The position numbers and the translations under genes are program-made. This document shows, piece by piece, positions 1 through 39,821 of a stretch of 39,821 nt of DNA (positions within the stretch are counted from its first letter, which is position 1; each line of letters begins with the position of its first letter). The stretch is from a virus. The notes under the pieces were generated by a model, which was not told where the DNA came from, searched no databases, and saw only the letters and a program-made list of their open reading frames with translations. Where the stretch lies: IMG/VR virus record IMGVR_UViG_3300027668_000041, positions 1 to 39,821 of that record; one strand, 5' to 3'.

Positions 1-770
1 TAAGAGACATATGGAAAGATACGACAGAGAAGGACGCGCTTATCGGTGTATCAATGACAGGGATAGGGAGTGCCGCTGTGCTGCAGTTGGATATGAAGGA
101 AGCTGCAAATATAGTAAAACGAGAAAATACAAAGACAGCTAAAGCTATTGGTATTAATCCAGCAGCTAGATGTACAACCGTGAAGCCTGCTGGGACGACA
201 TCTCTGGCATTAGGAACTTCATCTGGTATTCATGCATGGCATGCTGATTATTATACGCGTAGAATTAGAGTTGGTAAAAACGAGTCTATGTATAAGTATT
301 TAATAAGCAACCACCCTGAATTAGTTGAAGATGAGTTTTTTAGACCTCATGACACAGCTGTTATTAGTATACCACAAAAAGCACCTAAAGGTTCTATAAT
401 GAGAAATGAATCACCATTTGATTTATTTGAAAGAATAAAGAAGGTTGCTCAAGAGTGGATAGTGCCTGGTCACAGGAAAGGATCTAATACTCATAATGTT
501 TCTGCAACTGTTAGTTTAAAACAAAACGAATGGGATCAAGCAGGAAGATGGATGTGGGAGAACAGAGATCATTATAATGGTTTATCTGTATTACCTTATG
601 ATGGAGGTAGTTATACTCAAGCACCATTTGAGGATATAAGCAAAGTAAACTATGATACAGCTATGCTACATCTTAAAGATGTTGATCTTAGTAAAATCGT
701 AGAAACAGAAGATGAAACAGATCTTGCGGGAGAATTAGCTTGTGCAGGTGATAATTGTGAAATTAAATGA
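1..770 (+). CDS. Ribonucleotide reductase, class II (adenosylcobalamin-dependent) type, C-terminal part
   Basis: This gene reduces ribonucleotides to deoxyribonucleotides for phage DNA synthesis. The reading frame is open to the left edge: codons from base 3 give RDIWKDTTEKDALIGVSMTG, so the ATG at 54 is internal and the 5' part lies outside the window. Visible landmarks are TTVKPAGTTSLALGTSSG, then HAWHADYYTRRIRV, VISIPQKAPKG, NTHNVSATVS and NGLSVLPYDGG. From memory of the families, these are typical of monomeric B12-dependent phage and bacterial NrdJ/RTPR enzymes. The C-terminus CAGDNC (C-x4-C, then EIK) matches the redox-shuttle cysteine pair of RNR large subunits. It is one of very few plus-strand genes here and overlaps the next ORF by ATGA. 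RNR identity is firm; class II rather than class I is likely but not proven from this fragment. Confidence 0.9.
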   Translation, partial: RDIWKDTTEKDALIGVSMTGIGSAAVLQLDMKEAANIVKRENTKTAKAIGINPAARCTTVKPAGTTSLALGTSSGIHAWHADYYTRRIRVGKNESMYKYLISNHPELVEDEFFRPHDTAVISIPQKAPKGSIMRNESPFDLFERIKKVAQEWIVPGHRKGSNTHNVSATVSLKQNEWDQAGRWMWENRDHYNGLSVLPYDGGSYTQAPFEDISKVNYDTAMLHLKDVDLSKIVETEDETDLAGELACAGDNCEIK

Positions 771-928
771 GAAAATTAGCAATAATTGGAGGTCTTAGCT
801 TAATGACAGCTGGGACTTCATATATGATGTGGCATCCTCATGCACCACAGTTTGATTTAAATCCTAATACATTAGCTATAGCTACTGGAGGATTTTTTGT
901 AGCTGTAGGAATTACTTATAAATTTTAA
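767..928 (+). CDS. Small hydrophobic protein coupled to the RNR gene (53 aa)
   Basis: This short ORF starts at the ATG of an ATGA overlap with the reductase stop, so translational coupling is likely. The 53-aa product begins MRKLAIIGGLSLMTAGTSYM and has two hydrophobic stretches, roughly residues 4-22 and 35-52. A His/Pro segment (WHPHAPQF) lies between them. It could be a small membrane protein with two passes, or a signal-anchor plus one pass. I recognise no family. Support is positional: exact coupling, the same strand as RNR, and placement before the terminator at 992-1026. Chance is possible at this length, but the overlap geometry matches other genes in this genome. Confidence 0.6.
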   Translation: MRKLAIIGGLSLMTAGTSYMMWHPHAPQFDLNPNTLAIATGGFFVAVGITYKF

Positions 929-938
929 AATAAATGAT

Positions 939-986
939 ATGTGCGGACTTTGTCTAGGCGGTATTTGTGAATACTGTAACAATTAA
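939..986 (+). CDS. Possible 15-aa four-cysteine micropeptide
   Basis: A 15-codon ORF ten bases after the stop of the 53-aa ORF and just before the terminator would encode MCGLCLGGICEYCNN. Cysteines 2, 5, 10 and 13 form CxxC-x4-CxxC, a spacing that could bind a metal or form two redox pairs. No Shine-Dalgarno is seen, as elsewhere in this genome; the preceding bases are A/T-rich (AAAATAAATGAT). Four cysteines in fifteen codons are unusual in such AT-rich DNA. Expression and function are unproven, and I know of no family. Confidence 0.35.
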   Translation: MCGLCLGGICEYCNN

Positions 987-991
987 AATAT

Positions 992-1026
992 AAAAAGGGG
1001 AGGTCATTACGACTTCCCCTTTTTTG
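992..1026 (+). terminator. Convergent intrinsic terminator after the RNR operon
   Basis: A long stem (arms about 992-1005 and 1011-1025, loop ATTAC at 1006-1010) has a G-rich 5' arm and a C-rich 3' arm running into a T tract. One G-U wobble forms in plus-strand RNA. The same position is a C-A mismatch in minus-strand RNA, so it should work better for the plus-strand RNR operon. The A run on the left also supplies U residues for minus transcription, so it can stop both converging operons. Confidence 0.85.
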
Positions 1027-1069
1027 GTTACAGGAACTTTGGGTATGGTGCCCAGTTTTTTTTGTTCCT

Positions 1070-4000
1070 TTATCTTAAAACTTTTTTCTTTCTACGTCTT
1101 GAGGTATTTAATATTCCAGTTCTACTGTATCCACCCTTTTTACCTTTATACTTAGGTTTAGGTTTTATTTGCCATTCTGGCCAGCCTAACAACATAGCTA
1201 TACTTTCCCAAGTTTCAGTATCTTCAGCTAACGCAGCGTCAATATTATTTACTTTATTATAAACCCTATCAATAGGTAAATTTGTTGTGGCAGATATTAC
1301 TTTACCAGCAGCCTCGTAAGCTGGATTATCTAAAGCAAATCCTTTATCAAATATTTCTTTTCTACGTTTCTTACTATCAAACATCCAAGCTGCTTGTCTT
1401 ATTTTAGACACCTTGCTGCTTATTGGTGGAGAAAATTGTAACAACTTGTATACTGAATCTACATATTCAGGTCTTGTTCTACCAGATCTTTCATATAAAT
1501 CTAATAAAAAGTTTTTACCTACAGACACTGCTGATCCAGCTATACCTAATCCTCTTAGTATAGAGTCAGCCATACCATTAGCTACATCTACGTATTTTTC
1601 TTGTTTTTCTTCATCATCTTTTTCATCATCACCAAACCCAAGCATTGTTACAGCTTGCTGAAGCACATTAAATATCATATTCTGAACAGCTGTATAATAT
1701 ATTATTTTACTTATATTGCTTTTTCTATCACCTCTACCATTTATTAAATCTTGATAAGCTCTTTTAGTTAGTCTACCGTATTGCATTGGCGTATTGGCAA
1801 ATGCTAATAAAACTCTACCTAAGCTACTAGCTTGTTGTTGTGATACTTTATCAGGTCTAGAAGATTGTTGAGACTCTTCTGATATTTCTCTAAAATCAGT
1901 AAAAGCTTTAGCTTCAGCCTCGGATTTGTTCATTCCTTCAGATAAATAAGTATTAACTCTATTTCTATAAAAAGTAGCACCACCTGAAGCAATAGCAAAA
2001 CTATCAGCTATCTGTGTAGGTAAAAAACCCTTCTTTAATATATAGTTTAAAACAGCTCTAGCTTTGTTCTTAGATGTTTTAGCAGCATCAGCTATCTCTG
2101 ACTCTGATACATTTATTTTAAGTCCATTACGTCTGTCTACTAAAAAGTCAGAGTTCATTAACATTTTAAAATCAGACCAATATTGCGGTTGGTTAGCAAA
2201 AGCTTTTCCAGCAGAATATAAATTGTTATCACTTAAATTAACAAAGTTTATTGATGATATTAATTGAAGAACAGCTGATCTAGTATTAAAAAACATTATA
2301 GCACCAACAGAGCCATTTATCCAGTCTAATACCTTATCACTCATCCTATTACTACCTTGTATTCTATTCTTACCAGTCTTCATTCTGGTTAACATGTTTT
2401 CTAAAGCTTCTCTATAATTACTTCCATGTATAGCTTCTAACTTATTTAAATTATCTTTACTAAATATAGCATCGACATTTTGCTGCCATTGTTGTAAATA
2501 TCTAGGTCTTTTAACATCATTTAAGCCTTCAATAAGATCTGTAGTTATAGTTCCAGCTAACCAACTTTGAGAAGGATTAGGATAACCATCTTCTTTATTT
2601 ATCTTAATTAATTCTTCGGCAAAAGTTTTTAGTTTTTCATTGCCTTCAATAATTTTCTTAGCGTCTGCTACGTCTCTTTTAGAAGCTCCTGGTACTTCTA
2701 CGCCTTGTAAATCCCATATATACATACGCAAAGCTTGCTCGTTAGTGAACCCATCAAAAGCTTCTTTTTGCAAATCTTTAGGAACATCCATATTCTTTTT
2801 TAAAGCTTTAAAATCAGCCATTAATTGAACTCTTGAAGCTGCTAAACTTTCCATAGCTTTAGAAAAAGGATTAAACAAATTGTCTTTAAAAAACTTCATC
2901 TGAGCATCTCCAGTTTTGCCCTTGCCTAGTATTGGATATATAAGACCTAGCATATCTTCTGCAGAAAAAGGTATCCAAAATTTACGTTTACCTCTTTGAC
3001 TGCCTATTTGTTTTGCTCTAGCTTCTGAAAATGTTTTTTCTCTACCAATACCCTCTGTTTCTTCTATTATTCTATTAAAGTCTTCACTTAAATTTTTGCT
3101 AAATTTAGGTCTTGCTTGTTGTACTTTAGATTTAACATCTAATACTGACATTGCTTTTTTCACTGCAGCTACATTAGCCATAGCATCATCAGCAAAATAA
3201 AAATCATTATAGCCTTCAGCTGCTTTACCAACTAACCACTGTGCTTTAGCTTCACCAGTTGACTTACCTAATCCTATTATATTTTGTTTTTTAAATTCTA
3301 CTCCTTGTGATTTTAAAAACTCATATATAGCATCTTGAGCTTCAGGCGCTCTAGCAGTTAATACAAATAAATCTTCATTACCTCTAGCTGCTTTTATTTT
3401 TTTAGCTATATCTAATAATGGCCCAGGCTTTCCTTTAGTTACTTTATTAAACTCTGAAAAATCAAATTTGTATCCTTGTTCTAATAACTCTTTACCTTGT
3501 TTAGCAAACTCTTCAGCATTTAATTTACCTTTAGTTCCATCAGGAGATGTATATAGTACATTACTCTTAGTAAGAGCTAATGTATCGTCAAAGTCAAATA
3601 CTCTAATTTTTTTAACAGGTTGATTTAGCGAGTTAGCTATATCCAAAGCTTTGTCTGTTTTGCTAAACTGCTTAAGCATATCATCATTAGTCATGTCTTT
3701 AGAATCTATAACTTGACTGTCATTAGCTTCTTGCTTATTAGCTTTTATAGCCGCTTGCTCATCTTTATAAGCCTTGTTTAAGTCTTTACCTTTAACTGAT
3801 TTTTTAAATGAAGTAACATTACCTTCTTTATCAAATTGCGGAGTATAAACAGTCATTTCAAAAGGAAACTTACCATAAGTAGTAGGGTTATAATATCTAT
3901 CAAACCTACTTGTAGAGTTTTGAGGTATACTAGACTTGTATCTTATATTAATAGCTTTATCCATTAAGTCAGGTATAACACTAGTGCTAGAATCTTTAAA

Positions 4001-7000
4001 CTTTTGTTTTAATTCAGTTTCTGTAATATCACCATTAACAAACTGAACCAAGTAATTTTGCATAACCTTCACGGGTGGATTATGCTCGTAAGTATAATCT
4101 GAAGGTTTTTTACTTTCACCTAGTGCTATACTATCTATATAATATGCAGATCTAAGTATAGCTGTCATATCACCTACAGTTGCAGCTAGAAACATACCAA
4201 GATCATTAGTAGTTACATCTGCTTTAGTTCCTTTATTATCTTTATACCATTTTAATTCTCTTATAATAGCATCTTGATTACTAGTGGCGTCATTGTAACT
4301 TAAAAGTAAACTTTTATTACTTAATTTACCATCTTTTATAAACTCTTTTAGGTATTTATTTTTAGCAGCTGTAGATTGTGGAGCTCTTTTTGTTATTATT
4401 TTTTCACCATCATAAACAAGTTTGTTATTAGCAAGCTTTAATTTGTTTTCTGTATCAAAAGGTTTTAATAAGACATTGAAAAACTCTGTTTTATTATTAA
4501 ACAAGCCAAATCTTAAATCAGAACCTCTACCAGATTTCTTGCCTTCAACTAGTTTCCATACACCATCAATTTGTTTCCATGCGTGATTAGGTAATCCACC
4601 TATTTTAGCTGCAGAAGTAAAAGTTTGTTCAAAGTGTTGTACAACATATTGAAAAAACTCAGCATCATTATTAAACTCTTGCTGTAAGTCTCCAAAATAC
4701 TCACTCATTAAGCTTAAATAACCTAGAATTTGATCTTCTTTTCTAAAGTTTATACCTTCTTTACTTATACCTAAGTTTTCTTTTATTGAATCTACATCTG
4801 TTTGTTCATCAAAAGATCTATATAAATACTCGTTAAGTTGAAATTTATCAGGTTTTTTACTATCGTATAATGTTTTAGGAGCTTGATCAACTATATCTTT
4901 CCAAGAGTCTACTATTTCTCCCCTTATACTTAGTGGTTTTGTACCTTTTTTGTTATATAAAAAAGTATCATAAGCTAACCTAAAAGCTGTGTCAGGAGTA
5001 ATACCTTTAGTAGCTAATAACTCTATAAACATTGGAAGATTGGCTAAGTATGTTGCTTTTTGATCTTCATTTAATTTACCATAGGTAGTACCTAAATTTT
5101 CAGCAGCAAATAATTTTTCTTTTGTACTCTTGCTGAACAACTGAGGCGGTATACCATCTCTAAGAGTTCTTAATGCTTCTATAGCTTCGCCATCTTGTAT
5201 TAATTGTTCTCTAATTTCTTGACTAGATATTACTTGATCAAAGTTTCTTACAAAACCTTTTAATATATCACTTACGCCACCTTTTTTAGAGGGAACTTTT
5301 TGATTCCAATTGTTTTGATCTTTACCTGTAATACCAAAAGCTTCTTTAAATTCAATGTCTGATATATTAGGTTTTTTAATTTGAACTTCTAAACCAGCTC
5401 CAGTTTTAGATCTAACACTACGTTTGTTGTAAAATTTTTCTAATAATTTATTTACAACACCTGTAGCTTTAAAATCACTAGTATATCCTTCAATTAAAGA
5501 AACTTTAGCTACATCCGTGTTTGAATTAATAAATTTTTGTATAGCTAACATTTCAGCTTTATTAAGATCAGAGTTTTTACTTATCTTATTAAATATGGAC
5601 TTGCCTAGCTCTTCATCTCTACCTATCATTATAGATAACTCTTCAAGAGCTGTGCCTTTTAATTGCTTTATGTTTTTAGCTTTTAATGATTTAGCTTTTG
5701 ATCTAATAGATTTAACTACCTTGTCTATATCGTAAACTTTAGGTAACTTCTCTCTAACTTTAATACCTTCTCTCTCATCTTGTCTTACTTCTCTTTCAGT
5801 TCTAGTGTCTCTCGATGTTTCTTCTTCAGCTGCTATCTGCTTTGTATCTTCTGTTATTCTTATAGTTTGATCTTCGGCTGATCTAACACCTAACTCTGTA
5901 GCTAATGTTTTTAACTCTAACATACCTTTATTAGCAATATACTGATTAAAAGGCTGTCTAGTTCCATTCCACTTTTTAATCCATTTTGATCCTAATATGC
6001 TATTTTTAGCAGAGTCTACATAAGACTTTCTTGTAATACCTGCTTCTTCTAAAATGTTTTTAGGTATTTTACTACCGTAAGAATTCCAAGCAGCTCCAGC
6101 AACTCTACCAGCTATTTTTTCAACTTGATCAGCTTTTATTACTTCAGCGTCTTCACCAACACTTTTTAACTCTTGTATTTTAGCTGGACTTTTAGAAAAC
6201 TTTTTACCACCAGCCTCTGCTTCTTCTGTACCTAGTTCAGATATAGCTTCACTAAGTTTACCTTCTTTAACACTTTTATTATATTCTCTTAAGAAATTAT
6301 ATACATCTTTACCTGTTTCAAACTTGATCTTAGCAAAACCTGCTTTACGCAATATAGGTGTTAAAAAATCTTTTAATTTAGTAAATACATTTTCATCGTA
6401 AGCTATTTCTTTCTTAGCTACAGCATCAGAAAATAAAGTCAATGCCTCGTCAGGGTTTTGTGTCAAGTAATCGTCTGAATAAAGTCTATTACCTTTTTCA
6501 TCTACCGCTTGCAGCTTACTATCAAGAACACTTAATTGGTTTTCGTTTAGCTGGCTTTTAAATTCTTGTACTAATTTAGTAGCATTTTTACCTTTTAACT
6601 CTTTATTAAGTATACCATGTAATAACTCGTGGCTACCAACAGATACAGCACCTGTTTCTTGAGCTACTTCTTCATTAATATATATAATTCCATCTTGTAT
6701 AAAACCATCTGCCTCAGCTTCTGTTTTTCCAAATCTATCACCAAATTCTTTTTTAGAACCTACAGCTTCTGTTTTTAAACCAAACTTTTTACCTTCTGTT
6801 TCTGCAAATTTAACACTTTCAGCTACTTGAACCTTTCTATCTTCTTTAAATACATCACTTATAGTAGAACTTACCTCTTCTAATCTAGCGTCTATTTCTT
6901 TAATTCTTTTTTCTTGAGTTTTAGTTAAACTAGACTCATTAACTGCTTTTCTTTCGCCATCAAGAATTTCTTTTTCTTTTAATAATGCAACTACCTCAAC

Positions 7001-8305
7001 CTCGTTTTCTCCTTTTAAATTTGCTCTTTTAGCTTTATTAGTAGCCGATTGTGTAGCTCTAAAATTCTTTTTAATAGCTTCTCCTTGCTCAGGAGTTATT
7101 TGAGTATTTTTAACTTGAGTATCTACTTGTTCATCTAATATCTTAGTAGAATTTTTTATTTGAGATATATTTAAATCAGCTTCAGTTACATTGGTTGACG
7201 GATCAAAAGCTTCAACTAAATTTTTGAATTCAGTATTTTTTAATTGATTATTTATTTTAACTCTATCAATGTTTGTGTTTATATTAAGCAATTGTTGCCC
7301 AGCAGTTAATGGTGCACTTCCTAATCCTGCAAAAGCTTCAAAACCTATTTCAGCTATGTCCATCTCTTGACCAGCCACCGCTCTACCAGCAACCTCACCT
7401 AAGCCACCACCCGCTATTTCTACAGCTCCTGTGGCTGCAGCACCAACTAAAGGTGCAGATCTAAAACCTGCGGAGGCTATTTTACCACCAACACCTTTTG
7501 CTAAACCCATGGTAGCAACTTCAACAGCTCCAATAGCTAAACCTCTACCACCAGCTTTTACTCTTAGATCATGCAATTTTTCTGGATCATCTAATATCGC
7601 TCTAATTTTTTCTTTTGTTAAATCACCACCTGCCTCTTCTTGTAATAACTCAGCAAATGTTAAACCAGTCTCCATAGCTGTCATACTACCAGTCATTAAT
7701 CCAGTAATAGCACCAGCAACATTTCCAACAATAGGAACTGCAGTACCCACACCAAAACCAACAGCTCCAGCAGCAGCACTAGCCGCAGCCACTTGCTCAG
7801 ATGTTCTTATAGAATTTAGTTGCCCAGATATAGAACTAACTAACATAGATGTTAAAGTTGTTGGATTATTCCAAGCACCTATTACAAAACCAGCCCATCC
7901 TCCACCTTCTTCTTCATATATCTTATTAAAAGATTTCATCTCGTCAGACTCCATACTTACTTCTGCAAGATTTTTATTAGCTTCTACAAACTTTAAAATT
8001 TCTTCATCTGTAGATTCACTTCCTTCATAGAATATATCTAAACTAGGATCAACTGATTTAGCTTGTTCTACACCTTGAGTCCAAGCCCTAGATATGTCAC
8101 CAAAGAAATCTGTTACTGCATTTTTTCCAATACCAGGTATTTTTTCAATTGCAGTAAGTTTTTCACCTGACTCTTCTTCATCTTCTTTAATAGGTTCAAT
8201 TTCAGTTTCTTCACTTATTATTAAATCATCTATACTATTAGTTTCTTCTACAACTTCTTCTACAGTGTCTTCTATTATTAAATCCTCTATACCGCTTTCT
8301 TGCAT
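1070..8305 (-). CDS. Giant multidomain virion/ejection-type (polyvalent) protein, 2411 aa
   Basis: This is the last and largest gene of the structural block, in the place of T7 gp16. Domains in order: an acidic N-terminus (residues 1-60); Ala/Gly-rich hydrophobic stretches (about 170-215 and 250-340) that could insert into membrane; a zincin-type motif HELLH at 559-563; a long charged helical middle; and an HAD-type phosphatase region with DFDDT at 1571-1575, LTAR at 1649-1652 and FADDA with D1706/D1707. A C-terminal region (about 2000-2250) has hydrophobic helices, and the tail is very basic. Stacked enzymatic domains match the 'polyvalent protein' theme known for phage proteins injected with DNA. 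The domain calls rest on motifs seen here; ejection into the cell is inferred from position. It starts 6 bases after the preceding stop. An RNA polymerase role is not supported: no polymerase motif was recognised. Confidence 0.75.
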   Translation of the reverse strand: MQESGIEDLIIEDTVEEVVEETNSIDDLIISEETEIEPIKEDEEESGEKLTAIEKIPGIGKNAVTDFFGDISRAWTQGVEQAKSVDPSLDIFYEGSESTDEEILKFVEANKNLAEVSMESDEMKSFNKIYEEEGGGWAGFVIGAWNNPTTLTSMLVSSISGQLNSIRTSEQVAAASAAAGAVGFGVGTAVPIVGNVAGAITGLMTGSMTAMETGLTFAELLQEEAGGDLTKEKIRAILDDPEKLHDLRVKAGGRGLAIGAVEVATMGLAKGVGGKIASAGFRSAPLVGAAATGAVEIAGGGLGEVAGRAVAGQEMDIAEIGFEAFAGLGSAPLTAGQQLLNINTNIDRVKINNQLKNTEFKNLVEAFDPSTNVTEADLNISQIKNSTKILDEQVDTQVKNTQITPEQGEAIKKNFRATQSATNKAKRANLKGENEVEVVALLKEKEILDGERKAVNESSLTKTQEKRIKEIDARLEEVSSTISDVFKEDRKVQVAESVKFAETEGKKFGLKTEAVGSKKEFGDRFGKTEAEADGFIQDGIIYINEEVAQETGAVSVGSHELLHGILNKELKGKNATKLVQEFKSQLNENQLSVLDSKLQAVDEKGNRLYSDDYLTQNPDEALTLFSDAVAKKEIAYDENVFTKLKDFLTPILRKAGFAKIKFETGKDVYNFLREYNKSVKEGKLSEAISELGTEEAEAGGKKFSKSPAKIQELKSVGEDAEVIKADQVEKIAGRVAGAAWNSYGSKIPKNILEEAGITRKSYVDSAKNSILGSKWIKKWNGTRQPFNQYIANKGMLELKTLATELGVRSAEDQTIRITEDTKQIAAEEETSRDTRTEREVRQDEREGIKVREKLPKVYDIDKVVKSIRSKAKSLKAKNIKQLKGTALEELSIMIGRDEELGKSIFNKISKNSDLNKAEMLAIQKFINSNTDVAKVSLIEGYTSDFKATGVVNKLLEKFYNKRSVRSKTGAGLEVQIKKPNISDIEFKEAFGITGKDQNNWNQKVPSKKGGVSDILKGFVRNFDQVISSQEIREQLIQDGEAIEALRTLRDGIPPQLFSKSTKEKLFAAENLGTTYGKLNEDQKATYLANLPMFIELLATKGITPDTAFRLAYDTFLYNKKGTKPLSIRGEIVDSWKDIVDQAPKTLYDSKKPDKFQLNEYLYRSFDEQTDVDSIKENLGISKEGINFRKEDQILGYLSLMSEYFGDLQQEFNNDAEFFQYVVQHFEQTFTSAAKIGGLPNHAWKQIDGVWKLVEGKKSGRGSDLRFGLFNNKTEFFNVLLKPFDTENKLKLANNKLVYDGEKIITKRAPQSTAAKNKYLKEFIKDGKLSNKSLLLSYNDATSNQDAIIRELKWYKDNKGTKADVTTNDLGMFLAATVGDMTAILRSAYYIDSIALGESKKPSDYTYEHNPPVKVMQNYLVQFVNGDITETELKQKFKDSSTSVIPDLMDKAINIRYKSSIPQNSTSRFDRYYNPTTYGKFPFEMTVYTPQFDKEGNVTSFKKSVKGKDLNKAYKDEQAAIKANKQEANDSQVIDSKDMTNDDMLKQFSKTDKALDIANSLNQPVKKIRVFDFDDTLALTKSNVLYTSPDGTKGKLNAEEFAKQGKELLEQGYKFDFSEFNKVTKGKPGPLLDIAKKIKAARGNEDLFVLTARAPEAQDAIYEFLKSQGVEFKKQNIIGLGKSTGEAKAQWLVGKAAEGYNDFYFADDAMANVAAVKKAMSVLDVKSKVQQARPKFSKNLSEDFNRIIEETEGIGREKTFSEARAKQIGSQRGKRKFWIPFSAEDMLGLIYPILGKGKTGDAQMKFFKDNLFNPFSKAMESLAASRVQLMADFKALKKNMDVPKDLQKEAFDGFTNEQALRMYIWDLQGVEVPGASKRDVADAKKIIEGNEKLKTFAEELIKINKEDGYPNPSQSWLAGTITTDLIEGLNDVKRPRYLQQWQQNVDAIFSKDNLNKLEAIHGSNYREALENMLTRMKTGKNRIQGSNRMSDKVLDWINGSVGAIMFFNTRSAVLQLISSINFVNLSDNNLYSAGKAFANQPQYWSDFKMLMNSDFLVDRRNGLKINVSESEIADAAKTSKNKARAVLNYILKKGFLPTQIADSFAIASGGATFYRNRVNTYLSEGMNKSEAEAKAFTDFREISEESQQSSRPDKVSQQQASSLGRVLLAFANTPMQYGRLTKRAYQDLINGRGDRKSNISKIIYYTAVQNMIFNVLQQAVTMLGFGDDEKDDEEKQEKYVDVANGMADSILRGLGIAGSAVSVGKNFLLDLYERSGRTRPEYVDSVYKLLQFSPPISSKVSKIRQAAWMFDSKKRRKEIFDKGFALDNPAYEAAGKVISATTNLPIDRVYNKVNNIDAALAEDTETWESIAMLLGWPEWQIKPKPKYKGKKGGYSRTGILNTSRRRKKKVLR

Positions 8306-8311
8306 AATGTG

Positions 8312-10144
8312 TTATTTAATTTTAGATAATTTATTTTTACCGTCTATAGTTACTATCTTGTATCTAGCGCCATTGTAAACTACTGTATCCCCTTCATTTA
8401 ATTTTTCGACGTCTTCTGCTTTTTTAACTTCTATTTCAGAAATACTTCCACCTCCTTGACCACGTGGAGCAGCGCTATTTACACTATTACCACTTTTAGG
8501 CTTTTGAGATCCAGGTCCTATGTATATAGGGTTTGGATAAGTTCTTCCGTTATGTTTAAAAGTCTTTTGATCTCCAGTAGGTTTTGGATTTACAGATTTA
8601 TAAGCAGCTACAGCAGCTTCATTTCTACGTCCAGCATATATAGTTTGTTGATCTAAGTTAATACTTCCTTCATCAGCTAACGCAGCTCTTATACCTTCAG
8701 CAGTATTAGTTCCTGGAATTACATCACCTTGCTCGTCGATTATAGAACCTATAACTAATTCATTGTTTTTAGCTAATTCACTAGCAAATTTTGTTTTTTC
8801 TTCTTTAGTGTCTAGGTCATTGTATTCATCAAACTTATCATCATCCATAATACCTACTATATAGGTCTCGTCAATAACACTATAAGTTTTACCAACTGGA
8901 TTAACTTCTGTTAAGGCGGCAGCTATTTCATTAGGATTACCAACTAACTCATTTGATTTTTCAGCATAAACATTATACCTTTGCTCTCTAGCTTGGTCAG
9001 TTAGGTTTGACTTTGTTGATCCAGTGTTTCCACTTCCAGGTTTTTTATACTTAGATCTACCAATAACCATTTTAACTCCGTCAACAGCAGCATTATCCTC
9101 AAGAGACTTATTAGCCATCCATATAGCTGCTTTTTCTCTTTGAGCTTTTATATTTAAATCAGTTTCAGACGCTGTAGAACCTTCCACATCCATCCAGTCG
9201 CTGTCTTCCCCCATCAAATCAGCCCAAACGCTTTGCATTCGTTCTTCATCATCTAAAATTCCTTTAAATTGATTAGCGTTAACCATTGAATCAACAGCTT
9301 TTTTTCTTTGTTCGCTAGTCATAAATTTAGTAGTAACCTCTTGATCTCCTACTTTTTTATTTTCAAACATAATTAAATCAGCATTATCTTTACCTCCAGG
9401 CTTAACAATATTATCATAAGCTACTTTTAAAGATTCAGATACATCAGGTACTTTTTTAAAATATTCTATACCGCTATTTTCTAAATTCAAAAGCTCTGTA
9501 ACATTAATCATTGCTTCTTCTTTATCACCTGATTTAGGTCTAAAAAGTACTAATTCTCCTTTATTGTCTACTAAATTAACATCTCCTCCTTGAATTAAAT
9601 CTAATAACAACTCTTGTTGATTTGTTGGAACTCTAGAGCTTATAGAACCAGGTTGTCCAGGCGGTATTTTTAAAGCTTCTTGTAATTGTTTAGCTTGTGC
9701 TGTTATTGGAACAACAGCATCTTTAAATTGTGTAACTTGATTATTTAAATAAGACAAAGTTCTATTGCCTTCCATTTGAGAAACAGAACCATCTTTCATG
9801 CCTTGTTTTATTTTAAAATATTTTTCCACTTGCCCATCAAAAAAACTATTTAAATTTTTATCAAATGTACCGTAACCAGTTTCTTTAATACCAGCAACTT
9901 TATCAAACATAGCTCTTTGCTCAGTATTTTGTGCTGCAAACAATTGCTCTTGACTTTGTCTTTGCAAAATATTATTAGCTATTATTTTTGCTGAATTTTT
10001 GTCAATTTCATTATTAAAACTTTTATTTCTTTCAACGAAATCATCAAACAAGCCATTAGTTACTTTTTGAGGATTTGCATAAGCACCTTGCTTTCTTCTA
10101 GCTGAAGGTAAACCTCCTGAATATGTTTGAACTTTAACTGCCAT
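8312..10144 (-). CDS. Probable internal virion/ejection protein (610 aa)
   Basis: This protein lies between the gp14-like 227-aa protein and the giant C-terminal gene of the block, the slot held by gp15 in T7-type phages. It is hydrophilic and mostly helical in character, with many Gln, Asn, Lys and Glu residues. There is no signal peptide and no clear membrane segment. The C-terminal 60-70 residues look like a small beta domain (KLNEGDTVVYNGARYKIVTI). Preceding it is a Gly/Pro/Ser-rich linker (about residues 530-565). No catalytic motif was recognised. The role as a core or ejection protein is inferred from order and size only. Confidence 0.55.
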   Translation of the reverse strand: MAVKVQTYSGGLPSARRKQGAYANPQKVTNGLFDDFVERNKSFNNEIDKNSAKIIANNILQRQSQEQLFAAQNTEQRAMFDKVAGIKETGYGTFDKNLNSFFDGQVEKYFKIKQGMKDGSVSQMEGNRTLSYLNNQVTQFKDAVVPITAQAKQLQEALKIPPGQPGSISSRVPTNQQELLLDLIQGGDVNLVDNKGELVLFRPKSGDKEEAMINVTELLNLENSGIEYFKKVPDVSESLKVAYDNIVKPGGKDNADLIMFENKKVGDQEVTTKFMTSEQRKKAVDSMVNANQFKGILDDEERMQSVWADLMGEDSDWMDVEGSTASETDLNIKAQREKAAIWMANKSLEDNAAVDGVKMVIGRSKYKKPGSGNTGSTKSNLTDQAREQRYNVYAEKSNELVGNPNEIAAALTEVNPVGKTYSVIDETYIVGIMDDDKFDEYNDLDTKEEKTKFASELAKNNELVIGSIIDEQGDVIPGTNTAEGIRAALADEGSINLDQQTIYAGRRNEAAVAAYKSVNPKPTGDQKTFKHNGRTYPNPIYIGPGSQKPKSGNSVNSAAPRGQGGGSISEIEVKKAEDVEKLNEGDTVVYNGARYKIVTIDGKNKLSKIK

Positions 10145-10165
10145 TATATTTTTATTTAATTATTA

Positions 10166-10849
10166 TTAACCCACGCTACCTATGGGAATTCCTGAGGTGT
10201 TAGCTCCACCTAACCCAGGTACAAGACCAGAAGTTACTGCACTTGAGGCAAAATTACCGGTGGCTGATACTATTTGTGCGTTAGCAGCGGCTTTAGCTTG
10301 TTGAGCTTGTCTTTCTAAGCCTTCAGCATTATCTTTGTCAACTTGAAGCTGATTTAACTTAGCATCGTCTCTTGACTCTTGAGCGTTGAATTTAAATGCT
10401 TCACCTTGAGCTTTAAGCTGAGAAACTTGATTAGCACCTTGTGCTCTAGCTTCGTTATTAGCTTGTTCTTGTTTTTGTATGCTAGCGGAAATACCTCTTT
10501 TACTTTGCAATGCCGCTTGTGCTAAAGCAGTTGCTCCACCAGCACCACCACCAGTGGCCATTATAGTGTCTAAAGTATTTGCCAAGGCTATATCAGCTTC
10601 TTCTGCTTCAAATTCAGAAGCTTGAGTTGATACTCCTATATTTTCAAATTCATTTGCCATATCCCCGTATGGGTTTATAACTTCTTGCCTGTTTCTTTCT
10701 AATTCAGACATAGCAGCTTTTGCATCAGCTGCTTTTTGAGCTTGTGATTTCATCTCATCTCTAGCTCTGTTTTTTTCCATTTGAGCTTGAGTGATTTTTG
10801 TAGCTGCTGTTATTCCGCCTACTACTAACGCTGCTGTTAATACTCCCAT
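10166..10849 (-). CDS. Internal virion protein, T7 gp14-like (227 aa)
   Basis: The protein is Ala/Gln/Glu-rich, with one hydrophobic segment at residues 4-20 (LTAALVVGGITAATKI) followed by long coiled-coil-prone helices with little hydrophobicity. The C-terminus is Gly/Ser/Ala-rich. This composition and length resemble gp14-type internal virion proteins of T7-like podoviruses and P22 gp7-type ejection proteins. Those leave the capsid early and insert in the host outer membrane. Downstream come the probable gp15- and gp16-like genes, which supports the call. There is no sequence-level proof, so it is a family-style assignment. Confidence 0.6.
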   Translation of the reverse strand: MGVLTAALVVGGITAATKITQAQMEKNRARDEMKSQAQKAADAKAAMSELERNRQEVINPYGDMANEFENIGVSTQASEFEAEEADIALANTLDTIMATGGGAGGATALAQAALQSKRGISASIQKQEQANNEARAQGANQVSQLKAQGEAFKFNAQESRDDAKLNQLQVDKDNAEGLERQAQQAKAAANAQIVSATGNFASSAVTSGLVPGLGGANTSGIPIGSVG

Positions 10850-10853
10850 ATTT

Positions 10854-11258
10854 TTATTTTAATATTTTTACTAATTCATGAGATGGTTTTTTATCATATC
10901 CCCAACCCAATTTCTTGTGCGTTTCTATTAATTTTTTGTGTTGTATTACTGAAAAAAAATATTTATAACCTAAAGACTTTACTTTTTCTTCAGCATTAGT
11001 TATAAGAAGCTCTATAGCGTCTTCTCTGTCATCTTCTCTATATTCTGGATTAGATATAATCCATTCTAATAAAGCTGTTTTAGAGTTTGTTAAATAAATA
11101 AAGCCTGCAACTATAGGTTTATTATTTTTTTCAATAATTAATCCTCCTGTACCATTTTCAGGTAAAAAATCTTTTACTGGCGTATCCCATTCAGGCCAAT
11201 TATTCCACCAAGATACTAATACATCCCAGTCTTTTTCTTTTAATTCTCTTATATTCAA
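10854..11258 (-). CDS. GNAT-like acetyltransferase-fold protein within the tail block (134 aa)
   Basis: Length and pattern fit the GNAT fold. An N-terminal strand-helix (NIRELKEKDWDVLVSWW) is followed by a GGLIIEKNNKPIVAGFIYL strand pair, a central strand (ALLEWIISNPEYR), a helix and a C-terminal HKKLIETHKKLGW helix, the last typical of GNAT motif B. The acetyl-CoA loop, normally R/Q-x-x-G-x-G/A after the central strand, is degenerate here: REDDREDAIELLI has no glycine. It may therefore be weakly active or structural. It lies between the large tail proteins and the gp14-like gene, the position of T7 gp13. Similar placement of GNAT-like genes is known, from memory, in marine podoviruses. Substrate unknown. 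Confidence 0.7.
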   Translation of the reverse strand: MNIRELKEKDWDVLVSWWNNWPEWDTPVKDFLPENGTGGLIIEKNNKPIVAGFIYLTNSKTALLEWIISNPEYREDDREDAIELLITNAEEKVKSLGYKYFFSVIQHKKLIETHKKLGWGYDKKPSHELVKILK

Positions 11259-11269
11259 TTATATTTAAT

Positions 11270-13075
11270 TTAAAATGAAGAAACAACAAACTCAGTAGAA
11301 GAAGACCATAACTCTTTAGGTCCACCTATTTCAGTTGTTTCATCTGTTTCTATTGTTACAGTAGCAAAATAACCTTTTATACCTGTCATTTGTGAACCAA
11401 ATATTATTTCACCAGCCCTAGCTGTGGAATTAGAAATTAAATTAGCTACATAATTATTTTCTTTTCTTGAAAACCCAGCTCTTAATGGCTGTCCAGTTAC
11501 GGTGTCAGTATACAAGCCTTCGCTGTAGCTTTTAACAGAAACACCAGGAGGAGTAGGTGTTGTGGAGTCTTGATTCTGTACATAACTACCTGGCACAAGT
11601 GGATTAATGTTGTCAAATCCTTCAAAACCAGAAACAAAAGAATCAACTTCCCATCCATTGCTGCCTTTATAAGATATTGTTTTAAAGTTTTTTACTATAG
11701 AAGATTGTTGGTTAAACACAAAAGTAACACTAGACGGTTTTCTAACTCCATAAAACAAACCTCTGTTATTAACTGTTGAGCTATCGTTATGAATATACAG
11801 GTTATTGTCATTAAAAGAATAAAATTTATTTTTTAAACTAGTTATAAAAGTAGGTTTATATGTTAAAAAACTAACCCATCCGTTTATTTTCTCGTCAAAT
11901 GCTAGTGTACTAAAAGTACTTTCATCAGAGCTTGTTAAATATGGATTTTTTTGAATAGATATCACATAGTTTTGGTTCCATATATCCCATCCACCTTTTA
12001 TTTCTCCTTTAATAAAATTATAAAATCTTATTTTCACTACAGCACTACCTGGATTAGGCACAACTATTGAAGAAGAGTAAGTAATTAAAGTTTTATTATT
12101 AGAATCATTTTGTATGTCAACAATTCTTCCAGGTATTTCAATGTAATTTAAACCATTGTCTAAACTATAAGAAAATATAAAACCAATACCTAGAGTTCCT
12201 GTAATATCATTAGTGACTGCTGTTAATTGATTTGAGTTAACACTAGTAGTGGAAGTATGAGTACCAATATCTACATTGTTTATTATTAAATTTTCACTTA
12301 TTTCAGCTAAACTATCTCTAAAATAGTCTTGCATGCCATAAGAACTTATTTCAGTAAGACCATCATTTGATAATCTCATCACAGCATTTCTATTTTTATC
12401 AGAAAAATATTTTCTATAACCGTACTTAGCAAATGATTCTGGATTTTTACTTATACCGTATTCTCCTTTATAAGGAACTATTTGACCTATAACAATCGTA
12501 CCGGCTTGTGTTTGGGTACCACCTTCAGATGTGTATATAGTATCTTTATCTATCAAAGCTCTGCTTATTTTATTTTCTTGAAATACGATCAAATTAGTAT
12601 CTTCAGCATAGGTCAACTGTATAGATCCATTAACTGGATCTGCAGATCTTGTTAAAGCATCTCCAACAGAAAACACGTTTGTTTGATTTAAACCAGTTTT
12701 AGAATTATATATACCTGAGTATATTAAAGAATTAAATCTATGCTGCTGTAATGGCTCTTCTTCATTTAAATAAGCTTTTACTCCGTAATCTGTTGAAACA
12801 TTATTAAAACCGCCTCTTATTCTTGACTCTTCAATAAAAAAATTAGCATTACCAACTTCAGCGCTACCCTGAGTATTTTTAGTTGGACCATCTCCACCAA
12901 AAGTTATAGGAGCAATGTTTCCATCGCTTAAAAGGCCAGGATAAGCTTTACCAGGGTGATAATTTGCTACAAATTGAGTTGTTAACCAGCTTTCACTTTG
13001 CCTGTTTGTTAGAGATGTACAAACTTTTTTTAATGTATAAGAATTAAAATATTCTACTTCTATTATTGCTGCCAT
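11270..13075 (-). CDS. Tail tube/stabilisation-type structural protein (601 aa)
   Basis: This beta-rich, Ser/Thr/Asn-rich protein lies directly downstream of the 1461-aa tail protein. Around residues 120-240 it has a stretch with repeated short strands (LIVFQENKISRALIDKDTIY, then RNAVMRLSNDGLTEISSYGM). This style is shared with beta-propeller-like DNA-stabilisation and tail tubular proteins (P22 gp10, T7 gp12). The C-terminal part also looks like strands with Gly/Asn turns. I infer that it forms part of the tail hub or nozzle together with its large neighbour. No enzyme motif was seen. The exact tail position cannot be told from sequence alone. Confidence 0.6.
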   Translation of the reverse strand: MAAIIEVEYFNSYTLKKVCTSLTNRQSESWLTTQFVANYHPGKAYPGLLSDGNIAPITFGGDGPTKNTQGSAEVGNANFFIEESRIRGGFNNVSTDYGVKAYLNEEEPLQQHRFNSLIYSGIYNSKTGLNQTNVFSVGDALTRSADPVNGSIQLTYAEDTNLIVFQENKISRALIDKDTIYTSEGGTQTQAGTIVIGQIVPYKGEYGISKNPESFAKYGYRKYFSDKNRNAVMRLSNDGLTEISSYGMQDYFRDSLAEISENLIINNVDIGTHTSTTSVNSNQLTAVTNDITGTLGIGFIFSYSLDNGLNYIEIPGRIVDIQNDSNNKTLITYSSSIVVPNPGSAVVKIRFYNFIKGEIKGGWDIWNQNYVISIQKNPYLTSSDESTFSTLAFDEKINGWVSFLTYKPTFITSLKNKFYSFNDNNLYIHNDSSTVNNRGLFYGVRKPSSVTFVFNQQSSIVKNFKTISYKGSNGWEVDSFVSGFEGFDNINPLVPGSYVQNQDSTTPTPPGVSVKSYSEGLYTDTVTGQPLRAGFSRKENNYVANLISNSTARAGEIIFGSQMTGIKGYFATVTIETDETTEIGGPKELWSSSTEFVVSSF

Positions 13076-13113
13076 AATTTATTATCACTTATTTTTATTA
13101 ATATTTCCTAAAA

Positions 13114-16100
13114 TTAAACAACTCCAGGATTAACTAATTTAACTGTAAAAGAATCTGATAACGTAGTTAAACCACCAAACTTACCATTAAAGTCAGTAAT
13201 TCTTAATTTAAGAGGATCGCTTGTTATGTCTGGTAAATATCCATTTGGGTATCCAGCACTTCCCCATGCGCTAACTGGTATTTCACATCTCCAAGCTAAT
13301 TGATCTCCCTGATTTCCATAAAGGCCTCCACCACCTTGTTCAAAAACTAAATTATCATATTTTAAACCTGTTGACGCATATACAACTTCTCCTATCATTT
13401 GCCTGTGCTTGGTGACATTACCAGCAGAAGCTGAACCATTTTCAATAGCTTCTCTTGGCAGTCCAAACACAATTGGAACACTAATAGACCCATTTTGAAA
13501 TGGATTATCTGGAAAACCACTAACTAAATTAATAGGTGGAGGCTGGATAGTGAAAGAAGGTGCTATATTTGTTAGCAAGCCTCTGTTTATTATAGTATAA
13601 ACTTGAGGTTGAAATGGCGGATTAGCAAGTTTTGAAGTAGCTTTTACTCTAAAAGTAAAAACATTTTGTTCATTATTTGATGCGACAGCCAAAGCAGTTG
13701 AAGAGTATAAAAATCCAAAATATGAACCATTAAGAGAACTAATCCCAGATGTTTTTATTACAAAACTAGAGCCTACAGTCTGTAATTTAAATTTAAATGT
13801 TTGATTACTACCATTTCCATTTAAAACATCTAAAAGTTCTAAGTCAACATCATTAAAAGGTATAACTGTTCCAAAAGTATCTACAACTTCAAAAGTATTT
13901 GTTATGTTAGAGTCTGTAGGCACATTTTCTTTTAAGTCAAAGTAAATTACTTGTCCCAATGCCGTGTTATTGCCGCTTGAATCCTTTACTCCTCCTGGAG
14001 TTCCGTCAAGATCATTAGTATCGTTTTCTATTGCGTTGTTTAAATCTGATATTAAACCAGAGGTTGAAGTTTCCCAATATATATCAATTGCAGACTCAGG
14101 TGGTTTAACTTCTAAAACACCAAAAGCGTTATAACCCACTTCTTCTGTAATTCTAAAGGGCGGATTAGTACTTGATCCACCAAAAATAGGATTATCAAAA
14201 GCAGCTCCAATTAAATTAGAATTAGTACTTAGTTTCCCTACAACTGGATTACTCTTAGCATTATAAACTCCAAAAGCTTCTGGCGGTCCCGAAGCTAAGT
14301 CAGTATTTGTTATGGCCCATTCTGCCTCTACATATAATCTTTTAGATATGCCAATGCAAGGATCTCCAAACAACTGGTCACTAGCATATAGTTCAACTTG
14401 ATTTTTGCCTACTATTAGGCTGTCTATTATTTCATAAGGAGATTTTCCAACAAATTGAGGCTCTTGAACAGAAGAAGTTGTTAAAGCAGTTGAATTGCAT
14501 GTACCAAGTACAAATGCACCACAGCTCCCTTCTGGTGTTCCATAACTAACAAATAATGCTCTAGTAAATACAGCACCTGGTGGAGCAATAAGCCATTCTG
14601 TCTCTGCTTCACTTTTTGGAATATTATTTAATGTTTGGTTAATTTGAACACAAGAAGTTCCAGTTTGAAAAACTGTATTTAATGATAAGTCAGTTAACTT
14701 TCCTAAAGTAGGTACAGTACAAAAATTAGTTCCTAAATTATATTGAATACTCCAAGCTGTCCAATCATACCAAGGCGGAGAGCGAAAAGGCTGTGCCGTA
14801 CTGTTTTCCGTATTTATATTAGGCACCCAAGTTGAAGTCGCAACTCTTGGGTATAATATAGTGTCACTAGTTCTGAATTGAGTTTGTTGAGGTTGGACTT
14901 GTGCTAAATCTGCAGGTATTTTATTTATATTATCACTAATTAAAGTTATATAGCTAGAACTAGAAGATGCTGTAAGACCTGGCCTAGCAATATTAGCCCT
15001 AGGTTCGCCACTAAGTATTCCAGGAACATAAGCGTTGTAATAATCTTGTTGAGCTTGCTTTACTACAACTTTATATGAATACCAACCTAGCTCGTTGCGG
15101 TCTGATAATATATTTATTGAAGGTCCAATACCTCCTATAATTGATAAATCAGCACCAGGATCTGTTTGAATTGTTTTGTTAGACGCGTTTATAGATGTTA
15201 TAATATTATTAAATACACTGCCAGAAAGATCTCTACCTGAAACGATTTGTCCAACAGATATTTCATTATTCCAACTTGAAAGAGTGTAAACATCAGCAGC
15301 TCCTCCTGTAGATGCTTGAGAAACAACATTTACTTTTATTATTCCATCAGAGTATAAACCAGGATATCCACCTGCATAATCAACTACATTAGGTATCTTA
15401 TCTTCAAAAAGAATTTTTAAAGAATTACCAAACCACTTAAATGGATTAACATCTTCATATGGCGCATATATTGTAGATCCTGAAAATGAAATACCATTTT
15501 TAATAACTTTTTCGTTACCAATGGAAGAAAGTATAACGTCAGATTGTCTACCATATTTGTCTGAAAGTACTATTCCAACTTGATAAGTTCTATTTTGTTT
15601 TAAAGTGTGATTAGGGTATTGAGACTTAGAACCTGTACTAATTAAACTAGAGGTTTTTGTTGTTGGAGAAGAAGCATCGCATTTGCTAGATACACCTACA
15701 CCAAAATCTAAAGTTAATGGAGGTGTTTGTCTATCAAAAAAATTACCATAAATTATTCTGTTACCAGAAGAAGATTGAGTCTTTGCTCTAACAGGTATTT
15801 TGTCGTAAACTCTAGTTATATCTTTAGCTGGCAAAACTTTTGTTGGTCTTCTTGATTGGTAGTCGTATTTTAAAATATTACTTGAATTAGTAATTAAACT
15901 AGGGTCTGTTGTGGAAATAGTATCTAAAACTTTTACTGCTAAACCATTAGACTCTTTATATAATATGTCTATTTCAATAATTTTTAATTCTGAATTTAAT
16001 TTATTAACGCTAGTTGGCGTAGTTATATTTATACCTACCTCATTTACTTTATTTTCAAAAAATGAAACAATAGAACTAGATCCAATTTCACACTCTTGAG

Positions 16101-17499
16101 ACAATAAAAAAGCATTGGTTTGGGTATCTACCGGGTTTCCTGCGTTAGACTGCTTTGTAGGTACAGACAATATATAGCCATCTTGCTTTGGTATAAAAGC
16201 TGGTTGAGTAAAAGGAGAAATAAGAGAATATTCGCCGTCATCAAACTTGTATCTATAACCAAATCTAACAAATTTATCTTTTAAAAAATCAGAGTCTCCA
16301 ACAAAATTTGCATTGTAATATGGGTTTTGCTCGTGAAACATTATTTGCGCGGTAGCCGGGTTTGGCGGCGCTGGGTTACCGGGTATTAGCTCACCTAACA
16401 AGGCATTAGAATTTATTTTTTGATTAAGAGAAAGTTGAATTTCACTACCTCCTAATGCTTGCCTAGATAATATATAAGTATTTTCTGGTATAGCACTACC
16501 ACAAGATATTTTCATACCCGGTTTAATGAGATCAAGCGCATCGGACTGGCTTGTGATAGCTCCAAAATCTCTAACTGTAAATAGGAAAGTACCAGCCGCG
16601 GGGTTTGTAGTACCACCAATACCTGTTCTTAACAATGAAAATGAAGGTGGCAGCCATTCTTCAGTTCTATTAACCATTGAGCTATCAATAAAAGTTATTG
16701 AACTATTTACATTACTAATACTCACTGTTAATCCTGTAATTAAATTAATAGCAGATACCTCAAGGCTAGATGAGTCTATTATTTTAAGCACTTGAATATT
16801 AACATTGTCAGGTTGATTTTGAAACTGCAAATACATTCCTTCTGTTAAACCAGAAGTTCCTAATAATCCTACAATTGTGAAAACATTATTATTTATACTA
16901 CCGTTTCTTACTGTAGTATTATGTAAAAAAGGAGCATTATAAGGGAAATATTTTGCAACAGATATTTGATCAGAATTAGTATAGTAAGGCGATGTTGAAT
17001 TAGCATCACTAGACATTGCTCTATTAATATTTATTTTTCTAGGTTGATTTCTATTGTCTGTCCAAAAAAGTAAATCTTCTATCAAGTCTATACCAAGCAC
17101 ATTGTGAGTAGTTGAGAAATTTAAAAAAGAATTATTAATTAATATTTGAAAAGATTCGTTTTTTAAATCATAAACAGCTATTGCACAGTAAGCTCCAGAA
17201 GGTGCTGGTATAGAAATTTGATTATTAGAAGTATCACTAAAATTAGTTAAAAAAGCAAATATTCTACTATTATCTATTTCTGTATAAAAGCCAATACAAG
17301 TCAAGCCCGTTACGTCGTCTAGGTTAAAGCTTGTTAAAAGCTTATTTCCTAAAACATTTTCAAGAGCCCCAACGTCATCTCCTTCAGACCTACTTACACT
17401 AACGTTTTTAGCTTCTCTATATTCTCCATTAGATAATAACCTATCATCTAGGTCTTTGTTCATTTTAGACTTAACAAAAGTATTTTGTATTTTACTCAT
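13114..17499 (-). CDS. Large tail hub/stabilisation protein (1461 aa)
   Basis: The N-terminus (NTFVKSKMNKDLDDRLLSNG, then a GEYREAKNVSVSRSEG-type segment and a propeller-like region ending LLFWTDNRNQPRKINI at about 140-160) resembles P22 gp10-type packaged-DNA stabilisation proteins of podoviruses. At about 550-650 are RPTKVLPAKDITRVYDK and RTYQVGIVLSDKYGRQSD. These look like strands of a further beta domain found in marine podovirus tail proteins. The C-terminal half is a long run of Ser/Thr/Asn/Gly-rich beta modules and may be surface-exposed. It is three times longer than gp10, so extra domains were added. It starts 6 bases after the ring protein stop. Tail role likely; receptor binding by the C-terminal half is possible. 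Confidence 0.65.
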   Translation of the reverse strand: MSKIQNTFVKSKMNKDLDDRLLSNGEYREAKNVSVSRSEGDDVGALENVLGNKLLTSFNLDDVTGLTCIGFYTEIDNSRIFAFLTNFSDTSNNQISIPAPSGAYCAIAVYDLKNESFQILINNSFLNFSTTHNVLGIDLIEDLLFWTDNRNQPRKININRAMSSDANSTSPYYTNSDQISVAKYFPYNAPFLHNTTVRNGSINNNVFTIVGLLGTSGLTEGMYLQFQNQPDNVNIQVLKIIDSSSLEVSAINLITGLTVSISNVNSSITFIDSSMVNRTEEWLPPSFSLLRTGIGGTTNPAAGTFLFTVRDFGAITSQSDALDLIKPGMKISCGSAIPENTYILSRQALGGSEIQLSLNQKINSNALLGELIPGNPAPPNPATAQIMFHEQNPYYNANFVGDSDFLKDKFVRFGYRYKFDDGEYSLISPFTQPAFIPKQDGYILSVPTKQSNAGNPVDTQTNAFLLSQECEIGSSSIVSFFENKVNEVGINITTPTSVNKLNSELKIIEIDILYKESNGLAVKVLDTISTTDPSLITNSSNILKYDYQSRRPTKVLPAKDITRVYDKIPVRAKTQSSSGNRIIYGNFFDRQTPPLTLDFGVGVSSKCDASSPTTKTSSLISTGSKSQYPNHTLKQNRTYQVGIVLSDKYGRQSDVILSSIGNEKVIKNGISFSGSTIYAPYEDVNPFKWFGNSLKILFEDKIPNVVDYAGGYPGLYSDGIIKVNVVSQASTGGAADVYTLSSWNNEISVGQIVSGRDLSGSVFNNIITSINASNKTIQTDPGADLSIIGGIGPSINILSDRNELGWYSYKVVVKQAQQDYYNAYVPGILSGEPRANIARPGLTASSSSSYITLISDNINKIPADLAQVQPQQTQFRTSDTILYPRVATSTWVPNINTENSTAQPFRSPPWYDWTAWSIQYNLGTNFCTVPTLGKLTDLSLNTVFQTGTSCVQINQTLNNIPKSEAETEWLIAPPGAVFTRALFVSYGTPEGSCGAFVLGTCNSTALTTSSVQEPQFVGKSPYEIIDSLIVGKNQVELYASDQLFGDPCIGISKRLYVEAEWAITNTDLASGPPEAFGVYNAKSNPVVGKLSTNSNLIGAAFDNPIFGGSSTNPPFRITEEVGYNAFGVLEVKPPESAIDIYWETSTSGLISDLNNAIENDTNDLDGTPGGVKDSSGNNTALGQVIYFDLKENVPTDSNITNTFEVVDTFGTVIPFNDVDLELLDVLNGNGSNQTFKFKLQTVGSSFVIKTSGISSLNGSYFGFLYSSTALAVASNNEQNVFTFRVKATSKLANPPFQPQVYTIINRGLLTNIAPSFTIQPPPINLVSGFPDNPFQNGSISVPIVFGLPREAIENGSASAGNVTKHRQMIGEVVYASTGLKYDNLVFEQGGGGLYGNQGDQLAWRCEIPVSAWGSAGYPNGYLPDITSDPLKLRITDFNGKFGGLTTLSDSFTVKLVNPGVV

Positions 17500-17505
17500 T
17501 TATTT

Positions 17506-18651
17506 TTATTTAATCCATTTAGATTTACCTCTCATTACCTGAGTAACTTGATCTAATTTTAAATTAGATAATCTTATTTTAGCATTTCTAAGCTTAGCTG
17601 ATCTTTCTTTTTTGTATCTTTGAACAATATATTCTGGAAAATTAGCTCTAGTAGCTATTATAGAATACATTATATGAGCATATAAGGCATCTTCTGCCAT
17701 TTTAGGTATTCTTGTATCCATATCATATGATAAACCGTCTGAGATGTATTCTAGCACTATTAAAGAAAGTGCCATACCACTAGAAAAAGAAAAAGTACCT
17801 AGTCTTTCGTTTATATTAAACCAACCATTAGATTGAGATATTTCAGGTTCTAATCCATATCTTTGACCATAATTAAGTTTCCACCAATCATAATCATAAA
17901 CATCATTTGAATCATTTGTGACGTCTCCTGTAAGTTCTTCCGTGTTAAGGCTTTGCCATCTTTCTTCTGTAAATGATTGTTGAGCTTCATTATTACCACC
18001 AAAGGAATTTTGAGTTGGAATACCAGAAGAATCTTGTAAAGGCAATTCTGTTGGATCAGCTGTTAAATTATTTACAGGGTATATTATACGCTGTACACCA
18101 TCTAAATCTATCCAAGAGCATCTAACGTAATTTACGTAATCCTGGGGTATTGGTAATGATAAGCTTGGCGGTATTGTTAATTCCTGTGATTTAATACTTT
18201 TTAAAGTATCATAACTAAACTCTTGTAAACCTCTTTTAGCATGAAATATAACATCAGATCTTTTGCATCTAGGTATTAATTTGTCCATACCTACATAAGC
18301 AACCATAAAATTATTAACTATATCTACAATGCTTACATAAGAATAGCTATCATAATTTTTATTTATAGATGGTTGTTTTAATTGTACAAATACACTCCCA
18401 GAAGATATAGTTCTTAAAGTTATTATATTGTTAGGAATGTCAGAAATATATGACAAATTTTCTGCTACTGGAGAGCCGTTTACATATATAGTGTAATTAG
18501 ATGCATCATGTATTTGAACACCTGTAGAATTAAACGCGCTGATAACATCAGTTTCAAAAGTGCATTTAAAAGACGTATTAACAGCCGTTATATCTGGAAA
18601 AACCTGTTGTCCAGAATAGTATTGAGCATTTGTTTCAGTTATTATTGCCAT
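17506..18651 (-). CDS. Head-tail ring/connector protein (381 aa)
   Basis: The gene lies second after the capsid region, between a smaller ring-type protein and the large tail proteins. The N-terminal third is beta-rich. The middle has a helical segment with DVIFHAKRGLQEFSYDTLK (about 127-145) followed by IPQDYVNYVRCSWIDLDG (about 168-185). The C-terminus is helical and basic (YKKERSAKLRNAKIRLSNLK). This helix-rich core with a beta insert is the style of gatekeeper/adaptor proteins (T7 gp11, P22 gp4) that dock under the portal. The assignment uses position plus this pattern, not a confirmed family match. Confidence 0.6.
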   Translation of the reverse strand: MAIITETNAQYYSGQQVFPDITAVNTSFKCTFETDVISAFNSTGVQIHDASNYTIYVNGSPVAENLSYISDIPNNIITLRTISSGSVFVQLKQPSINKNYDSYSYVSIVDIVNNFMVAYVGMDKLIPRCKRSDVIFHAKRGLQEFSYDTLKSIKSQELTIPPSLSLPIPQDYVNYVRCSWIDLDGVQRIIYPVNNLTADPTELPLQDSSGIPTQNSFGGNNEAQQSFTEERWQSLNTEELTGDVTNDSNDVYDYDWWKLNYGQRYGLEPEISQSNGWFNINERLGTFSFSSGMALSLIVLEYISDGLSYDMDTRIPKMAEDALYAHIMYSIIATRANFPEYIVQRYKKERSAKLRNAKIRLSNLKLDQVTQVMRGKSKWIK

Positions 18652-18654
18652 ATT

Positions 18655-19395
18655 TTATCTTTTTTGATTTGCTTCGCCACTTGCTAGTTCTTGAGAAACT
18701 GCTTGTACTATTTGTGGATCTCTTATAACTACACCTGCGTATTTTAATACTTCTAGTACAACTTCCGATTGCTGACTATCATCAATTTCAAATTGTTTAG
18801 TTCCGGTATTAGGTATTATTCCAGATCCAATTGTTTGTGATTGATATATGTATTGACCTAAAGTACCCGTGCTATAAGCCCAAACAACGTCTTGAGGTTT
18901 TCTAATATAATTAAAGCTTATATCTTCTTTTACTGGTGAATTTGTAGTTGGAAATACAGTTAATTTATTTCCTTTATACTTAGCTACTGGAAAATTTGAG
19001 CTAGGTTGAGTTAGTGGAGATAGTTTTATTTGATTGTAATCTCTATTACTTAATATTTCTATAGGAGGAGAATTTAAACCTCTATTGTAAGAAGCAGAAC
19101 CAAATCTATGTAAGTTAGTTGGCTGAGTATAAACATTACCAGAAACACTTAGTGCAAAATTGTTTTCTTCAAAAATTTGAAACTCTTCCATTAGATGATC
19201 CATTCTTGAAGCAAATTCTACATTTGTTTTAGGCATGCGTATATACTGGTTGTAATCTTCAAAGAATTTTTCAAAGATTTCTAATTGAACTTGAGTAGCT
19301 ATTTGATTAAACTCGTAAGGAGTTAAATAACCACGCTGTTCTTTATTAAGAATACTTAATACTGTTGTATATACCGTGTTTACGTCTATTGCCAT
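18655..19395 (-). CDS. Head-tail adaptor/ring protein (246 aa)
   Basis: I use the ATG at 19395 (MAIDVNTVYTTVLSIL). An upstream in-frame ATG at 19431 would put the first 12 codons inside the terminator hairpin at 19408-19435, and the leader before 19395 (AAAAATATTAAA) matches other starts. The protein opens with a helical domain (EFNQIATQVQLEIFEKFFED) and continues with a beta region and a C-terminal helix. That layout is common in adaptors binding the portal. It ends four bases before the larger ring protein starts. Function inferred from position and shape. Confidence 0.6.
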   Translation of the reverse strand: MAIDVNTVYTTVLSILNKEQRGYLTPYEFNQIATQVQLEIFEKFFEDYNQYIRMPKTNVEFASRMDHLMEEFQIFEENNFALSVSGNVYTQPTNLHRFGSASYNRGLNSPPIEILSNRDYNQIKLSPLTQPSSNFPVAKYKGNKLTVFPTTNSPVKEDISFNYIRKPQDVVWAYSTGTLGQYIYQSQTIGSGIIPNTGTKQFEIDDSQQSEVVLEVLKYAGVVIRDPQIVQAVSQELASGEANQKR

Positions 19396-19407
19396 TTTAA
19401 TATTTTT

Positions 19408-19435
19408 AAAAAAAAAGGTGGCGTAAACCACCTTT
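19408..19435 (-). terminator. Intrinsic terminator between the 264-aa gene and the adaptor gene
   Basis: In the minus strand, AAGGTGG-TTTACG-CCACCTT forms a 7-bp stem with a 6-base loop. It runs into an unbroken run of nine T (complement of the A run 19408-19416). It sits between the 264-aa gene stop and the adaptor start. It would reduce transcription of the tail genes relative to the capsid region. Confidence 0.85.
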
Positions 19436-19450
19436 ATTTATAATCACTTG

Positions 19451-20245
19451 TTATTTTAGTTTTTTATTGATGGATTTATGAACCTCAAGCCCTTCATCTG
19501 TTTTAAACCAAGAGGCCATTGCCGAGTATGGGTTTTCATCAAAAGGAACGTTCATTAATTTACGACCATTACTTGCCCACATAAATGATTTATTATCTGG
19601 TGATAATTTTATTATATTAGCTTCAGTCGCTATAATAGCAAAATTTCTAAGCTGTACATTATCATCATTAGCTAATTCTATAAATAGAGCTGGATTTCTT
19701 TTTGAAAATAGCAATAAATCTCTTTTTAGTTCTTTAGAACTTAGTTTAGATACAGAAGAACCTTGTTCAACTCTTAATATAGCCTCTGCAAAGTCGATAT
19801 CCATTTGAGAAGCTGCGTTCATAGCTAATAATTGTAATTCTAAAGTTTCTACTTCATCTATAGCTTCTTCAACTTGGTCATGCTCTCCAAAAACAAAACC
19901 TATATGAGGGTGTTTATACAAAAACTCTTGTAAATTTCTTTTTTCTTTAGGAACCATTAAATGACCACTTTCAAAAACAATATGTTTTAATGTAACCTGC
20001 CCTTGTTGTTCATCTACAAAAATACTTTTTTGATTTGTTGCATATCTTAATTCTCTTTCATATCCTAATTGTTTGTCAAACCAAACTAAAGGGTATCTAG
20101 TATTGTGCTTGCTAGGTAAAGTATATGTTAAAGGATTTTTACCTCCTAAAAGGTAATAATTTCTATCTTTATATTCCCAAGTGTCTTTTTTTACCTCAGG
20201 AGTTTTTACAGCTTTAGCTGTGGTTTTCTTTTCTTTTGTTTCCAT
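19451..20245 (-). CDS. Uncharacterised protein downstream of capsid (264 aa)
   Basis: The N-terminus is Lys/Thr-rich (about 20 residues). A compact region follows (RNYYLLGGKNPLTYTLPSKH, then YERELRYATNQKSIFVDEQQ). A helical, acidic middle begins with HDQVEEAIDEVETLELQLLA, and a C-terminal part contains MWASNGRKLMNVPFDENPY. From memory the early region resembles a family often seen in marine phage structural modules, with no function known. It is bracketed by two terminators, one on each side, and so forms its own transcription segment between the capsid and ring genes. A virion or assembly role is an inference from location. Confidence 0.6.
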   Translation of the reverse strand: METKEKKTTAKAVKTPEVKKDTWEYKDRNYYLLGGKNPLTYTLPSKHNTRYPLVWFDKQLGYERELRYATNQKSIFVDEQQGQVTLKHIVFESGHLMVPKEKRNLQEFLYKHPHIGFVFGEHDQVEEAIDEVETLELQLLAMNAASQMDIDFAEAILRVEQGSSVSKLSSKELKRDLLLFSKRNPALFIELANDDNVQLRNFAIIATEANIIKLSPDNKSFMWASNGRKLMNVPFDENPYSAMASWFKTDEGLEVHKSINKKLK

Positions 20246-20269
20246 AATATAATATAATATAATAATTAA

Positions 20270-20295
20270 AAAAGACCCCGCCGAAGCGGGATCTT
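20270..20295 (-). terminator. Intrinsic terminator with UUCG tetraloop after the capsid genes
   Basis: Minus-strand RNA reads AAGAUCCCGC-UUCG-GCGGGGUCUU followed by UUUU. The stem closes with a stable UUCG loop. One position is a U-G wobble on the minus strand but a C-A mismatch on the plus strand, so it is clearly oriented for the minus strand. It lies about 25 bases after the stop of the 110-aa gene and ends the capsid segment. Confidence 0.9.
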
Positions 20296-20319
20296 ATTAT
20301 TGTTTTTTGCTAATTCACC

Positions 20320-20652
20320 TTAAGCGATTCCTCCAGCAATTCCAACTGACTGTACTTCCATAGTTGGAACAGTAGGTGCATTACCACCGTCTGTACCAGC
20401 TAACTGCATTGTATCAATAACTGATTGAACAATACTTGGTCTAGTTAAAGTTATACCTGTTAATGCAGCAACTTGAAGAGTATAGACAAGAATCTCTGCT
20501 GCTGCTGCCCCAACTCCTTCTTTAGTTACTAGTGCAGTTTTAATTGTTAAGTTTGTTGTACTTGTAGAATTTATTGTAACAATATCATCTACGTTTAACA
20601 ACATCTCAGTAGCTTCGTTTGTTTGGTTTCTTTTAAATTTTATGTATGCCAT
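20320..20652 (-). CDS. Small capsid-linked protein (110 aa), function unknown
   Basis: This small protein follows the major capsid gene by 31 bases and precedes a strong terminator, so it shares the most highly expressed segment. It starts MAYIKFKRNQTNEATEMLLN and has alternating strand-like stretches (DIVTINSTSTTNLTIKTALV). A helix follows (RPSIVQSVIDTMQLAG), then a Gly/Ala/Pro-rich end. A head decoration or cement protein would fit this position, size and beta pattern, but I recognise no family. The residues show no signal peptide or membrane segment. Confidence 0.6.
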   Translation of the reverse strand: MAYIKFKRNQTNEATEMLLNVDDIVTINSTSTTNLTIKTALVTKEGVGAAAAEILVYTLQVAALTGITLTRPSIVQSVIDTMQLAGTDGGNAPTVPTMEVQSVGIAGGIA

Positions 20653-20683
20653 AATTTCTATATTTTTAAATGTTTATAATTAA

Positions 20684-22180
20684 TTAAGCTCCTTTAAATA
20701 ACACGAAGTTATTAGCAGCTTGAGTTACTAAACATCTTTCAGATAAGAAGTTTACAGTCATTGCATCTAAATCAGAAGTGTAAGCTCCACCAACTGAACC
20801 AGTAATCCAGTTTTTGAATCTTCTATCTTCAGTTTCAGAAGCTCTGTATCTTACATGTAAGAAAGGTCGTCTAATATTAGATCCTAACATTTGATCGTAT
20901 ACTGTAGTTGTTCCAGCAGGAATCATTACACCATCAATCTCTTTGTCTAATCCTCTTGTAGAAGCGTCATTTAAGTACTTCCAGTCAGTCTTATAAAAGT
21001 CATAAGAACCTCTTCTAAATCCTGAAAATCCAAAATTCATTGCCATATCTTCTTCATTATCGAATAAACCATAAGAAGCTGACTGAGTAGAAGCATAACC
21101 TCCACCAGCTTGAGCAGCAATCATATCGTCAAAATCAAGAGCCGTAGATCTTGATAAGAATAACATGTTTTCTTCAATAGCACCTTGCTTGTCTAAGTTT
21201 TTAAGGATTTCATCAAAATCACCTAAAGCACCTGAACCAGGAGCAGCAGCCCCAGCAAAACCAGAGTATACATTACCTCTATCTTCAATAGCAGCAAATA
21301 AACCTTGTGTACCTTCATAATTTAAAGCACTCAAAGCGGTAGCGGCTCCAGCAGTTGTTTTTGCATCTTCACCTTCAACCATCATCATTTCAAGATAATC
21401 TTCAAAACGTAATCTAGTTTCAGACTCAGCCTTTAGATACCATAAGTATCCAGATGTTCCATCTTCAGTAGCAACTTCTACCCACCCAATTTGAGCAGTA
21501 TCAGATCCATTTATTTCGTAAGTATCTTTGATAATTACAGGTCTGTTAGAAAACTGAGTAAAATTTGGCTCAATAGAACCTATCATACCAATTGTTCCTT
21601 TTCTAAATTCAGAACCGTAAACAAATATGTTTACAGCATTAGTTGCAAGTAATGCACCAGGAACAGTACTTGTTCCGTATAATCTACATACGACAGTTGT
21701 ATCAGTAACACTAATTACTAACAATTTAGCAGTAACTAAACCAGTAGCTTGATCAGATATTAATATAGTTTGGTTGGCTCTTATAGCGTGCTTAGTTTGG
21801 TTTGCTCCGCCTAAACCTGTCCCAGTCAATGAAGGTGTAATAGTCACATCGTTACCAACATCTTTTGCACCAGCATTTCCAGGTGCAGATTGGCCAATAT
21901 TTGCTCCTAAACCTTTATAAGCTACATGTAGTCTATTTTGTTCAGACCAAATTACTTGATCAGAAGTCATTGGCATTTCAGCTCCTACCATTCTCAAGAA
22001 ACCACCTAAAGTTCTGTTTCCGTATCTTTCTACTTCCGCTTCATAAAGCTCAGGTAGATATTGTTGTGCGAAATCTTTTCCAGTTCCAGTATTGAACTCT
22101 AGGAAATTAGTTTCTAATGCCATTTTCTTTTGCGCTGGCACTATTGACGCCGGGAAACTCCCTTGATTTACTAAACTCAT
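20684..22180 (-). CDS. Major capsid protein (498 aa)
   Basis: Size and place (portal, scaffold-like gene, then this gene, then a strong terminator) identify it as the major capsid protein. The sequence begins MSLVNQGSFPASIVPAQKKM and has mixed alpha/beta content without repeats. Near the C-terminus is an RRPFLHVRYRASETEDRRFK segment followed by GSVGGAYTSDLDAMTVNFLS. An HK97-type fold is expected for tailed phages but cannot be shown by reading. There is no N-terminal prohead-cleavage region: the preceding gene supplies the charged scaffold. The leader is AATAAATAAA, without a Shine-Dalgarno. Confidence 0.8.
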   Translation of the reverse strand: MSLVNQGSFPASIVPAQKKMALETNFLEFNTGTGKDFAQQYLPELYEAEVERYGNRTLGGFLRMVGAEMPMTSDQVIWSEQNRLHVAYKGLGANIGQSAPGNAGAKDVGNDVTITPSLTGTGLGGANQTKHAIRANQTILISDQATGLVTAKLLVISVTDTTVVCRLYGTSTVPGALLATNAVNIFVYGSEFRKGTIGMIGSIEPNFTQFSNRPVIIKDTYEINGSDTAQIGWVEVATEDGTSGYLWYLKAESETRLRFEDYLEMMMVEGEDAKTTAGAATALSALNYEGTQGLFAAIEDRGNVYSGFAGAAAPGSGALGDFDEILKNLDKQGAIEENMLFLSRSTALDFDDMIAAQAGGGYASTQSASYGLFDNEEDMAMNFGFSGFRRGSYDFYKTDWKYLNDASTRGLDKEIDGVMIPAGTTTVYDQMLGSNIRRPFLHVRYRASETEDRRFKNWITGSVGGAYTSDLDAMTVNFLSERCLVTQAANNFVLFKGA

Positions 22181-22192
22181 TTTATTTATTTA

Positions 22193-23380
22193 TTAGTTTT
22201 TGTTTTTACGTTGTATTTTTAACTTAGAACTATCAACACCGGACATTGCCTTTACTTTAAATCCACTAATAAAAATATCACCTTCAGACGCAGGCGTCCT
22301 TGGAGTATTATTTATATTTTTAGATTTAGCAATAACATCTTTAACAGCATCAGCTTTGCCTTGCTCATAAAAATGTTTTGCTATAGTATCGGAATTTCCT
22401 GCCGCATAAATAGCTTTATGATAGCCAACATAATCTTTAACGTTACCGTCTTCATCCAAGAACCTCTTAACAAATTCAGATAGGTCAGATTGTTGTTTAG
22501 CAACTTCATTTGGGTTTGAAACTCCATATCTAAATCTTTTATCTCCTATATTAAATTCAAAACCTTTGAATTCCTCGGATAATAAGTCATTAGTATTTGC
22601 TTTAAACTCCTCGTGACGTTGTGCAACTATTTCTTGTTCCTTGTTATATCTATTGAAAAAGTCCGTAGCTTTCTGTTGTTCTTGAGTAACGCCCGGTCTC
22701 AACTTGATCTCGTCGTAATATTTACTCTTTGTTTTTTCCAGAAAATTACGTGCTTGTGCAATTTCTTCTTTATAAGCGAGTTTTTTCTTTTTTATAGCTC
22801 GCTCTTCATCCACTTCTTCATCCCAAGAAAAATTGTCTTCAAGTATGAAGTCAACTTCTTCTTTGTTTAAATGTGGTTTAGTATTTTTATAATATTCTCT
22901 CAGTAATGTATCTTCATCTATTTTAGTATAGTCAGCATTTAGTCTTACGTAATCTTCTACATTGCCTCCTGTATCTTCCATGAAGCTAACTAGTTTTTCT
23001 ATGTTTTCTGGTAATTTCTTACTAATTACTTCTTCATCTCTAACAGCTTCTTTTAGTTCTTTAGTTACTTTTTGAGTTTCTTCTTTTATTTCTTCTTCAG
23101 TTATCTCTTGAATTATAGAAGGTTTTGTATCAACTTTTTCTTCTTTAATTTCTTCTTTTTCAACTTGCTCTATTGGGCTTTTTTTATCAACTGCTTTAAC
23201 TTCTTCTTTTATTTCTATTTTAGTTATATCTTCAGTTTCTTTTTCTTTTGGTTTAGATAAATCAACTTTAACAGTTTCATTATTATTAACAAGATTTTTA
23301 GGTCTATTTATTTTCTTTTTTATTTTTAAACCTTCTTTTGTTTCGTCTACTATCGGTTGTTCTTTTGTTTTATTTGACAT
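22193..23380 (-). CDS. Probable scaffolding protein (395 aa)
   Basis: Residues 1 to about 130 are extremely rich in Lys and Glu (for example KKSPIEQVEKEEIKEEKVDT) and probably disordered or helical. The middle is helical and charged (EEIAQARNFLEKTKSKYYDE). A C-terminal region contains FVKRFLDEDGNVKDYVGYHK and ends with a basic tail (KLKIQRKNKN). Scaffolds of podoviruses are typically of this kind, with the basic C-terminus binding the capsid protein. The position exactly between portal and capsid agrees. The length is in the range seen for T7 (about 300 aa) or somewhat longer. Confidence 0.7.
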   Translation of the reverse strand: MSNKTKEQPIVDETKEGLKIKKKINRPKNLVNNNETVKVDLSKPKEKETEDITKIEIKEEVKAVDKKSPIEQVEKEEIKEEKVDTKPSIIQEITEEEIKEETQKVTKELKEAVRDEEVISKKLPENIEKLVSFMEDTGGNVEDYVRLNADYTKIDEDTLLREYYKNTKPHLNKEEVDFILEDNFSWDEEVDEERAIKKKKLAYKEEIAQARNFLEKTKSKYYDEIKLRPGVTQEQQKATDFFNRYNKEQEIVAQRHEEFKANTNDLLSEEFKGFEFNIGDKRFRYGVSNPNEVAKQQSDLSEFVKRFLDEDGNVKDYVGYHKAIYAAGNSDTIAKHFYEQGKADAVKDVIAKSKNINNTPRTPASEGDIFISGFKVKAMSGVDSSKLKIQRKNKN

Positions 23381-23405
23381 AATATAATATAATAATTAAT
23401 AAATG

Positions 23406-25817
23406 TTATGAAACAGAAAACTGTTCCAATCCAAACCCGCCTAGGTTGTCATTACCTGCAGATTCAAAATTTGTTGGTAATAAATCATTTTTCTTTTGAT
23501 CTATCATTTGGCTTTGTTGAGTTCCAATAAGCTTAGCTCTTTCATCTTTTCTATCTTCAATAAATTGTTCTTTATTTCTTTCAGATTCACCTTTAGCTTT
23601 AGTTAATTCCATATTAAAATTAAACTCGACTTCCATTAATTGTCTTTTTATCTCTGCTTCTCTTTCCATTTTGTTTATTTGAAACTGAGACTTAGCTTGC
23701 TCTATATTAACTGTAGTGTCCGCTAGAGCTTGTTGTTTTTGTACTTCAGCCATTGCAGTTCTTTCAGCAGTTTCAGCTTGCGCAGCCGCTTGAGCTTGTA
23801 TATTAGCTTGTTGCGTTTGTTGATCTTGTTTTTGTTTAATTTTTCTTCTTTGCTTTAATAATTGATTAGCAAGTTTTAAATTATTAACTTGTCTAATATC
23901 AATTGCATCTTCTAAATTTATTTGACCACTTTGTAAAGCTACTTGAATATTTTGCTCTAATTTTGCTTTTTCTTCTTCATCAGGAGTAAGATCTAATAAT
24001 ATTCCAAAATCATATAAATGCAAATCAACTATATCTTCTAAAGTTCCTACATTATAAGAGCTTATACTTGATTTTAGTGCTTCTCTTGTTAAATCAAACT
24101 TAAGGCAATCAGCAACTCTTAATGCTATGTTTTCACAAGTTCTTAGCGTTAAATAAAGACTAGCTTGAACTATGTGTCTAGTGGCTGTATTAGAATTAGC
24201 TATAGCTATTTTTTGTAATCCAACCAAAGAATCTTTAGAAGGAGTACTACCGTCTCTAGCTTCGTTTAATCCAGTTACATCTCTTATCATTTGCAAGTAA
24301 TATTGATAAGTTTGTATAAGTGATTGTATTTTAGCTTGACCACTTGAGGTTGACAATTCCTGTATAGGGACTTTACCTGGATTCATATTACCATCTTGAG
24401 TCATAGATCTACCTATTATACTACCAGTTTGAAAATACATATTCAGAGCCTCTTGTGGATTGTAATTTGTTCCATTGCCTAAATCTATCTCAGCTAAACC
24501 ATCAGCATCTAAATAAACACCATCAGGAACTACTCTAGACATGACTTGCTGCAGTTTTAAATGTGTTAATTGAATCATATCAGCAAAACCTGTTATACGA
24601 GAAACTAAAGACTGTATACGCCCTTTATACATTCTAGGTGCACATAAGCTATAATTCATATTAACTTTGACTAAATTCGACTCAGGTCTTGTCATATTTT
24701 CAGATAAACCCCAACTTAACATCATTTCATGCCCTAGTAATTTAGCTCCACTATATAATACTTCAATTGATCTAGATAATCTATCAAAGTTGTCATTTGG
24801 CTCTGGGTTAAACGTGTCTGGTTTTTCTAATGCTTTTTCTAATCCCGTAGCTGTTTGTTTTATTTTAAAAACTTGATCAGTATATGTTTTATATTCAAAG
24901 TATAATACGTAAATACTATTACTGTCATTGCCACCATCGTATTGATTAAGATAACTGCTATTACCAGGATATTTTTGTATTTTTTCTAATTCTGACTCTG
25001 TTAATTTTGGAAATTCTTGTTTAAGCTCAGCTAAACTTATTTTTTTAACTTCTCCAACATACCATATATCTTCAAAATTAGGATCTTCACTATAGGAGTA
25101 TACTAATCTAGCAGGATCAACATAGTCTACAGTTATACCTTCTGCTTTATTGAAACTTGTTTTAACAGCTCCTATACCTAAAATAACTAAATCTTGATTA
25201 AACCTTCTTCTAGTTAATTCATATTTATTCCTATCTAAAGTATTATTTATTAATTCTTCTTCAGCTATTTCAACAGACTGCTTATAGTCTAGTTGCATAT
25301 GAAGTTCAAGTTCTTCAGAATTTTGAGGAAGATTAGCAGGATCTTTAGAAGAATATAAATCTAAATTTAATACATTTTTTATATTATCTAAATATTCTTT
25401 AGTTTCTATATCTCTAAGTATTCTAGTAGCATATTCAGTTCTTTGTTTTAGAGATGCTGGATCTTGTGCGTAAGCTTTTACTTCATAAAGTTTTTCAGAC
25501 ATACCATTAACTACTATATCTACAAATTTAGATATCACTGGAACAGGTTGCCAGTCTAGGTTTAAATAAGACAAATCACCATTAATAGCTAATTCATCTT
25601 TGTATTTTTGCACAGGCTGTTCACCTCTAGCATATAACCTAAGATTTCTAAAATTGTTAAAATTAGTAGAATATCTATTACCTAAACCGTTTCTAGTTCC
25701 ACTAAACCATTCGCCTTCTACAGCTCTACCTACTTGCAAACCATATTCATAGCTTGATTTTATCTCATCGGAAACTACTTGATCTGGGAAAGTGCTATTA
25801 GTATCAGTGTATATCAT
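23406..25817 (-). CDS. Portal protein (803 aa)
   Basis: The portal forms the dodecameric ring through which DNA enters and leaves the head. Position one base after the terminase large subunit and before the scaffold-like gene, plus length, support the call. Near the N-terminus are NFRNLRLYARGEQPVQKYKD and WQPVPVISKFVDIVVNGMSE, portal-like stem/clip preludes. The region IQLTHLKLQQVMSRVVPDG at the middle is a helical core. About residues 650-760 form a long Gln/Ala/Lys/Glu coiled coil, a probable barrel extending into the head, as in P22. No enzymatic motif. Confidence 0.8.
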   Translation of the reverse strand: MIYTDTNSTFPDQVVSDEIKSSYEYGLQVGRAVEGEWFSGTRNGLGNRYSTNFNNFRNLRLYARGEQPVQKYKDELAINGDLSYLNLDWQPVPVISKFVDIVVNGMSEKLYEVKAYAQDPASLKQRTEYATRILRDIETKEYLDNIKNVLNLDLYSSKDPANLPQNSEELELHMQLDYKQSVEIAEEELINNTLDRNKYELTRRRFNQDLVILGIGAVKTSFNKAEGITVDYVDPARLVYSYSEDPNFEDIWYVGEVKKISLAELKQEFPKLTESELEKIQKYPGNSSYLNQYDGGNDSNSIYVLYFEYKTYTDQVFKIKQTATGLEKALEKPDTFNPEPNDNFDRLSRSIEVLYSGAKLLGHEMMLSWGLSENMTRPESNLVKVNMNYSLCAPRMYKGRIQSLVSRITGFADMIQLTHLKLQQVMSRVVPDGVYLDADGLAEIDLGNGTNYNPQEALNMYFQTGSIIGRSMTQDGNMNPGKVPIQELSTSSGQAKIQSLIQTYQYYLQMIRDVTGLNEARDGSTPSKDSLVGLQKIAIANSNTATRHIVQASLYLTLRTCENIALRVADCLKFDLTREALKSSISSYNVGTLEDIVDLHLYDFGILLDLTPDEEEKAKLEQNIQVALQSGQINLEDAIDIRQVNNLKLANQLLKQRRKIKQKQDQQTQQANIQAQAAAQAETAERTAMAEVQKQQALADTTVNIEQAKSQFQINKMEREAEIKRQLMEVEFNFNMELTKAKGESERNKEQFIEDRKDERAKLIGTQQSQMIDQKKNDLLPTNFESAGNDNLGGFGLEQFSVS

Positions 25818-28043
25818 TTATTTTATTATTTGAGAAGAAAACCCTTCATTATTATATCTTTTAATTCCTAAATCAATATTTTTATTTGCTCTTTTAGGAG
25901 TTGGTCTATATAAGTTTTTATTACAAGCCATTATAGCCAAACCAGAACTAATTGTAGCATCGTGTTTTGTTCTATTATTTATATTAAAAACAGCCCAGTC
26001 TTCTAATGTTTTTTGGTGATACATATCACCATAATTGTTTCCATTAACTCCTACGTATTTTTCTATATAAGACTCTATTGCAGCGGCATGCGCTTGTTTA
26101 ATATCTTCACTTGAATTAGGTATTCCACCTATTTCTTTTTCTGTTACAGATAATTTATTCCAAATTTTATCAGGACGATTAATTGAAAAACCTCTGTAGC
26201 CTCTTCTTTTAAAATAATACAATAATCTAGGTTTATTATTTTCACATAATATAGGCATACCATAAAATAAACAAGCCATTAGTATTTCTTCAAAAAATAT
26301 TTCAGCAGTTTGAGGTCTAGCTATGTATTCTAAAAAAAAATGATTAGGTGGAGCATTTTCCATGCTAAACTTTGTTAAACCGTGTAAAGATCCATTAGAT
26401 CCTTTACCATCAACAGTTCCACTTATATCATAACTATCACAACCAAAAGCACCTACATGCTCATTACCAGGATATTTATTTCCATTTTTTAATATAATTG
26501 AATTTTGCAAATCAACTGGAGGAACCCAAGATATATTAAATCTACCATTTTTATTAGGATAAAATACTACTTTACTATCTTTAATTCCATTAATCCATTT
26601 AAAACTTCCTTTTGTTACTGAATTATTGTTATTAATTTCTTCATTATAGTCTATTTGTTGGTAAATTCTTGTTAAATTAAATAAACTTTGTTTAGACTCA
26701 TCTCTAAAAGCGTGTTGTTCTGTTCTTGGGAATTGACGATAATATTCATTTAAACTGTCTTGATCAGACTTTAATCCTTCAACCTCGTTTTGCCAGTGTT
26801 CAATAACGCCTGTTGTAATGTCGTAACCGTCGACTCCTTTGATTGAATCTTTTTCTCTAACGAAAACAGGTGATCCGTAAGAATCCATGAATCCTTCGTA
26901 GTTCCATTCCATAGGGACGAACAAAGAATAGAGTCCAGAAGAAGTTTGTCCGTTGCGATTTCTTTTTGTAACGTCTGAATTATAGTATAATTTTTTGAAA
27001 TTATTTCCACCTTTATCTAATGCGTTTGAAGTTGAGCCCATCATACACTTGCCTACGATTCTTGATCCTAGCCTTAGTGTTGTTTTTGTAACTCGCCAGT
27101 TGTTTAATATGTTGTCCGGTCTTTCCCATTTTCCGCTTTCGTCGTGTGCTAATAATTTTAATTTCTCACCATCGTAAGAGTTGTCACCAGTATTTTTCCA
27201 GTCAATAGTTGTATCAAGGCCATCAAGTTCTCTTAGTTGCTCATTACTTTCAAGCTTTCTTCTAGTAAGTTTTGAAGCCGGAACCCTATACGCCAGTTCT
27301 GTCTTAGGACGATCCATACCGTCTTGGATCGGCTTGAAGAAAAACGGATAGTTAACGGATATTGGCACAACTTTATCTGTAAACATTTTTTTAGCATCTG
27401 CTCCAGATTTAGATAATATACCGAATCTGGCGTCACTGGATATTGTCGCTTGATTAACAAGCTCTGCTGAGGACATAAATGAAAATCCAGACCTTCTGTT
27501 TTTAAGGTAGCACATACCGTAACATCTGTTATCTGCTTTACATGCTTCCCAAAATATAAAGAATAGTCTATTTGCTTCTCTAAAATCTGGTGCTCCAACG
27601 TCGATCTTTGACCATTGTAAGTACATGTAGTGAGTACCAGTAATATAAGTAATTTTGCCCTTATTGTAAAACCAATAACCTTCATCTCTTCTTTTAAATT
27701 CTTTATCAATATAGTCATACCATTCCTCTTTGAACTCTGTGCCATAGTCTTCCCAATCAAACCTAGATTTAATTCTACTTAATTCTTTTGGATACTCTTG
27801 CTTTTCCCATCTTTGATCCTCTTTAACTTTACTTCGTTTAAACGGTTCATCTGTTGCTGGTAAAGCAATCCTGAGATTTTGTATTTCAATGATTTGTCCA
27901 ATTTGTCCAGTTTTACTTATTACTATAAAATCATAATCAGAGTTGTAACCATACTCCCATTTTTTGAAACGATTTTGTTTCTTTAATATTTTAGGATTTA
28001 TAATATCCTTAATCTCTTTCCAAAGCGTTTGCTCGTAACTCAC
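25818..28043 (-). CDS. terL: Terminase large subunit, ATPase and nuclease (741 aa)
   Basis: This motor protein packages DNA. The Walker A-like segment is atypical, KNRRSGFS at 181-188, where the classical GKS/T is absent. The probable Walker B is LLAHDE (297-302, D301/E302), and coupling motif STSNA starts at 337. The C-terminal nuclease region has acidic residues at D536 (GCDSYD), about E601 (ILCENN) and D695 (KHDATISSG), candidates for an RNase H-like metal site. Translation starts at GTG and overlaps the previous gene by GTGA; the 741 codons are uninterrupted. Additional N-terminal residues (1-170) precede the ATPase, including YITGTHYMYLQWSKIDVG. Identification by motifs and neighbours is firm. 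Confidence 0.9.
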   Translation of the reverse strand: MSYEQTLWKEIKDIINPKILKKQNRFKKWEYGYNSDYDFIVISKTGQIGQIIEIQNLRIALPATDEPFKRSKVKEDQRWEKQEYPKELSRIKSRFDWEDYGTEFKEEWYDYIDKEFKRRDEGYWFYNKGKITYITGTHYMYLQWSKIDVGAPDFREANRLFFIFWEACKADNRCYGMCYLKNRRSGFSFMSSAELVNQATISSDARFGILSKSGADAKKMFTDKVVPISVNYPFFFKPIQDGMDRPKTELAYRVPASKLTRRKLESNEQLRELDGLDTTIDWKNTGDNSYDGEKLKLLAHDESGKWERPDNILNNWRVTKTTLRLGSRIVGKCMMGSTSNALDKGGNNFKKLYYNSDVTKRNRNGQTSSGLYSLFVPMEWNYEGFMDSYGSPVFVREKDSIKGVDGYDITTGVIEHWQNEVEGLKSDQDSLNEYYRQFPRTEQHAFRDESKQSLFNLTRIYQQIDYNEEINNNNSVTKGSFKWINGIKDSKVVFYPNKNGRFNISWVPPVDLQNSIILKNGNKYPGNEHVGAFGCDSYDISGTVDGKGSNGSLHGLTKFSMENAPPNHFFLEYIARPQTAEIFFEEILMACLFYGMPILCENNKPRLLYYFKRRGYRGFSINRPDKIWNKLSVTEKEIGGIPNSSEDIKQAHAAAIESYIEKYVGVNGNNYGDMYHQKTLEDWAVFNINNRTKHDATISSGLAIMACNKNLYRPTPKRANKNIDLGIKRYNNEGFSSQIIK

Positions 28044-28315
28044 TTACTTCTCCCCTCTGCAAAACCTTTAAAAGTTTTTTGTTCTTTAACTTCTTTAGGT
28101 TTTTCATTTAAAATATCTTCTTCTATTTGTATACGAGTAAGTATTTCAAAAGCATCAAATATAGCTAACTTCTTAGTTGCAGCAGCATTTTTTAATCTAT
28201 CAGCGCTTACATCATCGTCTGAGTCTACAATCTTTTCTTTTGCTACTTTAATAAGTTCCTCAACTGCTTTTTGCCCAGCTTGGATTATTTTCTTTTTCGT
28301 CTCCTTGATATTCAT
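28040..28315 (-). CDS. Candidate terminase small subunit (91 aa)
   Basis: This short helical protein is directly upstream of the large terminase and overlaps it by four bases (GTGA), the usual place for the small subunit. It has a basic N-terminal helix (KETKKKIIQAGQKAVEELIK), an acidic hinge (DSDDD) and a second helix (AAATKKLAIFDAFEILTRIQ), then a charged tail. Small terminases are variable, and no helix-turn-helix was recognised, so the call rests on neighbourhood and size. It overlaps the previous gene by 56 bases, since its ATG at 28315 lies upstream of that stop. Confidence 0.5.
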   Translation of the reverse strand: MNIKETKKKIIQAGQKAVEELIKVAKEKIVDSDDDVSADRLKNAAATKKLAIFDAFEILTRIQIEEDILNEKPKEVKEQKTFKGFAEGRSK

Positions 28316-28853
28316 GAGTTAAAGCTATATCATTTGATTTCATACAATAAAGTCGTTCACCATCTATTATAAACTCAAATTCAGAGTTTGGGGTAAACGT
28401 AATAAGTGTTCCAGGTGTTATTCCTAGCGCTTCTAAGGTGTTGTTAGTATATTTCACTATGCCAACGTTAGGTTGTTCTTTCCTGTTTATTAAAAAGCTT
28501 TTGTTTTTAATAGGCTTTATAAAACAATAATTTAAATGTGAAGTGTTATTGTACATGTAAATCTGTTCAGGAGCACAAAAATATAGTTCGTCTTTAAAAT
28601 AAGTGCCACTATTTCTTTCTTCACCTTTCATATCATAATATCTACGTAAGATATTGTGATGTACATAAACTTTATCACCTGTTTTTATTTTTGTTTTATA
28701 AGCAGCTGGAGCCGAAACTACAACTGCTTTTTTACTTACAAAAATGTGATTTTCTATACTTGAATTAATAATTAATTCTTTATTACCAACCGATTTAATA
28801 TTTTCATATCTTTTATCTAATGGTTTAATAATAAAATGATATATACTATTCAT
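28260..28853 (-). CDS. Tandem GroES-like protein (197 aa)
   Basis: Two consecutive regions follow the GroES barrel pattern. The first (about residues 6-103) opens with FIIKPLDKRYEN and continues with KTKIKTGDKVYVHHNILR and DELYFCAPEQIYMY. The second (about 109-180) opens with CFIKPIKNKSF and continues with GITPGTLITFTPNSEFEF, DGERLYCMKSNDIAL. In GroES the matching landmarks are the KPLxDR start, the VGDKV strand, and the final 'Y-x-x-hydrophobic-x-x-x-D-I-x-A' strand. It lacks an obvious GGIVL mobile loop in either repeat. It lies beside the terminase, away from the window's ordinary groES. A structural or chaperone-adaptor role is possible. The barrel call is by pattern only. Confidence 0.55.
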   Translation of the reverse strand: MNSIYHFIIKPLDKRYENIKSVGNKELIINSSIENHIFVSKKAVVVSAPAAYKTKIKTGDKVYVHHNILRRYYDMKGEERNSGTYFKDELYFCAPEQIYMYNNTSHLNYCFIKPIKNKSFLINRKEQPNVGIVKYTNNTLEALGITPGTLITFTPNSEFEFIIDGERLYCMKSNDIALTHEYQGDEKENNPSWAKSS

Positions 28854-29080
28854 TAATATTTAAGATCATATTCAACTGAAATAGCCATATTAGAATTAAA
28901 TTTTTTCCAAGGTAAAACTTCATTATTTTTAGTTATAAAAATATTATAAGAACTATCTTCTTTTTCAAAAATAATATCGCTAATTATATGCTTACCATAC
29001 ACCTCTTGTCCAGTGGCATAGTGCATAGCCTCGTTCTTATAGTCAGCCCCTATACTAATCTTTCTTATTACTTTCGACAT
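28853..29080 (-). CDS. Small conserved-looking protein (75 aa), function unknown
   Basis: The start MSKVIRKISIGADYKNEAMH is followed by HYATGQEVYG, a strand-like IISDIIFEKEDSSYNIFITK and an end of FNSNMAISVEYDLKY. From memory, small proteins of this pattern with 'WKxFNSNM' and a final 'EYDL' are frequent in marine phage genomes, and their function is unknown to me. The stop shares one base with the next gene's start region (28853), and it overlaps the upstream gene by 26 bases. It appears soluble and beta-rich. Confidence 0.6.
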   Translation of the reverse strand: MSKVIRKISIGADYKNEAMHYATGQEVYGKHIISDIIFEKEDSSYNIFITKNNEVLPWKKFNSNMAISVEYDLKY

Positions 29081-29306
29081 CTTCCTTCTCTATCTTAGTA
29101 TAAATACCATCTTCTAAGTTAATATTTATTGGGCCATACTCTTTTTCAAGAATTTCTTTATAGTCTTCTACTTGTCCGTTAATCCCAGCTATATCATGTA
29201 ACAACCCATGCTTTTGAGCTTCTAACATACCTATATTGTTTATTAACTCATTAAGTTGTTTTTGTTGCTCTTGAATTAATAATAATTCTTCTTCTTTAAT
29301 TTTCAT
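29055..29306 (-). CDS. Small coiled-coil protein (83 aa)
   Basis: The N-terminal 50 residues are a coiled coil (KEEELLLIQEQQKQLNELIN, and onwards to VEDYKEILEKEYG), followed by a short acidic tail. No cysteine, no membrane segment and no enzyme motif are visible. It overlaps the 75-aa gene by 26 bases and is the first gene after a short noncoding region (29307-29370) carrying a palindrome, so it may begin a transcription unit. Function unknown. Confidence 0.6.
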   Translation of the reverse strand: MKIKEEELLLIQEQQKQLNELINNIGMLEAQKHGLLHDIAGINGQVEDYKEILEKEYGPININLEDGIYTKIEKEDVESNKKD

Positions 29307-29347
29307 TTGATTTTATTTAATTGTTTATTTATCTGTTACTTATATAT

Positions 29348-29363
29348 TTACTTGTATAAGTAA
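29348..29363. promoter_or_regulatory. Palindrome in the longest gap of the structural block
   Basis: TTACTT-GTAT-AAGTAA is a perfect 6-bp inverted repeat with a 4-base centre. It lies about 40 bases upstream of the 83-aa start, in a 64-base gap that is long for this genome. Further TTACTT-like copies lie next to it (29335-29342). It could be an operator or promoter element. The stem has only one G-C pair per arm, so a terminator is less likely. Confidence 0.35.
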
Positions 29364-29370
29364 TTTTTTA

Positions 29371-29619
29371 CTATTCAGGATCTGGAGTTGACCAAGCTGC
29401 GGTTGCCATTAAAACTAAAGCTTCGTTTTGGTTCATTACATCACCTACTATTGGCAAACTACCATCTGTAACAAAACTTGGAGTTACTCTATAACTTAAT
29501 AACCCTTGAGTATTTGCTAAATTTCTTCTCATTGATTGTGCGTTTTGTTGATCAACTTGTGAGAATAAAACTAAGTTTGTATTACTTAACTCAATTACTA
29601 TATAACTTTTATTATTCAT
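29371..29619 (-). CDS. Small protein downstream of LamG fibre genes (82 aa)
   Basis: The protein begins MNNKSYIVIELSNTNLVLFS and reads as a small alpha/beta domain, with NAQSMRRNLANTQGLLSYRV in the middle and VLMATAAWSTPDPE at the end. There is no signal peptide or membrane segment. It follows the 710-aa LamG protein after 18 bases and ends before the palindrome-bearing gap. A fibre chaperone or attachment factor would fit that place but is speculative; I recognise no family. Confidence 0.55.
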   Translation of the reverse strand: MNNKSYIVIELSNTNLVLFSQVDQQNAQSMRRNLANTQGLLSYRVTPSFVTDGSLPIVGDVMNQNEALVLMATAAWSTPDPE

Positions 29620-29637
29620 TTTTTTTATTTTAATATT

Positions 29638-31770
29638 TTAACTTGGTACGTCTTTTACTCTATCTAATACATCCATACTCTCAGATAATCCATTTCCAGA
29701 ACTGTAAGGAGCATCTCCTATAATATCTATTGAACTAGTTCCTAAACCATTTGCTGAATATCCAGGGCCATTTGTAATTTGATCATTTGTCATATTGCCT
29801 AGTTGTGCTGTTGCATTTAATGGCTCTAAGTCTGTACCTAGAGTTCCTTCATTTAAACAAGTCCATTTATCTGTACTTGCATCAAAAGAACTATTACTCC
29901 CCATTTGCCACCATACAGACGGATTTAATTTCTTTAAATCTGCTGGTACACCTTGATTATATAAAGTATTTACATCTATAACACTATTTTTCCATATTGC
30001 TACATTAGATATTCCACCATTAAAATATTGAGTTTGTCCAGGTCTATTTCCAATTCTGTCTTGAGTGTTAGTAGAACCAATAGTTCCAGTAGCTGCTACT
30101 GATTGTACTTCTCCACCATTAATAAATATTTTTAAAAGACTCCCATTGTACGTAGCAGCTACGTGTTGCCAAATTCCATATTTCATAATAGGTCCAGATT
30201 GGGCAAATTGCGTCGTCCCACCGCCACTAATAAAACATTCTAGTTTATCAGTACTTGCACTAAACCTAAAAATTATATTACTTCCCCAATTAGAAAAAAT
30301 ATTTTGAAAAAGATTGTTGTCAGTTGGATTTATCCAGGCACTTACAGTAAAAGAAGTTGCTCCATTTAAAATAGCATTTCCTCCGTTATTTAAAAGTAAT
30401 TGCTGAGCATTAGTAGAAATTAAAGTTAAAGCATAAGGACTATACCCAGATGTGTGCTGTAAGTCGCTTTGAATTAGATTAGCTAAAGTCATACCATCGC
30501 TTGTTCCATCATTACTACCAGCATAATCTTTTATTGTCCAGTTAGTACCACCAAAAGTATCTTGAGCGTTTAGTTTATACCATCTTTGTAAACCACTATA
30601 AGAAGAAATATCTAAAGCTGGATTTCCGTTGTTATATAATGATGCTATAGATTCTGTTCCAGTTGCTGGTAAGTTTGTGGAAAATAAAGCAGCATTAGAA
30701 ACAAATCCAATAATTGCTAAAGAGCCAGTATTTGTAGCTCCAATACTTGTAAAATTTGGTGTTCTTAACGCACCGCTAAAGACTCCTTGACTAACGTTGT
30801 CAATATATAAAGTTGCAACACCGCCGTTTTGAACTAAAGCTATGTGGTGCCATTTATTTTGAAAATCACTTGCTAGTAAGGTTGTACTTAAAATTCCAAA
30901 ACCATTCTCGTCAATATAAATAAATCTAACAATAGTACCTTCTTTATTAGCATAAATTCGGTTACTTGTATCATCACCAAAAAGAGTTTGAGTATTGCTA
31001 CCGGTGAAAACTGTTATATTAACCCATATAGAAATAGTAGCAGCTTCAGAGATTGTTAAACTTGGTATATTAAAGTGTTGCTCTGTAGCTGTTTGAAATA
31101 CATAATCTTGTAAACTATTATTTGGAACTAGATAATCTTCAGTTGCTCCTGTAGAAACTGATTGGTCGCCTAATTGATAGTAAGCAACTGGAACTGGACT
31201 TAACGCCATTGGATTTGTAACAGCTGTTCCATCATAAAGAGTTGTTACTTGAGCTGATGAAAGTGCATAATCAAAAATACATACTTGGTCCATAAAACCC
31301 TCAAAAGGGAAAGAACTTGCGTTTAGAACTCCTAAGAAAGTTGGTGTATTATCATAAGTAACACTTCCTGTTCTAGCTCCAGTTTTTACAGCAACTCCGT
31401 TTATATATATAATTTGATTAGTTCCATCATAAACACAAGCTATATGTTGCCAAACATTGGTGGCTAAAGTAGTATCTGTAGTTATACCAGCCCACGCTCC
31501 AGTTTTAAAAAAAAAATATAATATTCCATTTATTGTAAAAATTCCAATATTTTTACTTGAACCTTGACTAAAAAACGACCTGCTGCTAGTTGAATTAGGG
31601 ACATTATACCATCCAGCAATAGTAAAATATTTGCCAGCTAAATCAATAGAAGTTCCTAAATCTATTTTCATAACTGTAGCTGGGTCCCATTTCATAGAAT
31701 AGTTAGAAACCTTGTTTTGATTCTCGTTACTTGGTATACGCCATTGGTCGTTAAAAAATTCTGTACTCAT
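29638..31770 (-). CDS. Tail fibre/adhesin with three LamG-like modules (710 aa)
   Basis: Three concanavalin/LamG-type jelly-roll modules lie in tandem, about residues 20-195, 235-415 and 440-625. Each contains the characteristic segments: 'tWVN/GWYN' strand, 'WQHIACVYDGT', 'WHHIALVQNG' or 'WQHVAATYNGS' (the W-x-H-hydrophobic-A signature) followed by hydrophobic-YIN/FINGG, and a final 'G-hydrophobic-D/S-x-hydrophobic-x-I-hydrophobic' strand. The module ends at a 'W/Y-Y/W-Q-hydrophobic-G' stretch. The C-terminus (NGLSESMDVLDRVKDVPS) looks like a conserved tail. Such domains bind glycans, so a receptor-binding fibre is likely. The gene begins two bases after the stop of a single-module LamG gene. 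Confidence 0.8.
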   Translation of the reverse strand: MSTEFFNDQWRIPSNENQNKVSNYSMKWDPATVMKIDLGTSIDLAGKYFTIAGWYNVPNSTSSRSFFSQGSSKNIGIFTINGILYFFFKTGAWAGITTDTTLATNVWQHIACVYDGTNQIIYINGVAVKTGARTGSVTYDNTPTFLGVLNASSFPFEGFMDQVCIFDYALSSAQVTTLYDGTAVTNPMALSPVPVAYYQLGDQSVSTGATEDYLVPNNSLQDYVFQTATEQHFNIPSLTISEAATISIWVNITVFTGSNTQTLFGDDTSNRIYANKEGTIVRFIYIDENGFGILSTTLLASDFQNKWHHIALVQNGGVATLYIDNVSQGVFSGALRTPNFTSIGATNTGSLAIIGFVSNAALFSTNLPATGTESIASLYNNGNPALDISSYSGLQRWYKLNAQDTFGGTNWTIKDYAGSNDGTSDGMTLANLIQSDLQHTSGYSPYALTLISTNAQQLLLNNGGNAILNGATSFTVSAWINPTDNNLFQNIFSNWGSNIIFRFSASTDKLECFISGGGTTQFAQSGPIMKYGIWQHVAATYNGSLLKIFINGGEVQSVAATGTIGSTNTQDRIGNRPGQTQYFNGGISNVAIWKNSVIDVNTLYNQGVPADLKKLNPSVWWQMGSNSSFDASTDKWTCLNEGTLGTDLEPLNATAQLGNMTNDQITNGPGYSANGLGTSSIDIIGDAPYSSGNGLSESMDVLDRVKDVPS

Positions 31771-31772
31771 AA

Positions 31773-32456
31773 TTAATCTCCCATTCTATACCACGCTATT
31801 GGTGGTGTTGTTAATTGATTTAAATCTCCTGTTTTGTTTACTCCATCAACTACTGCTGTTGCGTTGTAAATGCTTAATACTTCTGCTCCTGTTAAAGCCA
31901 CGTTAAATATTGCAGTTTCATCTATATTTCCATTAAATAATCTTGGTGATGTAGGGCCAAATCTTCCAATATTTATTTCAGAAGTTGAGTTTTGCAATTC
32001 TGATGGTATGTTATTTGAAAATTGCGTTGTAGTTTGCTGAGCACCATTAATGAAAAGTTTTAACCTGTTTTCGTTTCCTGTTAAAGTTCCATCAAAAACA
32101 AAAGCTACGTGATACCAATTTCCATCAGTAAATCCAAAAGAGTTTGCTACTCTTGCTCCATACGTGGTTGAACTTACTTTTATTGAAGCTCTTAAATAAC
32201 CAGAAGTAGTTAAATCAAATCTAAAATGACCATTTGCAGTATTAAAATTCCAGTCAGTTAAGATATTTTGTTCCGTCGATGAACTGTAATCAGTTGAATT
32301 TACCCAAGATGAAACAGAAATTTTATTTAAACTGTTTAAATAGGAGCTACTACCAACATTTATAAAATCAGACCCACCATCAAACTCCATTGAATAAACA
32401 TTGTCTATTTGATCTAACCCTGAGGTTGATAAAAAACTAAAAGGAAATGGAAACAT
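31773..32456 (-). CDS. Single-module LamG-like fibre protein (227 aa)
   Basis: It has one LamG-type module (about residues 20-200) with NVYSMEFDGGSDFINVGSSS, KISVSSWVN, GNWYHVAFVFDG and RLKLFINGAQQ. It then ends abruptly with TPPIAWYRMGD, exactly where a module ends in the neighbouring 710-aa protein. The N-terminus MFPFPFSFLSTSG is Phe/Pro-rich but not a typical signal peptide. The stop TAA is followed after two bases by the next ATG. It may be a separately made adhesin, or half of a once single longer fibre. Confidence 0.75.
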   Translation of the reverse strand: MFPFPFSFLSTSGLDQIDNVYSMEFDGGSDFINVGSSSYLNSLNKISVSSWVNSTDYSSSTEQNILTDWNFNTANGHFRFDLTTSGYLRASIKVSSTTYGARVANSFGFTDGNWYHVAFVFDGTLTGNENRLKLFINGAQQTTTQFSNNIPSELQNSTSEINIGRFGPTSPRLFNGNIDETAIFNVALTGAEVLSIYNATAVVDGVNKTGDLNQLTTPPIAWYRMGD

Positions 32457-32473
32457 ATATTTATGTTTTTAAT

Positions 32474-33730
32474 TTATGAAATAGCAAAATCTAACACAGA
32501 AGTACACATTAATACAGTAGAACTAAAACCTACTAAGGTTATTACATCTGCTTTAGTTCCTGTTGTGGTTAAAATTGGAGGATTTCCTCCTGGAAACTTA
32601 TAGTAAGAACCAAATGTTACTGTTTTTCCTCCTTCATTATCTTGCTGTAGTATTAATATATATGTAGCTCCTACTCTTATAATTCCAGTAGCAGGATTAC
32701 CTATTGTAGCATTGTCATTTAATATTATTGTTTGAGTATTGCCATTCTGCCAGTCTGGAGAGAATGTTCCGGTTCCTACGGAACTTGCAGTATGTAAAGG
32801 CGTGTAAGCTTGTCCATTTACTCTTAAACTTGTATTTATGGTAGATTCACTGCCTGGTGTTTGCGGGGAAGGTTTAGCAACTACATCTAAATCAGGTGTA
32901 GTTCCATCTGTCATAAATACTTTAAAAGTTTTAGATTTAGTATTTGTAGCACTAGCACCACTAGCGTTTATTGTTATTGCTCTACCTCCAGTTGCATCTA
33001 ACACAGCAGTTTTAACTTTGGCAAGAGCACCTATAGCTACACTAAATGGAGACGCGTTGAATGGAGAAGATGGCGACATTCCCGTACCTACCCCAACTTC
33101 AGCTCCTTGGCCTATAACAATTCCAGATGTTGATGTGTTATTTGTTTTAGCACTACTACCTACAGCAACAGAGCTGGTGCCTCTACCATTAGAGTTTAAA
33201 CCTATACTAACTGCAGATGAACCGAGTCCATTTAACCCAGCGTTTTGGCCTATAGCTACTGCGTTGGTTGTAGATACAGCTCCATCTCCTATAGCCAATG
33301 ACGAATTGCCGGTAGTATTTGCTCCATCTCCTATAGCTATGCTACCTGCAGCTCTTGTTTGCGCGCTGTCACCAATAGTTACACAAGACTCGTTAAATGC
33401 AACTGCTGATTTACCTATAAAGAATTTTCCAGACTCTTCAAATTTAGCCAAGGTTTTTTGCGCTCCTTCAGCTGGGTTATCTTTAAGTTCTAACACAGTA
33501 CCAACAGCTTGTAAAGGTATTAAAGTTACTGCACCACCAGTGAAAGTTAAGCCATTGCCAGCCATTGTAACTGTTCTAGCTCCTGCTAGAGTTCCGTCTA
33601 TACCGTATATACCAGTGGTATTCATACTATACTGGTTATTCGTTGTTCCACCAGATTCATAACCAACTATTCTAGTATTAGCATTCGCAAGCGGAGTTGT
33701 ATCAAATGCTGAAAATTTTATATTTGCCAT
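32474..33730 (-). CDS. Tail fibre with YadA-head-like repeats (418 aa)
   Basis: Residues 115-240 consist of about eight repeats of 14-16 residues following x-[AV]-[IV]-G-x-x-A/S (TIGDSAQT, AIGDGANT, AIGDGAVS, AIGQNAGL, SIGLNSNG, AVGSSAKT, VIGQGAEV, AIGALAKV). These are typical of the left-handed roll of YadA-type trimeric adhesin heads. The N-terminus (MANIKFSAFDTTPLANANTR) is a possible tail-attachment segment. A C-terminal beta domain includes AVLELKDN-type strands before the repeats and a final ILQQDNEGGKTVTFGSYYKF region. A trimeric fibre that touches the cell surface is likely. It starts the fibre block after the 49-aa gene. Confidence 0.8.
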   Translation of the reverse strand: MANIKFSAFDTTPLANANTRIVGYESGGTTNNQYSMNTTGIYGIDGTLAGARTVTMAGNGLTFTGGAVTLIPLQAVGTVLELKDNPAEGAQKTLAKFEESGKFFIGKSAVAFNESCVTIGDSAQTRAAGSIAIGDGANTTGNSSLAIGDGAVSTTNAVAIGQNAGLNGLGSSAVSIGLNSNGRGTSSVAVGSSAKTNNTSTSGIVIGQGAEVGVGTGMSPSSPFNASPFSVAIGALAKVKTAVLDATGGRAITINASGASATNTKSKTFKVFMTDGTTPDLDVVAKPSPQTPGSESTINTSLRVNGQAYTPLHTASSVGTGTFSPDWQNGNTQTIILNDNATIGNPATGIIRVGATYILILQQDNEGGKTVTFGSYYKFPGGNPPILTTTGTKADVITLVGFSSTVLMCTSVLDFAIS

Positions 33731-33740
33731 TTTTTATTGT

Positions 33741-33890
33741 TTAAGTATTTTGTTCTAGCACCATTAAGTTTAAATTAGCTTCTGTTTCTACAAAATCTCC
33801 ATTTTCTGCTAGTATAAAGAAATTTTGAGAAAAAGGCTCTCCCGCTGTATCTTGCTTTTGAGGTACTAAATATCCTATTCCAAACCACAT
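33741..33890 (-). CDS. Small protein between fibre genes (49 aa)
   Basis: An ORF begins at ATG 33890 (MWFGIGYLVPQKQDTAGEPF) and stops with TAA at 33741, leaving 10 bases before the fibre gene start. It fills exactly what would otherwise be a 163-base gap. The start lies 3 bases after the 196-aa gene stop, in line with the packing seen in this genome. The protein is short, with a hydrophobic N-terminus and an acidic C-terminal part. No family is recognised. Confidence 0.6.
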   Translation of the reverse strand: MWFGIGYLVPQKQDTAGEPFSQNFFILAENGDFVETEANLNLMVLEQNT

Positions 33891-33893
33891 ATA

Positions 33894-34484
33894 TTAATAT
33901 AATGCTATAACGTCGCCTGTGTCCGTTAATGTGTTAATAACTTTTTTTACAAGCACAGGTAAAAAAGATCCTGCAGGTACTGCTTTAAAAGTAACTTGAT
34001 TTCCACCTTCTAAAACAACAGTTAAATCTAATGATACACCAACGTATAAACAACAACCTCTTTTTTGAGTATTTGGTATGTCAGTTGAGTTGACTACTAA
34101 AGTTGCATCAGCTCCAGCTCCTGGAGATGCTATTGTTATAACTTCACCTATAACATAAGCTGCATAATTAGCAACGTCTGCACCAGCTGCTCTTCTTTGT
34201 CCACCTGGATCTATAATCTCAACACCAGTAACTATCCCACCAGATGCATTTATTTTTAGCGTTAAACCTTTACCAGCTGTACCACCTGATGTAGCCATAA
34301 CAGCCCCATCAACAAATGCACTAGTAGCTTCACCACCTGATAAATCTTTTAATCCACCAACACTTCCAACAACAACGTTTAATGCGTCGTGTACAAATAC
34401 TCTTGGTTCTGCTTGAAAGTTTCCTTCTAAGCCATCTGTTGTTGGTTCCCATTCATTGAATTGAGGAAATTGTATACTTGCCAT
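33894..34484 (-). CDS. Putative structural protein of the fibre block (196 aa)
   Basis: The protein is Gly/Ala/Val-rich with strand-like alternation (KGLTLKINASGGIVTGVEII, YVIGEVITIASPGAGADATL, then a C-terminal VTFKAVPAGSFLPVLVKKVI). The N-terminus MASIQFPQFNEWEPTTDGLE resembles other fibre-associated proteins in its short aromatic opening. Cysteines C143 and C144 are adjacent (KRGCCLY). No signal or membrane segment. It lies between the holin and fibre genes, so a virion accessory or fibre assembly function is inferred. No family known to me. Confidence 0.55.
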   Translation of the reverse strand: MASIQFPQFNEWEPTTDGLEGNFQAEPRVFVHDALNVVVGSVGGLKDLSGGEATSAFVDGAVMATSGGTAGKGLTLKINASGGIVTGVEIIDPGGQRRAAGADVANYAAYVIGEVITIASPGAGADATLVVNSTDIPNTQKRGCCLYVGVSLDLTVVLEGGNQVTFKAVPAGSFLPVLVKKVINTLTDTGDVIALY

Positions 34485-34487
34485 TTT

Positions 34488-34940
34488 TTATTTATTTATT
34501 TTTGTAATTTTTTCAGCACCACGACTTCCGAAGTATGCTACATATACTGTAATTAGTAAAGTTTTAAGTAGTTCAACCCAAGCAGTGTCTATACTAAACA
34601 GAATACTGTGGAATGAATCTAATATCATTAATGTTGTTGAAGCTAGAGTTAGATATATAAGAGTAAGCGGACGAGTGTTTTTAGAAAGCCACGAATCGCT
34701 TTTCATATCGCTAGACCAACGTTTAGAAACGTTTTCCATCTCTATAAGATCTTGTTCTATCAACTTCATTGCAGTTTCTTTATCAACTGCCTTAATCTTA
34801 GTATCACTTGATATAAGATTTTTTACTACACCAAGAGTTCCTTGATTAGGCAACACATCTCCTAGAGCTTGTAATACTTTAGGTGCTTTACTAGCTAAAA
34901 AAGCACCTACTTTAGTTTCTTTAAATGTTTTTTTTCCCAT
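34488..34940 (-). CDS. Holin of 3TM type (150 aa)
   Basis: The sequence resembles the GTA/3TM holin superfamily: a polar, partly helical N-terminal half with LDKETAMKL-type helix (DKETAMKLIEQDLIEMENVS), then a 'NTRPLTLIYLTLASTTLMIL' membrane helix. A second segment is near WVELLKTLLITVYVAYFGSR, and a basic end follows. Holins make membrane pores that release the endolysin. The start overlaps the stop of the zincin-like gene by one base (TAATG), so translation is probably coupled. Together with the small 51-aa protein it gives two holin candidates. Confidence 0.7.
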   Translation of the reverse strand: MGKKTFKETKVGAFLASKAPKVLQALGDVLPNQGTLGVVKNLISSDTKIKAVDKETAMKLIEQDLIEMENVSKRWSSDMKSDSWLSKNTRPLTLIYLTLASTTLMILDSFHSILFSIDTAWVELLKTLLITVYVAYFGSRGAEKITKINK

Positions 34941-35782
34941 TACATAGACGTATTTATATCTGAAAAATATTTATTTAATTGGTTTTTAGTTCCCTTAGGA
35001 GTAGCTGCATGACCTTCGATCTGCGTAGATTTTGGATCATTATATAAATTATCTCCAGAAGTTCTTACTAAACTGCTCTTAGCAAGTTCATCACCTTTTT
35101 TATTAAAATATTTTCTTCCTTTTGGTTGGTCTTTACGATCTTCTTTATATATAGGATTTAAAGCTTTGTATTCGTCTTTAGGAACCATTAGTTTATGCTT
35201 TGTTATTTTGTTGCTCTGAGAACTGGAAGTCTTAGTTTTTACAGTTTTATCTTTAGCATAGTCAGTTAAACTAGGAAACCTAGTGCCTTCATCTGTATAC
35301 ACAACAACTTTTTTATGCTGTAATCTTTTTTTTATTTTATCTCCAGCTTTTTTTATTAATCCTCTATTGGAAAGCGCTGACATAGGTTCAGATTCTCCTC
35401 TGTGTCCTTGTAGTTTAAAATTTTTATTCATATGTAATGGTCCTCTTAATTTATCTTCACTAGTATTACCACTTGGTTTTTTGTTTTCAGTTTTATCATA
35501 AGCTTCTTTTTCCCATGGTAGATTTTTAGCGCCTTCTTTCATTTGAGCTCTAGAATATGATTTACCTTTCCAGTAAACATTAGAATCATCATAATCCAAA
35601 TCGCCTCTATCCATTTGGTCTATATGTATAGATTCATGAGCTACTATTTCATCAATTTGATCAGGATCATTTACTTTATTATTCACGTCTATAGTGCCGT
35701 CTCTATTAGCTTTTCCTAAAACACCTTCGTCCATGGATACTTTTCTAATAGGTGTGTTTTTATTTTTTAATTTAAATGCCAT
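34940..35782 (-). CDS. Zincin-like metallopeptidase (280 aa)
   Basis: An HExxH motif is visible as HESIH at 49-53 in the helix DEIVAHESIHIDQMDRG, and a likely third ligand glutamate follows in LPWEKEAYDK (E91 or E93). This is the arrangement of gluzincin-type enzymes. After about residue 100 the protein is Lys/Ser/Thr-rich and probably extended, with KGTKNQLNKYF near the end. The N-terminus begins MAFKLKNKNT, the same first six residues as the 315-aa protein at 37808-38755. A cell-wall or virion protease is possible; the substrate is unknown. It is coupled to both neighbours through TAATG overlaps. Confidence 0.6.
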   Translation of the reverse strand: MAFKLKNKNTPIRKVSMDEGVLGKANRDGTIDVNNKVNDPDQIDEIVAHESIHIDQMDRGDLDYDDSNVYWKGKSYSRAQMKEGAKNLPWEKEAYDKTENKKPSGNTSEDKLRGPLHMNKNFKLQGHRGESEPMSALSNRGLIKKAGDKIKKRLQHKKVVVYTDEGTRFPSLTDYAKDKTVKTKTSSSQSNKITKHKLMVPKDEYKALNPIYKEDRKDQPKGRKYFNKKGDELAKSSLVRTSGDNLYNDPKSTQIEGHAATPKGTKNQLNKYFSDINTSM

Positions 35783-36003
35783 TATTTTTTCAATTCTGGA
35801 TACTTTCTATAAACACATTTTTTAATACTAGAAGGGTTTTTTGCGTTTCCAGCTAGTTTCAAAGCTGATTTAGCTCTTTTCAAAGTGTTTACTGGAAAAG
35901 TACCTTTTGGCCCACAAAAATCTTTTTTAGATACATTTGGGTATTTACCAGCATTAGACATTCCCGGTTCTTCTCTTACTTCTGTTATTGTTTTTTTAGC
36001 CAT
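35782..36003 (-). CDS. Small basic Cys-containing protein, FCGPxGTFPV type (73 aa)
   Basis: This 73-aa Lys-rich protein contains KKDFCGPKGTFPVNTLKRAK and IKKCVYRKYPELKK. From memory the 'F-C-G-P-x-x-x-F-P-V' plus a following Arg/Ala/Leu helix resembles small domains found in phage structural proteins (families annotated only as DUFs). The basic charge suggests nucleic acid or peptide contact, but no function is known. Its stop overlaps the zincin-like gene start by TAATG. Confidence 0.6.
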   Translation of the reverse strand: MAKKTITEVREEPGMSNAGKYPNVSKKDFCGPKGTFPVNTLKRAKSALKLAGNAKNPSSIKKCVYRKYPELKK

Positions 36004-36008
36004 AATAT

Positions 36009-36152
36009 TTATTTTTTATAAGGAAAGTTCTTGTTGAACCAATCTTTTCTATGATCGCAACCACAACCACCTGGAATCATATCTGCCATTTTTTTTATAC
36101 CTGTAGCTTCTGTAAACTTAGCTATTGTATCACCAAATCCTTTAGATTTCAT
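36009..36152 (-). CDS. Small GCGC-motif protein (47 aa)
   Basis: The ATG at 36152 overlaps the upstream stop as ATGA, giving MKSKGFGDTIAKFTEATGIK and ending with CGCDHRKDWFNKNFPYKK. The C-x-C-D-x-R-K-x-W motif with a KxFPY end recurs, from memory, in many small phage proteins of unknown function. No membrane segment is present. A metal site at the two cysteines and His is possible but only inferred. It stops 5 bases before the 73-aa gene. Confidence 0.6.
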   Translation of the reverse strand: MKSKGFGDTIAKFTEATGIKKMADMIPGGCGCDHRKDWFNKNFPYKK

Positions 36153-36409
36153 TTCTCTTTATTTGAATTACAAAACTTTTTAGCTGCTCCAACACTTGCA
36201 AAACCCCATTTCTTTAAAGCTATAGCTTTTCTAGTTGGTTCACCATTAGGTTTTTTCATAGGACCTTTCATACCAGCAAATCTACAAGCAAATGAAACTC
36301 TACGTTTACCTTTGCCACTAGTTTGTCTAGAACCTAAAGTTTTACCTGTTTCTTTCTTGTGGTCAGAACGCATTTTACGATTAGATTTCTCGTAACTAGC
36401 GTTAGTCAT
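36149..36409 (-). CDS. Basic small protein (86 aa), phage DUF-like
   Basis: The protein is strongly basic and includes RRVSFACRFAGMKGPMKKPN, followed by a GEPTRKAIALKKWGF segment and a final AAKKFCNSNKEK. From memory this matches the style of a small domain family in phage genomes ('S-F-x-A-R-x-x-G-M-K-G-P' then 'P-T-R-x-A-x-A-L-x-x-W'), of unknown function. Two cysteines sit near positions 42 and 80. It overlaps the downstream gene by ATGA and the upstream 44-aa gene by 8 bases. Confidence 0.6.
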   Translation of the reverse strand: MTNASYEKSNRKMRSDHKKETGKTLGSRQTSGKGKRRVSFACRFAGMKGPMKKPNGEPTRKAIALKKWGFASVGAAKKFCNSNKEK

Positions 36410-36536
36410 TTTTACAATCTTTTGATTTCTTATGACTATAACCTTTTTTCTTTAAAGATAAATGCTCTTTCATTGTCTTAGCTTCTACTTCTTTACAGTC
36501 TTTGTACATCATATGTACTTTAAATTCTTTAGCCAT
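36402..36536 (-). CDS. Very small basic protein (44 aa)
   Basis: The ATG at 36536 gives MAKEFKVHMMYKDCKEVEAK, then KTMKEHLSLKKKGYSHKKSK and ends DCKND. It is Lys-rich, with two cysteines (C14 and near the end). Its start overlaps the upstream gene stop by one base (TAATG), and its end overlaps the next gene by 8. The same packing as neighbouring real genes supports it. No function known. Confidence 0.55.
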   Translation of the reverse strand: MAKEFKVHMMYKDCKEVEAKTMKEHLSLKKKGYSHKKSKDCKND

Positions 36537-36685
36537 TACTTTTTCTTTTTACCTATTTTAACGCAATTATTAACCATTTTAGGCTTACCATTTTTATCTT
36601 TTTTACCACTTGGAGATTTTTTCTTACCTTCAGCTTTATAACCTTTCCAACAAGTATCTCCTCTTTTAGTTCTCTTTTTAGCCAT
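36536..36685 (-). CDS. Very small Lys-rich protein (49 aa)
   Basis: The ATG at 36685 gives MAKKRTKRGDTCWKGYKAEG, then KKKSPSGKKDKNGKPKMVNN and ends CVKIGKKKK. It is one of the most basic proteins in the window; two cysteines (near 12 and 42) frame the Gly/Lys/Pro part. Both ends use TAATG coupling. A DNA-condensing or membrane-active role would fit the charge but is not supported otherwise. Confidence 0.6.
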   Translation of the reverse strand: MAKKRTKRGDTCWKGYKAEGKKKSPSGKKDKNGKPKMVNNCVKIGKKKK

Positions 36686-37041
36686 TATTTACGTTTTTTA
36701 GACTTTAGATCTTTTAACTGCTTAGCTAATTCATCTAACTTGCCATCTGTTTTTGTACCGTCTTTAACTAGTGTAGATAGTACTTTTATTTCTTCAGATA
36801 ATATACTATTCATTTCTTCAATCATACTAACCTTTTCTTTTAATTCAGTTATATTAATATGATTCCACTTTTCTTTAAGATCGTATTCTAATCTTTTAAC
36901 TTCTACTGGTGGTAAGGTTTTTGCTATTTGTATATCTTCTTGTAATGTATAATACATCCCAACTAAAGTAGTTGTTAACATTATTATACCTATTACTGTT
37001 TTTATATCAATTTTAAATTCTGTGTTTTCAGATATCTTCAT
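36685..37041 (-). CDS. Membrane-anchored coiled-coil protein, spanin-like (118 aa)
   Basis: I start it at the ATG 37041 (MKISENTEFKIDIKTV): this overlaps the amidase by only 14 bases. An in-frame start 48 bases further out would overlap by 62 and adds a polar stretch of no obvious use. The product has one membrane segment (about residues 14-31, VIGIIMLTTTLVGMYY) and then a long charged coiled-coil (EKVSMIEEMNSILSEEIKVL). This topology is typical of inner-membrane spanin-type (Rz-like) proteins and of some phage holin partners. It directly follows the amidase. Function inferred from topology and neighbours. Confidence 0.5.
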   Translation of the reverse strand: MKISENTEFKIDIKTVIGIIMLTTTLVGMYYTLQEDIQIAKTLPPVEVKRLEYDLKEKWNHINITELKEKVSMIEEMNSILSEEIKVLSTLVKDGTKTDGKLDELAKQLKDLKSKKRK

Positions 37042-37438
37042 ACTCTCCTGTTGCATCAAAAGATGGGCATGCTTTATTAGCAAACTCATTATGTGAATAA
37101 ATCATTGACTCTGGATACATTGCTTTAATTGTTTTAAGCACATGTAAGAGACTTTCTTTCTGTTCTTGTGTTCTTGTATCCTTTGGTGTCTTTCCGTCAG
37201 CTTCGACGCCTCCGCAATAGCAAACGCCTATTGAATTCCTATTACGCCCTTTACAATGAGCACCAATTTTATCAATATCACGACCTTTGTGTATTGTTCC
37301 GTCTAAATCAATATAAAAATGATAACCTATATCGTTCCAGCCTTTGGCCAAATGCCAGTCTCTAATAGTATCAACTGAGACTTGCTGTGATTCTCTAGTT
37401 GCGGAGCAATGTATAATTACTTCTTTTACTAATCTCAT
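37028..37438 (-). CDS. N-acetylmuramoyl-L-alanine amidase (T7 lysozyme-like), 136 aa
   Basis: This endolysin cuts the bond between muramic acid and the stem peptide at the end of infection. Key positions match T7 lysozyme: zinc ligands H10 (VIIHCSATR), H116 (YSHNEFANK) and C124 (KACPSFD), and catalytic Y39 and K122. The spacing between them is nearly identical to T7 (29, 77, 6 and 2 residues against 29, 76, 6 and 2). No signal peptide is present, so it needs a holin. In T7 this enzyme also inhibits the phage RNA polymerase; no such polymerase lies in this window. It is coupled by ATGA to the upstream holin-like gene. Confidence 0.93.
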   Translation of the reverse strand: MRLVKEVIIHCSATRESQQVSVDTIRDWHLAKGWNDIGYHFYIDLDGTIHKGRDIDKIGAHCKGRNRNSIGVCYCGGVEADGKTPKDTRTQEQKESLLHVLKTIKAMYPESMIYSHNEFANKACPSFDATGEYEDI

Positions 37439-37590
37439 TTTTTCTTATGTAATAATAACCATTTATGTACGGTGTACCCTATGGTTAAAGTTAATAATAA
37501 TATCTCTAACATTGGCTCTATCCAGTTTAACGTGGCTAAAGCAAATGAAGATGCATTCAGTAAATACAACTTCACATCTTCCATATCCAT
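37435..37590 (-). CDS. Small holin-like membrane protein (51 aa)
   Basis: An ATG at 37590 starts MDMEDVKLYLLNASSFALAT, followed by a hydrophobic helix (EPMLEILLLTLTIGYTVHKW) and a basic end (LLLHKKK). One or two membrane segments (about 7-22 and 27-47) with a basic C-terminus are the usual layout for small holins. Its stop TGA overlaps the amidase ATG (ATGA), so the pair is translationally coupled. The hydrophobicity and location are clear; the holin role is inferred. Confidence 0.65.
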   Translation of the reverse strand: MDMEDVKLYLLNASSFALATLNWIEPMLEILLLTLTIGYTVHKWLLLHKKK

Positions 37591-37761
37591 TTATCTATTT
37601 GCGTTTAACACTGCGTTTCCTTTATAAGGTATATTGTCTATTCTTTTTAATGTTGGTGTAATAGTTGAATTATTAGAATCCATAACTCTAGTACCTACTA
37701 CAGGTATTTTGCAAGGGATATTAACACCTGCTGGCATTTGTTTTTCTCCGTAACTTGGCAT
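37591..37761 (-). CDS. Small uncharacterised protein (56 aa)
   Basis: I take the ATG at 37761 (MPSYGEKQMPAGVNIPCKIP). Longer in-frame starts to the right would run deep into the 315-aa gene, whose stop is at 37808, and give a low-complexity Lys/Ile extension. The leader TAATAATT before this ATG matches the genome's starts. The protein ends with IPYKGNAVLNANR. It has one cysteine and is compact and Pro/Asn-rich. It sits directly next to the holin-like gene (no gap). Function unknown. Confidence 0.6.
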   Translation of the reverse strand: MPSYGEKQMPAGVNIPCKIPVVGTRVMDSNNSTITPTLKRIDNIPYKGNAVLNANR

Positions 37762-37807
37762 AATTATTATTTTAAATTTATTTTTATTTGAAATTATAAA
37801 GTGTTTA

Positions 37808-38755
37808 TCATGTATAATTTTCAGAATTTTCATTATTTCTTTTACCAAGACCTGATAAATTAAAAATTCTTTGTTGTTTTTCAAAAGCTTCTTTGTACTT
37901 GTCTTGCTGTTCAACAGTTCTATTAACTTTTTCTTGAGTACCACTATATGGATTTGAAGGATCGTAGTCTGTTTCATTAGCCGTTGGCATTGGAACTCCC
38001 AAATTTAAAGGCGTTTGTGGTGGTAACATACCCGTTGGTGGGATTAGCGGGCTTGGATTGCTAGCTATATTTGACATTAGTGTTTGATTATTTAATTCGT
38101 TAGCTGACTTAACACCTATGGCGGTGTTGTCAGGTGTTGTCATAAGTATTCCACTTTTTGCAGATCTTCCTGCTCTATTTGGCTTGTTCATATTTAGTAC
38201 TGAGTTAGGTGATCCATCAATATTATCGTCATAATTTCCAAATTTGGATCTAATTTTATTTATCCTGATTTCTTTTTCAGCTGTTGTTAGGTCGTCGTCA
38301 TTCATAATGTCATACTGCTCTTGTCTATCAATAGCTTTGCTTTTTTCATTAACTGAATTTACTGCTTTTTGATTTGCTGCGGCTTCAGGATTTAAAATTT
38401 CACCATCAACATTTTCAAATTCATTTCTTTTATAAATTTTTTCTGCTTGTTTAGTTTTATTGTCAAACTTTTTTTCATCTTTCTGGCCTTTTCTATAATT
38501 CCTTACTTCCATCCTAGCTCTTTTCTTAGGGTTTGCATCGTGTGGAATACCAGAATCAGCTTGTTTAACTAAATCCTCTACGTCTTGAGCTTTGTCGTTG
38601 ACTATAGTTTTTTCTTCTTCACCATTAGACATAGGTACAAAAATACTATTACTTGATGGATTAGACGCGGAACGGCCCGGCGTCTCTCTATTTTTTAAGT
38701 TTCCATCAACATTTGTTATCTCTATATTGAAAGGAGATTTTAGTTTAAACGCCAT
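37808..38755 (-). CDS. Charged uncharacterised protein with MAFKLK start (315 aa)
   Basis: I use the ATG at 38755, giving MAFKLKSPFNIEITNVDGNL. An upstream ATG at 38782 would add nine Lys/Ile residues and overlap the winged-helix gene stop. The protein is very hydrophilic (Asn, Lys, Glu, Asp), largely disordered-looking, with a basic middle (KKRARMEVRNYRKGQKDEKK) and a Pro-rich stretch near residue 230 (PSPLIPPTGMLPPQTPLNLG). It shares its first six residues with the zincin-like protein. No domain is recognised; a virion or host-directed role would be guesswork. Confidence 0.6.
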   Translation of the reverse strand: MAFKLKSPFNIEITNVDGNLKNRETPGRSASNPSSNSIFVPMSNGEEEKTIVNDKAQDVEDLVKQADSGIPHDANPKKRARMEVRNYRKGQKDEKKFDNKTKQAEKIYKRNEFENVDGEILNPEAAANQKAVNSVNEKSKAIDRQEQYDIMNDDDLTTAEKEIRINKIRSKFGNYDDNIDGSPNSVLNMNKPNRAGRSAKSGILMTTPDNTAIGVKSANELNNQTLMSNIASNPSPLIPPTGMLPPQTPLNLGVPMPTANETDYDPSNPYSGTQEKVNRTVEQQDKYKEAFEKQQRIFNLSGLGKRNNENSENYT

Positions 38756-38756
38756 A

Positions 38757-39191
38757 TTATCTTTTTTTATCTTTATTAACATAACTTATAGACTTAGTTA
38801 TAACTTTATAACTATATCTATTGATATTTTCTAATTTTTTAGTAGGCATATCTTCTTCGCCTAGTATAACTCGGTACATGCGACTTATCAGCTGTTTGCA
38901 CTTATAGGAAACTTTATATATATGATATTTTTGAGTGGTGTGGTTTCTTTTACGCCACACTGTAATCCACCCTTGTTTCAATAATCTGTTCCAGCGCCTG
39001 TTATCCCAGCTGAATGAGTACGTACCTTTTTTAAAATCATCTTTAGTAAACATATCTATAGCATCAAGATATATCAATAGTTCTAAATCTGCATCATTTA
39101 AGTTATTAGTTTTACAAGCCCATTTACGTATTATTCTATAATGCTTAAGTAAACCTAGCTCTTTTAAATCACTAGAAGTTAATTTCCTCAT
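38757..39191 (-). CDS. Winged-helix-like protein, possible transcription regulator (144 aa)
   Basis: The first 110 residues resemble a winged helix. Helices LKHYRIIRKWACKTNNLNDA and ADLELLIYLDAIDMFTKDDF are followed by a recognition-like helix (SWDNRRWNRLLKQGWITVWR) and strands (KYHIYKVSYKCKQLI). MarR-type regulators share this helix-wing order. The C-terminal 35 residues are basic. It is coupled by ATGA to groES and begins the region before the late lysis and structural genes, so a role in late transcription is an attractive inference. DNA binding is not proven. Confidence 0.55.
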   Translation of the reverse strand: MRKLTSSDLKELGLLKHYRIIRKWACKTNNLNDADLELLIYLDAIDMFTKDDFKKGTYSFSWDNRRWNRLLKQGWITVWRKRNHTTQKYHIYKVSYKCKQLISRMYRVILGEEDMPTKKLENINRYSYKVITKSISYVNKDKKR

Positions 39192-39448
39192 AAAATAACA
39201 ACTACATCAAACTCTTTAATAACTTTATATTCTTCTTTATTTATTTCAATATTAAATCCAGCTGCTTTGTCATAATAAACTTCATCACCTTTTTTTAATA
39301 CTGATACATCAGAGCCAGGTTCTACAACCTTAGCTCTTCTATATCTAACATCTTCTCTTTGCTTTTCAGCTAAGATTAATCCACCTTTTGTAGTTACGTC
39401 AGTTTCCTTGACTGGATCTATAACTATAAATTTACCTACTGCTTTCAT
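39188..39448 (-). CDS. groES: Co-chaperonin GroES, phage-encoded (86 aa)
   Basis: The heptameric lid of the chaperonin. It begins MKAVGKFIVIDPVKETDVTT, has a mobile-loop-like TTKGGLILAEKQRED (compare GGIVL in bacterial GroES), then VVEPGSDVSVLKKGDEVYYD and a final EEYKVIKEFDVVVIL strand. At 86 aa it is about ten residues shorter than bacterial GroES. It overlaps the end of groEL by ATGA, so it is translated after groEL, the reverse of the bacterial groES-groEL order. Its product would fold phage proteins with the phage GroEL. Confidence 0.88.
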   Translation of the reverse strand: MKAVGKFIVIDPVKETDVTTKGGLILAEKQREDVRYRRAKVVEPGSDVSVLKKGDEVYYDKAAGFNIEINKEEYKVIKEFDVVVIL

Positions 39449-39821
39449 GCTCTAATGTTATTTATAACACAATCAGTAGATAGTATTGTAGTGGCTACTG
39501 AGGCTGCGTTCGTTAATGCACTTTTAGTAACTAGCAAAGGATCTATAATTCCGGCTTTTACCATATCAACCGTGTTTCCTGTAACCACATCTAATCCCAT
39601 ACCTTGTACTTCTGAGGCTTGATAACTTTCGACGCCAGCATTTTTAAGTATCAATTTAAAAGGTTCTTGAATAGCACAATAAAGTACTTCTTCACCTATT
39701 GATGTTGATTTTAATTGCTGTGCAGCGTTTAATAAAGCTATACCGCCTCCTGGCACTATGCCTTCTTTGATCGCAGCTTTTGTAGCACAAATAGCATCTT
39801 CTACTCTATCTCTTTTTTCTT
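39445..39821 (-). CDS. groEL: Chaperonin GroEL, C-terminal part, cut by the window edge
   Basis: This gene folds proteins with GroES. The frame is open to the right edge: upstream codons give EKRDRVEDAICATKAAIKEG followed by IVPGGGIALLNAA, the GroEL signature, so an apparent start at 39756 is internal (a GTG valine codon). Downstream are LILKNAGVESYQASEV and GIIDPLLVTKSALTNAASVA. Those belong to the equatorial domain around the ATP site. The protein ends CVINNIRA, without the Gly-Gly-Met tail of most bacterial GroEL, as is common in phage versions. The gene order groEL-groES on the minus strand is inverted relative to bacteria. Confidence 0.92.
   Translation of the reverse strand, partial: EKRDRVEDAICATKAAIKEGIVPGGGIALLNAAQQLKSTSIGEEVLYCAIQEPFKLILKNAGVESYQASEVQGMGLDVVTGNTVDMVKAGIIDPLLVTKSALTNAASVATTILSTDCVINNIRA

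Follow-up and report, generated by a model that had tools for sequence, protein, structure and literature searches.

The ten-gene chain described here is best read, with a probability of roughly 0.55, as an operon that co-expresses lysis proteins with stand-alone modules of virion cargo that are fused into larger proteins in other phages. The chain (open reading frames G1 to G10) occupies positions 37590..34488 on the minus strand of the window, i.e., the whole 39,821-nt stretch of DNA analyzed, from virus record IMGVR_UViG_3300027668_000041. The phage is marine and of the podovirus type, and the relatives of its terminase infect Flavobacteriia. Three of the small proteins, G4, G6, and G8, correspond to segments of larger proteins that have been reported from cyanophage virions and from those of a crAss-like gut phage, and so they probably belong to the particle rather than to the lysis machinery. 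The components of the chain are as follows.

G1, 37435..37590, minus strand: 51-aa holin-like membrane protein (ORF with two hydrophobic stretches by eye; homologues in 30 of 80 loci; dN/dS 0.10)
G2, 37028..37438, minus strand: N-acetylmuramoyl-L-alanine amidase, endolysin (phrog_822, 6.6e-58; PF01510, 2.4e-15)
G3, 36685..37041, minus strand: 118 aa, N-terminal TM segment followed by a coiled coil, by eye (ORF, 14-base overlap; homologues in 36 of 80 loci)
G4, 36536..36685, minus strand: 49 aa, CWxGY...NCV module, net charge +17, two Cys (family HMM)
G5, 36402..36536, minus strand: 44 aa, net charge +6, two Cys (in 12 of 23 flavophage loci)
G6, 36149..36409, minus strand: 86 aa, DUF6321 (PF19846), net charge +19, two Cys (Pfam 5e-10, 40.3 bits against a cut-off of 28.5)
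G7, 36009..36152, minus strand: 47 aa, C-x-C module, net charge +5 (in 23 of 23 flavophage loci)
G8, 35782..36003, minus strand: 73 aa, net charge +13, two Cys, module common to crassvirus cargo protein 1 (phmmer, tblastn, and HMM)
G9, 34940..35782, minus strand: 280 aa, putative minimal zincin with HExxH and a downstream Glu (alignment; AF2 model of a relative)
G10, 34488..34940, minus strand: 150-aa holin with three TM segments (phrog_3427 holin, 1.2e-19)

An earlier note on this DNA had described ten genes coupled end to end, and all nine junctions from G1 to G10 proved to be exactly as it listed: overlaps of 4 (ATGA), 14, 1 (TAATG), 1 (TAATG), 8, and 4 (ATGA) bases, a gap of 5 bases, and two more 1-base overlaps (TAATG). 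Overlaps are thus found at 8 of 9 junctions in the chain versus 4 of the 26 remaining same-strand junctions in the window (Fisher p = 1.6e-4, an optimistic value, as the chain was picked after being seen; the non-chain gene set was hand-picked from ORF lists). A Shine-Dalgarno-like motif is present at only one of the nine downstream starts, that of G3. The note had also counted four very small basic or Cys-containing proteins between the amidase and zincin genes; there are five of them, G4 to G8 (49, 44, 86, 47, and 73 aa, net charges from +5 to +19, exactly two Cys residues each), accompanied by the 118-aa TM/coiled-coil protein. The chain lies ∼6 kb upstream of TerL and does not adjoin the head genes.

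The flanks of the chain are ordinary lysis genes, the phrog_822 amidase and the phrog_3427 holin. The G10 family has matches in 15 phage records and is named holin in some records of Nonlabens and Vibrio phages, while PHROG and Pfam searches with G1 returned no match. G3, which weakly matches phrog_20984 (0.0096), is a candidate inner-membrane spanin-like protein; no lipoprotein partner for it was noticed in a non-systematic look at the chain. G9 has the HExxH motif and downstream Glu that define gluzincins, and its residues H53, E54, H57, and E97 are invariant in 14 aligned sequences, that from the window included. The AF2 model (pLDDT 75), made for a 111-aa relative rather than G9 itself, has zincins as its best PDB matches (Z about 5), IrrE/PprI among them, which align over 86-87 residues with Z 5.2-5.3 and an rmsd of about 4. 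A Pfam Ku_N assignment for G9, which scored just below its cut-off, was rejected.

The conservation of the chain was assessed in 80 DUF6321 loci, the best 80 of 316 viral-contig stretches encoding a G6 relative. A holin gene is found within 6 kb downstream of G6 in 38 of these loci, 22 of which constitute the set of close relatives. All 22 have G7 placed after G6 and before the holin gene; the ATGA overlap of G6 with G7 is kept in 17, the other 5 having an extra ORF inserted at that point. The frame of the close loci is kept, with similar minigenes gained or lost and with variable slots between the conserved genes into which many different ORFs have been inserted (the ORF sequences covered were those of 8 of the 22). 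In these 22 relatives the genes are neither scattered nor fragmented, either of which the earlier note had regarded as fatal to its claim. The 42 loci with no holin within 6 kb are cut by a contig end or have some other arrangement; in 10 of the 12 that were read, a giant ORF precedes the minigenes. Median pairwise dN/dS values among relatives, calculated for G1 to G8 and G10, were 0.10-0.32 for G1 to G7 and G10 and 0.63 for G8. Given these low values, the ORFs of the chain behave as genes, and a sequencing or gene-calling artefact was rejected in view of the purifying selection and the conserved junctions. The G8 sample consisted of ten sequences in which two subfamilies seem to be mixed.

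The cysteines of the minigenes are conserved in pairs. Among 80 DUF6321 sequences, 74 have both Cys residues, which in G6 are C42 and C80, 6 have none, and none has a single one. In eight further families, counted with the help of a second viral-contig scan (35 loci, used only for these Cys counts and for the DWF search below), the two residues are, with exceptions, nearly always retained or lost jointly, which brings the number of families with a conserved pair to nine. The relatives of G5 have two Cys in 12 cases and none in 4. The 63-row DUF6321 alignment contained the window's sequence plus 62 relatives out of the 66 listed (L003, L020, L042, and L065 were excluded). AF2 predicts G6 to form four helices (pLDDT 90.6). 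A Foldseek search of the PDB with this model returned 8 rows, all with E >= 6.8, and VIA-align found none of 34 chains at Z 2; neither null result establishes a novel fold. When the PDB was searched by sequence, G4, G5, G6, G7, SAYA, and KAW70 gave no match, and the one obtained with FTAW63 was at chance level (E 0.89). For the "DWF" submodule at the C terminus of the relatives, similarity to proteins of cyanomyoviruses was not significant (E above 2), and it is not counted here.

The modules were sought in 19 annotated phage loci, picked from earlier matches, with HMMs built from the 22 close loci and the window. Searches with tblastn had found nothing for G4 among phages, possibly owing to its small size and high Lys content; it was detected by profile searches, in which the G4 family HMM matches 6 of the 19 loci (P-SSM2, RB11-B, S-P4, S-CREM2, S-SSM7, and S-SM1). 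The G5, G7, and G8 HMMs had no match in the 19 loci. On reversed sequences, none of nine module HMMs gave a match under 0.05, and two HMMs run on reversed crass loci gave none. When about half of each genome was scanned with module and frame HMMs, the elemo phage yielded only a G1-like gene and MW202828 only G7 (1.7e-15).

The cyanophage protein S-SCSM1_29 (517 aa) contains both the G4 module (2.4e-7) and PF19846 (3e-22). It is labelled "virion protein" in its record, one of 48 CDS with such a label by hand count, a number not equal to the 45 proteins that the S-SCSM1 paper reports as detected by MS. Similarly, gp160 of S-CREM2 carries the G4 module (1.2e-6), and its ORF, identified by matching coordinates, is listed with 7 unique peptides in Table 3 of PMC10665884. 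For both phages, the virion link is at the level of the whole protein, not of the module, and the authors of both proteomes considered that some non-structural matches might be carry-over. Against a virion role, the S-SZBM1 DUF6321 protein gp192 is absent from the table of confirmed proteins (score > 50) that includes its neighbors gp195 and gp190. The S-SM1 GC119 protein is annotated as "hypothetical" in a record that names other proteins as virion structural; T4-GC119 is likewise a hypothetical protein in Sullivan 2010, its one mention in the literature searched, where neither DUF6321 nor the motifs WPSAYASG and CWKGY are mentioned. Term searches of papers on P-SCSP1u, P-SSP7, and the MPP-C cyanopodoviruses found no virion protein list, and the portion of the S-CREM1 paper's text consulted contains no table of detected proteins. 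Our own G6 HMM did not match S-SCSM1_29 or, at iE < 0.05, the proteins of P-SSM2, S-P4, S-SM1, S-SSM7, and RB11-B, so the link of G6 to the cyanomyovirus proteins comes from the Pfam DUF6321 model. For G5 and G7, no link to virion proteins was found.

The match of G8 is to crassvirus cargo protein 1. It aligns with residues 274-329 of crAss001 gp45 in phmmer (1e-5), and tblastn detects the same module in crAss001 gp45 (3e-5) and in Carjivirus gp47 (7e-7), with HMM iE values of 1.6e-6 and 4.9e-6 on crass loci, the second for gp45. The family phrog_16160 bridges a G8 relative (4.4e-9) and gp45 residues 282-313 (7e-4). Virion peptides of gp45 cover residues 275-300 and 307-320, and cryo-EM resolved the protein in place at residues 214-245 and 425-552, two segments on either side of the G8 region (PMC10172136). 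A Pfam search with G8, at E up to 1, did not return the portal-binding domain PF25725, which gp45 has at residues 424-555. The FTAW63 module resembles gp45 just past the G8 match, which at E 0.11 is only a lead. Of 13 annotated loci examined, 8 have the DUF6321 gene no more than three genes away from an annotated head or packaging gene. Taken with this, the matches of G4, G6, and G8 to modules within virion-reported proteins support the earlier suggestion that the cassette may code for more than lysis, and a lysis-only role for all ten genes was rejected.

These observations could be accommodated as follows. In this podovirus-type phage, the chain would act as a late operon, with two holin candidates, the amidase, and possibly an inner-membrane spanin as its lysis products. 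Passage from each translation stop to the overlapping start, mostly without Shine-Dalgarno sites, could provide matched amounts of the products. The small basic two-Cys proteins would be packaged as virion cargo, as suggested by homology with the same modules in fused form, for G4 plus DUF6321 in the T4-GC119 protein of cyanomyoviruses and for G8 in cargo protein 1 of crassviruses. After release of the virions into an oxidizing environment, each Cys pair might form a disulfide, in keeping with its paired conservation. The likeliest role of such cargo would be to line or neutralize DNA near the portal, from where it could be ejected together with the genome or before it, an idea already put forward for the crAss001 cargo.

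Alternatively, an ordinary lysis cassette may have accumulated unrelated accessory minigenes for host take-over or anti-defence, the overlaps reflecting mere genome compactness. The variable slots with their many different insertions, the 4 of 26 overlapping junctions elsewhere in the window, and the lack of a virion-protein link for G5 and G7 would all be compatible with that. However, the insertions are non-random, G4, SAYA, and DUF6321 recurring fused in one cyanomyovirus protein, and the Cys pair conserved in nine families and the three modules found in virion-reported proteins also make this explanation unlikely. Still less probable is that the minigenes encode intracellular nucleic-acid-binding proteins, abundant late in infection and present in virion preparations only by carry-over. 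Their net charges of +5 to +19 and the caution voiced in both cyanophage proteome papers agree with it, but the crAss001 protein with the G8 module is seen in place, in the resolved segments that flank the G8 region, and conserved Cys pairs would fit an oxidizing location better than the cytoplasm.

Phage disruptins disrupt the outer membrane, and the small cationic proteins might be lysis factors of this kind that replace an outer-membrane spanin. Such a role would suit strongly basic proteins in a lysis operon with a holin and an amidase, in which a non-systematic look recognized no outer-membrane spanin. It is nevertheless the least probable of the three alternatives, given that in eight of the loci examined the relatives have a scaffold, capsid, portal, or terminase gene as neighbor, that they are fused within virion-reported proteins, that inspection by eye reveals no signal peptide, and that G6 is predicted to be a folded helical domain.

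DUF6321 and the uncharacterized families that accompany it are common in marine phages: in addition to the 316 viral-contig stretches with G6 relatives, a cyanomyovirus protein with DUF6321 at its end is matched, in some part, by 531 phage records. Under the cargo reading, the fused virion-reported homologues suggest a testable role for three of the minigene families, and the separate-gene form allows each module to be easily deleted or expressed singly. If true, it would also show that virion cargo can be supplied by an operon for lysis. A broader and more doubtful proposal is that a kit of ∼10 small modules, mostly basic and with two Cys, is common to tailed phages as distant from one another as flavobacterial podoviruses, cyanomyoviruses, cyanopodoviruses, pelagiphages, and crassviruses, and that it is loaded into capsids and ejected into the host ahead of the DNA, being encoded either as coupled minigenes or as one long protein, perhaps cut by the prohead protease. 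The internal (injected) proteins of T4 have a capsid targeting sequence that the prohead protease cuts; a post hoc motif count in the cyanomyovirus linkers gave 14 of 32 module starts versus a mean of 3.9 at random positions.

Several known systems resemble parts of the chain. The cyanomyovirus T4-GC119 protein (P-SSM2_123, S-SM1_115, and the "structural protein" of S-P4) carries the G4, SAYA, and DUF6321 modules, in which it is like G4 and G6 of the chain; S-SCSM1_29, which is not annotated as such, is grouped with it on the basis of its modules. In P-SSM2, S-SM1, S-P4, and S-SCSM1, these proteins are single fused chains of 271-529 aa encoded near terminase genes, whereas in the window the genes are separate, overlap, and form part of a lysis operon. 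G4 and DUF6321 are fused in RB11-B as well as in these four phages and unfused in the window, and the SAYA module is found in the window's relatives but not in its chain. The pelagiphages HTVC200P and HTVC031P and the cyanopodovirus S-CBP4 have, as does the window, a stand-alone DUF6321 gene (81-83 aa) adjoining another small basic gene, although theirs lies between the scaffold and capsid genes and G6 lies between the amidase and holin genes. Nonlabens phage P12024 has a holin of the same family as G10 and a weak G7 match (E 0.5); in P12024S, unlike in the window, the holin and the G7-like match are about 11 kb apart. Finally, crassvirus cargo protein 1 (crAss001 gp45; crAss_CARG1, PF25725) matches G8 within the very stretch that yielded virion peptides, yet it is 842 aa long and includes a portal-bound domain as well as a predicted TM helix, and its form of the module lacks both of the cysteines present in the 73-aa stand-alone G8.

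The chain comprises ten minus-strand open reading frames (ORFs), which run from 37590 to 34488 in the following order:

G1: 51 aa, putatively holin-like, judged by eye
G2: amidase
G3: transmembrane/coiled-coil protein, judged by eye; could be an inner-membrane spanin
G4 to G8: minigenes of 49, 44, 86, 47, and 73 aa, respectively; G6 is DUF6321 (PF19846)
G9: 34940-35782 (-), putative zincin
G10: holin with three transmembrane segments

The ORF coordinates place the nine junctions at -4, -14, -1, -1, -8, -4, +5, -1, and -1 bases, exactly as listed in the earlier note. Overlaps occur at 8 of these 9 junctions, compared with 4 of 26 in the rest of the window (Fisher 1.6e-4, for a chain picked post hoc and hand-picked comparison genes), and a Shine-Dalgarno-like motif is found at 1 of the 9 downstream starts; such stop-start overlaps would allow restart by terminating ribosomes. 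Head genes are not adjacent to the chain in the window. Phages of Flavobacterium, Cellulophaga, Tenacibaculum, or Maribacter account, by name, for 86 of the 87 records that matched the large terminase of this 39.8-kb virus record; the top match was MW202828 (“Caudoviricetes sp.,” Manatee Spring; 63% identity), and the next ones listed were Flavobacterium elemo podoviruses (45% identity). Other features of the window are as follows:

54-770, opposite strand: ORF adjoining the giant-protein gene, ribonucleotide reductase-like by eye
1070-8305 (-): giant protein of 2,411 aa that ends the minus-strand gene series, with a polynucleotide kinase-like stretch at 1561-1725 (phrog_415, 2.3e-7)
28854-29637: 784-base gap separating two minus-strand genes in an otherwise compact genome
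39188-39756 (-): GroES gene sharing a 4-base overlap with the end of a GroEL gene, ahead of the chain; both named by eye

All five minigene products are basic (pI 9.5 to 10.8, net charge +5 to +19) and contain exactly two cysteines apiece. Median pairwise dN/dS values are 0.10 to 0.32 in G1 to G7 and G10 and 0.63 in G8. In G9, the HExxH motif and a downstream Glu are kept across 14 aligned sequences, and the model of a short relative, of moderate quality (pLDDT 75), has its best predicted structural matches among zincins of the IrrE/PprI kind (Z ~5). The C-terminal extension of this protein varies, with the whole protein measuring 111 aa in both L010 and L012, 280 aa in the window, and 494 aa in L030.

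A G6 scan of viral contigs yielded 316 coding stretches, the best 80 of which were analyzed. A holin is encoded within 6 kb downstream of G6 in 38 of these 80 loci, where the junctions comprise 173 overlaps, 126 gaps of 0 to 5 bases, and 39 longer gaps. GroES-like ORFs are found in 25 of the 80, upstream of G6 in 23. The frame of the chain is kept in all 22 close loci among the 38 with the holin, and G7 always lies between G6 and G10; 17 of the 22 retain the ATGA overlap of G6 and G7, and the remaining 5 have an additional ORF at that junction. In the other slots, the minigenes vary, linked by overlaps or short gaps. Counting the window, these loci contain 23 copies each of G6 and G7, 17 of G4, 12 of G5, and 10 of G8, along with four further module families, FTAW63 (11), SAYA (6), DWF91 (6), and KAW70 (5). 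Some modules are fused: G4-like and DWF91 in L067 and a Cys-free minigene with SAYA in L031 and L036. Among 12 loci read from the 42 without such a holin, 10 have a giant ORF (1,196 to 1,938 aa) ahead of the minigenes, directly or a few genes away; none was seen in the stretches inspected of L031 and L053.

The close contigs and the window were the sole source of the module HMMs, which were searched against 19 annotated phage loci; reversed targets gave no match below 0.05. The G4 HMM matched cyanomyovirus proteins of P-SSM2 (6e-11), RB11-B (2e-10), S-P4, S-CREM2 (gp160, 1.2e-6), S-SSM7 (2e-6), and S-SM1 (0.011); SAYA matched seven loci (1e-7 to 9e-5) and G6 matched twelve, one of which, in ACG-2014f, is a fused cyanomyovirus protein. 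The P-SSM2, S-SM1, and S-P4 proteins belong to the cyanomyovirus family T4-GC119 and carry a C-terminal DUF6321 according to Pfam (E, 3e-22 to 1e-23), which the G6 HMM built here did not match. In ten module-bearing cyanomyovirus proteins (L088, L096, L097, L099-L103, and L139), [VILMF]xE[GSA] stands ahead of 14 of 32 module starts, whereas 2,000 random placements gave a mean of 3.9 and a maximum of 12. The count is post hoc and made on related sequences; the motif resembles a prohead-protease site.

S-CREM2 ORF160, which contains G4 and SAYA modules, is represented by 7 unique peptides in the virion table of PMC10665884, where the ORF coordinates agree. S-SCSM1_29 combines SAYA (1.4e-6), G4 (2.4e-7), and DUF6321 (3e-22) and is labeled “virion protein”; since its record has 48 such labels by hand count versus 45 proteins detected by mass spectrometry (MS) in the available text of PMC9602691, the labels track the proteome closely, not exactly. 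For both of these proteins, the virion evidence concerns the chain as a whole. Of the 39 phage records matched by G8, 38 have crAss-like names; among PDB sequences, G8 matches residues 274-329 of crAss001 cargo protein 1 (gp45; E, 1e-5). According to PMC10172136, residues 214-245 of gp45 are resolved in the tail barrel and residues 425-552 at the portal, and MS detected peptides 275-300 and 307-320, both within the G8-matching stretch. Beyond residue 370 of gp45 (L145:5167-7695), the stretch KIKEKNKGKFTAY...C...C...FAQN resembles FTAW63, a minigene found in flavophage relatives (E, 0.11), which, if true, would put two modules within one cargo protein.

Several results argue against a virion role. 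The DUF6321 protein gp192 of S-SZBM1 is absent among the confirmed proteins in the portion of PMC9146016 available, which include the nearby gp195 and gp190. S-SM1 GC119 is annotated as hypothetical, as it is called in the available text of Sullivan 2010 (PMC3037559), and carry-over is considered possible for some nonstructural hits in the accessible text of PMC10665884 and PMC9602691. Module HMMs of G5 and G7 gave no virion-protein link in the 19 annotated loci. The DUF6321 gene lies within three genes of an annotated head/packaging gene in 8 of the 13 annotated loci opened and four genes away in S-SZBM1; S-RIP1, P-GSP1, and HTVC204P do not fit this neighborhood, and Hodr has no annotation.

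Cysteine pairs in nine module families, counted on aligned columns
G4: both in 56 of 57, one gapped
G5: 12 with two, 4 with none
G6: 65 both, 5 none, 8 gapped (7 of these with one Cys inside the aligned stretch)
G7: both in 31 of 31
G8: 6 both, 1 none; a third Cys in three of those rows
SAYA: 14 both, 2 gapped, 1 single (second Cys immediately outside the aligned stretch)
FTAW63: both in 10 of 10
KAW70: 4 both, 1 none
DWF91: both in 12 of 12

Among 80 DUF6321 sequences (63 aligned and 17 from annotated phages), the Cys of the SFxxR motif and a downstream Cys are both present in 74, both missing in 6, and never single; the cyanophage form has both at shifted positions. One G8 subfamily, in L022, has four cysteines, and the crAss001 form of the G8 stretch lacks both members of the pair. 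Because the pairs are gained and lost together, they suggest a disulfide in these families, with few independent events among related sequences. G6 is predicted to form four helices (pLDDT 90.6, pTM 0.72), with C42 located in helix 2 and C80 in helix 4; the model had no significant PDB match, and its best BFVD matches were named DUF6321 proteins, some inside larger chains. Further BFVD matches place a DUF6321-like domain within a 679-aa Ferritin/DPS-named protein and a 1,143-aa AAA protein of uncultured phages.

The most economical reading of these sequence comparisons is that the lysis operon also encodes putative virion-cargo modules that elsewhere are parts of larger proteins. The earlier observation of the chain was right, and the hunch that it may code for more than lysis gains support from the G4, G6, and G8 modules, which are shared with virion-reported proteins. 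G4 and G6 do not constitute a T4-GC119 protein, with which they have modules in common. Likewise, G8 is not crassvirus cargo protein 1, because it lacks PF25725; what the two share is the module.
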